From contig JAACUG010000068.1 of the NCBI GenBank assembly GCA_009993045.1, positions 1 through 57,579 of the forward strand: DNA of 57,579 nt, read 5' to 3'. Within the stretch, counting starts at the first letter, position 1. Each line of letters starts with the position of its first letter. This stretch comes from Cyanobacteria bacterium CG_2015-22_32_23 (GTDB lineage Bacteria > Cyanobacteriota > Cyanobacteriia > Cyanobacteriales > Cyanobacteriaceae). A program made the translations under genes and the position numbers. Shown piece by piece: positions 1 through 57,579 of the stretch. Under the pieces are notes generated by a model. The model saw only the letters and a list, made by a program, of their open reading frames with translations. It ran no database searches and was not told the origin of the DNA.

Positions 1-45
1 AACAATTTTCGAGACTGCCGCATTCAACCACTCTGCCACCCCTCC
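1..45 (-). tRNA. tRNA-Ser (CGA), 3' part outside the window
   Basis: Read on the minus strand, the first bases form the 5' half of a class II tRNA: acceptor arm GGAGGGG, then TG, a D arm and an anticodon loop CTCGAAA with anticodon CGA. The 5' end is at position 45. The variable arm, T arm and 3' end lie to the left of the window. The anticodon fits serine. Confidence 0.85.
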
Positions 46-115
46 TCATCAAGTATCCTATTATACTCAGTTATGGTTTTTCTGTCAAAATAGACTCTTT
101 TAAAGAAAAAAATCA

Positions 116-140
116 TAAAAAAGGAGGCAAATTTGCCCCC
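116..140 (-). terminator. Terminator of petC-petA
   Basis: On the minus strand just after the petA stop, the palindrome GGCAAATTTGCC inside a longer GC-rich repeat is followed by six T. This looks like an intrinsic terminator for the petC-petA transcript. Confidence 0.6.
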
Positions 141-167
141 ATAGATTACCAATAAGAAGGAAAAATA

Positions 168-1148
168 TTAGAAATACATTCCAGCTTCTTGTACTTTCTC
201 GATTTGTTTTTTCTTAAGTACTAACAAAATCTGAGATAACATAATACCAGCTATAAACACTAATAACCATTGAATACGAGCAGGACTTTGTAACACAACT
301 TCTGTATCTTTTTGTCCGAAACCACCCACATTAGGATCATTGGTTAAAGCCTCACCATTGGCTACTTGTTGCCCTTGAGCTACAATTAATTGAGGACCGG
401 CAGGAATATCAATAGTACTTTCACTAGCATCATCAGCAGTGATAGCTACGGTATAACCTCCTCCTTCAACTTCAGTAATAGCAGAAACAGTACCAGCTAC
501 AGGAGCTTTAAATACGTTATTATTACTAGGTAGTCCTGTAGGATATAATTGTCCACGTCCTCGGTTTGCTCCTAAGTGTACGGAGTATTTGCCATAATGA
601 ATGTTAGAGTCAGTGGCTGGATCTGGAGATAATACAGGAAATACTATTTCTTCATAACCATCTCCGGGTAAAGGACCTACAATCACCCAATTATCATGTT
701 CTGCATTGTAAGTTTGAAAGTAAGCACCGTTAACTTTTTCTTTCAATTCTTCGGAAATGCGATCATCAGGAGCGATTTTGAAGCCATCAGGTAACATTAA
801 AACTGCACCTACGTTTAAACCGCCTTTACTTCCGTCTCCTAAAACTTGTTGAGCATTATGATCATAAGGAATTTTGACCACTGCTTCAAATACGGTATTA
901 GGCAACACAGATTGAGGAATTTCCACTTCTGCTGGTTTTGCGGCTAAATGGCAGTTGGCACAGACAATACGACCAGTTGCTTCACGAGGTGTTGCAGGGG
1001 CAGTTTCTTGCGCCCAAAAGGGATAAGCGTTAGCACTTTGAGGTAATAAAATGTCACTAGCTAAGAATAAACAAACACTAGCGATGGCAATTAAGATAAT
1101 TTTATTTATTTTTTGCGCCATATTTGTTAAAAAAGAATGATCTCTCAT
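168..1148 (-). CDS. petA: Apocytochrome f (cytochrome b6f complex)
   Basis: Cytochrome f carries electrons from the Rieske protein to plastocyanin or cytochrome c6 on the lumenal side of the thylakoid. The 326-residue product has a signal peptide ending before YPFWAQ, whose Tyr becomes the mature N-terminus and the axial heme ligand. The heme site CANCH is at residues 63-67. A C-terminal membrane anchor ends in a Lys-rich stromal tail. The first ATG gives an N-terminal extension like that of other cyanobacterial PetA; a second in-frame ATG at 1121 is possible. Neither has a good ribosome binding site. It lies 104 bp downstream of petC and is surely co-transcribed. Confidence 0.97.
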
Positions 1149-1252
1149 GGATAGGTGTACAGTTATTGAATTTTTAATTACAACGGAAATAGAACATAAA
1201 AAATAATGTATAATTTGAACAGGATTTACTGTTGAAGTTCATTATTAATTAT

Positions 1253-1792
1253 TTAAGCCCACCAAGGATTTGAGCCGTCACGGAAATCTGTTTCTTCCCA
1301 GTTGGTTAAGATAACTTTATCCTCAGTAACATCTGCATGAGCTAAGGCTAAAGATAATGGTGCTGGACCTCGTACTACTTTCCCTTCATTGTTATATTGT
1401 GAACCATGACAAGGACAAATAAATTTATCTTCTGCTGCATTCCAAGGCACAACACAACCTAAATGAGTACAAACGGCGTTGATACCATAAGATGCTATTG
1501 CTTTATCTTCTGTTACTACTAAGTAGGTAGGATCTCCTTTTAATCCTTGAGCTAAAGTGCGATCGCCAGGTTGATGAGTAGCTAAAAATGCACTAGCAAC
1601 AATATCGTTACCGAGTTTGTCTTTAGCGGTTAAACCACCACCAACACCGCCGCTAGATTTAGGAATAAAGTAGCTAACTACGGGATATAAAGCACCTGCG
1701 GCTACTCCAGTGATAGTTCCAAAAGTCAGTAAATTCATAAACTGACGACGTCCCATATCAGGAACATCAGGGTTTCCAGAAAATTGTGTCAT
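1253..1792 (-). CDS. petC: Rieske iron-sulfur protein of cytochrome b6f
   Basis: This 179-residue protein holds the 2Fe-2S cluster that takes electrons from plastoquinol. The cluster motifs are CTHLGC (108-113) and CPCHGS (126-131). The N-terminus has a double-Arg sequence (GRRQF) before a hydrophobic, Gly-rich stretch (about 20-43). This is the uncleaved Tat-type signal anchor known for this family. It is the first gene of the petC-petA operon and is divergent from the DUF3067 gene at 2013. Confidence 0.97.
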
Positions 1793-2012
1793 AACTAAAC
1801 GTTAATTATTTGATTGAATATTATGGTTATGGTTTTACAATAAACTCAAAAACCTTTATGCTAAACAAGGTTAATAAAAGTCATTATCTAATTATTACAA
1901 AAAATGAACCTTTTTTAGAATCATTCCATCACTTTAAGAGAAGAAAGACAGATTTAAACAAAACGGGAAGATTGATTACATTATTATCACACATTTTTTT
2001 AGAAAAATAATT

Positions 2013-2321
2013 ATGACAGGAAAAGAGTTAAGAGAACTAATTTTCAATAAGTGGGGATGTTCTTATGATGCTCAAGTCTTACGCATTAAGGATAAAATTT
2101 ATTTTCAAGTAATGTGGAAGTATTTAGAACAAGCCTCCTTTCATTTTACCGAAACTGAATACTTTGATCATTTAGAAGAAGTGGCAAATTATCTCACGAC
2201 TTGGGGAGTTATTGAGCAAGTGGAAACAGGTATTTTAGAAGCCAAAAACCGTCCTCGTTTGGGTAAAGCTGTTAGTATTTCTTTAGATTTAGGCGATCGC
2301 ACATCCGAATGGATAATTTAA
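2013..2321 (+). CDS. DUF3067 family protein
   Basis: A 102-residue soluble protein beginning MTGKELRELIFNKWG, which I recognise as the DUF3067 family of cyanobacteria and plastids. No catalytic motif, signal peptide or membrane segment is visible. It is divergent from petC-petA, so a link to b6f or photosynthesis is possible but is only inferred from position. Its last 32 bases, including a HIP1 site and the stop codon, are repeated almost exactly at 2904-2935, beyond the hicBA remnant. Family assignment is fairly secure; function is not established here. Confidence 0.75.
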   Translation: MTGKELRELIFNKWGCSYDAQVLRIKDKIYFQVMWKYLEQASFHFTETEYFDHLEEVANYLTTWGVIEQVETGILEAKNRPRLGKAVSISLDLGDRTSEWII

Positions 2322-2417
2322 TGATATAATTTTTAGTCAATTACTATTTTCAAATAATCATACTTCATCAAGTTTGAAATCTCAATCTTGTGTGGTTTTT
2401 TTGTCTTAAGTAATATC

Positions 2418-2629
2418 TTATAGATCGTCTGGACTTAATCCAGTTAATTTAGCAATTCTAGCTAACATCTTTGGACCAATTTCTTCACCATCATGAAAGG
2501 CAAAAACTACATTATTCCAGCCTGATTTTCCAGAATTTTATGAGATCCACTCTGACGTTTGATTGTCCAACCTTTATTTTGTAATGCTTTTAAAACTTGT
2601 TTAGCTTTAGTTCCAGACCATTTACTCCT
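2418..2629 (-). pseudogene. Broken HicA-type mRNA interferase toxin
   Basis: Translation from 2626 reads SKWSGTKAKQVLKAL, then the HicA core with SGSHKIL, whose His is the family's catalytic residue. Near 2520 the frame is lost: one reading reaches TAG at 2507-2509, while the next frame continues with WNNVVFAFHDGEEIGPKMLA to a stop at 2418. One missing base explains this. The expected start codon is AGG, not ATG, at 2627-2629. Both defects indicate a dead toxin. The 5' end overlaps the last codons of hicB, the usual arrangement for such pairs. Confidence 0.75.
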
Positions 2630-2832
2630 GAAGCTACAAAGGATAAATTGAGTTGATATTCTGATATTTCTCTTTGTTCAAGTTGATCCGCTAAAACACG
2701 CAAGGTTAAGGCCTGAACTTTAGCTACTGCTTCGTCTTGAGTATTACCATAAACTAAGACTCCAGGAAGTTCTATAATTTCTGCAATATAGCGTCCGTCT
2801 TCTTCTTCTTCTATTTCAATTGTGTAATTCAT
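2590..2832 (-). CDS. hicB: HicB-like antitoxin
   Basis: The 80-residue product has the HicB partial RNase-H-like fold signature: Tyr near the N-terminus, an acidic run, DGRYIAEIIELPG, then a helix beginning TQDEAVAKV. This family neutralises the HicA RNase and often represses its own promoter. The frame is intact, but the toxin gene downstream is broken, so this is now an orphan antitoxin. No separate C-terminal DNA-binding domain is evident; the protein is at the short end for HicB. Confidence 0.8.
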   Translation of the reverse strand: MNYTIEIEEEEDGRYIAEIIELPGVLVYGNTQDEAVAKVQALTLRVLADQLEQREISEYQLNLSFVASGVNGLELKLNKF

Positions 2833-3109
2833 TATAATTATTAGTAATTGATTATGTTTCTAGGATAACGAAATTTAAACTTTTTGGAAAATATTTTCAG
2901 TTGTAGGCGATCGCATATCCCAATGGATAATTTAAAATTTGTGATTCTTGTAGAATGTAGGTTAGTTTAAAGAACATCAAACCCAAGGATTAAAGATAGT
3001 GATACATAAATTAGCTTTGGTAGAAATAAGAGGTAAAATGATTGTAAATCTCGATATTTAGCGATATGATGATTAATAAGAAGAAAACTCTCAATTACCA
3101 TCAAAATTT

Positions 3110-3370
3110 ATGGATATTAAATTAATTAACATCGGTTTTGGTAATATTGTTACGGCTAATCGAGTTATTGCTATTGTAAGTCCAGAATCAGCCCCCATTA
3201 AACGAATTATCAGTGATGCTAGAGAAAAAGGACTTTTAATTGATGCAACCTACGGTAGAAGAACTAGATCTGTAATTATAACTGATTCTAGTCATGTTTT
3301 ATTGTCAGCTATTCAACCTGAAACTGTGGGTAATCGCTTTATTAGTAATATTAGTAGTATAGAAAAATAA
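3110..3370 (+). CDS. RemA-like regulatory protein (DUF370)
   Basis: An 86-residue protein starting [20 protein letters not shown], with the [15 protein letters not shown] segment typical of the DUF370/RemA family. In Bacillus, RemA is a DNA-binding activator of matrix and osmoprotection genes. The cyanobacterial homologue is commonly next to gmk, as here (47 bp to the gmk ATG), so the two are probably co-transcribed. DNA binding in this organism is inferred from the family only. Confidence 0.85.
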
Positions 3371-3417
3371 TCAGTCATTAATTAGAATTATTGATCAATC
3401 ACAGATTAAATAATTTT

Positions 3418-3978
3418 ATGAATCAAAAAGGTAAGTTAGTTATAATTACTGGCCCTAGCGGTGTAGGTAAAGGTACGATAGTTAAATCTTTACTCGCAAA
3501 AAATCCGCAAATTTTTCTGTCAATTTCAGCTACAACTCGCCTTCCACGCAAGGGAGAAATTGACGGTAAAGACTATTATTTTTTGTCTCGTCTTCAATTT
3601 GAAGAAATGATTAACAAGGGTGAATTATTGGAATGGGCGCAATATGCGGGAAACTATTATGGTACTCCCATCAAACCAGTATTAGAAAAAATTGAGCAGG
3701 GTAAGACTATTATTTTAGAAATTGAGGTTTTAGGGGCGAATCAAATTAAAAATAATTTTTCTAGTGCTACCAGAATTTTTATTCTACCTCCTTCCATCGA
3801 AGAATTAGAAAAACGTTTAAGAGAAAGAAATACAGATACAGAAGAAGTTATTATTAAGCGTTTGAATAAAGCTAAAGAAGAATTAGCGGTTAGTGAGGAG
3901 TTTGATTATCAGATTATTAACGATAACTTGGATTTAGCTATCACAGAAATTGAAGAAAAAATCAATAATGTCATTTGA
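3418..3978 (+). CDS. gmk: Guanylate kinase
   Basis: Guanylate kinase phosphorylates GMP to GDP with ATP. The P-loop GPSGVGKGT lies close to the N-terminus. The GMP-binding region has TTRLPRKGEIDGKDYYF and GNYYGTP. At 186 residues it has normal family length. A TTG at 3391 would add nine residues, but the ATG at 3418 places the P-loop where it lies in other members. It follows the remA-like gene. Confidence 0.95.
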   Translation: MNQKGKLVIITGPSGVGKGTIVKSLLAKNPQIFLSISATTRLPRKGEIDGKDYYFLSRLQFEEMINKGELLEWAQYAGNYYGTPIKPVLEKIEQGKTIILEIEVLGANQIKNNFSSATRIFILPPSIEELEKRLRERNTDTEEVIIKRLNKAKEELAVSEEFDYQIINDNLDLAITEIEEKINNVI

Positions 3979-4055
3979 AGATAAGTTTTAGATAATGAAA
4001 CTTTAGGCAAGGAAAAACGTCATAGGGATAGTATTAGTAAAATTACATAAAAATC

Positions 4056-4880
4056 ATGAAAAATAAATCCTTAATTATTTCTTTAGCCTTATTAACTACA
4101 TTTTCTTTCTATAGCTATATTAAACCGTCTCAAGCTGACATGAAAATGGAATCTGATAAACCAACAATGATAGAAAATATGGGAGATACCAGCGCTAATT
4201 CTTTAGATTGGAATGGTGTTTATCAAGGTATAATTCCTTGTGCTAGTTGTGAAGGAATCAAGACAACTCTAACTCTTAATGAAGATCTTTCTTATGTATT
4301 ATCTACTCAATATTTAGGTAAAAGTGAAGAAGTATTTGAAGTTAAAGGTACTTTTAAATGGAATAAAGAAGGAAATACTATCACTTTAGATGGTGTAAAA
4401 GATGCACCAAATCAATTTTTTGTGGGGGAAAATACTTTAATTCAATTGGATATATCAGGTAATAGAATTAGTGGAGATTTAGCGGAAAAATATATGTTGA
4501 ATAAAGTTAACAATCCAGAGGTAAGTATAGGTAATACTCGTTGGGAATTAGTAGAAATAATGGGTAAACCCGTAATGAAAAGTGAAACTCAAAAACAGGC
4601 AATTTTTATTACTTTTGATACACAAAAAAATAGAGTTAATGGTTTTAGCGGCTGTAATAATTTTATGGGGGGTTTTGAGATAAAAGAAGGAAATAGAATT
4701 ACTTTAACGCAAATGGCTTCAACCATGATGGCTTGTGAAAATATGGAAATGGAAATGACTTTTCTACAAACTTTACAACAAGTTGATAATTACGCTATGA
4801 AAGACAATGTTTTAAGTCTTAATCGTGCAAAGATGTCTCCTTTACTAAAATTTACGGCGGTAAAGAAGTTTCAGGAGTAA
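4056..4880 (+). CDS. Secreted NlpE/META two-domain protein
   Basis: The 274-residue product begins with a hydrophobic signal segment (about 5-22). There is no lipobox Cys, so it is probably exported rather than lipid-anchored. Residues about 50-150 match the NlpE N-terminal domain (GVYQGIIPCASCEGI, CxxC). Residues about 160-270 match the META/HslJ domain (NTRWELVEI, FSGCNNFMGGFE, MACENMEMEMTF). NlpE is an envelope or copper stress sensor in enterobacteria and HslJ relates to novobiocin resistance. Combining both suggests envelope or metal stress, which is inference. The mature N-terminus is rich in Met, which may bind metal. Confidence 0.75.
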   Translation: MKNKSLIISLALLTTFSFYSYIKPSQADMKMESDKPTMIENMGDTSANSLDWNGVYQGIIPCASCEGIKTTLTLNEDLSYVLSTQYLGKSEEVFEVKGTFKWNKEGNTITLDGVKDAPNQFFVGENTLIQLDISGNRISGDLAEKYMLNKVNNPEVSIGNTRWELVEIMGKPVMKSETQKQAIFITFDTQKNRVNGFSGCNNFMGGFEIKEGNRITLTQMASTMMACENMEMEMTFLQTLQQVDNYAMKDNVLSLNRAKMSPLLKFTAVKKFQE

Positions 4881-5004
4881 ATTAAAAGTTATTAATAAAA
4901 CTTTACAATAATTCCTCTAACATGAAGCAATTTTAAGAGAAAATAATTACGGTATAATCTGAAACTCAAGGAAAATACCGATAAAAAATATTTATTTGAG
5001 AATT

Positions 5005-5496
5005 ATGTTCAAAAAAGTTTTTTTAATGTTACTAGCAGGGATTATTTTTGCATGGCAGTCTTTCGCTGGTGTCGCAAATGCCCTTAGTTTAAATGAAGAT
5101 ATTCGCACAGTGCCTTTAAATGAAGATGGTGCTAAAATTACATTATCGAATCAAGAAGCCCAAGTTGGTTCAAGACTTTTTGTTGACAATTGCGCTCAAT
5201 GTCATATTCAAGGTAAAACGAAAACTAATCCTAACGTTGGTTTAAGTAAAGAAGCCTTAGCTAATGCTATCCCCGCCAGAGATAATTTACTCGGTATGAT
5301 AGATTATATTAAACATCCTACTTCTTATGATGGGGAAGAAGATCTTTCTCTTTATCATCTAAGCACAGAACGTCCCGATCTTTGGTCTGAAATCAGAAAT
5401 TATACCGATGAAGATATTAAAGCTGTTGCTGGTTATATCTTAATTCAAACCAATGCAGATCCTAAATGGGGTAAACGTTCACTTATCGAACCGTAA
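5005..5496 (+). CDS. psbV: Cytochrome c550 of photosystem II
   Basis: PsbV is an extrinsic lumenal subunit that stabilises the oxygen-evolving cluster. A signal peptide ends before LSLNEDIRTVPLNEDG. The heme site is CAQCH, followed by the family signature KTNPNVGL. YDGEEDLSLYH supplies the likely second His ligand. The ATG at 5005 is chosen over a TTG at 4996. The C-terminus is unusual: after DPKWG it reads KRSLIEP instead of the Gly-rich, Tyr- or Phe-ending tail normal for PsbV. Confidence 0.9.
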   Translation: MFKKVFLMLLAGIIFAWQSFAGVANALSLNEDIRTVPLNEDGAKITLSNQEAQVGSRLFVDNCAQCHIQGKTKTNPNVGLSKEALANAIPARDNLLGMIDYIKHPTSYDGEEDLSLYHLSTERPDLWSEIRNYTDEDIKAVAGYILIQTNADPKWGKRSLIEP

Positions 5497-5584
5497 TCAA
5501 TTATTAATTAACAATTATAATAGCAAAGGGGAATAACTTTTCTTTCTCCTTTCTCCTTTCTCCTTTCATTATGTTTTGATACTT

Positions 5585-6679
5585 ATGGCAACTGTTACCC
5601 TCGACAATATTTCTCGGAGTTTTAATCAGGTTAAAGTTGTCTGTGATATTACTTTTCAAGTACCTGAAGGAGAGTTTTGGGTATTAGTAGGACCTTCGGG
5701 ATGCGGTAAATCAACTATACTAAGATCTATCGCAGGTTTAGAATCTATTACTGACGGTAATTTATTTTTTGATGATGTTTTAATGAATGCCATTCCTGCT
5801 AGAGAAAGAGACGTGGCAATGGTTTTTCAAAATTATGCTTTATATCCTCATTTTACGGTGGCAGAAAATCTCGGTTTTGGTTTAAAAATGCGTGGTGAAA
5901 AAAAACAAGTCATCGCTGAAAAAGTCGAGTTTGTCTCTCAAATCCTCAATATTCATCATTTATTGCATCGTAAACCTAAACAGTTGTCAGGAGGACAACA
6001 ACAAAGAGTCGCATTAGGCAGAGCTATTATTAGACAACCTAAGGTATTCTTATTAGATGAACCATTATCTAATTTAGATACTCAATTACGAGATCAAACA
6101 CGCACAGAATTAAAAAAACTTCATAATCAAGTTGGTATTACCACTATTTATGTAACTCATGATCAAGTAGAAGCCATGACTCTTGGCGATCGCATAGTAG
6201 TTTTAGATAAAGGAAAGATACAACAAATTGGGACACCAGCAGAAATATATAATAATCCGAGTAATAAAATGGTAGCAACATTTTTAGGTACTCCGCCCAT
6301 GAATATTATTCCTGTTACTTATCATGATGGTGCATTGTGGATTAATGAGCAACAATCTTTGTCTTTAACGGTGTCATTAATGAAGAAAATTCCTCCAAAA
6401 AATGGGCAAGGTTGGGATTTAGGTATTCGTCCAGAATTTATAACGGTAATTAATGATAATGAAGATACACAAAACACTATTTTAACTCAAGTAGAAGTTA
6501 TTGAACCTTTAGGCAAAGAAATTTTAGTAAGTTTGATTATAGTGGATTCCGAGATTAATCTTAATCTACAATTACCCATTCAATGGACAGGAAAAAGAGG
6601 CGATAAAATTAAGATAAAGTTAAATTTAGACAATAGCTATATTTTTGACCCAACTACAGGATTAATAGTTAATAATTAA
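5585..6679 (+). CDS. Sugar-type ABC transporter ATPase (MalK/UgpC family)
   Basis: The product has all the motifs of an importer ATPase: Walker A GPSGCGKST, Q-loop QNYALYPH, signature LSGGQQQR, Walker B VFLLDEPLS and H-loop VTHD. The C-terminal ~130 residues form the TOBE/MalK regulatory region. The ATG at 5585 is preferred over a TTG at 5576, as it gives the usual MATVTLDNI start. No permease or binding protein is nearby. It may energise transporters encoded elsewhere, as shared ATPases of this family do, for example for osmolytes such as glucosylglycerol. The substrate cannot be read from sequence. Confidence 0.9.
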   Translation: MATVTLDNISRSFNQVKVVCDITFQVPEGEFWVLVGPSGCGKSTILRSIAGLESITDGNLFFDDVLMNAIPARERDVAMVFQNYALYPHFTVAENLGFGLKMRGEKKQVIAEKVEFVSQILNIHHLLHRKPKQLSGGQQQRVALGRAIIRQPKVFLLDEPLSNLDTQLRDQTRTELKKLHNQVGITTIYVTHDQVEAMTLGDRIVVLDKGKIQQIGTPAEIYNNPSNKMVATFLGTPPMNIIPVTYHDGALWINEQQSLSLTVSLMKKIPPKNGQGWDLGIRPEFITVINDNEDTQNTILTQVEVIEPLGKEILVSLIIVDSEINLNLQLPIQWTGKRGDKIKIKLNLDNSYIFDPTTGLIVNN

Positions 6680-6698
6680 CTTATCAGGAGAAATCCTG

Positions 6699-8327
6699 TT
6701 GATTAATTATTCCCCTAAAAAAATGACATCATCAAAATCAAATAAAAAAAGTGGTTGCGGTTGTTTTCCTTTATTAGCAGTGAGTTTATTAACCCTTGGA
6801 GGTGGTTATTTTTACGGCAAAAATTTATTAGGTAGTGAATTAACTCTTAAAAGTAGTAATAATCTTATTCCTGCTTCTGCCATGGCGACGAGTTTTGTTT
6901 CCACTGATACACAAAAATGGTCAAAACTACAAGAATTTGGGACTATTTCTAGCCAAAAAATCATTAATGAAAATGTAGAAAATTTTGTTAATAATAACTT
7001 AGAAAATAATAACAATAAAATTGATATTCAACAAGATATTTTACCTTGGATAGGAGGGGTTTCTCTGACAATTTTACCCCCTTCTGAATCAGGAGTAGAT
7101 TATGATGTAGTAGCCATTCTAGGTATTAAAAATAAACTAAAAGCTAATAACTTTTTCCAAAAACTAAAAAAAGATAATCAGCAAAAACCTATTGAAAGTA
7201 AATATCAAGATACAACTATTTATCAACTAATAAATAATAATCAAAATCTGTGGTTTACTACTTTTAATAATTATCTCGTAATTAGTGATCAAGAAGGGGT
7301 GATAAAAAAAGTAATTGAGACTTATAAAGGAGGAGAATCTTTAGCTAATATATCATCCCAAGATTTTACTGCCAATGATGCCCTTATTCAAGTTTATTTA
7401 CCTAATTATGGTAAAGAGTTTTTAAATCTATTCAATGAAGTTGAAATTAATCAACAAACCCAAAAAGAATTAGAAAAAATTACATCTATTGCGATGAATT
7501 TAAGTGTCGAAAATCATGGAATAAAAATTAGTAGTTTAGTTAATTATTCTCAACCTTTTAATTTTTATAAAAATAGAAAACCAGTCTCGACAAAATTATT
7601 AGAAAGAATACCAGATAACGCTATTTGTATGATAAGTGGTGGTGGAATTAATCAATTATGGCAAGAGTTAAATGAAGAAAAACAAAATATTCCTGAGTTG
7701 AATGAATTAATTAATCAAGCAAAAATAGCCACTATGGAATCATTAAAATTAGATTTAGATACCGATGTTTTTAGTTGGCTTGATGGAGAATTTGCTTTAG
7801 CCTTACTTCCTCCTAATAATAATTCTCTACAAGGTTTATTATTGTTAGGAAGTAGTAATAAAATTCAAGGAGAAAAAACCTTTACTACCCTAGAAAATAC
7901 CTTTAAATTTTTACCTTTTCTTCAAGTAAAACAAAATAATATAGAAGGTATTAATATCACTCAATGGAATACTTTACAACAAAATCTTGTTACCTATGGA
8001 TGGTTAGATAATAATAACTTTTTAATGACTTTTTTGGGTGACTTTCAAACTATCAAAAATACTAATTCTTCTAATGCTTTAGTTAATAATGATACCTTTA
8101 AACTTACAACGGAATCTTTGCCTAAAAATAATAATGGTTACGTTTATTGTGATATTGAAAAAGCGACAACTTTGACACCAACAGTTAATCCTAATTTATC
8201 TAATTCTTTAACTCCTGAAATAAAAGCCTTTTCTGATTCTGTAAAAGCAATTGCCTTAACTAATTCATCACCTAATCCTAATAGTAATCAATCAGATTTA
8301 AATATTTCTTTAAATAAAATAAAATAA
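6699..8327 (+). CDS. DUF3352 family membrane-anchored protein
   Basis: A 542-residue cyanobacterial protein of the DUF3352 type. A single hydrophobic segment (about 24-41, preceded by GCGCFP) anchors a large Asn-rich domain, probably outside the plasma membrane. AGGAG at 6686-6690 lies eight bases before the TTG at 6699. An ATG at 6723 has no such site, so the TTG start is favoured. Function is unknown. It follows the ABC ATPase by 19 bp and may share its transcript. Confidence 0.75.
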   Translation: MINYSPKKMTSSKSNKKSGCGCFPLLAVSLLTLGGGYFYGKNLLGSELTLKSSNNLIPASAMATSFVSTDTQKWSKLQEFGTISSQKIINENVENFVNNNLENNNNKIDIQQDILPWIGGVSLTILPPSESGVDYDVVAILGIKNKLKANNFFQKLKKDNQQKPIESKYQDTTIYQLINNNQNLWFTTFNNYLVISDQEGVIKKVIETYKGGESLANISSQDFTANDALIQVYLPNYGKEFLNLFNEVEINQQTQKELEKITSIAMNLSVENHGIKISSLVNYSQPFNFYKNRKPVSTKLLERIPDNAICMISGGGINQLWQELNEEKQNIPELNELINQAKIATMESLKLDLDTDVFSWLDGEFALALLPPNNNSLQGLLLLGSSNKIQGEKTFTTLENTFKFLPFLQVKQNNIEGINITQWNTLQQNLVTYGWLDNNNFLMTFLGDFQTIKNTNSSNALVNNDTFKLTTESLPKNNNGYVYCDIEKATTLTPTVNPNLSNSLTPEIKAFSDSVKAIALTNSSPNPNSNQSDLNISLNKIK

Positions 8328-10759
<2,432 letters not shown>

Positions 10760-11124
10760 GTATTACTTAAATATTCTGTCAAAACATAAAGACTTATTAA
10801 ACAAACTAGAAAAAATCAATTTTAAATAAATTTGTTACAAATCTTGATAATAAATGCACTCTTCTCATTGTATAAATAGATCTGACTAGGGTTAAATATC
10901 CCTACATTTAAAATTAACTTTAAATTAACTCATCAATTACTACTAAATAATCGGTTTAAATCCTTATTTCGTATGTGTTTGAGAAGTTAATAAGTACAAA
11001 TACTTAAAAGCCAGAAAATCTTTGATTCAACTTTTTTATCCTAGTTAATCATGGTTAATCTTGTTAAGTTTTGTTAAGAAAATTAAAACCAAAAAATAAC
11101 ACATTCATAAAAGGAGACTAACAA
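10760..11124 (+). promoter_or_regulatory. Upstream region of the phycobilisome linker
   Basis: This 365-base leader has no gene. Two adjacent direct repeats lie 45-82 bases before the start: GTTAATC twice with a 3-base spacer (from 11045), then TTGTTAAG twice with a 2-base spacer (to 11081). A small inverted repeat, TAGGG...CCCTA, is at 10887-10904. AAAGGAG at 11109-11115 is a strong ribosome binding site. The repeats could be activator sites, but no known binding motif (for example the CcaR G-box) is evident. Confidence 0.4.
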
Positions 11125-11985
11125 ATGTCTTTACAACAGGGCGCAAATTTAGGTATTAGCCTATTTGAGGATGCTGACATTCTGGAAAGAAAACCCCATG
11201 ATTCTGATGAGAGAATTTCACAGATTATCAATGCTGTTTATCGTCAAGTACTTGGTAATTCTTATGTAATGAAAAGCGAAAGACTTGTTAATGCTGAATC
11301 TCGTTTCAGAAATGGACAGTTAACTGTACGGGATTTTGTCCGTGCGATCGCCAATTCCGACTTATACCGTCAACGCTTTTTTGAGCCTTCTCCTCGTTAT
11401 CGGTTTACAGAACTTAATTTTAAACACTTATTAGGTCGTACTCCCGAAAATCAAGATGAAATGAGATACCATAGCGATGTCTTAGATACTCTTGGTTATG
11501 AAGCCGATATTAACGTTTATGTTGATAGTGACGAATATACCCAAGCCTATGGAGATAATATTGTACCTTACTATCGTGGTTATAAAACCGATAATAACCG
11601 TACTATGGTAGAATTTACTCATATATTTGCCATGCTCAGAGGTGCAGCCAGTAGCGACTCTAATAACTCTCCCGTAATTCATAAAAGCATCTTAACTCAA
11701 ACTCCTTTAGCCATCATACCTCCTTCAGGTGGATCGGCTGGTAGTGGTTGGGCATTCCAAGATACTCCTTTAATGGCGGCTACTCGTCAAGGAGTTGGTG
11801 CTGGTGATGATGGTAAAATTTATAAAGTCGAAGTTACTGGCTATCGTGCAAAAGTATATAATGCTTTTCCAAAATATCGTCGTCCTAATAAAGTTTATAT
11901 GATTCCTTATAACCAATTATCCGAACTTTATCAAACCATCCACAAACAAGGTGCTAGTATCGCTAGTATAACCCCTGTTAACTAA
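11125..11985 (+). CDS. Phycobilisome rod linker (PBS linker plus CpcD domain)
   Basis: This 286-residue linker joins phycobiliprotein hexamers within rods. Residues about 20-150 form the PBS linker domain (INAVYRQVLGN, MKSERL, ELNFKHLLGR, IVPYYRGY). Residues about 230-286 form a CpcD domain (KIYKVEVTGYRAKVYNAFPK, SIASITPV). This two-domain layout fits CpcC or the phycoerythrin linkers CpeC/CpeE, not the rod-core linker CpcG. It is not beside phycobiliprotein subunit genes. The CpeR-like gene downstream favours a phycoerythrin-rod linker, which is inference. Confidence 0.85.
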   Translation: MSLQQGANLGISLFEDADILERKPHDSDERISQIINAVYRQVLGNSYVMKSERLVNAESRFRNGQLTVRDFVRAIANSDLYRQRFFEPSPRYRFTELNFKHLLGRTPENQDEMRYHSDVLDTLGYEADINVYVDSDEYTQAYGDNIVPYYRGYKTDNNRTMVEFTHIFAMLRGAASSDSNNSPVIHKSILTQTPLAIIPPSGGSAGSGWAFQDTPLMAATRQGVGAGDDGKIYKVEVTGYRAKVYNAFPKYRRPNKVYMIPYNQLSELYQTIHKQGASIASITPVN

Positions 11986-12009
11986 AGAAAAAACTTAAAA
12001 TGTAAAAAA

Positions 12010-12125
12010 TAACAGAGGTAGTTAAGTTATTAGCAGAAAGAATGATTAAAAAATCTCAATTTTGATCACTATTATTGATTTTAAAAGTCTTTAAACTAAC
12101 TCGAAAATACTTACTATCTCTGTTA
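12010..12125. repeat. Inverted repeat between linker and CpeR-like gene
   Basis: TAACAGAGGTAGT at 12010-12022 is matched in inverted orientation by 12113-12125 (12 of 13 bases). The arms can be extended a little with one gap. The roughly 90 bases between are AT-rich. It could be a tiny MITE-like insertion or a folded intercistronic segment. The whole gap (11986-12326) holds no other gene. Confidence 0.5.
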
Positions 12126-12326
12126 ATTATAATAAAATTTTGATAAAAATCAACATAACAATTTCCCATAATTTAAAGTTCAATAAATTTTTAGAATTTA
12201 ACCTTTTAATATAAGGCTAATTAATAATTTTAAAAAACCCGTAATTTAGATTCTCAAAAAAAAACTCAACATTGATTTTTATTGTCAATTTACAGTAAAA
12301 CCAGAGAATTATCATCTTGTATCAAC

Positions 12327-12656
12327 ATGAGTAATCGTATCTTAACGGTGAAAATTACCCCTATTTTAGCCACTAAAAAATTACAAATTTGGATTAAAAG
12401 TCACCATTTAATTTGTCAAGGGCATTTTTTTATTTTAGAAACCGTAGAATATTCTATGATTGAACGTTTTGAAGAATATATCTCTATCTTAGGAGGTAGT
12501 TTAATCTGTGTAGAATCACCTAAAAAAGTTTCTATGGGAAATCATCGTCAAGTTATTCTCTACCAAGCCAAAGCTAGTTTACACACTCCTCATCAACTTA
12601 AAGAATATTGGCAAAAATACGGCGCTATTCGTACTAAATTTGATCAAAGAGATTAA
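12327..12656 (+). CDS. cpeR: CpeR-like phycoerythrin gene regulator
   Basis: The ATG at 12327 gives 109 residues with KKLQIWIKSHHLICQGHFFI, ETVEYSMIERFEEYI, GNHRQVILYQAKASLHTPH and YWQKYGAIRTKF. From memory these match the small CpeR family, which activates cpe operons and has distant similarity to PP2C phosphatases. Size agrees (about 100 residues). A TTG at 12282 would add 15 residues with no family support. It follows the rod linker by 341 bp on the same strand, consistent with cpeC/cpcG/cpeR gene sets in related strains. No other cpe genes are present in the window. Confidence 0.6.
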   Translation: MSNRILTVKITPILATKKLQIWIKSHHLICQGHFFILETVEYSMIERFEEYISILGGSLICVESPKKVSMGNHRQVILYQAKASLHTPHQLKEYWQKYGAIRTKFDQRD

Positions 12657-12671
12657 CTTTTTTCTTTACTA

Positions 12672-12896
12672 TCAATCAGCAGATTCTAATATTTCCCATA
12701 ATGTTTCTATTCTTTGATAGGCTTGTTGTGGGGATAATTTACCATTATTATGTAAACCTGCAATATAACTCACTTGAGAAGTAAACTGCTGTAACTGGCG
12801 ATTAGGAATTAAACCTTTAAAATAGTCTTTACCGTGATAAGGATGAATGGGATAAAGAAAATTTTGTTTAACGTCTTGAACAATTACATTGCTCAT
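12672..12896 (-). CDS. Small conserved cyanobacterial protein
   Basis: A 74-residue soluble protein with FLYPIHPYHG near the N-terminus and ISYIAGLHNNGKLSP-like helical sequence (SYIAGLHNNGKLSPQQAY). This pattern is common in a small cyanobacterial family, possibly DUF7219. GGAGG at 12907-12911 lies ten bases before the ATG and supports the start. It converges on the CpeR-like gene with 15 bp between the stops. Function is unknown. Confidence 0.7.
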   Translation of the reverse strand: MSNVIVQDVKQNFLYPIHPYHGKDYFKGLIPNRQLQQFTSQVSYIAGLHNNGKLSPQQAYQRIETLWEILESAD

Positions 12897-13137
12897 TGCT
12901 TTCTAACCTCCATACTATAGTATATTTAGACCTACTTTTATCTTAACCTAATCTTAACCTAACCTTTAAAACTGTCAAGAATAATTAACAAAAGGAATCA
13001 AAGACGACTTTTGCGATACCTTATTGCGAATTAAAAATATTCCTTGAGTCATAGTTAAAATCGTGTTAAACTGTTATAGATCATAAATTTTGACAAAAAC
13101 ATCATTCAAGGGCAAAAAATCTTTTAAAATCCCCTGA

Positions 13138-15093
<1,956 letters not shown>

Positions 15094-15099
15094 TTGTAG

Positions 15100-15122
15100 G
15101 GTGGGCAATGCCCACCTTTTTT
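15100..15122 (+). terminator. gyrB terminator made of a recurring palindrome
   Basis: GGTGGGC-AAT-GCCCACC (15100-15116) is a perfect 7-bp stem with a 3-base loop, followed by a T-run. The same palindrome appears at 50201 and 51769, and a decayed copy lies at about 15248-15262, so this terminator belongs to a small dispersed repeat family. Confidence 0.75.
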
Positions 15123-15275
15123 GTATTCATTAATCAAAAATAATTTAATAAAGAATTATGGAAATACAAACATTAATTAATAAAGATTTTAAACCTTTTA
15201 TCAACTACTTAAATTTGATTCCTGCCTGATTAAAATATGCTTGTAAAGTGGCATTACCCACCTTCTTTGTTATGA

Positions 15276-15929
15276 TCATTTTTGAATAACTTTTTCTCTT
15301 TGATAAGACAAAACTGCTAAATAATAAAACAAAAAAGTAGCCCATATTAACCAAAGTATATTAAGAAAAATTAGACTGTCATTTCCATTATTGATTATCG
15401 ATTCTACTAAGGTACGATAATAATAAAAAGGCAATATTACTAATAAATCTTTTATCCAAGAAAATTTATCAGGAATAGGTATCGGTAATAACCAACAAAG
15501 AAGTGGAATTAATAATAATGAATATCCTAAAATAGAATCAGCACTTTTTGGTTCGAGGAGAAAACCTAATGTAATTCCTAGTAAACCAAAGGGTATAATT
15601 CCAATTATTAATACTACAATAAGAGTAGATAAATTATTAACCACTTCAATATGTGCAATGAAGGTTATTAAAGTAAAATAAGTCACCGTAAAAACTCCAC
15701 AAATTAAGCTAATTGCTGTTAATTTTGCCCCAATATATAAAGTAGCTGGTAATGGTGTCGCTTTTAATAAATTTAACCATTTTTCTGAACGTTCTACCAC
15801 AATTCTTTTTGCAAATCTATCAATAACAATTGTGAATAAAAATAAACCACAAACAGTAGTTAATGGTAATATTTGGTTATCTGTCTTTTCTGATAATTTA
15901 ACTAAAAATGGAAGGACAAAAGGAATCAA
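15276..15929 (-). CDS. ABC-2 type permease, N-terminus truncated
   Basis: The 217 residues contain about six hydrophobic segments and the cytoplasmic loop KRIVVERSEKWLNLLKATPL, which resembles the loop after TM2 of ABC-2 permeases of polyketide/drug or polysaccharide exporters. Coding begins at a TTG directly inside the first membrane segment. The frame upstream runs only six codons to a TGA in unrelated, GC-richer sequence. No ATPase partner is adjacent. It is probably a decaying gene cut by the mobile-element scar at 15948-16020. Confidence 0.6.
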   Translation of the reverse strand: MIPFVLPFLVKLSEKTDNQILPLTTVCGLFLFTIVIDRFAKRIVVERSEKWLNLLKATPLPATLYIGAKLTAISLICGVFTVTYFTLITFIAHIEVVNNLSTLIVVLIIGIIPFGLLGITLGFLLEPKSADSILGYSLLLIPLLCWLLPIPIPDKFSWIKDLLVILPFYYYRTLVESIINNGNDSLIFLNILWLIWATFLFYYLAVLSYQREKVIQK

Positions 15930-15947
15930 AAATATTCCTAATAAGTA

Positions 15948-16020
15948 TCAAGTTATCTCGCACAATCCCCGTCAGTACGTCTCCGTAAGCAATTTCATTC
16001 ACGGTATCCCCTACCGCAAG
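15948..16020 (-). pseudogene. Possible TnpB transposase C-terminal scar
   Basis: On the minus strand this stretch reads LAVGDTVNEIAYGD and then VLTGIVRDNL. It resembles the variable C-terminal tail of IS200/IS605-type TnpB proteins (VGxT...N...GE). The base composition is near 50% GC, unlike the flanks. A stop lies just upstream of the readable frame. A 7-bp inverted repeat GTCAACT/AGTTGAC is nearby at 16053-16076. The match is short and from memory, so the call is tentative. Confidence 0.3.
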
Positions 16021-16208
16021 TATCTAGGTCATTATTTCTCTCAAAGTTTTACGTCAACTGAGTTTTTCGAGTTGACAACCCTATACTTTAACTATTTCAT
16101 TTTCTAGGTATTTCTTCTAACTCCTATCCTCACCAAAAAACCATGAAGCAACCTTTAATTATCAATATTTTTTTCACCAGTGCCGATATTATGTCATAAT
16201 TATAAACA

Positions 16209-17339
16209 TTGTCTATAATTGATTTAACTCCAGTGGTAGCGACGAAAATTCATCAACCCCATACAAATCCTCATCTCAAAACAGGCTGGAAAGGTTTAAT
16301 TGAAGAATATAAATCTTATTTACCAGTAACACCAGAAACACCTATTATCACATTGAGAGAAGGTAACACTCCGTTAATTCCTGTGCCTACTATCTCAAAC
16401 ATGATCGGTCGTAACGTAAAAGTATTTGTGAAGTATGATGGTTTGAATCCCACAGGATCGTTCAAAGATCGAGGCATGACTATGGCTATCTCAAAAGCCA
16501 AAGAGGCTGGAGCAAAAGCTGTAATCTGTGCTAGTACTGGCAATACATCCGCCGCAGCGGCCGCCTATGCCACTAGAGCAGGAATGAAAGCATTTGTAAT
16601 AATTCCAGATGGTTATGTCGCTTTAGGAAAACTAGCCCAAGCCTTAATTTATGGTGCGGAAGTCCTAGCAATTCAAGGTAATTTTGATCATGCTTTAACT
16701 ATAGTTCGACAGATAGCCGATAATTATCCTGTCACCCTTGTTAATTCTGTTAATCCTTATCGTTTAGAAGGACAAAAAACGGCGGCTTTTGAAGTAGTTG
16801 ATACTTTAGGTTATGCACCTGATTGGTTAGCGATTCCTGTGGGTAATGCAGGTAATATTACGGCTTACTGGATGGGTTTTTGTCAATATCACAGTGAAAA
16901 TCGATGCGATATTCTTCCTCGAATGATGGGATTTCAAGCCTCTGGTTCAGCTCCTTTTGTGGAAGGGCATCAAGTATTAAAACCTGAAACCATCGCCACT
17001 GCTATTAGAATTGGAAATCCTGCTAATTGGGAAAAAGCCCTAGGAGTGAGAGAAGCATCTAATGGAGAATTTAATGCTGTCACCGATAGTGAGATTTTAG
17101 AAGCCTATCGTATTTTAGGCAGGGATGAAGGAATTTTTTGTGAACCAGCTAGTGCCGCTTCCGTAGCGGGAGTTTTGAAACTAAAAGAGCAGATTCCTGA
17201 TAATGGTACTGTGGTATGTGTTTTAACGGGTAATGGTTTAAAAGATCCTGATAGTGCCATGAAAACCAGCGAAAGTGGCATCAGATCAGGAATAAAAGCC
17301 GATTTACAGGAAGTAGCCCGAATTATGGGCTTTGAATAG
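16209..17339 (+). CDS. thrC: Threonine synthase
   Basis: ThrC converts O-phosphohomoserine to threonine with pyridoxal phosphate. The PLP Lys lies in [11 protein letters not shown], and a Gly-rich phosphate loop is [11 protein letters not shown]. The 376-residue length and [13 protein letters not shown] near the N-terminus match cyanobacterial ThrC. The start is taken as TTG at 16209, because the next ATG would remove conserved sequence. No strong ribosome binding site is seen. A transposase scar lies upstream, so the native 5' end may have been altered. Confidence 0.93.
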
Positions 17340-17362
17340 GAAATTAATTAACTCCTAATTCT

Positions 17363-18349
17363 TTAGTATTCCTCGTATTCAGGCATTTTCTGTTTTTGAG
17401 GAATATTAACTTTTTGAGGGCGATAATCAGATTCTCCATCGTCATCATCCCACATATCTTCATCCATAGATTCATCATAATCAGAATTTTTGGAATAATT
17501 ATCATTATCTTTTGAGTGATAACGAGGTGCTGGTTCTCTTTTAACGACACTTTCTCCCCAATTATCTTCTTCTATGGCTTCTTCATATTCATCATAATCA
17601 ATAGATTCCGCTACGGGACGCATCCCTTGACGTTTAATGGGTTGTTCTTCCCACTCATCATCATTCCAGTTATTTTCGATCACCGCATTAGGTCGATTTG
17701 CCATTGGTTTAGCCTCTATAGGGCGTAGAGGTACTCCCGTCGGTAGTTGATTTTCTGGGGCAGTGGTGGGAGCATAATACATCTCCTCGTCATCTTTTTC
17801 CCAAGGAGGGCGGCCAATACCTAAACGCTCTAATACCCCTACGGTAAGCTGAGTTATACGTTCCTCCGCGCCTTCAAAAACGATAATGCGATTAGGGCCA
17901 CTACTCACAATTTCCTCTACTGATAATTCATAAGTACTAATTAATTGCTCAGGAATTTGAGGATAACCAATAACAGCGATGGTGAGAGAATTTACTTGTC
18001 CATCTAAAAGATTAAATTGAAAATCCCTTACTTTTCCTAAAGGTTCGCCTGTTTCGGTAACGACTTCAGAATTAATTAAAGTACTATATATATCAATTTC
18101 AACATCTTCAATGACATCCTCATCTTCAACTAAAATAACATCTCCTGTTTGAATTACACTGTTGAGATACATATATTTAGGAATACCAGACATAGCTAGA
18201 CGATTATCTCTTAATCCTAAAGCCACTACTTCTCTTCGATCTACATCTACTAATACTTCTCTTACTACTCCTAGTCTCTTACCCGTACTGCGAGTAATAA
18301 CTTGAGTATTTAAAAACTCGTTTCGTAAACGATTATCTATATTAGTCAT
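17363..18349 (-). CDS. PRC-barrel domain protein
   Basis: A 328-residue soluble protein with two PRC-barrel repeats, at about 10-75 (ITRSTGKRLGVVREVLVD) and 95-165 (VVTETGEPLGKVRDFQF). An acidic, low-complexity tail follows, with repeated Asp-Glu clusters and Tyr-rich pieces. PRC barrels occur in RNA-processing and photosynthetic assembly proteins. This cyanobacterial type is widespread but its role is not defined. It converges on thrC (23 bp between stops). Confidence 0.8.
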   Translation of the reverse strand: MTNIDNRLRNEFLNTQVITRSTGKRLGVVREVLVDVDRREVVALGLRDNRLAMSGIPKYMYLNSVIQTGDVILVEDEDVIEDVEIDIYSTLINSEVVTETGEPLGKVRDFQFNLLDGQVNSLTIAVIGYPQIPEQLISTYELSVEEIVSSGPNRIIVFEGAEERITQLTVGVLERLGIGRPPWEKDDEEMYYAPTTAPENQLPTGVPLRPIEAKPMANRPNAVIENNWNDDEWEEQPIKRQGMRPVAESIDYDEYEEAIEEDNWGESVVKREPAPRYHSKDNDNYSKNSDYDESMDEDMWDDDDGESDYRPQKVNIPQKQKMPEYEEY

Positions 18350-18509
18350 AATAATTTATTTATAGGTGAAATTTAGTTTATTTAATTAATTTATTGTTAG
18401 TGTTTTGATAATAACTTAAAATTTGATTTTTAGAAGTCTCATTTTAGTTGATTATTTTCACTAATTAAAGATCGGATTTTACGATGTTTGCCCTATTAAC
18501 TTGAAGAAT

Positions 18510-19163
18510 TTAGACTTTAACAGAAATAGTTGCCAAAGTTAAAGCAATTTTTTCTACAATGCCTTGTATCCAATATTCGTCTTTTTTTGTATAGCTACGA
18601 GGAATATTAGTGGCTACTATTACCGCACCTTGATCATTTAATGGTAAACACATTAATCCTTGAATATTTGACGGTAAATAATCAAATTCAATTTTGGCAG
18701 GATAGTGTTTTAAATCTACTAAATATACTGATTTATGAGTCGTTATTACTCTTTTTAAAATCGTCCCTAAATTAACAGTTTTAATATTACTTAAAATTCC
18801 CCTTCTGAGTAATATTTCTCCTTGATAATAAACAACAATAGATTTAGTAACAGTATTATTTAAAATTAAGTGACTTGCCCAAGCTAATTCGGTTTTCACA
18901 TTTTCTGATAAATTAGAAGCAAATTCGATGACTTCTTCTCCTTCTAAAGTAACGCTTTGAGGTGGGATAGATTCTATTTGTCGCAGTAAGATACTAAGCA
19001 ATAAAAGCATAGCACAGAGAATAACTCCTAAAGCATCAGAACGAGCTTGAGAATCTAAAACCGTTGGAGTAGTCAAACGATTAATCATCAACAGAAACCC
19101 TCCCATTATACCCGCAATTAAAGGAAGATTTTTAATTAATTGATTTTGTTCTTTTTGTGCCAT
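18510..19163 (-). CDS. Heme ci assembly factor of cytochrome b6f (CCB2/CCB4-like)
   Basis: The 217-residue product has two hydrophobic segments near the N-terminus (about 12-30 and 44-62), then a soluble domain containing LAWASHLILNNT and LMCLPLNDQGAVIVATN. This is the cyanobacterial DUF2930 protein related to plastid CCB2/CCB4, which attach heme ci covalently to cytochrome b6 (complex C). It is encoded 73 bp downstream of rpaB on the same strand and may be co-transcribed. Confidence 0.8.
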   Translation of the reverse strand: MAQKEQNQLIKNLPLIAGIMGGFLLMINRLTTPTVLDSQARSDALGVILCAMLLLLSILLRQIESIPPQSVTLEGEEVIEFASNLSENVKTELAWASHLILNNTVTKSIVVYYQGEILLRRGILSNIKTVNLGTILKRVITTHKSVYLVDLKHYPAKIEFDYLPSNIQGLMCLPLNDQGAVIVATNIPRSYTKKDEYWIQGIVEKIALTLATISVKV

Positions 19164-19236
19164 ATTTTTTTATTCCATCTTTGACAAAATTAAAATCTAT
19201 TCTAAGGAGAAATTTAAAATTTTTAATCGGTGCTTA

Positions 19237-19980
19237 TTAATTAATATTAGTTCTTTTTTCCCCCGGTTCTAAAATTCTTTGAAATAAATAACCTGTACCT
19301 CTAGCGGTTAAAATTAGTTCAGGATTACTAGGATCTTCTTCTAATTTAGCTCTTAAACGAGATACATGAACGTCCACTACTCTAGTATCCACATGACGTT
19401 CTGGAGTATATCCCCAAACTTCTTGTAATATTTCTGACCGTGAAAATGGTTCTCCAGATTTACTAACTAATAATTCTAAAAGGCTAAATTCCATCCCCGT
19501 TAAACGAATACGTTGATCACCTTTATATACTTGACGTTTATTCGTATCTATTTTGATAGCATTGATCGATATTACACCAGAACTGGGTATTCCCGCTACT
19601 CCTGTTTTATCAATTCTTCTTAATACCGAGCGAATACGCGCTTCTAATTCTTTCGGGGAGAAGGGTTTAACTACATAATCATCTGCACCTAATTCTAACC
19701 CTGTGATTCTATCTGCCACATCCCCTAAAGCCGTCAGCATAATAATAGGAATATCGGATTCTTTTCTTAACTCTTGACAGACTCCATAGCCGTCTAATTT
19801 GGGCATCATTACATCTAATACCACTAAATCAGGTTGGGTAGCGTGAAAAGTAGCAATGGCATCTTCTCCATCGGCGGCTGTCACTACATCATAACCAATC
19901 ATCGATAAACGGGTTTCTAAAATACGACGAATACTTGCTTCATCATCTACTACTAATATTTTTTCTTTCTGATTCTCCAA
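19237..19980 (-). CDS. rpaB: OmpR-type response regulator RpaB (Ycf27)
   Basis: RpaB is the essential high-light and redox regulator that binds HLR1 sites at photosystem and stress genes. The receiver domain (about 8-120) has the acidic pocket VVDDE, phospho-acceptor Asp in LVVLDVMMPKLDG, and KPFSPKELEARI. The C-terminal winged helix ends at GTGYLFQRI. The start is a TTG at 19980: AGGAG at 19987-19991 is spaced correctly, and the resulting MENQKEKILVV matches homologues. A downstream ATG would cut into the receiver domain. Confidence 0.95.
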   Translation of the reverse strand: MENQKEKILVVDDEASIRRILETRLSMIGYDVVTAADGEDAIATFHATQPDLVVLDVMMPKLDGYGVCQELRKESDIPIIMLTALGDVADRITGLELGADDYVVKPFSPKELEARIRSVLRRIDKTGVAGIPSSGVISINAIKIDTNKRQVYKGDQRIRLTGMEFSLLELLVSKSGEPFSRSEILQEVWGYTPERHVDTRVVDVHVSRLRAKLEEDPSNPELILTARGTGYLFQRILEPGEKRTNIN

Positions 19981-20076
19981 TTTTTTACTCCTATAACTTT
20001 TTTCTTTCTATCTCGATAAAATCTAGTTTATATCAATTTGAAACTATCACATAGCAGTCTGTCGAAAGTTAATCAA

Positions 20077-21840
20077 TTATTGATTGTTATGTATCCATGC
20101 AGTAATACCATCTGCAAGAGTTTTGGCTAATTTTTCCTGAGATTCAGAGTTTGTAATCCATTCAAATTCATAGGGATTAATCATAAAACCTAATTCTAAT
20201 AAAACACTTAAGGAAGTATTTGGGCGAGTTAGGGCGAGATTATTCCAAAATACCCCATAGTTAGGGCGGTTTAAAGTTTTTACAAGATAATTCTGCATAA
20301 AAATTGCTAAATCCTGGGCTTGGGGATGATACCAAAATGTACTCACTCCTTTGGTGGTTTCTGGGTTACCTCCATCGGGTAAAGCGTTATAGTGAATGGA
20401 AAATGCAAGGGTGGGTTTTAATTCTTGAATCATTTTTTGGCGATCGCTTAAAGATACAAAAATATCACGATCTCTGGTAAGATAAACTTTAGCACCACGA
20501 CTTTTTAATTGTTGAGCTAATAATTGAGAGACTTTGAGATTTACATCTTTTTCAGGGAAGCCAGTAGCGCCTAACGCGCCTAATTCATCGCCACCATGAC
20601 CTGGATCTAGTAAAATAGTTACACCATCAAGATTATGAGAATTAGTCAAAGCAGGAGGATGATTAAATGTCAAAATTAAGTTATTCCCTTGATAACGGAC
20701 ATCGTAACCCCATTGCCTTGCAGATTTGAAGTTAAAAATATAGTCAATTTGTGAAGGATTAATTTGATACCAATCTAAACGTTTAATCAAAGGATTATCA
20801 TCAAAACGAATAGTATCAGTTTGAGCAGTGGTATTATATAAAGATAAAGTAAAAGTTTGATCAGTTTGTTTGATAGCAATAGGTACAGGATTTTGTAAGG
20901 GAAAAATAACTTCTGTTTTATTGCCTACTTGACGAGAATTGATACTACGAATAATACTTATTGGTGGTACATTTGGGGGTAAAATTTTTGTTTCTTCTGC
21001 TTTTATCCAACCGCCATAATCTAATCGTAACCAATCTCCTTCTTTTCCCGTCACCATTGCTTTTGTGCCTTTAGGTAAAGGAGTTAACCTTGAATAGTCA
21101 CTACCCGCCCCAGTTCGTGCTATACCTTGTTCTGTGATTACTTCAATCACGGTTAAATTTTGAGGATCTAATATACTAATATTACCCGTACTTTCTTGGG
21201 TGATGGTTTTTCCTTCATTATTCATCACAAAAACAGGAGTTATTTTACTGTCGATGTCTTCAAAATTTGTACATCCTTTTACCTTTTGCCATGATTGCGG
21301 CGTAATATTTTTTCCTTGGTTTTCACCGATTAAAATAGCAGAGTTTGATGGTAAATCAGTTATGGCTAATTCTGGGGTAAGATTTAAGATTTTTTCCCCT
21401 AACTTAACTTTTACTTGAGCATTTTGAGGAGAAATGGCTTCAAAACAAACTAATTCTTTCGGTAATCGACTTAAGTCAACTTGAGGAGATAAAAAACGAG
21501 GGGATAAACTCAAAATATCTTTAATATCAGGTTGAGTACTTATTTTAGTAATAATTCTTCTAATTTCTTCCTTGCCATAACGAATTACTAACTCATTATT
21601 GCCCATTTGTAAAGGAAAACTAGGAGCGAAATTACCTTGAGGAGATCGTAAAATTTCTTTATTATTAATAATAACATTTCCCTCACCTTTTACCGAACCA
21701 ATAATAAAGATAGAATCGGCGGTAGTTTCATGATTAGCAGGAGGATAAACAATTTTTAAACCTTCCCCATAAGCAGATTTTGTGATTAAAGTGAAGGAAA
21801 AAGTTAATATTACTCTTTGCCAAAAATTACTTTTCACCAT
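20077..21840 (-). CDS. N-acetylmuramoyl-L-alanine amidase (Amidase_3)
   Basis: This enzyme cleaves the amide bond between muramic acid and the peptide in peptidoglycan, for cell separation or remodelling. A signal peptide is present (about 8-25). An SH3-like domain is near 233-285 (GIARTGAGSDYSRL), then an AMIN-like region (about 295-390). The zinc amidase domain occupies about 400-585, with LLDPGHGGDELG, SIHYNALPD and LLELGFMIN carrying the metal and catalytic residues. At 587 residues it is long but normal for cyanobacteria. Confidence 0.92.
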   Translation of the reverse strand: MVKSNFWQRVILTFSFTLITKSAYGEGLKIVYPPANHETTADSIFIIGSVKGEGNVIINNKEILRSPQGNFAPSFPLQMGNNELVIRYGKEEIRRIITKISTQPDIKDILSLSPRFLSPQVDLSRLPKELVCFEAISPQNAQVKVKLGEKILNLTPELAITDLPSNSAILIGENQGKNITPQSWQKVKGCTNFEDIDSKITPVFVMNNEGKTITQESTGNISILDPQNLTVIEVITEQGIARTGAGSDYSRLTPLPKGTKAMVTGKEGDWLRLDYGGWIKAEETKILPPNVPPISIIRSINSRQVGNKTEVIFPLQNPVPIAIKQTDQTFTLSLYNTTAQTDTIRFDDNPLIKRLDWYQINPSQIDYIFNFKSARQWGYDVRYQGNNLILTFNHPPALTNSHNLDGVTILLDPGHGGDELGALGATGFPEKDVNLKVSQLLAQQLKSRGAKVYLTRDRDIFVSLSDRQKMIQELKPTLAFSIHYNALPDGGNPETTKGVSTFWYHPQAQDLAIFMQNYLVKTLNRPNYGVFWNNLALTRPNTSLSVLLELGFMINPYEFEWITNSESQEKLAKTLADGITAWIHNNQ

Positions 21841-21941
21841 GAGTTTTTTTCAAAAATTTACAATTACTGGTTTCCATCTAAGTTTACTGGTGAAGGTAAG
21901 TAAAAAGCAAGAGGGAAAGAGCAAGGATAAATGCCTAACTA

Positions 21942-22058
21942 ACTCCCTAACTCCCTAACTCCTATCTCCCTATCTCCCTATCTCCCTATCTCCCTAACTC
22001 CCTATCTCCCTAACTCCCTAACTCCCTATCTCCCTAACTCCCTAACTCCTAACTCCTA
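21942..22058. repeat. 8-bp minisatellite (WCTCCCTA)n
   Basis: Fifteen tandem units fill 117 bp: twelve of 8 bases (ACTCCCTA or TCTCCCTA in mixed order) and three 7-base ACTCCTA variants. It lies between the divergent-side ends of the amidase start and the por stop. There are no spacers, so it is not a CRISPR array. Confidence 0.95.
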
Positions 22059-22103
22059 ATAGCTTGATAAGATGAATGCTATTGACACTCATCCCAAGAA
22101 AAT

Positions 22104-23078
<975 letters not shown>

Positions 23079-23161
23079 TTATATAATTAAATTTCATCAT
23101 GTTCTATGATCTCACATAAAGCTAAATTCAATTTCTAAGTTTCTTTAAGCAATATGACAAC

Positions 23162-23299
23162 CTATTCTTGAAACTCCAACGGCGGTCGCTCAACGTTGAA
23201 TTCTTGGGTTCAGCGAGTCCACTTATCTAAACCGATTGCTCGACTTAAACAGTGGTTGTTCTCTCCCCAAGCGTTGATTTCGCTATGCCCTAGCGTACA
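23162..23299 (-). pseudogene. TnpB transposase C-terminal remnant
   Basis: The minus strand reads CTLGHSEINAWGENNHCLS ... LDKWTR, a TGA, then TQEFNVERPPLEFQE and a stop. This is the typical C-terminal tail of cyanobacterial IS200/IS605-family TnpB (VGHxEINAxGE). The rest of the gene is absent. GC content is distinctly higher than in the surroundings. It lies in the por upstream region. Confidence 0.65.
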
Positions 23300-23556
23300 T
23301 AGAATAAAATTAATGATTAATAGTTTAACCATTATTAATTAGAGATAATATTTAGTTTTAGTTAAAAATATTATCCCCAAAATTTTTTATCTCTACTTGT
23401 AAAATCTCTAAACCATATCAGCCAAAAGGTTAACAGCTTCTTTTTGCAGTGCTACTCGGTTATCATCGTAACGAGTCAAAAGATTTATTCTGGGACTCTA
23501 AACTACTTTTAAAGAGTAACTGTATTTCAAGTTAATCTTAAGGAAAATTGTGTTTT
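23300..23556. other. Gap with a possible gene fragment
   Basis: No intact gene is present. On the minus strand 23408-23494 reads SPRINLLTRYDDNRVALQK and on to LADMV, then stops. It looks like the tail of a lost protein, but I cannot name the family. The stretch probably belongs to the same decayed insertion region as the TnpB remnant. Confidence 0.35.
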
Positions 23557-23874
23557 TTAATTGAGAAGGTTAGGGTAAAGGATTTTTGATAAACCAGCCA
23601 ATAACGCTATGATTATCCCACCGATAACGCTCCGAGCAATAAAGTCTAGGTTATCTAATCGTTTTCCTAATCCGTTAACATCGCTTTTAACAGTAGCTAT
23701 CTCTACTCTCATATCATTTAGCTTTTCGTTTACTTGGATAAATTGAGAATTTACTTGCTCAAAACGAGAGTCTATTTTTTCATTTACTTGCTCAATTTTG
23801 CGATCTACTTGCTCAAATTTAGAGTTAATTAAATCTTTTAACTCTCTTAAATCATTATCTGTTACGGTACTCAT
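23557..23874 (-). CDS. Coiled-coil protein with C-terminal membrane anchor
   Basis: The 105-residue product has a helical N-terminal half with heptad-like repeats of QV(D/N)xK and FEQVN (about 18-55), so it should form a coiled coil. A hydrophobic segment (about 82-100, VIGGIIIALLAGLSKIL) ends the protein. Small proteins of this design are common in cyanobacteria and some phages. The function is unknown. The upstream neighbourhood contains transposase debris. Confidence 0.6.
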   Translation of the reverse strand: MSTVTDNDLRELKDLINSKFEQVDRKIEQVNEKIDSRFEQVNSQFIQVNEKLNDMRVEIATVKSDVNGLGKRLDNLDFIARSVIGGIIIALLAGLSKILYPNLLN

Positions 23875-24075
23875 GTTAAAATCCTCATTAAGATATGGAA
23901 AATATTTGTTAAGAGTGATTACCCGTTACTCCCCATCTATTCTACTTTACACGGCTGGTTTTAATATTCATCTTCTAAGGTAAAGTTGTAAGATTTTTAG
24001 GAGTTTGCTTTCCATTACCAATATCTAAAGGCAAGGGGATAAAACCTGACACCTGATACCTGATACCAGCCTAAA

Positions 24076-25038
24076 TCATGATTTTTGTCTTAAAATTCTT
24101 AATAAAGTTTCCATTTCTAATGGTAAAGGTGCGATGGCCTCGATAACTTCTTGGGTGATAGGATGAGTTATGGTTAACCTAAAAGCGTGTAAAGCCTGAC
24201 CCGTTAAGTTGACACCTACAGAATGACCAGCACTATACAATGGATCGCCCAGAATAGGATGTTTGATATAACTAGAATGTACTCTAATTTGATGAGTTCG
24301 ACCAGTACCTAAAGTAAAATGAATTAAGGAATAGTTGCCTAATCTCTCTTTTACTTGCCAATATGTCAATGCTTCTCTACCTCCTTTTTCTACGGTGACA
24401 ACAGACATTTTTTTTCCATCTTGAGGATGTCTGCCTATGGGTAAATCAATCATTCCTGACTCTTCTTTCGGCGAACCATACACCACCCCTAAATATTCAC
24501 GAGTAGCTGTTTTAGCCTTGATTTGATTTTGTAAACTATGTAAAACTGACTCTGTTTTCGCCACCACTATCGCTCCAGTGGTATCTTTGTCTAAACGATG
24601 GACTATTCCAGGCCTTTCAACACCGCCAATACCTTGTAAATCAGGACAATGAGCTAAGAGTGCGTTAACTAAAGTTCCTTGACGATGACCGGGTGCAGGA
24701 TGTACCACAAAATTAGCTGGTTTATTAATAATAATTAAAAACTCATCTTCATAGAGAATATTTAGGGGAATATCTTCAGCTATAAGGATTGAGGTGACAG
24801 GAGGAGGAATATTAACGATAATCACATCATCCTGTTTTAAAATGGTCTTTTTTTCTACACAAACACAATTATTAACCAATATTTCGCCATTTTCGATTAA
24901 TTTTTGAATCCGTGAGCGAGATAAATTTGTGATATTATCTGCTAACCATAAATCAATCCTTTCTCCTCCTTTGATGACAGTCAATTCTTGTGGAGAAGAT
25001 GAATTATCTAATGATGGCAACTGTTTTGAATTTGACAC
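24076..25038 (-). CDS. RluD-type pseudouridine synthase
   Basis: The 320-residue enzyme has an N-terminal S4 RNA-binding domain (about 27-75) and the RluA/RluD catalytic domain with Asp in VHRLDKDTTGA. Homologues modify uridines in the large rRNA helix 69. LGTGRTHQIRVH is the second family motif. The start is a GTG at 25038. The precise target (RluD or another RluA-type) cannot be fixed from sequence alone. Confidence 0.9.
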   Translation of the reverse strand: MSNSKQLPSLDNSSSPQELTVIKGGERIDLWLADNITNLSRSRIQKLIENGEILVNNCVCVEKKTILKQDDVIIVNIPPPVTSILIAEDIPLNILYEDEFLIIINKPANFVVHPAPGHRQGTLVNALLAHCPDLQGIGGVERPGIVHRLDKDTTGAIVVAKTESVLHSLQNQIKAKTATREYLGVVYGSPKEESGMIDLPIGRHPQDGKKMSVVTVEKGGREALTYWQVKERLGNYSLIHFTLGTGRTHQIRVHSSYIKHPILGDPLYSAGHSVGVNLTGQALHAFRLTITHPITQEVIEAIAPLPLEMETLLRILRQKS

Positions 25039-25102
25039 TGTTTATACTTGATAATGAAATTATAATTTAAAGTTTTATGTTGCCTTATTTCTTGTCTAAA
25101 AA

Positions 25103-26260
25103 TTATCGACTATTGACTAAATTAGTCATAACTTTTCCCGTTTTTGGATTTTGTCCTAAATCTTTACGAGAATCCGTAATTAACCAGTCGATAGCTGCCG
25201 CTTGTACATCAATGGCTGTACCTGTTTTATCTACACAATAACGTCCAAATACTAATTTATCCACTAAGCGAACCCCTGAACCAAGACGAGAATATTCAAA
25301 AATAACACTATTATCTACCGTTGCACCTTCACAAATCCAACAATTAGGTCCTATCATCGTTGGCCCGACTATTTTTGCACCGTCTTCAATATGAGTCATC
25401 GCACCAATATATACTGGCCCTTGTATATCCACTTTATCCCAGTTTACGGACACATTTAAACCAGTATAAACCCCTGGTTTGACTTCCTTTCCCGGTATTT
25501 GTACGTTTTTGACTTCCCCTCTTAATACTGATCTTACCGCTTCCCAATAATCTGGTACTTTTCCTATATCTATCCATTCAAAATCCATATTAACCGCAAA
25601 AAATGGTAGGTTTAATTCCACTAATTTGGGAAATAATTGACTACCAATATCATATTGCTGATTTTCGGGTATATAATCGATAATCTCAGGTTCAAATATG
25701 TAAATACCCGTATTTATTTGAGTACTTAACGCTTCATCAATAGATGGTTTTTCTTGAAAGGCTAAAATTTGACCATTTTCATCCGTCACCACTACCCCAT
25801 AACTGGAAACTTCTTCTTTCGGTACAGATTTTGTCACTACTGTGGCGATCGCACCTTTTTCTTTATGTTTTCTGACAACTTCTGTTAAATCAAGATCAAT
25901 TAAAGCATCACCACATAACACCACAAAAGTATCATCAAAAAAAGGATTAAACTTTTGAATTTTTTTTAACCCACCAGCAGAACCTAAAGCCTCCCCTAAC
26001 AATTCACCGTCAACGATCCTACCTTCAAAAGAATAACCGATTTCCACCCCAAAACGTTGACCATCTCGAAAATAATTTTCAATTTCTTCTGCTAAGTGAC
26101 TAACATTAACCATAATTTGATTAAAGCCATGTTTACGGAGTAATTCTACAAGAAATTCCATAACAGGTTTTTGCAAAATAGGTATTAAAGGCTTTGGAAT
26201 GCTATGGGTAATAGGACGTACACGAGTTCCCTTCCCTGCTGCGAGAATCATTGCTTTCAT
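25103..26260 (-). CDS. Mannose-1-phosphate guanylyltransferase-like sugar nucleotidyltransferase
   Basis: The product starts MKAMILAAGKGTRVRP, the nucleotide-binding loop of sugar-1-phosphate nucleotidyltransferases. VVLCGDALIDLDL supplies the metal-binding Asp. The C-terminal third is a left-handed beta-helix (GPVYIGAMTHIEDGAKIVGP). This layout matches GDP-mannose and related NDP-sugar synthases feeding polysaccharide and glycan synthesis. The ATG at 26260 is chosen because the P-loop then sits at the N-terminus. Substrate specificity is inferred. Confidence 0.85.
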   Translation of the reverse strand: MKAMILAAGKGTRVRPITHSIPKPLIPILQKPVMEFLVELLRKHGFNQIMVNVSHLAEEIENYFRDGQRFGVEIGYSFEGRIVDGELLGEALGSAGGLKKIQKFNPFFDDTFVVLCGDALIDLDLTEVVRKHKEKGAIATVVTKSVPKEEVSSYGVVVTDENGQILAFQEKPSIDEALSTQINTGIYIFEPEIIDYIPENQQYDIGSQLFPKLVELNLPFFAVNMDFEWIDIGKVPDYWEAVRSVLRGEVKNVQIPGKEVKPGVYTGLNVSVNWDKVDIQGPVYIGAMTHIEDGAKIVGPTMIGPNCWICEGATVDNSVIFEYSRLGSGVRLVDKLVFGRYCVDKTGTAIDVQAAAIDWLITDSRKDLGQNPKTGKVMTNLVNSR

Positions 26261-26346
26261 AATAATATAGTAATCTATCAATAAAAATAACTAAAGTTTA
26301 TGATTAAAGATAGCACTAAAAGCCATGAATAGTTAATCAGCAATTA

Positions 26347-26736
26347 CTATTTAACTGCTATACATTCAATTTCCACTAAAACATCTTTCGGTAAACGAGA
26401 AACTTCTACACAAGCGCGTGCGGGGGGATTTTCGAGGAAATATTGACCGTAAACCTCATTCATAGGGCTAAAATTAGTTAAATCACTCATAAAAACGCTA
26501 GTTTTGACGATATTTGACCAATTAACTTCAGCTTCGGTCAAGATAGCTTCAATATTCATCATAACTTGTTTCGTTTGAATGGTAATATCACCTTCTCCCA
26601 CAATTTCCCCAGTTTCAGGATTTAACGGAATTTGTCCTGCGATAAAGATAAACTCTCCTTTTGTGGCGATCGCTTGACTATAAGGACCTACTGGAGAGGG
26701 AGCATTTTTAGTATAAATAACTTTTTTCGTACTCAT
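26347..26736 (-). CDS. ridA: RidA family enamine/imine deaminase
   Basis: RidA hydrolyses reactive enamines and imines formed by PLP enzymes. The 129-residue product has the family's usual length and motifs: [22 protein letters not shown], and the C-terminal [19 protein letters not shown] with the conserved Arg of the active site. It lies between psaC and the nucleotidyltransferase gene on the same strand, with its own 5' gap. Confidence 0.93.
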
Positions 26737-26781
26737 AATTAGAAATGAAGAATGATAAATTTTTACTATTGATTATTTTGA

Positions 26782-26815
26782 CAAAAAACTGCTGCCAAAA
26801 AAAATGACAACAGTT
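26782..26815 (-). terminator. psaC terminator
   Basis: On the minus strand just after psaC, AACTGTTGTC and GGCAGCAGTT form a 10-bp stem (two G-U pairs) around a T-rich loop, followed by a T-run. Confidence 0.7.
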
Positions 26816-26837
26816 AATCGTATTATATACAGTTTTA

Positions 26838-28313
<1,476 letters not shown>

Positions 28314-30374
28314 ATGCCAAAACAAATAATTATTGCAGAAAAAAATCATATAGCAGCAGTATTTGCTGAAGATCAAATTCAAGAATTAGTAGTAGCAACA
28401 GGAAATCAACAAGTAGGAGATATTTATTTAGGAATAATTGAAAACATTATTTCTGGTATTGATGCGGCTTTTGTGAATATTGGTGATGCAGAAAAAAATG
28501 GTTTTATTCATGTTACAGATTTAGGCCCTTTACGCCAAAGAAGAACAGCAGGGGCAATTACAGAATTATTATCTCCTCATCAGTCTGTCTTAGTTCAAGT
28601 AATGAAAGAACCTACAGGAACAAAAGGCCCTCGTTTGACAGGAAATATCAGTCTTCCGGGGCGTTATCTTGTATTAATGCCTTATGGTAAAGGAGTAAGT
28701 TTGTCTCGGCGTATCAAAAATGATAACGAGCGCAATCGTTTACGAGCTTTAGCAATACTTTTAAAACCTTCAGGGATGGGGATTTTAGTGCGTACTGAAG
28801 CCGAAAGTACTCCAGAAGAGTCCATTATTGAGGATTTAGAGTTATTACAAAAGCAATGGGAAAAAATACAACTGGATGCTAATACCATCAATGCACCTGC
28901 TTTATTGAATCGAGATGACGATTTCATTCAAAGGGTATTAAGAGATATGTATTCTGATGAAGTGAATCGTATTGTAGTTGATACTGATGATAGTGTCAAA
29001 AGGGTTAAAAAACAATTAATGAATTGGGGAGGAGGAAAATACCCTGAAGGTGTTGTTATTGATCATCATCAAGAATTTCGCTCCATTTTAGACTATTTCC
29101 GAGTTAATGCAGCTATTAAAGAAGCTCTTAAACCCAGAGTTGATTTACCTTCGGGGGGTTATATCATCATTGAACCAACGGAAGCCTTAACGGTTATTGA
29201 TGTTAACTCTGGTTCATTTACTCATTCTGCCACTTCCAGAGAAACTGTGTTGTGGACAAATTATGAAGCCGCCGCCGAAATTGCTCGTCAGTTAAAATTA
29301 CGCAATATTGGTGGTGTGATTATCATTGATTTTATTGATATGGATTCTCGCCGTGATAAGTTGAAGTTATTAGAACATTTTAATCGCTCTTTGAAAACCG
29401 ATAAAGCACGTCCCCAAATTGCTCAATTATCAGAGTTAGGATTGGTGGAATTAACCCGTAAACGTCAGGGTAAAAATATTTATGAATTATTCGGTCAACC
29501 TTGCTCTCATTGCGGTGGTTTGGGTCTTGTAGCACATTTACCCGGACACACTGAAGTTGTGGAGACTTTACCTCCTAGTTATTATCAACCGATTATCGTT
29601 AATAAAAATGTCGAAAAAACTGCGGTAGAGGAAAAAACTAATTTCTTAGATGATTATAAAAATGCTCAAGATGAACAAGAATTAATTAATCATCCTAGTT
29701 ATCAAGAACAAACTAATGGTAATACTCGTCGTCGTCGTCGTCGTCAAGATTCAAAAGAAGAAGTTGTTGTAGTTACTCCTAATAATCCTATTAATAACGA
29801 AACCGATAGTAAACCTGACAGAAAAGATCGTACTGTTTTACCTCGTCATCCTCGTCGAGATGAAAGTAAAATGGAAAAAGTCGTCATCAATATGACAGAT
29901 GCAGAACAAGATATTTATGCTTTAATGGGTGTTTCACCTTTACTACACATAAATCAAGAGTTCGCTGATCCTAAATCTGTTTTAATTTACGTTCAATCAC
30001 CCCAAGTAAATGATGTTACTAATTCTGATACTCAAGTTAATAACTCTAATGATATTAATAGTTCTGAACATGATCTCACCATCGAACACATTAATGATAC
30101 GGAAAGTGATAACCACAGTGCGATCGCCAATGAGATCCCACCATCAGAAGAAAATATTGTCACAGAATTATTAGAAATAATCGAAGAAAAAGAGGAAAAA
30201 GAAGAAAGGAAGGAAAATATTAACATTGAAACAGAAAAAGAAGAACCTTTAATGATAGATTTAAAAATTGAACCTGAAACTATTACAGAAGCCTTGATTA
30301 AAGAAGCTGATAATCAAGATGTACCTGTGGTTCGTCGTCGTCGTCGTCGTACTTCTACTTCTTCGGTTTCTTAA
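28314..30374 (+). CDS. rne: Ribonuclease E/G family endoribonuclease
   Basis: RNase E cleaves AU-rich single-stranded RNA and starts mRNA decay. The 686-residue product has an S1 domain (about 35-120), the catalytic Asp residues in TVIDVNSGS and VIIIDFIDMD, and a zinc-link CSHCGG near 405. A long low-complexity tail follows. The last residues, VVRRRRRRTSTSSVS, match the conserved Arg-rich C-terminal peptide that binds PNPase in cyanobacteria. A second six-Arg run occurs near residue 475. The long upstream leader suggests autoregulation. Confidence 0.95.
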   Translation: MPKQIIIAEKNHIAAVFAEDQIQELVVATGNQQVGDIYLGIIENIISGIDAAFVNIGDAEKNGFIHVTDLGPLRQRRTAGAITELLSPHQSVLVQVMKEPTGTKGPRLTGNISLPGRYLVLMPYGKGVSLSRRIKNDNERNRLRALAILLKPSGMGILVRTEAESTPEESIIEDLELLQKQWEKIQLDANTINAPALLNRDDDFIQRVLRDMYSDEVNRIVVDTDDSVKRVKKQLMNWGGGKYPEGVVIDHHQEFRSILDYFRVNAAIKEALKPRVDLPSGGYIIIEPTEALTVIDVNSGSFTHSATSRETVLWTNYEAAAEIARQLKLRNIGGVIIIDFIDMDSRRDKLKLLEHFNRSLKTDKARPQIAQLSELGLVELTRKRQGKNIYELFGQPCSHCGGLGLVAHLPGHTEVVETLPPSYYQPIIVNKNVEKTAVEEKTNFLDDYKNAQDEQELINHPSYQEQTNGNTRRRRRRQDSKEEVVVVTPNNPINNETDSKPDRKDRTVLPRHPRRDESKMEKVVINMTDAEQDIYALMGVSPLLHINQEFADPKSVLIYVQSPQVNDVTNSDTQVNNSNDINSSEHDLTIEHINDTESDNHSAIANEIPPSEENIVTELLEIIEEKEEKEERKENINIETEKEEPLMIDLKIEPETITEALIKEADNQDVPVVRRRRRRTSTSSVS

Positions 30375-30391
30375 TTTAATTTAATTTTTGA

Positions 30392-31327
30392 TTACTGAGG
30401 TTGATCAGAATTGTCAGCTAAAGCATTTACAATAGTTCTTGTATTAACCTTTAACATTTTCACATAACTATCAGCCTCAGTGCCTTTAACACTAATAGAA
30501 TCAGAATAAAGTTTGTCTTGGGCGACTTTTACCTTGGATTCTTGTGCAACAGTTTCAATTAAAGTGGGGTTAATAGTAGTTTCCGCAAAAATTGCTTTGA
30601 CTCCGCTATTTCTAATGATTTCGACTAAATTTTTAATAGTTTGTGCGCTAGGTTGTTCTTCTGTACTAATACCGATTAGTGTACCGGGGATTTCCAATCC
30701 ATAAGCATTACTATAATATTGAAAAGCATCATGAGAAGTGATTAATTTTCTCTGGTTAGGAGGAATTGTAGCGATTTGAACTTTAATCCAGGAATCTAAT
30801 TCTTGTAATTCTTCAATTAATTTAGCAGCATTTTCAGTAAATTTACCTTGATTTTCAGGATCAATTTCAATTAATTTATCTCGTATTGCTTTAACCATTA
30901 TAATGCCATTTTGTGCATTTCCCCAAACATGAGGATCTGGTCTTTTTTGTCCTTTATGCTCAAAGTCAAGGGGTTTTATCTGTTCTCCTACCGCTAATTT
31001 TTCTCCTTTAATACCCGTAGAATTAATTAATTTAATAATATTTGGTTCGAGATTATAACCGTTATATAAAATTAAATCTGCTTTTTCTAAAGCTATAGTA
31101 TCTTGAGGTACAGGTTCATATATATGAGGATCTGCACCCGCTTGTAAAATACTAATATTATCAATTTCTTCCCCTCCTATTTCCTCCGTCAAATTAGCGA
31201 TAATAGTGCTGGTTGAAACTACTTGAGGTTTATCATTAACCTTATTTGATGTATTTTGGGAATTTTGATTACAACTACCCAAAAAAATAAGTAAGCTACT
31301 AAGAAAAATAACTCTTTTGATCTTCAT
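30392..31327 (-). CDS. mntC: Manganese ABC transporter substrate-binding lipoprotein
   Basis: The 311-residue product has a lipoprotein signal (LIFLGSC) and the cluster A-I metal-binding fold. Ligands are visible as His in GADPHIYEP, His in PDPHVWGNA, Glu in FAETTINP and Asp in LYSDSI. Two His plus Glu and Asp, with no His-rich loop, fits MntC (Mn) better than ZnuA. The matching mntA and mntB genes are not adjacent. It converges on rne with 17 bp between stops. Confidence 0.8.
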   Translation of the reverse strand: MKIKRVIFLSSLLIFLGSCNQNSQNTSNKVNDKPQVVSTSTIIANLTEEIGGEEIDNISILQAGADPHIYEPVPQDTIALEKADLILYNGYNLEPNIIKLINSTGIKGEKLAVGEQIKPLDFEHKGQKRPDPHVWGNAQNGIIMVKAIRDKLIEIDPENQGKFTENAAKLIEELQELDSWIKVQIATIPPNQRKLITSHDAFQYYSNAYGLEIPGTLIGISTEEQPSAQTIKNLVEIIRNSGVKAIFAETTINPTLIETVAQESKVKVAQDKLYSDSISVKGTEADSYVKMLKVNTRTIVNALADNSDQPQ

Positions 31328-31390
31328 TAGGAAACTAAAATACTTTTCATAATCTTTTCATAAAGTGTAGCATCTTATTCCTAAAATAAA

Positions 31391-31409
31391 TAGGGGTTGC
31401 TGAAAAAGT
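31391..31409 (+). repeat. Solo end of the TAGGGGTTGCTGAA element
   Basis: TAGGGGTTGCTGAAAAAGT matches the inverted right end of the element at 55476-55694 over its first 19 bases. The rest of the element is not present here, so this is a remnant or an unrelated end-sharing copy. Confidence 0.5.
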
Positions 31410-31429
31410 ATTCTGACATCTAATACTTC

Positions 31430-31595
31430 ATTAAACTGAGATCTTGCACCAATACATTAATACCTAATAGTTAAAAAGGGAAAAATCAATTCTCTTATGG
31501 TTAGTATCAATTCTTATACTCATTACTCGTTACTCATTACTCATTACTCCCCCTCACCAGTGATTTTTAAACGAGGTGCAAGATCTGAGTTAAAT
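31430..31595. mobile_element. 166-bp MITE-like element
   Basis: The left end 31430-31450 (ending GAGATCTTGCACC) and the inverted right end 31575-31595 match at 19 of 21 bases. The interior holds TTACTCA-type short tandem repeats and no gene. The right terminal repeat supplies the TAA stop of the neighbouring gene at 31590, suggesting that insertion redefined that gene's 3' end. Confidence 0.65.
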
Positions 31596-32177
31596 ATTAA
31601 TACCACTAGGCTCATTATAAGTTGCAATAATTCGATGACAACCAGATTCAGGTTTTGCCCATTGATAAATGTATTCTTGAGGATTTCCCCAACACAAACC
31701 TAAATAGATTTCTTCTTTTCCTGCATCTAATTCTGCCCATTCTCCTTCTTTATATAATTGTTGTAATGACTCTTTATTGACTAAGGAATTATGATCATTA
31801 CTTAAATAAAACTTCATATCTTGAGTAACATCAAGCCAAAAATCTATCACCGAAGACTTAGCCTGAATTAAGATTTCTTTATCACCTTCTACGGGAATTA
31901 ACTGATTATAAATTTCGGGAAAACGAAAATATTTATCTTTAAAAATAATATTGCGCCAAACAATGCCAGAGACTTGATGTTTTTGCTGATATTCATGAAT
32001 TTGTTGCCGAAAATCACGAAAAACAAACACCCGACTGGTTTTTTTCATATCAATAGCTTTAGCTACAGCAGGATTATCTAACTTTTCCTCTGCATTAAAT
32101 ATTAATCTCATTCCTCCCCAAGTTGCCCTTAATTCTAACTCTAAAAACGTAATTAATTCGTCTGTGGTGTAAGTCAT
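31590..32177 (-). CDS. Conserved cyanobacterial protein of unknown function
   Basis: A 195-residue soluble protein with no signal peptide or membrane segment. Recognisable blocks are ELRATWGGMRLIFNAEEKLD near the N-terminus and GLCWGNPQEYIYQWAKPESG near the C-terminus. I cannot name a domain. The stop codon lies inside the inverted repeat of the MITE-like element, so the last one or two codons may be acquired. It follows the HAD hydrolase gene on the same strand after 34 bp and may be its operon partner. Confidence 0.65.
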   Translation of the reverse strand: MTYTTDELITFLELELRATWGGMRLIFNAEEKLDNPAVAKAIDMKKTSRVFVFRDFRQQIHEYQQKHQVSGIVWRNIIFKDKYFRFPEIYNQLIPVEGDKEILIQAKSSVIDFWLDVTQDMKFYLSNDHNSLVNKESLQQLYKEGEWAELDAGKEEIYLGLCWGNPQEYIYQWAKPESGCHRIIATYNEPSGINI

Positions 32178-32211
32178 TTCCGAAAAAATAGCTAGTAAAT
32201 ATTATTTAACT

Positions 32212-32982
32212 TTAGAATACATCATGACCGATAAAATTAGCTAAAGATAAAGTATTAATTTGAGGTTGACTTTCTGCCTTAGCTTTTGTTACATCATCGT
32301 TATAACCCCATAATGCCAAAAACAAGTTAACTTCTTCTAAATCTTGCTGTTGATTCACTAATTCTAAAGCCTCTAATCTATCCTCCATAAAACATATATC
32401 CCTAGGGTACACTTTTTCTTGATTAATAATTAATCGTAAACTTTCATATTTAGGGCGTTTAACTTCCTTACCCATAATCGCATTATCATTTAAAAAAATT
32501 CCTTCCTTTTCTAATAATTGTTTAGTAAATTTACCTTCTTTTGTTGTAATAATATACAGCTTAATATTTTGTTTTATTAAATATTTAAGTTTATCAATAA
32601 CCCCATCATAAAAACAGTGTAAATCTAACCAATTTTCTAAATTATTTTTAATTTGTAACTCTCTAACTTTATCTAAAGTTTTTGATATTTTTTCGATAGT
32701 AATTCCTTGTGAATCAAGAATTTTAATCGCTTTTTCTTTGATATTATGCCAATTAGATAAAATATTATTAGGAGTTTCACCCCAAGTTAAAACTTTTAAT
32801 AATAAAGGCATTTCCCAACCTGTTTCCACCACAGGACGCAATAAGTTAAAATCAGTTTGTAAACTATCAAGATTAACTTTTGAATCGTGCCAAATTTCTT
32901 GATAAACTAATTTACTACTGTAAAAATATTCCCTTAAACCATTACAAATAACACCATCAAAATCGCTGACTAATATCTTCAT
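32212..32982 (-). CDS. HAD-superfamily hydrolase
   Basis: The start at 32982 gives MKILVSDFDGVICNG, the DxD nucleophile motif of HAD phosphatases. A helical cap follows (about 20-140). IIT(T)KEG provides motif II, and ICFMEDRLEALE the C-terminal acidic motif. The usual substrates are small phosphate esters. The family in cyanobacteria is not assigned a specific one. An ATG 12 codons further upstream is possible but adds unsupported residues. Confidence 0.8.
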   Translation of the reverse strand: MKILVSDFDGVICNGLREYFYSSKLVYQEIWHDSKVNLDSLQTDFNLLRPVVETGWEMPLLLKVLTWGETPNNILSNWHNIKEKAIKILDSQGITIEKISKTLDKVRELQIKNNLENWLDLHCFYDGVIDKLKYLIKQNIKLYIITTKEGKFTKQLLEKEGIFLNDNAIMGKEVKRPKYESLRLIINQEKVYPRDICFMEDRLEALELVNQQQDLEEVNLFLALWGYNDDVTKAKAESQPQINTLSLANFIGHDVF

Positions 32983-33087
32983 CACTAAGCTATATTTATC
33001 AAATAAAAAACGCCACAAAATCAGTTTAATCTGAACAATTGTAGCGTATTTTAGTTTTAGAATTAATCTTATTTAAAATTTTAATTC

Positions 33088-33510
33088 CTAAAATTGAGGC
33101 TTAATTACAGGAGTACGTCTTCTAATAGGAGGGCGAGAAAAATCTTCCCCAGTTGATGCTGGTTTCGGATTTAAAGGTTGACGCAAAGGGGGTCTTTGTT
33201 GTCTTACTTTTGTTCGCTCTTGATCTTCATATATCTCCAAATAAAGAACATCCCCAGCCACTTGAGCCGCAGTTTGTAATACGGTTCTCACGGCTTGAAT
33301 ATTTCTTCCTCCCCTACCATAAACTTTTCCTTTTTCGTTATCTTCAAAAGCTAGACGAATCCAGACTTTACGACTACTAGCTATATGCTCACAATCAAAG
33401 CTCAACAATTCAGGAGATTCGAGTAAAGGTTCAATTAAAAAACGTACTAAACCATCATAATCAGGTTTAGAGTTATGATCAATATTGATATTTTGTTCAC
33501 TATTAAGCAT
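33088..33510 (-). CDS. khpA: KH-domain RNA-binding protein (KhpA-like)
   Basis: The 140-residue product contains a KH domain with GxxG-type loop [13 protein letters not shown] (about 82-95). A basic, Pro-rich tail follows ([15 protein letters not shown]). It resembles KhpA (YlqC), an RNA chaperone usually encoded after rpsP. The start overlaps the rpsP stop by 8 bp, giving translational coupling. The N- and C-terminal extensions are longer than in the ~80-residue firmicute form, as is usual in cyanobacteria. Confidence 0.9.
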
Positions 33511-33751
33511 TTACTTGTTCAAATACTTTTGCTTTTGCTAAAATGCTACGCACAGTTTCCGTCGGTTGAGCGCCTTGTTTTAATCTGGTAACAATAGCAG
33601 GTACATTCAACTTAGTTTCATCAGTTCTGGGATTATAAAAGCCTAATTCTTCTAAAGCTCTTCCATCTCGACGATCACGACTATTCATCGCTACAATGCG
33701 GTAACTTACTTCTCTTTTTTTACCTAATCGTTTTAAACGTAATTTAACCAT
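33503..33751 (-). CDS. rpsP: 30S ribosomal protein S16
   Basis: The 82-residue product starts [20 protein letters not shown] and continues with [18 protein letters not shown], both diagnostic of bS16, which supports 16S rRNA folding. It is the first gene of the rpsP-khpA pair; the frames overlap by 8 bp. Confidence 0.98.
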
Positions 33752-34093
33752 ATTAATTTAATTTATTTGCAATTCGACTTCATGAGTTAAGATTTAATTA
33801 ACCTATACTATGATACTCAACTTTGACCGCAATTGCTAAATAAGTTACTTAATAATTGACATTTTACCGTTAATACCTGAAAATTATAATAATTTTTACC
33901 GTGAAATTAACAGAAATAACCTATCGTTGATTAGATTTTTTTGATCGTAGAAACATAAGTCCCCAGAAATAAAGAAAAAGTTTAAATAACTACTTCAATA
34001 ATTAATTTTGTTTTTCATTATACAAAGAATCAACGTCATTATGGTAAATGAGATTCTGTCATCACGATAATAAATTCACTTTTTAAACTCTCG
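33752..34093. other. Divergent promoter region, rpsP and ankyrin gene
   Basis: This 342-base gap holds the promoters of rpsP (minus) and of the ankyrin gene (plus). It is AT-rich. I see no reading frame, RNA gene, or strong repeat in it. Confidence 0.5.
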
Positions 34094-35395
34094 ATGTCTG
34101 TGGTTATCATTACCGAGAATAAATTTATGAATAATCCTTTTAATTTACATTCCGCAGTCATCTATAACAATATTGACCTTGTTAAAAACATATTAGAAGA
34201 AAAAAACCTTATTCAAGTTATTAGTAACAAAGAAAAAAATCAATCTTTAATTTATGCTGTACAAAAAGGATATATCGACATTATTGAATTATTAATTAAT
34301 CATGGTGCGGATGTTAACTTTCAAAATTTCCCCCATAAAATGACACCATTAATGTTTGCTTGTGCGATAAATAATCCTTCTATATGTGAATTATTAATTA
34401 ATTATGGTGCTAATGTTAATCTTACTAATGATGACGAAACTTCTTGTTTAATGATTGCTAGTTATAAAGGATTCACCGCCATTGTGGAAATATTACTCCA
34501 ACATAATGCACAAGTTAATCTTCAAGATTTAGACGGTGATAACGCTCTTTATTTAGCCATTAAATCGAATCATAAAACCGTTGTTTGTCTTTTAATGGAC
34601 TATGGTGCAGATGTTTTTATGGATGATGGTGCATTAAGTATTGCTATTGATACCAATAATCTCAAAATGGTTAATCTTTTGCTGGAAAAAAAAGTAAATG
34701 TTAATCAAGGAAATCGAGACGGAGTTACTCCTTTAATGACGGCTTGTGCCCAAGGAAATTTAGCCATAGTAGAGAGATTATTACAAGCAGGAGCAAATAT
34801 TAATCATCAAGATTTAACTGGGGATTCCCCTTTACACTTAGCAGTATTAGAAGATCATTTAAAAATTGTCATCTTATTATTACAAAATGGAGCAAAAGTA
34901 AATATTATTAATCAAGAAAGAGATTCACCTTTATTAATTGCTACTTTACAAGGCTATACAGAAATAGTAGCCCAATTATTAGCTTATGGCGCTAATCCCA
35001 ATTTTCAGAATCAACAAGATACACCTCTAGGTTTAGCTATCGTTAATGGTTGGCAAAAAATCGCTATGGATTTAATCCAAGCTGGTGCAAATCCCAATAC
35101 TAGACTCCTTGATGGTAAAACAATTTTAATGAAAGTTTGTGATCAAAATAATAAAGAATTAATTTCAAAGTTGTTGAAAGCTGGAGCTGATGTTAATTTA
35201 GAAGATAAAGGAGGAGGTACAGCTTTAATGTGGGCATCTCATCGAGGATATTTAGAAGCTGTAAAATTATTACTTGAAGTCAAAAATATTAACATTCATC
35301 ATCACAATCACGGAAATTATACCGCCGCTAGTTTAGCTGAGTATAATCATCATCCTGAAGTAGCAAAGTTTTTAAAAGATTGGGAAGTCAAATAA
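34094..35395 (+). CDS. Ankyrin-repeat protein
   Basis: The 433-residue product consists of about 12 ankyrin repeats of roughly 33 residues (TPLMxAxxxGxxxIVExLLxxGAxVN). There is no signal peptide or enzymatic domain, so it is probably an intracellular scaffold for protein binding. The first ATG is at 34094; an ATG at 34127 (MNNPFNLHSAVIYNN) would give a cleaner repeat start. One repeat (about 175-190) lacks part of the consensus. Its partner is unknown. Confidence 0.88.
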   Translation: MSVVIITENKFMNNPFNLHSAVIYNNIDLVKNILEEKNLIQVISNKEKNQSLIYAVQKGYIDIIELLINHGADVNFQNFPHKMTPLMFACAINNPSICELLINYGANVNLTNDDETSCLMIASYKGFTAIVEILLQHNAQVNLQDLDGDNALYLAIKSNHKTVVCLLMDYGADVFMDDGALSIAIDTNNLKMVNLLLEKKVNVNQGNRDGVTPLMTACAQGNLAIVERLLQAGANINHQDLTGDSPLHLAVLEDHLKIVILLLQNGAKVNIINQERDSPLLIATLQGYTEIVAQLLAYGANPNFQNQQDTPLGLAIVNGWQKIAMDLIQAGANPNTRLLDGKTILMKVCDQNNKELISKLLKAGADVNLEDKGGGTALMWASHRGYLEAVKLLLEVKNINIHHHNHGNYTAASLAEYNHHPEVAKFLKDWEVK

Positions 35396-35446
35396 CTCTA
35401 TCTATCACCAATGTTGATTCATAGATTTTTAACTGTTTAAAAAAAG

Positions 35447-35520
35447 GGCGAACGATGGGGCTCGAACCCACGAATGGCGGTACCACAAACCACTGCCTTA
35501 ACCACTTGGCTACGCTCGCC
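35447..35520 (-). tRNA. tRNA-His (GTG)
   Basis: The 74-base minus-strand sequence folds as a tRNA: an 8-bp acceptor stem with encoded G-1 paired to C73, D arm GCCAAGTGGTTAAGGC, anticodon loop TTGTGGT with anticodon GTG, and T arm GTGGGTTCGAGCCCCAT. The extra G-1 pair is the identity mark of tRNA-His. CCA is not encoded. Confidence 0.95.
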
Positions 35521-35584
35521 GTTACATTTAACCATGATAACTTATTTTCTGTAAAATGTCTAGTAATTATTAAATTTTTCCTCT

Positions 35585-35983
35585 ATGAATCCATTAACCC
35601 CAAATCACAGAAGTCCTCTATCTATTAGTCTTACTATAGGAGGAGGTTTACTTTTTATTCTTAGTTTATTATTATTTTTTACCAATCCTTCACAAAAAAA
35701 ATATGAAATATTCGCTTCTGAACAGTTAATACAATATGCAAAAGAAAATGTATGTACTATTAAGTCTAATAATATTGAAGAGGCTATTAAAAGTCAGGTT
35801 TGTAACTTAATGTTAGATACGGGAAAAAATCAAATACCAAAATTAATCGAGAAAACTACTCGACAACGAAACTATTTACTTTTTAGTGTTTATGAGACTA
35901 ATTTATATATTTATAACTTTGAAACTATCGGAATTTTTAATCAGTTTTTTGTCATCGGTTTTAATTCTTCTATGGCTAGATAA
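35585..35983 (+). CDS. DUF4359 family membrane-anchored protein
   Basis: A 132-residue protein with one N-terminal membrane segment (about 14-32, Gly- and Leu-rich), then a domain on the outer side with two Cys (ENVCTIK, SQVCNLML) that may form a disulfide. TTRQRNYLLFSVYET near the C-terminus is typical of the cyanobacterial DUF4359 family. The function is unknown. It lies alone, converging on the GHMP kinase gene. Confidence 0.7.
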   Translation: MNPLTPNHRSPLSISLTIGGGLLFILSLLLFFTNPSQKKYEIFASEQLIQYAKENVCTIKSNNIEEAIKSQVCNLMLDTGKNQIPKLIEKTTRQRNYLLFSVYETNLYIYNFETIGIFNQFFVIGFNSSMAR

Positions 35984-36014
35984 TTATTTCTTAACACTTC
36001 CTTGAAAGGGGAAG

Positions 36015-36995
36015 CTATGAAAAAATTATTTCTGAACCAGGGGCATTGACTTTTACTTGTAATACTTGGCGATCGCTGAAAACTGATTGTAAACGAGAAT
36101 GAGTTTCAGGGGGTGCAAAAAAGAGAATAAACCCCCCAGCACCAGCACCTAATAACTTACCACCCCAAGCACCAGCGTCCATACCTTGCTGATAAAGTTG
36201 ATCAATTTCAGGGTTAGAAATTACCTGAGATAAACTACGTTTAGCCATCCATGCCTGATGTAACAAATCACCGAAAACGGAAAAACATTGATTGCTAGTC
36301 AGGATATTCCAACCATCATCAACCATTTTTCGCATATCTTTTAAAGTATCTGTATTATCGATCACTTTTTCTAATTGATGGGCTACCACTTGGGCGGCAC
36401 GTCTTTTAATACCCGTAAACACCACAAAAAGATGTTGCTCAAACTCCGTTAATCTTTGAGCCGAAATGGGTAAACGATGGACAATAATATCAGTTTCCGT
36501 GCGAAATTCTACTAAATTAAAACCTCCCACCGCTGCCATTAATTGATCTTGACAACCAACTTTATCTTGTAATAAATTTCTTTCTACATAAATAGCTTCA
36601 TAGGCTAAATCTAAAGGGCGGATAAATTCTCCTTTAAAACTATGTAATGCTTGAAGTAATGCCACAGTAAAAGTAGAAGAAGATCCTAACCCAGTAAAAG
36701 CGGGTAAATCAGCGACATTATGTAGTTCAATATCTCGCTCTAAACCACAAAATTGTAAACATTCACGATAAACGTTATGTTGAATATCCGCCAAATTTTT
36801 GACTAATTCTACCTGACGATAAGATAAACGCATGGTATAGTCGAATAAATGACTAGGAAATGGACTAGCGGTTAAATAACAAAATTTATCGATGGCTGTG
36901 GCTAAAACCGCACCTCCATGACGTAAAAAATGTTCAGGGTAATCCGTACCTCCGCCAAAAAAACTAATTCTAACAGGTGCGCGGGAAATGAGCAT
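36015..36995 (-). CDS. GHMP sugar kinase (heptose-7-phosphate kinase-like)
   Basis: The 326-residue product starts MLISRAPVRISFFGGGTDYP, and has the GHMP ATP-binding loop GLGSSSTFTVALL and motif 3 LLGAGAGGFILFFA. The N-terminal GGGTDYP pattern is characteristic of D-glycero-D-manno-heptose 7-phosphate kinases (HddA) and L-fucose kinase relatives. It would act in surface glycan precursor synthesis; the exact sugar is inference. No heptose pathway neighbours are present. Confidence 0.85.
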   Translation of the reverse strand: MLISRAPVRISFFGGGTDYPEHFLRHGGAVLATAIDKFCYLTASPFPSHLFDYTMRLSYRQVELVKNLADIQHNVYRECLQFCGLERDIELHNVADLPAFTGLGSSSTFTVALLQALHSFKGEFIRPLDLAYEAIYVERNLLQDKVGCQDQLMAAVGGFNLVEFRTETDIIVHRLPISAQRLTEFEQHLFVVFTGIKRRAAQVVAHQLEKVIDNTDTLKDMRKMVDDGWNILTSNQCFSVFGDLLHQAWMAKRSLSQVISNPEIDQLYQQGMDAGAWGGKLLGAGAGGFILFFAPPETHSRLQSVFSDRQVLQVKVNAPGSEIIFS

Positions 36996-37108
36996 ATTTT
37001 CAATGATTGATGATTGATAATGAATAATTACTCATTAATAAATTTAAACTCTATATTAGAGAGCAAAATTTAATCATAAAAGAAAATTAAACACTATCAA
37101 TTTTAAAA

Positions 37109-37369
37109 TTAATTAACTTTTTCCGAAGTAGATATATTTTTATCCGTTTCATTACTTGGTTCAAGTTTGGCATTCATGGTAACGGTTTCTTCGATGTTTT
37201 GAGCTTCTTTTTTAAACTCCTCTTGAAATTCTTTAGAAGCCTCTTGAAAACCTTTAATTGTTTTGCCTAAACTTCTGCCAATTTCGGGTAACTTTTTTGG
37301 ACCAAAAATTAATAACGCTACCACGAAAATGAGGATCATTTCTGGAAGTCCGATACCAAAGACATTCAT
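37109..37369 (-). CDS. tatA: Twin-arginine translocase subunit TatA/E
   Basis: The 86-residue product has an N-terminal membrane helix ([20 protein letters not shown]), the [15 protein letters not shown] hinge and amphipathic helix, and an acidic tail. This is the pore-forming component of the Tat pathway, which exports folded proteins such as the Rieske protein PetC in this window. tatC is not nearby. It is encoded downstream of psbH on the same strand. Confidence 0.93.
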
Positions 37370-37471
37370 TATTTATAATTAAATTCTAATGTTTAGTGTT
37401 TAATGGACAACAACTTTTACTTGCTAGATTTGATTCAAAAATTAACTATCAACAATCAACTTTTTGAGGAT

Positions 37472-37675
37472 TTATTGACCAAGACTGCTCCAGTCAACGG
37501 TTACACCTTCAAGTAAGAGTGAAGAATTGTAAATTTGTAGAATGATCAATAAAAAGACCAAAAACAAGACCATAAATACTCCCATTAAAGGGGTTGTACT
37601 CCATCCGGGAGCAACTTTACCATATTCTGAGTTAAGAGGCTTTAGAATATCGCCTAAACGAGTACGTTGTGACAT
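37472..37675 (-). CDS. psbH: Photosystem II protein PsbH
   Basis: The 67-residue single-helix subunit has the stromal N-terminus [20 protein letters not shown], then [12 protein letters not shown] and the membrane helix. PsbH binds next to CP47 and supports QA-QB electron flow and PSII assembly. The gene is divergent from psbN, the arrangement conserved in cyanobacteria and plastids. Confidence 0.98.
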
Positions 37676-37762
37676 ATTTAACCTTTGATATTACAATTAT
37701 TTTTTTATCTGTCGTAATATTATAGAGTAATAAGACCTTTATTTTACAAAGAAATAGCATTT

Positions 37763-37894
37763 ATGGAAACTGCAACAATTGTCGGATTTACTATCGCTGC
37801 GGTGTTAGTCGCTTTTACGGGATACGCTATTTATACTGCTTTTGGTCCTCCTTCTACGGAATTAGGCGATCCTTTTGAGGATCACGAAGACTAA
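37763..37894 (+). CDS. psbN: PSII assembly protein PsbN
   Basis: This short gene encodes 43 residues, [20 protein letters not shown] then [20 protein letters not shown]. It has one membrane helix and the invariant FGPPS motif. PsbN is not a PSII subunit; it is needed for assembly and repair. It is divergent from psbH, 87 bp away. Confidence 0.97.
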
Positions 37895-37937
37895 AATACT
37901 AATTAATTAGCAATTAACAATTAATTTTGGTTCATGG

Positions 37938-38279
37938 CTAAATATTTACTGATTGTAAGTCTTCCCATGTAATTTGTTGTTTATCTCCTGCAAATTCGTT
38001 ATCAGGAGTAATAAATAACATACAATGACATTCTTTTCTCTCTCTCATGGGTACACAAGGGCAATTCCAAAAGGTATTTTTGACTTCGGCTTCTTTATCT
38101 TCGTAGTGACGACAAGGACAAAGAGGAGAGCCTAATTCTTCTTTATGACGTGCTAATCCTTGAATCACAACGGCGGTGACAGAAGGTTCTGAACAAAAGT
38201 AAGTGTCTGTACGTTTAGCGTATTGCTCTGCAAAATTTTTCATTGCTTCTAGGGTTTTATCGTTGCTAACTTCACTCAT
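37938..38279 (-). CDS. ftrC: Ferredoxin-thioredoxin reductase, catalytic chain
   Basis: FtrC passes electrons from ferredoxin to thioredoxin through a 4Fe-4S cluster and a nearby disulfide. The 113-residue product has all seven conserved Cys in order: DTYFCSEP, CPCRHY, and CPCVPMRERKECHCML. The variable chain gene ftrV is not in the window. It converges on psbN. Confidence 0.97.
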   Translation of the reverse strand: MSEVSNDKTLEAMKNFAEQYAKRTDTYFCSEPSVTAVVIQGLARHKEELGSPLCPCRHYEDKEAEVKNTFWNCPCVPMRERKECHCMLFITPDNEFAGDKQQITWEDLQSVNI

Positions 38280-38513
38280 AGTGATTTATTTTGATATTCT
38301 GCTACGGTTTCTCTTAACATTTTACCTGATTGAGAGTCTTCAAAAATTTTCTGATGATTCTATTCTTATGGATTATTTTCTGTAAATTATTAATCCATAA
38401 AAAATTGGAAGCCATTAACTAAATTGTAAACGGTCAATTATTGATGTATGATTAAGTCATAGATATATTTTACTTTTAACACACTGAGAACATACTATAT
38501 TCTCAAAACCTTC

Positions 38514-39308
38514 ATGAGACATCGGCAAATTAGCCCAGAAAGCGCACTTGGTTTAGTTTCTACCTACAGTTTTCCCGCCATTGTTGGCACTGCTGACATG
38601 ATGCTTAAGTCGGCGGAAGTTTTGTTGGTAGGTTATGAAAAAATTGGTGCTGGTCATTGTACTGCTATTGTAAGGGGGAACATTGCTGATGTGCGGTTAG
38701 CGGTAGAAGAAGGTGCTAGAATGGCTGAGCAAATAGGGCAATTACACACTAAATTAGTAATAGCACGACCGATGCGTAATTTAGAAGCAATATTCCCTAT
38801 CGGTAGCCGTTTAGTGGAAATAGCACACCATCAAAAAGGTTATAGTAAATTAAGTAATCGCTCTATTGGCTTAATTGAAACTAGAGGTTTTCCTGCTATG
38901 GTAGGAGCGGCTGATGCTATGTTAAAATCAGCAAATGTACAGTTAGCATCTTATGAAACTATCGGTGCTGGTTTATGTACTGCTATTATAAGAGGATCAG
39001 TTGCAAATGTTGCCGTAGCTATGGAAGCGGGAATGGCAGCCGCAGAAAGAATTGGGGAGTTAAATTCAGTGATGATTATTCCTCGTTTATTAGAAGATTT
39101 AGAGCATACTTTACCTGTAGCTGCTTACTGGTTAGATGAGCAAGAAAAAGAACAACCCTTACCAGTGTTAGCTTCTAAGCAACGAACTCAACAACGTCGT
39201 AAATTAGTAGCATTACCTGAATTAGAAAAAGTGCCTTTAACTTTTGAAACTAGAGAGAAAGTGCAACAAAAAGCTGAATTAGAATCTAATTTGGAAGATA
39301 AGGAATAA
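38514..39308 (+). CDS. ccmO: Carboxysome shell protein CcmO (tandem BMC)
   Basis: The 264-residue product has two BMC domains (about 11-95 and 115-200), with ALGLVSTYSFPAIVGTADMM and SIGLIETRGFPAMVGAADAM as their openings. It is therefore a tandem-domain trimer-forming shell protein of the beta-carboxysome. A charged, Gln-rich tail of about 60 residues follows. The ccmKLMN genes are not nearby; ccmO is often separate in cyanobacteria. Confidence 0.93.
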   Translation: MRHRQISPESALGLVSTYSFPAIVGTADMMLKSAEVLLVGYEKIGAGHCTAIVRGNIADVRLAVEEGARMAEQIGQLHTKLVIARPMRNLEAIFPIGSRLVEIAHHQKGYSKLSNRSIGLIETRGFPAMVGAADAMLKSANVQLASYETIGAGLCTAIIRGSVANVAVAMEAGMAAAERIGELNSVMIIPRLLEDLEHTLPVAAYWLDEQEKEQPLPVLASKQRTQQRRKLVALPELEKVPLTFETREKVQQKAELESNLEDKE

Positions 39309-39341
39309 GGAGTAATAACTACAAATAAAGCTATCAATCTT

Positions 39342-39362
39342 AGTAAGTAAGTAAGTAAGTAA
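39342..39362. repeat. (AGTA)n tetranucleotide repeat
   Basis: Five tandem copies of AGTA lie between ccmO and the convergent GTPase gene. This is a simple sequence repeat with no obvious function. Confidence 0.9.
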
Positions 39363-39389
39363 AATTACTTGTATGTTTACTTTTTAATG

Positions 39390-41354
39390 TTATTTTAAAT
39401 AAAATTTATATCTTTCTTCTAATTGTGTAAAAGTTAGATTTTTTGTCCAAAATTCTACTAAACTATGACCTAAAGCATAAGCATCATCTTCAGGATTACC
39501 ATTATTTTCTATTAATAAAGGCCATAAAAATAGTAAATCAAATTGCATTTTATCTTCATTATTTGTACTTAATAAAGAGAATAAATCATAGGCTAATTGC
39601 AGTTTTCCTATAACTACTGGTAATTGCTCAATGGGGATTTTTTCTGCTAATAAATAAGCTAGACGGGGTGATCCTGTCGTGATAGTTGAAATAAATTGTA
39701 GGACAGGACTTTTTAATAAAGTTGTTAATCCCTGAGAAGTTGCCATTTGAAAGGAATATTTATCGATAATCTTGGCGGCGGCAATACTTTTAGCTTCCAC
39801 ATTACGGAAAAAACGAGCTAATCTTACTTGTTTGGCAGGAGCGATCGCCTCTAAAATATTGATAGCTAAAATGTCATCATGCCATGATTGTCGGGAAGTG
39901 AGATAGTCGGCGGTAACCATAGGTAAAATTCCTGTGCAAAATTCTCCTAAATTTTCTTGACGATATTTAACGGCTTCTCGGATAGAGATTTCTTTGGGGA
40001 AATTTCCCGTTAACCAATTATAAGGAGGTTGCCATTCACGAAGAGGACGAAGGCGATCAACTTGAGTAATAATAGTAAAAATGGGAATTTCTTGTAGATT
40101 TACTCGTAATTTGAGCAAAAAATCTTTATCCATTTGTAAGGCTGGATCAAGAGCTGGATTTAAAAGTAAAATAATATCAGCATTATAGGCATAATCTAAC
40201 ACTTTTTGTTGATATTCAGGGCGATTAATTTGCTCATAGCCGGGGGTATCAAGTAAATTTAAAGTTTCTCCTGTGTTGGCTTCCCATTGATAGCTTTTTA
40301 TCTCCGTTGTGCTTGGTAAAACGTCAACTTCTGCTTTTTGGGCATCAAAAAGGGTATTAATTAAACTGCTTTTTCCTGCACCTGTTCTACCAACTAATAA
40401 AATATTAATGGGTTTTTGCTCAATTTTTTCAAAGTTTTGAGCTTCCTTGAAAATTTCTTGTAAAGTCTGAGTTTTTGCCGTGGATAAAATTTGATTATCA
40501 GGGGTAAATTTGTCAAAAGGTAAAGTATCACCGCCATATAATAAAGCAGTTTGACGGGCAAGATTACGCAAAGCGACTTCTCTTAATACTTGACTGAGAT
40601 TAATTAATAATTCTTGATTGGCTTGTTTATTACTGCCTTGACTAGCTAATTTTGCGGCTGCCACCGTGGGATTTATAATCCATTGCGCCCAATTCCATAC
40701 TTGTAATAATTTACGCGCGGATGGTTCAAGTTTGCGGTATAGTTGATAACCTTGATAACCTTGGGCAATACTAACTTGATTTAAAGCTGGAGAAAGTTGC
40801 TTCATCCATTTATCCATGTCATCCACCGTACCTCTAATTAATCCATAGGCTTGAGGAATGTAGATATTTAATAATGGATATTGTACTTCAGGATGATAAA
40901 TTTTGGCGATCGCACTTACTAAATCTTGGCAACGTTGGAAAAATAACTGTAAATCTTCCCAAATAGGGGCGTCTTCTCTCGTTTTCGTGATAATACTTTG
41001 TAAGGCTTCTTCTAACTTAAGGATGGTTTCAGGATTGGAAAAGTCTCTTTTTTGGGTTAAATTTTGGGATGTGATGGTGTTTTTTTGCCCATCTTTGGAG
41101 GTTGAAGGGCTAAAAGTACTGTTTTTCAAGTCTTCTTGCACCTCTAACATGATGTTTTCCACATCAGGAAATAATGGTTTTGTCCATTTTACCAATAACC
41201 ATCGCCAACCGACAAAAATTGCGACAAAAATAGCCCATATCCAGTTAATACCCCAAGCGTGAATTTGTATCCCTGTAGCGATGACAAAAAAAGTAATTAA
41301 AGCGATAACAGGAGTTGATAAAATAAACCATTGCCAAGATTTTAAGCGAATCAT
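39390..41354 (-). CDS. Membrane-anchored GTPase (YcjF/DUF697-type relative)
   Basis: The 654-residue product begins with two hydrophobic helices (about 9-28 and 34-52). A helical region follows, then a GTPase domain (about 318-480) with G1 GRTGAGKSS, G3 DTPGYEQ and G4 TQVD in place of NKxD. A helical C-terminal region contains GLTTLLKSPVLQFIST, a possible further membrane-contact segment. Such Era/dynamin-like proteins of cyanobacteria may act in membrane remodelling. The function here is unknown. Confidence 0.8.
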   Translation of the reverse strand: MIRLKSWQWFILSTPVIALITFFVIATGIQIHAWGINWIWAIFVAIFVGWRWLLVKWTKPLFPDVENIMLEVQEDLKNSTFSPSTSKDGQKNTITSQNLTQKRDFSNPETILKLEEALQSIITKTREDAPIWEDLQLFFQRCQDLVSAIAKIYHPEVQYPLLNIYIPQAYGLIRGTVDDMDKWMKQLSPALNQVSIAQGYQGYQLYRKLEPSARKLLQVWNWAQWIINPTVAAAKLASQGSNKQANQELLINLSQVLREVALRNLARQTALLYGGDTLPFDKFTPDNQILSTAKTQTLQEIFKEAQNFEKIEQKPINILLVGRTGAGKSSLINTLFDAQKAEVDVLPSTTEIKSYQWEANTGETLNLLDTPGYEQINRPEYQQKVLDYAYNADIILLLNPALDPALQMDKDFLLKLRVNLQEIPIFTIITQVDRLRPLREWQPPYNWLTGNFPKEISIREAVKYRQENLGEFCTGILPMVTADYLTSRQSWHDDILAINILEAIAPAKQVRLARFFRNVEAKSIAAAKIIDKYSFQMATSQGLTTLLKSPVLQFISTITTGSPRLAYLLAEKIPIEQLPVVIGKLQLAYDLFSLLSTNNEDKMQFDLLFLWPLLIENNGNPEDDAYALGHSLVEFWTKNLTFTQLEERYKFYLK

Positions 41355-41585
41355 AAGGCGATAAAATTAGATGATTATTAATAAAATTAAATGGCTCTTC
41401 TACAGTAGTTATGATATTTTAGTAGTAAATAATCGTTAAAAGTGTTGATATATAATAGGTTTAGAATTTTAAAAATGCAGATGTTATAAATTTACAGTTT
41501 TAATTTAACCTAACACCCTTTCCGATAACCTGACACCTTTTTTTAGACATAATTTATCACAACGAGAAGTAAGAGAGCCAATTAA

Positions 41586-42464
41586 ATGTTACCAGAAAAT
41601 ATCCTTAAACAAGGGAAAAATTTAACAGAATCAACTTCTATTGACATCTTTCAAAAGATTAAATTTACTTCTATTACCACAGAAGAATCTATTTTAACTA
41701 GCTATGTTTTAGAAGGAGAAAAAGAAACACCGATAATATTATTACATGGTTTTGATAGCTCTTTATTAGAGTTTCGTCGTTTATTACCATTATTAAGTAA
41801 AAATCATCAAGTTTGGGCATTAGATTTACTAGGTTTTGGTTTTACTGAGCGTAAATTATCCATCAATTATTCTCCTGAAAATATTAAAAATCATTTCAAA
41901 GAATTTTGGGCAAAAATGATTCAAAAACCTGTAATTTTAATTGGTGCATCCATGGGAGGTGCAACGGCTATTGACTTGACTTTAAGCTATCCTGAAATAA
42001 TAGAAAAACTGATTTTATTAGATAGTGGAGGTTTAATAAAACAACCTATTATTAGTAAATTTATTATCCCTCCTTTAGACTATTTTGCCACGGAATTTTT
42101 AAAGAATTTAAAAGTTAGACAAAGTATTAGTAAAACGGCTTATTTTAATCCTAATTTTGCTACAGAAGATGCTTTACAATGTTCAGCATTGCACTTATTA
42201 TGTAATAACTGGAATAAAGCATTAATTTCTTTTACTAAAAGTGGAGGTTATGGCTCATTTTCTCATCAGTTGAAGAACATAAAAAAACCTACTTTAATTA
42301 TTTGGGGTGAAAATGATAAAATTTTGGGCATTAAATCTGCTAATAAATTTCAAGAGATGATACCCCATAGTAAATTAATTTGGGTTAAAAATTGCGGTCA
42401 TGTGCCACACTTAGAACAATCTGAAATTACTGCTAATCATATTCTCGATTTTACCAACAACTGA
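41586..42464 (+). CDS. Alpha/beta-fold hydrolase
   Basis: The 292-residue product has the oxyanion motif LLHGFDSSLLEFR, the nucleophile elbow GASMGGA (Ser), an Asp in IIWGENDKI and a catalytic His in NCGHVPHLE. This is a soluble serine hydrolase of the epoxide hydrolase/haloperoxidase type. The substrate cannot be told. It lies 71 bp upstream of rpe on the same strand. Confidence 0.88.
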   Translation: MLPENILKQGKNLTESTSIDIFQKIKFTSITTEESILTSYVLEGEKETPIILLHGFDSSLLEFRRLLPLLSKNHQVWALDLLGFGFTERKLSINYSPENIKNHFKEFWAKMIQKPVILIGASMGGATAIDLTLSYPEIIEKLILLDSGGLIKQPIISKFIIPPLDYFATEFLKNLKVRQSISKTAYFNPNFATEDALQCSALHLLCNNWNKALISFTKSGGYGSFSHQLKNIKKPTLIIWGENDKILGIKSANKFQEMIPHSKLIWVKNCGHVPHLEQSEITANHILDFTNN

Positions 42465-42535
42465 TAAACTAAAGAAAAATTAAGCATTTTGTTACAATCA
42501 AATTTTTAGTCAACTTTCTATAATTATTAGTCACT

Positions 42536-43231
42536 ATGAGCAATAAACCCATCGTAATTTCCCCTTCAATTTTATCGGCTGATTTTAGTCGTCTTGGTGA
42601 AGATATTAAAGCAGTAGATGCGGCTGGTGCAGATTGGATTCACGTTGACGTGATGGATGGACGTTTTGTGCCTAATATTACCATTGGCCCTTTAATTGTG
42701 CAAGCAATTCGTCCTTATACTAAAAAACCTTTAGATGTTCATTTAATGATAGTCGAACCTGAAAAATATGTGGCTGATTTTGCGAAAGCTGGGGCGGATA
42801 TTATTTCTGTCCATGCTGAACATAATGCGTCACCCCACTTACATCGTACATTGTGTCAAATTCGTGAGTTAGGAAAACAAGCAGGAGTAGTACTAAATCC
42901 TTCAACTCCTTTAGAATTAATTGAGTATGTTATTGAGATTTGTGATTTAGTTTTAATCATGAGTGTTAACCCCGGATTTGGTGGGCAAAGTTTTATACCC
43001 TCCGTTGTGCCTAAAATCAAAGCCTTACGTCAGATGTGTGACGAACGTGGTTTAGATCCTTGGATTGAAGTAGATGGCGGTTTAAAACCTGATAATACAT
43101 GGCAAGTTTTAGAGGCTGGTGCTAACGCTATTGTAGCTGGTTCTGCGGTATTTAATGCTGCTGATTACGCTCAAGCTATCGAAGCTATCCGTCATAGTAA
43201 ACGCCCTGAAAAAGAGTTAATTACTGCATAA
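42536..43231 (+). CDS. rpe: Ribulose-phosphate 3-epimerase
   Basis: Rpe interconverts ribulose-5-phosphate and xylulose-5-phosphate in the Calvin cycle and pentose phosphate pathway. The 231-residue TIM barrel has [37 protein letters not shown] and EVDGGLKPD, carrying the metal-binding His and Asp residues. Length and start are typical. Confidence 0.97.
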
Positions 43232-43257
43232 ATAATCCATAAATTAACAATTAACAA

Positions 43258-43989
43258 TTACCAATTTTTTTTGCCAACAATTTTTTGGCAAATTAATAAA
43301 TTTTCAGTTATTTTGTCTTCTAATTCATATAAATTTTCTAGTTTTTCGTAATATTTAATCGCTTCTAAATATAGACATTGTTTTTGATAAATCTTCGCTA
43401 CTTGTAATAATGCCCAATAATCATCATGTTTAATATTTAAGGCTTGTTGATAGCTTTTTTTGGCGTTTTCCCACTGTTTTAATTTTTGTTGACATTCTCC
43501 TTGCCAATAGTAACTCCAATAATCCTCTCGACGAATTGTTAAGGTTTGTTGAAATAAATCTAATGCTTTTAGATATTTTTGTTTGTGATAGTAAGATTTA
43601 CCGAGGCGATACATAGCCCAGTAATCTTTAGATTTATTCTGTAGTGCTTTTTCTAAACATCTAATGGCTTGTGAATGATTATTGAATTTGTCTTGCCAAA
43701 TATAACCTTGATCATACCATGACCAATAATTATTTGGTTCTATTTTACACGCCACCGAAAAACTATAAATTGCTTCTAAATATTTCTCTAATTCTTCTAA
43801 AACTTTTCCTTTATAATACCAAGCAAAATAGTCATTAGGATGATATTCAATGGCTTTTTCATAGCTATATAAAGCATCTTGACATAGATTACGATGGCGC
43901 AGTTGATTAGCTTGATAATACCATCCTTGGTAACTATCAGGACGACATTCTAAAACACGATAAACCTCATTGACTTTACTCGCAACCAT
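43258..43989 (-). CDS. Tetratricopeptide repeat protein
   Basis: The 243-residue product is made of about six TPR units with an unusual recurrent DYWxxYxxG signature (DYFAWYYKGK, NYWSWYDQGY, DYWAMYRLGK, DYWSYYWQGE). TPRs are protein-binding scaffolds. The Tyr-Trp richness at fixed positions suggests a specialised binding groove. There is no signal peptide. No partner is evident from context. Confidence 0.85.
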   Translation of the reverse strand: MVASKVNEVYRVLECRPDSYQGWYYQANQLRHRNLCQDALYSYEKAIEYHPNDYFAWYYKGKVLEELEKYLEAIYSFSVACKIEPNNYWSWYDQGYIWQDKFNNHSQAIRCLEKALQNKSKDYWAMYRLGKSYYHKQKYLKALDLFQQTLTIRREDYWSYYWQGECQQKLKQWENAKKSYQQALNIKHDDYWALLQVAKIYQKQCLYLEAIKYYEKLENLYELEDKITENLLICQKIVGKKNW

Positions 43990-44196
43990 GATATTTTCAC
44001 TTTCAATATAAATTTAATTTTATGTTGTGCTAATTCAATTTTATCAACTATATCTATGTCACAACCGTCAAAGGGTTATGAAAATTTAACATTAGCAAAA
44101 ATCCGAAAACTTACTATATTTTTTTCAACTGTGTTTACCTGTTGCTAATTATAATTGATGCTATGTTTAAATTTAAAATAAAGGTTAAAAGAGTTA

Positions 44197-46326
44197 ATGA
44201 ATATTAATAATAATTCAATTAGACACATATTATCATTAGAATCAGGTCCATGGAAAAAAACTTTTTTTCTCGACAAAAATATTTATTCCATTGGGAGAAA
44301 TTCTAGTAATTCCTTAGCTATTCATCACCGAGTTATTTCTCGAAATCATGCTAGTTTAATTAAAGTAACTTATGGTAATTTTAACCATGAATTTCAATGT
44401 CAAAGTATTTTTTGGATTATTGACGGAGATTTAAAAGGAAATAAAAGTACTAATGGTATTTATGTTAACGGAAAACAATGTAATTTTCATCAGTTGCAAC
44501 CCGGGGATTTAATTTTTTTAGGCGGCATAGAAGTTAAGGCTAAATATGATATTGTTGATTTGCAAACTAGAACTTTTTTTAGTCTTTCTTCTGAGTCTAA
44601 AAATTCTCTTATTAACTTTGAAAATCTTGATAATAAACAGTCTTTAGCCATAATCAAAGATGAAGATGTTAAACTTTTTGAATTAATGGGTGAAGGGGTT
44701 TTAATTATTGATATAAAAACTAGACAAATTTTAAATGCTAATTCTAAGTATTGTCAATTAGTTAATTATTCTTTTGAGGAGATAACTACTTTAAGTATTG
44801 ATGATTTATTTGTTGTAGAAAAAAGTATTTTTGATCATGATTTAGATATATTAGAAAATTATAATATTTCTACCATGAGAGAATCAATAAATAAAAGAAA
44901 AGATAAGAGTTTCGTTAATGTTTTACTTAATTATACCCCGATAAACTTTCAAAATAGAAAATGTATTTTAGTCACGATACAAGATATTAATGAATTAAAA
45001 AAAGTAGAAGAAGTTATCCGTTATCAAACTACCCATGATTCTCTTACTAACTTACCCAATAAAAAATTATTTAGAGAACAATTATTATTATCTTTAGGTC
45101 ATAATTTAATTAAACAAGAAAACTTAGCTATCATTAAATTACGATTTAACAACTGGGAAAATATTAGTTATAAATTTAATATTGAGAAAGAAAATAAACT
45201 CATTCAAATGCTTATTGAAGTGATTAGAAAAACTCTTTTTGCAGGAGATTCTCTAGGCAAATGGTCAGATAATGAGTATATTATTATGGTAGAAGAAACT
45301 AAAAATAATAATAGGGTAAATGATGTTATTCAAAATATATTATTAAATATCAATAAACCGTTAATTATGGATGATCAATGTATCCTTATTACTGCTAATT
45401 TTGGTATTAGTGTCCATCCTCAAGATGGCGATAATATTAGAGGTTTATTAAATAAAGCTACGATGGCTTTAACCAAAAGTTATGATAAATCCTTTAATAC
45501 TTATCAATATTATAGTAGGGAAATATCTTCTCAACTTATGGATAAAAAATATGATTTTCAAACTTTAATTTTTAAAGCTATTACTGAAGAAAAATTTATA
45601 GTAAAATATAATCCTATTATTAATGTTAAAACTAATCAAATATCTGGTTTTAATAGTAAATTATTTTCCGAAGAAATAGACTTAACTGAAAATGAGATTA
45701 TAACCCTAGCTTCAGAAATAGGTTATACCGATAATTTAATCCGATTATGGTTAGAAAAAATTTCCCAAGATATTAGTTTTTTTCAAGAAAATAGTTTGCC
45801 TGTCAATAAAGTTAGTCTAAAAATATTACTATCTTCTCTAAGTAATATTGATACGGTAAATTTACTCATCGAAATAATAACAAATCCTGAAAAAAATCTA
45901 GTTAATATTGAGTTAGAAATTATTATAGATAATTATTTATTTGATATAAAAATAGTTGAAGAAAATTTGAATAAACTTATCAATATTTCTGTAGCTTTAA
46001 GTTTATCTAATCTTGATATTAATAATTTAATAACTTTAAGTCATCAAAAAGTAAAATTTACTACTATCAAAATATCAGCATTTATGATTAATGAGTTAGA
46101 AAATAATTCTAAAAATTTATCTTTAATAGCTAGTATTATTAACTTGGCAAAATCTTGTAAATTAAACTTAATCGCCGAAGGAATAACTACAGAAAAACAA
46201 AAAGATATTCTCCTAGATTTAGATTGCCAAGAAATGGAAGGAATTTTCTTTACTCCTCCACTATTACCTGAAAATATTAAAGATTTTTTAGAAAGTAATT
46301 CTCTATCTTTTATGTCAGTTATTTGA
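44197..46326 (+). CDS. FHA-PAS-GGDEF-EAL protein with degenerate catalytic motifs
   Basis: The 709-residue soluble protein has an FHA phosphothreonine-binding domain (about 20-115; SIGRNSSNS, ISRNHASL, STNGIYVNG), a PAS domain (about 160-270) and a GGDEF domain starting at TTHDSLTNLPNKKLF. The active-site GGDEF is replaced by SDNEY near 357-361. A C-terminal EAL domain follows, with GFNSKL in place of EAL at 484-489 and few metal ligands. It probably does not make or cleave c-di-GMP but may bind it, joining Ser/Thr phosphorylation and second-messenger signalling. That role is inference. Confidence 0.88.
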   Translation: MNINNNSIRHILSLESGPWKKTFFLDKNIYSIGRNSSNSLAIHHRVISRNHASLIKVTYGNFNHEFQCQSIFWIIDGDLKGNKSTNGIYVNGKQCNFHQLQPGDLIFLGGIEVKAKYDIVDLQTRTFFSLSSESKNSLINFENLDNKQSLAIIKDEDVKLFELMGEGVLIIDIKTRQILNANSKYCQLVNYSFEEITTLSIDDLFVVEKSIFDHDLDILENYNISTMRESINKRKDKSFVNVLLNYTPINFQNRKCILVTIQDINELKKVEEVIRYQTTHDSLTNLPNKKLFREQLLLSLGHNLIKQENLAIIKLRFNNWENISYKFNIEKENKLIQMLIEVIRKTLFAGDSLGKWSDNEYIIMVEETKNNNRVNDVIQNILLNINKPLIMDDQCILITANFGISVHPQDGDNIRGLLNKATMALTKSYDKSFNTYQYYSREISSQLMDKKYDFQTLIFKAITEEKFIVKYNPIINVKTNQISGFNSKLFSEEIDLTENEIITLASEIGYTDNLIRLWLEKISQDISFFQENSLPVNKVSLKILLSSLSNIDTVNLLIEIITNPEKNLVNIELEIIIDNYLFDIKIVEENLNKLINISVALSLSNLDINNLITLSHQKVKFTTIKISAFMINELENNSKNLSLIASIINLAKSCKLNLIAEGITTEKQKDILLDLDCQEMEGIFFTPPLLPENIKDFLESNSLSFMSVI

Positions 46327-46554
46327 TGAATACTCTATTAATATATTGCCTATTTTGAAGTAAAAATTAAATTTAAAGTAAATTTATACTCTAAACTCTC
46401 TTTTCTCTCAAAGTCGAATCAAAGTAATTTTTTTTGCGTATTCACTAACTCAAAGTTTTTATGTCATTAACTGTGCCAACTTTCTCATATTGTTTTAAAA
46501 TAAGATTAACTTTTGTTACAAATATTAAAATATATCTCAGAATTTAACTTCCTA

Positions 46555-47265
46555 ATGCGTTTTTTTAAACCTCATCAACCAATTTTACAAACAAAGCAAT
46601 TATCCCTCAATCCACAACAATTAACCTTAATGAAATGTTTAATAATCAAGCCTTTAAAAACAATACATTTATGTGGAATTTATACTTGTATTGATCAAGC
46701 AATGATTATTTGGGGTGTCGTTGCCGCTATAATTTTTATGACTGCTCAATTTTCTCCTTTTAATTGGGTACATCAAGCTACTTTTTGGTCTATTATTACT
46801 TTAATCGGTGTTATCCTCATGACTGTTTTAACTTATTCTTGGACTGTACTTGAAAAAATTTCTTGGTTACTATATACTTGGATAATTTTAATGGTTGTAG
46901 GTATTATTATTACTGATTGTGCGATCGCCTATAATTGGAGTTTTATTGTTTCTCATTTATGCGCTTTGTGGTTAATATTAAGTGGCATCGGCTATGGTTT
47001 TACTGGTTGGGGAATGAGATCAAGAGCGTTTTTTATTTCTAGTATAATTCATTTAAGTGCAATATTCATTTTACCCTATTTTATTTCTTGGCAATTTTTC
47101 ATAACAGGAATAGTGATGATGAGTAATTTATTTATCTTTTCTGAGGTACAATGGGATATGTTATTACCCAGAGAATTAAGAGAATACTCTGAGAAAAATT
47201 TTCATAAAAAAAATCAATCTTCTTCCTATTTTATCGAAAAAAATCCTCTAATTATTCACTTTTAA
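46555..47265 (+). CDS. Conserved membrane protein
   Basis: The ATG at 46555 gives 236 residues with about six membrane helices between residues 45 and 205. A soluble N-terminal segment (RFFKPHQPILQTKQLSLNPQ) and a polar C-terminus flank them. HIP1 sequence lies within the gene. The family is common in cyanobacteria, but I cannot assign a function. A TTG at 46513 is an alternative start. Confidence 0.75.
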   Translation: MRFFKPHQPILQTKQLSLNPQQLTLMKCLIIKPLKTIHLCGIYTCIDQAMIIWGVVAAIIFMTAQFSPFNWVHQATFWSIITLIGVILMTVLTYSWTVLEKISWLLYTWIILMVVGIIITDCAIAYNWSFIVSHLCALWLILSGIGYGFTGWGMRSRAFFISSIIHLSAIFILPYFISWQFFITGIVMMSNLFIFSEVQWDMLLPRELREYSEKNFHKKNQSSSYFIEKNPLIIHF

Positions 47266-47388
47266 TATAGGTAAATAACAAGTTATAAAAAGATAAATAG
47301 AAGTTAATAAATTTTTAGGTAACTCATTTTATTCAGTAAAATAATAATAAATATCCTAGAGGATCTTATCTTATTTTAACACATTATC

Positions 47389-47721
47389 ATGAAATATATA
47401 TCTCTTAATAAATTACCTATTAAATCTGTTTCTCATAATGTAAATATCAAAAAAAAAACTATTTTAAAGAAAGGAAATATTCCCCACTTAACTAATTTTT
47501 CTCAAGCAGTTTTTACTTCTGGACAAATTGCAAATATTCACAGTCATAATGATATGTGGGAAGTATTTTTTGTACAGTCTGGAAGTGGTATTATCAAAGT
47601 TAATGGCAGTGAATATTTATTAGTAAAAGATGTTTGTGTCATGGTTGAACCAAAAGAGAGTCATGAAATTATCAACAATGGCAAAGATGATTTAATAATT
47701 AACTATTTCGGCATTATTTAA
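47389..47721 (+). CDS. Cupin-domain protein
   Basis: The 110-residue product has the two cupin motifs: HSHNDMWEVFFVQSG (metal-binding His, His, Glu) and a second with PKESHEIIN (His). It is a single-domain metal-binding beta-barrel of unknown substrate. It is 36 bp upstream of queE on the same strand with a good ribosome binding site between, so co-transcription is likely. Confidence 0.85.
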   Translation: MKYISLNKLPIKSVSHNVNIKKKTILKKGNIPHLTNFSQAVFTSGQIANIHSHNDMWEVFFVQSGSGIIKVNGSEYLLVKDVCVMVEPKESHEIINNGKDDLIINYFGII

Positions 47722-47757
47722 CTAGAAAATTATATATATATAAAGGAGTTATTATAA

Positions 47758-48396
47758 ATGTTATTAGAACAAAATAAAAGTGATTATTTATTAGATTTAG
47801 AATATAAATACCCCATAGTGGAGATGTTTCACTCTATCCAAGGAGAAGGTTTTTGGAGTGGTGAAAATGCTTTTTTTATTCGTTTAGCAGGATGTGATGT
47901 TTTTTGTCCTTGGTGTGATCAAAAAGAAACTTGGACGATGAAAAAATATCCGTTATTAACTTTAGCAAATATTAAAAATAATTTAATAAATATTGATACT
48001 AAACATATAATTATTACTGGAGGAGAACCTTTATTACATGATTTATTTCCTCTTACTAAAATGCTAAAAAATTTAGGTTATAAAACTCATATAGAAACAT
48101 CAGGATCTCATCCCTTTTCAGGAGAATTTGATTGGGTAACTTTTTCCCCTAAACCTTATAAATTACCCAAGGAAAATATTTATAATTACGTCAGTGAATT
48201 AAAAGTAGTGATTAATGATGAAAAAGACTTCATTTTCGCTGAATCTGAAGCAGAAAAACTTTCCCATAATATCCCTAAATATTTACAACCTCAATGGGAA
48301 AATTCTGCTAGTCAACAATTAATTTTTAACTATATTCTTCATCATCCTCAATGGCGTTTAAGTTTGCAAACTCATAAATTTATACAAGTCAGATAA
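47758..48396 (+). CDS. queE: 7-carboxy-7-deazaguanine synthase
   Basis: QueE is a radical SAM enzyme that forms the 7-deazaguanine core of queuosine from carboxy-tetrahydropterin. The 212-residue product has FHSIQGEGFWSG, the cluster motif CDVFCPWC (CxxxCxxC), and the SAM-binding IITGGEPLL. AAAGGAG at 47741-47747 precedes the ATG. Its C-terminal substrate region (CLPQ-like sequence) is short, normal for the cyanobacterial form. queC and queD are not adjacent. Confidence 0.93.
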   Translation: MLLEQNKSDYLLDLEYKYPIVEMFHSIQGEGFWSGENAFFIRLAGCDVFCPWCDQKETWTMKKYPLLTLANIKNNLINIDTKHIIITGGEPLLHDLFPLTKMLKNLGYKTHIETSGSHPFSGEFDWVTFSPKPYKLPKENIYNYVSELKVVINDEKDFIFAESEAEKLSHNIPKYLQPQWENSASQQLIFNYILHHPQWRLSLQTHKFIQVR

Positions 48397-48403
48397 TTAG
48401 TGA

Positions 48404-49219
48404 TTAGGGGTTCAAATTATTACTTAAATCAATCCATTGTGATAAACTTAAATTTTCTGCTCGTGCTTGATCATTTATATTTAACTTAGTTAATATATCA
48501 GTTAATTTATCTTGATCAATTATTGATTTTAAGTTATTTTTTAACATTTTTCTCCGACTACTAAAACCAACTTTAATTAAAGCATCTAAAAATTTTGGAT
48601 TATCTGCTTTTTCTTTTAGTATTTTAGGAGTTATTTTAACAACTACAGAATCAACTTTTGGACGAGGATAAAAGTCTCTAGCAGGTACATCACAAACAAG
48701 TTCACAATCTGCTAAATACTGTACTTTAACCGATAATGCCCCATATACTTTATTATTGGGGTTAGCCACAAGACGATAACCAACTTCTTTTTGTACTAAT
48801 AAAACAATGGATTCTAAAGGCTTTTCTACAGGATTACTAATAGTACCTAATAATTTTTCAATAATAGGACCTGTGATATTATAAGGTATATTTGCTATAA
48901 CTTTATTATGGTTTTGAAAAGCGGGAAAATTTGTTAATATATCAGTTAAATTTAGTTGTAAAAAATCTCCTTCAATTAAAAGAAAATTGTCTATTTTACC
49001 ATACTTAAATACCAGTTTTTTACATAAATCTCTATCTATTTCCACCGCTAATAACTTATCAACATAGGGATAAATTCTTTCTGTTAAAACCCCTAATCCC
49101 GGTCCTATTTCTAAGATACGATCTGTTTTTTTTAGTTCTCCTGCTATAATAATTTGATTAAGTGCATTTTCACTTTTTAACCAATGTTGTCCGAATTGTT
49201 TACGAGGTCTAATTGCCAT
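48404..49219 (-). CDS. rsmA: 16S rRNA dimethyladenosine transferase
   Basis: RsmA (KsgA) dimethylates A1518 and A1519 of 16S rRNA late in 30S assembly. The 271-residue product starts MAIRPRKQFGQHWLKS, has SAM motifs EIGPGLGVLTE and AVEIDRDLC, and the catalytic VIANIPYNITGP (NxPY). Length is standard. It converges on queE with only 7 bp between stop codons. Confidence 0.97.
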   Translation of the reverse strand: MAIRPRKQFGQHWLKSENALNQIIIAGELKKTDRILEIGPGLGVLTERIYPYVDKLLAVEIDRDLCKKLVFKYGKIDNFLLIEGDFLQLNLTDILTNFPAFQNHNKVIANIPYNITGPIIEKLLGTISNPVEKPLESIVLLVQKEVGYRLVANPNNKVYGALSVKVQYLADCELVCDVPARDFYPRPKVDSVVVKITPKILKEKADNPKFLDALIKVGFSSRRKMLKNNLKSIIDQDKLTDILTKLNINDQARAENLSLSQWIDLSNNLNP

Positions 49220-49446
49220 ATTTATTTGAATAGTTTATCATCAAAATTAGTGTAAATCTAGTCTTTAAATTCTGACAGATATTCAATAATATTGATAGTT
49301 AGTAAAAATAATAATACTCTTCTTTTTCTTAAGATTAATATAATTTTGACAACTATTTTTTGTTTTTAAATATTCAGAAAAATAGATTTTTTGTGTCCTA
49401 ATGCTGATATAATGATTTAAAACCAAATTTTAGTCAATATCCGCCC

Positions 49447-50097
49447 ATGTCTATTAATCCTTCCATTCCCTTAAGTCAATCAATTCCTGTGGAAAAAATT
49501 AATTATAATGAGCAAGGATTAGTACCAGCAATTACTCAAGACTATCTTGATGGTACAGTTTTGATGATGGCATGGATGAATAAAGAATCATTACAAAAAA
49601 CTTTAGATACTGGGGAAGCATGGTATTGGAGTCGCTCTCGTCAAGAATTATGGCACAAAGGCGCAACTTCTGGACATCTTCAAAAAGTAAAAACTATTCG
49701 CTATGATTGTGATAGTGATGCACTTTTATTGACTATTGAACAAATCGGCGATATAGCTTGTCATACTGGAGAAAGAAGTTGCTTTCATCAAATAGATCAT
49801 TCTAAGTCATCCCCCCCCGCCGATACTTTGTCAGAATTATTTAAGTTAATTTGCGATCGCAAAAAGCATCCCGTAGAAAATTCTTATACTTGTAAACTAT
49901 ACGAAGGCGGAGACAATAAAATTCTCAAAAAAATTGGGGAAGAAGCCGCAGAAGTGGTAATGGCTTGTAAAGACAATAAACCCGAAGACATTGCAGGAGA
50001 AGTTGCAGATTTATTTTATCATTCCTTAGTGGCTTTAGCCTATCACGATGTTAATTTAAGAGATGTTTATAAAAAGTTAGAGGAAAGAAGACGCTAA
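49447..50097 (+). CDS. hisIE: Bifunctional histidine biosynthesis protein HisIE
   Basis: The N-terminal domain (about 1-120) is phosphoribosyl-AMP cyclohydrolase, with [11 protein letters not shown] and the zinc-binding [10 protein letters not shown]. The C-terminal domain (about 130-216) is phosphoribosyl-ATP pyrophosphatase, with [13 protein letters not shown]. The enzyme performs steps 2 and 3 of histidine synthesis. A run of eight C occurs at 49811-49818 in the interdomain linker (SSPPADTL), where a slipped base would separate the two activities. Other his genes are not nearby. Confidence 0.96.
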
Positions 50098-50200
50098 TAA
50101 GGTTCTATATTAAAGATTCATTCTTGCTCACAATTTGGTCATTTTATGCTTAAATTTCTCTAAATATATACAATTAATTTTACCTGAGTAATTATTCCTT

Positions 50201-50217
50201 GGTGGGCATTGCCCACC
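50201..50217. repeat. Recurring palindrome GGTGGGC-ATT-GCCCACC
   Basis: A perfect 7-bp stem with 3-base loop, the same family as at 15100 and 51769. Here it lies in the convergent gap between hisIE and hemE and may act as a bidirectional terminator, though neither side has a long T-run. Confidence 0.75.
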
Positions 50218-50248
50218 CTATTGACGTACTTTACTTATCCACTATTAG

Positions 50249-51286
50249 TTAATATCTAATTTGTTGCGCAGTTTCAAAAAATACTCTCACACTTTCTTCT
50301 GATGTCCCGACTAATACTCCATGACCAAGATTCATAATGTGTCCACTTTTACCCGCTTTTTTAACAGTATCATGAACTCTTTGTTTAATAAATTCTGGTG
50401 AGCCAAATAATACACCCGGATCGATATTACCTTGAACTTTCGTTTGTTGTCCAAGTCTTTGTCTAGCTTCTGCCATATCCACAGTCCAATCAACGCTAAT
50501 AATATCAACCCCTGATTGTCCCATTCTTTCCAAAATTCCTGCACTACCGCTAATGTAAAGAATTAAAGGCGTATCTGGATGAGTTGCTTTAACTTGTTCT
50601 ACTACTCTTTTTTGATAGGGTAATGCAAAAGTTTCATAGTCTTGAGGACTTAATTCCCCTGCCCAAGAATCAAATAATTGTACTACTTGAGCCCCACAAT
50701 CAATTTGGTGACGTACATAAACGGCAATGGCATCGGCAATTTTACTTAATAATTTATGAAGAATATCAGGGCGAGAAAAAGCCATACTTTTAATCACAGC
50801 ATAATTTTTAGAACTTTTCCCTTCAATGGCATAAGCGGCTAAAGTCCAAGGCGCACCCACAAAACCTAAAACAGTAGATTTATTTCCGACTTCCTGCCGT
50901 AAAGTACCCAAAATAGTTTTAATAAAAGGTAAAGATTCTTCAGGGTTTAAAGGATGTAATTTTTCAACTTGTTCTAAAGTACGAATAGGAGGATCAATAA
51001 TAGGACCTTTACTTTCAATAATGTCAAAAGGAATACCGATCCCAGGTAATGGAGTTAAAATATCAGAAAACATAATTACCCCGTCTGGTTGAAATGCACG
51101 CCAAGGCTGTAAAGAAATTTCAATGGCTAAATCAGCATTTTCAGATCTTTCTCTAAATCCAGGGTATTTATCTCTTAAATCACGATAAACTTTTAAATAT
51201 CTACCCGCTTGACGCATCATCCATACAGGAGGACGATCTAATATTTCACCTCGGGCAACCCTTAATAAACAAGGTAATTCGCTCAT
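50249..51286 (-). CDS. hemE: Uroporphyrinogen decarboxylase
   Basis: HemE converts uroporphyrinogen III to coproporphyrinogen III on the way to heme, chlorophyll and bilins. The 345-residue TIM barrel has [33 protein letters not shown] and the Asp-containing FSDILTP loop, plus [12 protein letters not shown] and [10 protein letters not shown]. Length is typical. It is a single gene, convergent with hisIE. Confidence 0.97.
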
Positions 51287-51560
51287 TATAATTTTTTATT
51301 TTAAATTTAAGTGCATTTCATAGCTTATCACCACACTTATGCACTAACCAAAAAATGTAACGATGTGTGAACAAATTAGTTGGATTGGCAATAATTTTAA
51401 GTACTATTTCGTGATTACTACCTGAGCTTGAGAAAATTAAACCCCCTACTTGATACTTGAAAGTAGATAACATACGCTAAAAATTCATCATAAAATTAGT
51501 TTTGAGAGTTTCTCTTTACGATAAAATATAAATACATTAAATCATCGGAGTATATAAAAA

Positions 51561-51677
51561 ATGTTGACATTAAAAATTGTTGTAAATGTTGTTGTAGCGT
51601 CTTTTATCTTAGTATTTATTTTCGGTTTCTTATCTGGAGATCCTGCTCGTAACCCCGGAAGTAAAGACTTAGAATAA
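51561..51677 (+). CDS. psbI: Photosystem II reaction-centre protein PsbI
   Basis: A 38-codon gene encoding [20 protein letters not shown] then [18 protein letters not shown]. The single helix and the FGFL(S)xDPxRNPGxKDLE tail are diagnostic of PsbI, which sits beside D1 in the PSII core. GGAG at 51547-51550 is suitably placed. It is a stand-alone gene divergent from hemE. Confidence 0.97.
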
Positions 51678-51768
51678 TTTTTAGGAATTTTACTGATCAT
51701 TTACCATTAACTTTAGTTATACTACTCTAGTTAATCTTTTTCTTAAGATTTTTCAAAATTCATCAATT

Positions 51769-51783
51769 GTGGGCAATGCCCAC
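51769..51783 (+). terminator. Palindromic terminator after psbI
   Basis: GTGGGC-AAT-GCCCAC followed by CCTAC and a T-run is a third copy of the palindrome seen at 15100 and 50201. It lies 91 bases after the psbI stop. Confidence 0.6.
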
Positions 51784-51822
51784 CCTACTTTTTGATAATT
51801 AATTGAAATATTAGATCTTTTT

Positions 51823-52356
51823 TTACTTAATTAATTCTACTGCGTCTCTACCGTCAAAAGATTCTATATAAACCTTAACTTGCTCTTCTTTAGCTGTGGG
51901 TAATAATTTTCCTGTAAAATCAGGATGGATCGGTAATTGTCGATGACCTCGATCTACTAATACTACTAATTTGATAATTTCTGGCCTTCCATATTCCGTA
52001 ACCGCATTTAAAGCAGCTCTAATGGTTCTACCTTTATAGATTACATCATCTACTAAAACAACAGTTTTACCCGTTAAATCAAAAGGTATTTCTGTCCGTT
52101 CTGGTGTTCTAGTTTTAATTTTATCTAAATCATCTCGATAAAAGGTAATATCAATGGCCCCTACAGGCACTTTAACTTGTTCAATCACTTCAATTTGAGT
52201 AGCAATCATATTCGCTAAAGGCACACCTCTAGTATAAATTCCTAGTAAAACCACTTGAGATAAATCCGAGGCTTCTTCGACAATTTGAGATGCTAAACGA
52301 GTTAAAGTACGGCGAATTTCCTCAGCCGAAAGTATTTCAATAATTTGACTAGCCAT
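51823..52356 (-). CDS. pyrR: PyrR: pyrimidine regulator / uracil phosphoribosyltransferase
   Basis: The ATG at 52356 gives 177 residues. The PRPP-binding loop is [18 protein letters not shown], and [10 protein letters not shown] is the N-terminal family signature. In Gram-positive bacteria PyrR binds pyr mRNA to attenuate transcription and has weak UPRTase activity. In cyanobacteria the RNA target is less clear. No pyr genes are adjacent, so a remote regulatory or salvage role is likely. Confidence 0.93.
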
Positions 52357-52438
52357 GATTTTTAACCTCAAAAAATAGTTAGAAAGGAATTTAGAATTTA
52401 TGATAGTTGACTTTTATTCTTCATTCCTGATTCTTTGA

Positions 52439-53167
52439 TTATTTCACCGCCACTATAACAACGGTAATGTTGTCAGATCCCCCTCCATCTTTAGCATTTT
52501 GTACCAATAAACTGGCTGCTTCTTCTAAGTTTTCTGTTTCCCCTAAAGATTTACTAATCAGATCTGGTGCTACTTCTTCGGTTAAACCATCACTACACAA
52601 TAAAAAGCGATCGCCGGGTAAAATTTCTGGTATTTGTTGAATATCAATACCTTCGTATAAATCTCTTCTGCCTAAACATTGAGATAAAACGTGTCGCCAA
52701 GGGTGATGTTTAGCATCTTCAACGGTAATTTCTCCCGCACGAATTGCTTGAGAGATCCATGTATGATCTAAGGTTATTTGTTCTAATTTTTCTCCGTGCA
52801 GATGATAAAGTCGAGAATCTCCCACATGAGCTCGCCAAGTTTCCCCATTTCTAAACATGATCATGACTAATGTTGTACCCATATCCGCCCTAGCAGGATG
52901 GTTACTTTGATCTTCTAAAATACCTTCATTAGCTTGATAAACAGCTTTCTCTAGTAAATCATAAGAGTCCACGGGAGCATCCCAATTAGCTTCTAAATAC
53001 TCTTTAATTACATCTGTGGCAATTTTACTGGCTTCTTCTCCTCCAGCGTGTCCACCCATACCATCGGCTAAAATAAAAAATCTACCTTCAGGATCAATGT
53101 AATGATTATCTTGATTATAAGGTCTAACTAATCCGGGATCGGTTAAACCAGCAAATGCACATTTCAT
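52439..53167 (-). CDS. PP2C-type serine/threonine phosphatase (Stp1/PphA-like)
   Basis: The 242-residue product has GLVRPYNQDNHY, LADGMGGHAGGEEAS, and GGSDNITVVIV, which provide the Asp residues for the metal centre of PPM phosphatases. It lacks extra domains. Relatives include Stp1 and the PII phosphatase PphA, so PII or a Ser/Thr kinase substrate is possible. It is encoded 29 bp after the ABC1-type kinase gene on the same strand, which makes co-transcription likely. Confidence 0.93.
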   Translation of the reverse strand: MKCAFAGLTDPGLVRPYNQDNHYIDPEGRFFILADGMGGHAGGEEASKIATDVIKEYLEANWDAPVDSYDLLEKAVYQANEGILEDQSNHPARADMGTTLVMIMFRNGETWRAHVGDSRLYHLHGEKLEQITLDHTWISQAIRAGEITVEDAKHHPWRHVLSQCLGRRDLYEGIDIQQIPEILPGDRFLLCSDGLTEEVAPDLISKSLGETENLEEAASLLVQNAKDGGGSDNITVVIVAVK

Positions 53168-53196
53168 AAAGTTAATCTGATTATTATTGTAATAAA

Positions 53197-54948
53197 TTAC
53201 AGTTTACGGTCGAATTTACCTAATTGTTTAAGTAAACGAAACAACGAAAAAGCTGGAATGACACTGATAATAGCAACAACTATTGCTAATTGCCAAAGTC
53301 CGTTAACAACCAGTATAGTACTAGATAGAATTAAAGCACTCATAAATAAACTATAGTTAGTTGCCATTTGCATTCCAGCGATACGGCGTAATAATCGTTC
53401 CGACTCTAATGATCTTACCCTTAAACGGAGATCTCCCCGTTCTAATTTTTCTATTGTATCCTCTAATCGTCTTGGCAAACTCAAAGCGCTATTACTAACT
53501 TGTATTGCTTGACGGCTAAATTCATCAAAAATTGATTTACCGACTCCATTATTATTAAAATCACTCATGATTTGTAAAGCAAAAGGTTGTGCTACCTCCA
53601 TAAAATTAAAATCTGGATCTAATCCTTTTCCAACACCCTCAAGGGTAGAAAAAGCGCGCATCACAAAGGTGAAAGTAGCAGGAAAACGGAAGGGTTGATC
53701 ATAAGCTATTTCGTACAAATCTTCACTAATTTTACTGATAGATTGCTCCTCAAAGGGTTTATCCATAAAATTATCTAGCATAAATTGTACCGATCTTCTA
53801 ATAGGACCTGGATCATCCATTACCGCTAAAGCCTCTAAATCTATTAAAGCATTAACCACACGATCTGCATTTTTTTCTGTGACACCAAATAACATCTCGA
53901 TTAGTTTTTCTTTGACATTACTTTTGAGTTGTCCCATCATACCAAAATCGTAGAAAATTAATGCTCCATCACTTGCTACAGCCAAGTTACCCGGATGAGG
54001 ATCAGCATGGAAAAAACCATCATTTAATAGCTGTTGTAAATAGGCTTTTGCTCCTAATTTGGCTAATACTTTTCGATCTAATCCTGCGGCTTCTAAAGCT
54101 TCATAGTGATTAATTTTAATTCCAGGCAGATATTCTAAAGTTAATACCCGAAAAGAAGTATAACGCCAATAAATTCTTGGTACTTTTACCCAATTAGCCG
54201 AGCGAAAATTACGTCTAAAAGTATCGGCACTACGTCCTTCTTTTAAGTAGTCAGTTTCCTCCCATAAAATACGAGAGCATTCTTCATAAATGGCTAACCA
54301 ATCCTTTCCTTTTCCCCAACGAGGATGATTTTGAAAATAACGAGTAATTTGTTTCAGAATAGCTAAATCAATGGTAAATAATTGCGGTAATCCGGGGCGT
54401 TGAATTTTGACAACTACTTCTTCCCCTGAGTTTAACTGTGCTTTATGAACTTGTCCTAAACTTGCGGCTGCTAAGGGTGTAGGATCAAAACTACGGAATA
54501 ATTTATTTAAAGGTTTTCCTAAATCTTTTTCAATAATAGCTGTAACTTGTTCAAAACTAAAAGCTGGAACTCGATCTTGTAACTTGGATAGTTCTCTAAC
54601 ATATTCTGCGGGAAAAATGTCCTCACGAGTAGAAAATAATTGACCTACTTTAATAAAGGTTGGCCCTAATTCTAATAAATTTTCTCGAATCCATGCTGCT
54701 TGAATTTGCCGACGTTGCGATCGCTTTTCATCAGTATAACCATTAGCATAAGTCCATTTTTTGCTATTACGCCAAAGTTTGAAAATCAGAATTAAAACAA
54801 AAGTCCAAATATCAATACGACGACGAGCAGGAGAGTAATTATCTCGATTCCAACGATAACTTTTTTTTCCAGCTTCAGGCTTATTCGATATTACTAAAGG
54901 GCTACTTGAAGGTAAATATTCTTTTGGATTAGGGTAAGTTGCTGACAC
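53197..54948 (-). CDS. ABC1/UbiB/AarF-family atypical kinase
   Basis: The 583-residue protein has the family hallmarks: KxGQ loop in FIKVGQLFSTR, Ala-rich loop AAASLGQVHKA, ExD in the helical extension and FFHADPHPGNL for the catalytic loop with YDFGMMGQ. Two hydrophobic segments near the C-terminus (about 540-575) anchor it in membrane. Family members support quinone or prenyl-lipid metabolism. In cyanobacteria and plastids they associate with plastoquinone and tocopherol. The start is GTG at 54948. Confidence 0.92.
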   Translation of the reverse strand: MSATYPNPKEYLPSSSPLVISNKPEAGKKSYRWNRDNYSPARRRIDIWTFVLILIFKLWRNSKKWTYANGYTDEKRSQRRQIQAAWIRENLLELGPTFIKVGQLFSTREDIFPAEYVRELSKLQDRVPAFSFEQVTAIIEKDLGKPLNKLFRSFDPTPLAAASLGQVHKAQLNSGEEVVVKIQRPGLPQLFTIDLAILKQITRYFQNHPRWGKGKDWLAIYEECSRILWEETDYLKEGRSADTFRRNFRSANWVKVPRIYWRYTSFRVLTLEYLPGIKINHYEALEAAGLDRKVLAKLGAKAYLQQLLNDGFFHADPHPGNLAVASDGALIFYDFGMMGQLKSNVKEKLIEMLFGVTEKNADRVVNALIDLEALAVMDDPGPIRRSVQFMLDNFMDKPFEEQSISKISEDLYEIAYDQPFRFPATFTFVMRAFSTLEGVGKGLDPDFNFMEVAQPFALQIMSDFNNNGVGKSIFDEFSRQAIQVSNSALSLPRRLEDTIEKLERGDLRLRVRSLESERLLRRIAGMQMATNYSLFMSALILSSTILVVNGLWQLAIVVAIISVIPAFSLFRLLKQLGKFDRKL

Positions 54949-54984
54949 TGGTATTTTTATAAATTTGGTTTACTAAATGATTAG

Positions 54985-55034
54985 GAGATAAAAGAAAACG
55001 GGGAGATAAAAGGAAACGGGGAGTTAGGAGTTAG
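54985..55034. repeat. Short tandem repeats GAGATAAAAGRAAACGGG and GAGTTAG
   Basis: Two 18-base copies (54985-55002, 55003-55020; one mismatch) are followed by two GAGTTAG units. They separate the ABC1-kinase start from the DUF6825 stop. Related units appear inverted in the minisatellite at 21942. Confidence 0.85.
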
Positions 55035-55069
55035 GAATTTACCTTTGCCCTTTACCCTTTGCTTTCTTA

Positions 55070-55381
55070 CTATTTTTGGCGATAATTATTCAATTCTGCT
55101 TTTAAACGAGCAATTTCCGCCCTAAGTTCATCTAATAATTCTTGTAAATCAACGCACTTATTAGCCGTTACCGTTATAGTGGTAGGGTTATCGACTCTTT
55201 GTTTTTCAGCTTCTGCCCTAGCTTTTACTTCTCTAGCAAATTCCTCTAGTCTGTGTTTAGTTTCTGCATCGAATTTACCAATATCACTCAGAATATTAGT
55301 TAAGCTATCTTCTAGTTTTTCGGTGACAACTTCGGCAAAGGCTTTACCAAAAATAAATACTTCTGTTAGTGGATTACTCAT
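55070..55381 (-). CDS. DUF6825 family protein
   Basis: The ATG at 55381 gives 103 residues: MSNPLTEVFIFGKAFAEVVT, an acidic helical region (LSDIGKFDAETKHRLEEFAR) and a C-terminal coiled coil (LLDELRAEIARLKAELNNYR). It is a small conserved cyanobacterial family. The coiled coil suggests an oligomeric or membrane-associated role, but none is known. It lies upstream of the ABC1 kinase on the same strand. Confidence 0.75.
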   Translation of the reverse strand: MSNPLTEVFIFGKAFAEVVTEKLEDSLTNILSDIGKFDAETKHRLEEFAREVKARAEAEKQRVDNPTTITVTANKCVDLQELLDELRAEIARLKAELNNYRQK

Positions 55382-55475
55382 TTGCAATATTTCTTAACGC
55401 TTTTGTTACAAATTATATCTTTTATTTTCATAACATCGCTACGAATACTTTATAGATAGCTTAAATTTTTATAAG

Positions 55476-55694
55476 TAGGGTTTGCTGAATAAATCAGAAA
55501 GCTATTAAAATCAAGACTTGGGGCATCGTTAAGTTAATAAAAAAGTGCGTAGTTTTAGGCATTTTTGCTCAAAAAACAGGGTAGTATTATACAGTTACAA
55601 ACTCTAATTTCAAAAATCAAAACCATTAAAACCTTTGCCCTTTGCCCATTGCCCTTTGCCCTACCCCTTCCTCAGACTTTTTCAGCAACCCCTA
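55476..55694. mobile_element. 219-bp MITE-like element (copy 1)
   Basis: The left end TAGGGTTTGCTGAATAAATC and the inverted right end TAGGGGTTGCTGAAAAAGTC match at 17 of 20 bases. A TA dinucleotide at each junction would fit a TA target site as used by IS630/Tc1-type elements. The interior has no gene but contains CTTTGCCC short repeats. Its first 92 bases recur at 57488-57579. Confidence 0.75.
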
Positions 55695-55908
55695 AGTATT
55701 AAACCATTTAGAGATTGCATATTTTAAATTAAAAATAATAACTAACAATCTTCGTTGTCTCTTACCTGAGACTTGAAACCTGATACTTAAAACCTATTAA
55801 AACTTAATATGTGAATGAGTGGGTAATGTCAGTTAATAATCAAAATGAGGTAAAATTGAATGTTATAAAGAATCAGAAGTATATCATCGTTCCCCTAAAA
55901 CTAAATCA

Positions 55909-57423
55909 ATGTTTAAGCCATTATCAGATCTAGTAAAATCTTTTGGGAAAGACTCAGGCAATTTGTTGAAAAATCGTTACCAATTACTTAATCAAGTCGG
56001 TAGAGGATCTATGGGACAAGTGTATAAAGCCATAGATAAATCATCAAATAATACAACTATTGCCATTAAATTTTTATCCCAAGCACTCTTAGATGAAAGA
56101 ATGCGCCGAAGATTTGAAACCGAAGCAAAAATAAGTGCTTTATTAGGAGAACAAAGTAATCATATTGTCAAGGTAAAAGATTATGGTTTAGACAACAATC
56201 AAGTTCCTTTTTATGTGATGGAATATTTAGAAGGAGATGATTTAGATCAATTAATCAAAAATAAGGCTATTTCTTTAAGTCGATTTTTATTTTTAATACG
56301 TCAGATTTGTTTAGGATTAGAATGCGCCCACAATGGTATTTTAGTTAACGGCGAATTAGCTCCTATTATTCATCGAGATATTAAACCTAGTAATATATTT
56401 TTAGCAAAAGATTCTGACAGTGAAGGAATTATTAAAATTTTAGATTTCGGTATTGCTCAAATTCATAATTCTGATCAAGGTACATTACAAAAAAGTTTTA
56501 TGGGTACTCCCGAATATTGCTCTCCCGAACAAATGGCTGAAGACGAGTTACACCCAACTTCCGATATTTATAGTTTAGGTGTTTTGATGTACCGAATGTT
56601 AACCCAAAAAAATCCTATTGAAGCTGAGAATCGTACTTTTCAAGCGTGGTATCGAGCACATCATGAAAATAACCCTAAACCTTTACCTAATTATTTACAG
56701 TTACCTAAAGATTTAGATACTTTAATTATGAGATGTTTGTCTAAATCTCCTAGCGATCGCCCTCAAAATATGGGTGAAATAATGAGAGTTATTTATCCTT
56801 TAGAAAGAGAATATAAAAGTCGTAAAACTTCGGAAACTATTTCTTTTAATGAGAGTAGAAAAAGTCACGAAACTTTGCCATTACAACAAATATATCTTCA
56901 AAGTAGTTGGCCTAGTGATAAACCCCAGAAAAAAATTGTTTTTCCCTGTTTAACAGATGCTCAAGAAGGTACTTTTTCTAGTTTATGGACAATGTTAGAA
57001 TCTCAAGATATAAATGTTTTTGTACCTAAATCTACTCTTTGCTTTAATCATTTCATCTTTCAAGAATCTCCCCATCCAATGATTTTATGGGTTAATTTAC
57101 TTTATTGTCGTGAATATGAACCTAAATGGTTACCTTGTTATTTAGATTTAAAAACAGAAATAGGTTATCAAATTACAATTAATTTATGTGCTAATAGTTT
57201 ATATTATATTATATTATTTGAACTAGATAAATCTAATCAATATCAGCAAATATTAACAGTTAAAATTAATGAAGAAAAAACTAAACAATTACAAAGTTTT
57301 TTAGTAAAAAGTGCTTCTTTTAAAGGAAAAAATCAGGCTGAAGTAAGTAAAATTGCACTGAAAAAACAATTTGAATCTATTAAAAATAATATCCTAAATT
57401 CTATTGATCGTTCTCATAAATAA
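55909..57423 (+). CDS. Serine/threonine protein kinase
   Basis: The 504-residue product has a Hanks-type kinase domain (about 24-300): Gly loop VGRGSMGQVYKA, Lys in IAIKFL, HRDIKPSN, DFG in ILDFGIAQ and GTPEYCSPEQ. No membrane segment is present. The C-terminal ~190 residues (SSWPSDKPQKK onward) form a domain seen in other cyanobacterial kinases, of unknown function. A near-identical mobile-element end lies on each side. It may act with the PP2C phosphatase and the FHA protein in this window, which is inference. Confidence 0.93.
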   Translation: MFKPLSDLVKSFGKDSGNLLKNRYQLLNQVGRGSMGQVYKAIDKSSNNTTIAIKFLSQALLDERMRRRFETEAKISALLGEQSNHIVKVKDYGLDNNQVPFYVMEYLEGDDLDQLIKNKAISLSRFLFLIRQICLGLECAHNGILVNGELAPIIHRDIKPSNIFLAKDSDSEGIIKILDFGIAQIHNSDQGTLQKSFMGTPEYCSPEQMAEDELHPTSDIYSLGVLMYRMLTQKNPIEAENRTFQAWYRAHHENNPKPLPNYLQLPKDLDTLIMRCLSKSPSDRPQNMGEIMRVIYPLEREYKSRKTSETISFNESRKSHETLPLQQIYLQSSWPSDKPQKKIVFPCLTDAQEGTFSSLWTMLESQDINVFVPKSTLCFNHFIFQESPHPMILWVNLLYCREYEPKWLPCYLDLKTEIGYQITINLCANSLYYIILFELDKSNQYQQILTVKINEEKTKQLQSFLVKSASFKGKNQAEVSKIALKKQFESIKNNILNSIDRSHK

Positions 57424-57487
57424 GACATTAACTAACTAGGCAAAATTAATTGTATCTTTATTTTATTAAAGGACAAAATTTACTATT

Positions 57488-57579
57488 TAGGGTTTGCTGA
57501 ATAAATCAGAAAGCTATTAAAATCAAGGCTTGGGGCATCGTTAAGTTAATAAAAAAGTGCGTAGTTTTAGGCATTTTTG
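57488..57579. mobile_element. Mobile-element end (copy 2), continues past the window
   Basis: These 92 bases are identical to 55476-55567 except for one base (A to G). The orientation is the same. The element may be a full insertion sequence with a transposase to the right, or another MITE copy; the window ends inside it. Confidence 0.8.

Follow-up and report, generated by a model that had tools for sequence, protein, structure and literature searches.

A degenerate FHA-PAS-GGDEF-EAL gene

The window, by which we mean the whole stretch of 57,579 nucleotides that was analysed, comes from Cyanobacteria bacterium CG_2015-22_32_23 and lies on a contig that belongs to a 3.27-Mb draft genome. The first-pass annotation had described an FHA-PAS-GGDEF-EAL open reading frame at positions 44197-46326 with both catalytic motifs lost. 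The frame has exactly these coordinates, and all four Pfam domains of its 709-aa product exceed the curated cut-offs (Table 1), in an order that fits the cyanobacterial FHA-PAS-GGDEF-EAL family; the protein also groups with other members of this family in the 92-row and 46-row trees described below. With four domains above cut-off, and with orthologues that align throughout, a chance match or a mis-translation is ruled out. The best NCBIfam model for the protein, that of the phosphodiesterase DibA, scores 164.8 bits, where its cut-off is 980, and the best sequence match of its FHA region to a solved structure is Slr1951 (PDB 3hx1; E 8.3e-11), a likeness limited to that region.

An AlphaFold2 model of the protein, built from a 40-sequence alignment, has a mean pLDDT of 83.3 but a pTM of 0.49, such that the folds are well modelled and the mutual arrangement of the domains is not. 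The top PDB matches to this model in Foldseek are DosP, PA0861, MorA and PA0575, all of which are GGDEF-EAL proteins.

Table 1. The FHA-PAS-GGDEF-EAL gene, its domains and motifs, and other annotated genes of the window (positions are those of the window).
Feature	Position	Strand	Remarks
FHA-PAS-GGDEF-EAL gene, 709 aa	44197..46326	+	ATG start; both GGDEF and EAL degenerate
FHA domain, residues 30-109	44284..44523	+	Pfam E 1.2e-12
PAS domain, residues 159-264	44671..44988	+	Pfam E 1.6e-6; fast-evolving (identity comparison, dN/dS)
Degenerate GGDEF domain, residues 279-432	45031..45492	+	Pfam E 3.4e-19; site table
SDNEY replacing GG[DE]EF, residues 357-361	45265..45279	+	From sequence
Degenerate EAL domain, residues 460-688	45574..46260	+	Pfam E 1.1e-22; missing from 5/14 genomes carrying the gene
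FNSKL replacing xEALL, residues 485-489	45649..45663	+	From sequence
TPR protein gene, 243 aa	43258..43989	-	Divergent to the FHA gene; adjoins it in 7/9 full-length genomes
PP2C-like phosphatase gene	52439..53167	-	PP2C_2 E 1.1e-15
Ser/Thr protein kinase gene	55909..57423	+	Pkinase E 7.4e-48

Loss of catalytic and ligand-binding residues

We take residues 318 and 359 to be the GGDEF metal ligands, residue 348 to be the I-site Arg and residue 429 to be the phosphate-binding Lys, on the basis of PleD; from EAL structures, we take residues 486, 490, 542, 577, 604, 605, 625 and 661 to be the catalytic and substrate positions of the EAL domain. The window protein has Asn at both metal-ligand positions (N318 and N359), F348 in place of the I-site Arg and Y429 in place of the Lys. 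Among the eight EAL positions, K625 and E661 alone remain; N486, K542, I577, S604 and N605 replace the Glu, the catalytic Asn, the second Glu and the Asp pair, respectively, and the Gln at position 681 is Glu. An active diguanylate cyclase would be expected to carry GG[DE]EF and the metal Asp, where the window protein has SDNEY and N318; an active phosphodiesterase would be expected to carry the EAL Glu, the catalytic Asn, the second Glu and the Asp pair, none of which is present. The loss of both motifs was thus rightly called in the first-pass annotation, and it extends beyond the two motifs. As far as sequence can show it, both catalytic sites are dead.

The first-pass annotation had also proposed that the motif losses be checked in relatives, and they proved to be conserved. 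In a clade of 13 orthologues, eight of them full length, an intact GGDEF motif is found in none of the 13 rows and an intact EAL motif in none of the eight. The GG pair is lost in all 13 rows, the motif being either S-[DAE]-[DN]-E-[YF] or R-D-D-[EQ]-F; the metal Asp is Asn318 in 13/13 and the Lys near the domain end is Tyr429 in 13/13, Ser stands in place of the I-site Arg in 12 rows and Phe in one (the window protein), and E360 and D359 are kept in 12 and 11 rows, respectively. Glu486 is kept in none of the eight full-length rows and the catalytic Asn is Lys542 in every one of them; K625 and E661 persist in 8/8, and Q681 in 7/8, with the window protein as the exception. A contig-cut copy in genome G003 has SPNEY and NSQ, and so is likewise without both motifs. 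The intact paralogue found in most of the same genomes keeps the positions listed above in 13/13 rows, save for the I-site Arg (11/13). Across the 66 tree rows outside the clade and the intact paralogue, the first position of the GGDEF motif is Gly in 39 and the EAL Glu is present in all 66. Judged from these alignments, loss of the GGDEF motif beside an intact EAL is common in the family, and it is the loss of the EAL site that sets the clade apart.

Degenerate EAL domains that act as c-di-GMP receptors keep ExLxR, and degenerate GGDEF receptors keep RxxD, by the account given in PMC10333796. In the window protein the ExLxR positions read N-S-K-L-F, and the E, L and R seen in LapD/FimX-type receptors are each kept in none of the eight full-length rows; of the RxxD I-site used by receptors of the PopA/PelD type, the Arg is kept in 0/13 clade rows and the Asp in 13/13. 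The loss of both signatures disfavours c-di-GMP sensing, and with it the c-di-GMP-sensitive output that had been suggested for this protein; by the criteria set out in PMC10333796, it would be classed as a non-binder. Given that K625, E661 and Q681 persist, a ligand site could survive.

Distribution and descent of the clade

The family to which the window belongs consists of unicellular cyanobacteria; of its 15 genomes in the analysis, 14 contain an orthologue, and the exception (G005) is a genome that is 67% complete. The gene is full-length in nine genomes, with the G003 copy split over two contig ends. In the other five (G006, G009, G012, G013 and G014), which come from one related genus, the EAL domain is missing and the proteins are 452-566 aa long. 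The GGDEF domain is retained in all 14 genomes that carry the gene. We considered whether the EAL-less copies might be broken genes with an EAL remnant nearby, and rejected this: when the fetched flanks of the five genes, of which G014 has little downstream, were searched by tblastn, six EAL queries gave no remnant, with a best E of 0.65.

In a 92-row tree, the 13 clade rows group together (SH-aLRT 100), apart from the 13-row clade of the intact paralogue, which covers 13 genomes and does not include G003 or G014; the same 13-row grouping appears in a 46-row tree with support of 100/99. Both trees are unrooted, such that a clade is one side of a branch, and the G003 copy was left out. Relatives included those from a scan of genome contigs, which gave 59 loci. 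Left out of the 92-row tree were proteins shorter than 550 aa (590 aa for contig-scan loci), rows in which no FHA motif could be recognised, the contig-cut G003 copy, loci L105-L120, 21 named redundant loci, and duplicates. In the 92-row tree, L010 stands nearest to the clade, at an SH-aLRT of 91, a placement without such support in the 46-row tree. On these trees, the catalytic-site losses are inherited within one clade.

The FHA domain is the best-kept part of the protein

The FHA residues G33, R34, S48, R49, H51, S84, N86 and G87 are invariant in all 13 clade rows. These make up the GR, SRxH and S.NG elements of phosphothreonine-binding FHA domains, present in 13/13, and binding is predicted. 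Beside the pocket, T85 is replaced by Arg in three of the 13 rows, all three EAL-less.

Because the degenerate protein and its intact paralogue occur in the same genomes, their domains can be compared directly. Over 28 pairs among the same eight genomes, which are non-independent, mean identity in the degenerate protein versus the intact paralogue is 68.3 versus 73.6% for FHA, 42.8 versus 77.4% for PAS, 47.2 versus 75.6% for GGDEF and 37.4 versus 71.6% for EAL. The first-pass annotation had allowed for a PAS ligand; a conserved one is not indicated by a PAS identity of 43% against 77% in the paralogue. For the six pairs of the EAL-less genus in which both proteins are present, the corresponding values are 65.8/78.2 for FHA, 38.7/82.7 for PAS and 58.3/80.8 for GGDEF. 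By these measures the FHA domain is the best-kept domain, also in the EAL-less genus, though it is loosened there: the lower identity (65.8 versus 78.2%) and the Arg at T85 in three copies point to weakened constraint, which slightly lowers our confidence in the adaptor reading set out below. Positions conserved across the family (at least 85% in the 79 other rows) are retained by the clade, on average, to 94% in FHA (21 positions), 76% in GGDEF (14 positions) and, in its eight full-length rows, 38% in EAL (57 positions); PAS has no such position.

Estimates of dN/dS from four close pairs within the clade are 0.04-0.11 for FHA, 0.07-0.22 for GGDEF, 0.05-0.35 for PAS and, from three of the pairs, 0.07-0.23 for EAL, compared with 0.01-0.11 over all domains of the intact paralogue; these values are rough, since synonymous divergence is high in some pairs. 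Not every pair shows relaxation: between G007 and G010, the degenerate protein does not exceed the paralogue in dN/dS for either PAS (0.053 versus 0.075) or EAL (0.070 versus 0.071). The sequences indicate that the reading frame is under purifying selection, and dN/dS of at most 0.35 in each domain in the four close pairs disfavours a pseudogene.

Neighbouring genes and paralogues

The TPR gene is separated from the FHA gene by 207 bases. It adjoins the orthologue in G000-G004, G007 and G010, which represent two genera; in G008, in G011 and in the five genomes without EAL it is located elsewhere. At E 1e-20, 48 of 60 genomes have relatives of the TPR protein, and the TPR gene is therefore not special to the clade. 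Five distant matches to it encode a Pkinase domain together with TPR repeats (5/5), which we treat as a lead only, since these matches were hand-picked for frames of ~700 aa and TPR repeats resemble one another. A sixth locus, in G005, holds a 1126-aa TPR open reading frame, with no kinase start in the part examined. Most other genes flanking the orthologues in the fetched stretches have no match to genes of the window. Of the stretches examined, three (the window, G002 and G003) encode, on the 3' side of the FHA gene, a 250-aa protein without a Pfam match (46513-47265 in the window).

The first-pass annotation had pointed to a Ser/Thr kinase and a PP2C phosphatase in the same window. Both are indeed there, but a conserved linkage to the FHA gene is not borne out by its relatives. 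The flanks of the gene, taken from 12 genomes as 13 stretches and also from the short G014 locus, contain no match to either. When all 15 genomes of the family were searched directly, PP2C matches came up in 14 and kinase matches in every one; in the eight other genomes where a best match lies on the gene's own contig it is at least ~70 kb away, the nearest being the G004 kinase at ~72 kb, and in the remaining genomes, which are drafts, the matches lie on other contigs, where distance to the gene cannot be judged. We therefore rejected linkage to the kinase or the PP2C gene, which, as far as the flanks and the shared contigs show, neighbour the FHA gene only in the window.

Two further arrangements in the window were recorded: a gene for an ABC1-family atypical kinase adjoins the PP2C-like phosphatase gene (52439-54948 for the two), and a 433-aa ankyrin-repeat protein is encoded beside tRNA-His (34094-35395).

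Elsewhere, the window's genome encodes at least four further FHA-GGDEF-EAL proteins in graded states of decay, two of which keep both motifs (one on C128, and the third of a tandem on C93). The C93 tandem consists of three FHA-GGDEF-EAL genes (L034:1796-9036), of which the first has both motifs altered, the second has lost only GGDEF, and the third keeps GGDEF together with EVL.

A middle segment apparently lost on two branches

The spacer between the FHA and PAS domains is ~158-186 residues long in rows of the intact paralogue and in L010, and 154 residues long in the EAL-less proteins of G009 and G014; it measures 33-38 residues in the eight full-length clade copies and 49-53 in G006, G012 and G013. 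On the 92-row tree, we read this as two separate losses, each on its own branch, of a middle segment some 100-130 residues long. A Pfam search of five of these segments, with E values up to 10, found no known domain above cut-off, and one of the five (L064) gave a sub-threshold PAS match (E 0.1).

One Gomphosphaeria protein (L013, equivalent to L064:7995-10496) has SGDEF and the metal Asp in its GGDEF domain, while its EAL domain is half-decayed and has the same Asn-to-Lys change as the clade. In a tree of EAL domains, this protein, from one genome, adjoins the clade with support of 95/96; in a tree of the FHA-PAS-GGDEF portion it is not joined to the clade, and joining is not rejected (AU p 0.17). 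Long branches may produce the placement in the EAL tree. The Gomphosphaeria gene stands in tandem with an intact FHA-PAS-GGDEF-EAL copy.

Comparison with known systems

By described architecture rather than by sequence, the window protein resembles CdgSH (All1175) of Anabaena sp. PCC 7120, an FHA-PAS-GAF-GGDEF-EAL protein; CdgSH keeps its catalytic residues and works as a bifunctional enzyme in which phosphodiesterase activity dominates (PMC8682488), whereas the window protein keeps neither site. With the window protein as query, relatives of ~876-880 aa were recovered by sequence from Nostocales. An FHA-GGDEF-EAL protein with conserved residues is reported for 23 of 24 Microcystis genomes (PMC7063779). 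In DgcB of Bdellovibrio bacteriovorus an FHA domain is also joined to GGDEF, and its pocket residues S75-R76-H78 correspond by motif to S48-R49-H51 of the window protein; the DgcB structure (6hbz) is among the Foldseek matches to our model, at rank 39. DgcB is described as an active cyclase whose FHA domain reads its own N-terminal tail (PMC6733907); the window protein, by contrast, has few residues before its FHA domain, has PAS and EAL domains, and has a dead GGDEF.

Among degenerate proteins, CsrD of Escherichia coli has a degenerate GGDEF and a degenerate EAL, like the window protein, and is described as acting through other molecules without binding c-di-GMP (PMC10333796). CsrD differs in having GAPES4-HAMP instead of FHA-PAS and in targeting CsrB/C RNA to RNase E, and the NCBIfam CsrD equivalog scores 53.2 bits on the window protein against a cut-off of 663. 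The inactive EAL proteins YdiV and STM1697 are likewise described as neither hydrolysing nor binding c-di-GMP and as acting by protein contacts (PMC10333796), although they are EAL-only proteins without FHA, PAS or GGDEF domains. LapD and FimX have a degenerate GGDEF-EAL pair and a fold similar to that of the window protein, but they keep ExLxR for c-di-GMP binding (PMC10333796), which the full-length clade rows have lost in 8/8; the NCBIfam LapD model gives 52.4 bits against a cut-off of 1020. As far as can be told, the window protein works like the dead proteins of the CsrD/YdiV type, while its descent places it in the cyanobacterial FHA-PAS-GGDEF-EAL family. In the listed titles and abstract openings of the open-licence literature on cyanobacterial FHA and GGDEF proteins, on c-di-GMP in Geminocystis and on FHA, kinase and TPR proteins in Synechocystis, we found no description of this clade.

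A putative phosphothreonine-reading adaptor

We propose, with a probability of roughly 0.57, that the window protein is a non-catalytic, phosphothreonine-reading adaptor: a member of the cyanobacterial FHA-PAS-GGDEF-EAL family that became a pseudo-enzyme and probably no longer takes part in c-di-GMP turnover. We infer that its FHA domain binds phosphothreonine, that it does not bind c-di-GMP, and that it acts as an adaptor. A Ser/Thr kinase would phosphorylate a threonine of a partner, to which the FHA domain would then bind, and the PAS-GGDEF core, together with EAL where this is present, would serve as a dimerisation or partner-binding scaffold, such that phosphorylation would lead to the assembly of a protein complex instead of a change in c-di-GMP. 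As a functional neighbour, the divergently encoded TPR protein would be the strongest candidate.

The main rival is that the dead GGDEF pairs with the GGDEF of an intact FHA-PAS-GGDEF-EAL paralogue in the same cell and tunes that enzyme in response to phosphorylation. This would fit with the retention of GGDEF in all 14 genomes while EAL was lost in five, with the better conservation of GGDEF than of EAL (47 versus 37%), and with the further FHA-GGDEF-EAL proteins of the genome, two of which have both motifs; there is also a precedent in E. coli, where the degenerate GGDEF of CsrD is described as contacting that of DgcT (PMC5635695). Set against it is the uncertain arrangement of the domains in the model (pTM 0.49), and on balance we consider such a pairing unlikely.

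A receptor in the manner of LapD or FimX, in which a dead EAL or GGDEF still binds c-di-GMP and relays it, seems improbable: both folds are well modelled, LapD structures (3pjw, 6pwk) are among the Foldseek matches and K625 and E661 are kept throughout the full-length rows, but each of the E, L and R of ExLxR is gone from those rows, the I-site Arg is gone from all 13, and EAL is the least conserved domain and is missing altogether from one genus. We give slightly less credence still to a gene decaying towards loss, with a C-terminal half that has no function. The absence of EAL from 5/14 genomes, the FHA-PAS segment lost on two branches and the fast evolution of PAS and EAL could all be read in this way; nonetheless, the frames are long and uninterrupted in the 13 rows used, a lone TAG in G012 and in G013 falls within a few codons of the match end and is consistent with the open reading frame's own stop, dN/dS is far below 1 in every domain, including GGDEF and EAL, and the gene is missing from the family only where the genome is 67% complete. 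Active relatives tolerate a degree of variation in these motifs, but a diguanylate cyclase or phosphodiesterase still active with motifs such as these is very hard to credit when both GGDEF metal ligands are Asn and the EAL domain of the window protein lacks the Glu, the Asn, the second Glu and both Asp.

For the adaptor reading, we tentatively suggest a course of events, to which we give somewhat less than even odds, that leads stepwise from an enzyme to a pure phosphothreonine adaptor with the FHA domain held fixed: the EAL site would have gone first, as the Gomphosphaeria copy with SGDEF and a half-decayed EAL hints, the GGDEF site next, and after that the middle segment (twice) and the whole EAL domain (once). 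The product would handle Ser/Thr-kinase signals outside c-di-GMP signalling, possibly with the TPR protein, whose repeats are similar to those found joined to Ser/Thr kinases.

Genomes that carry a dead FHA-PAS-GGDEF-EAL protein alongside an intact paralogue amount to a natural experiment, which gives domain-by-domain evidence of the part that is still needed. Censuses should take it as a warning, in that such proteins should not be counted as c-di-GMP enzymes. If the adaptor reading is true, c-di-GMP machinery has been recycled in cyanobacteria as a scaffold for protein phosphorylation, and the FHA domain would be a bait for kinase substrates.
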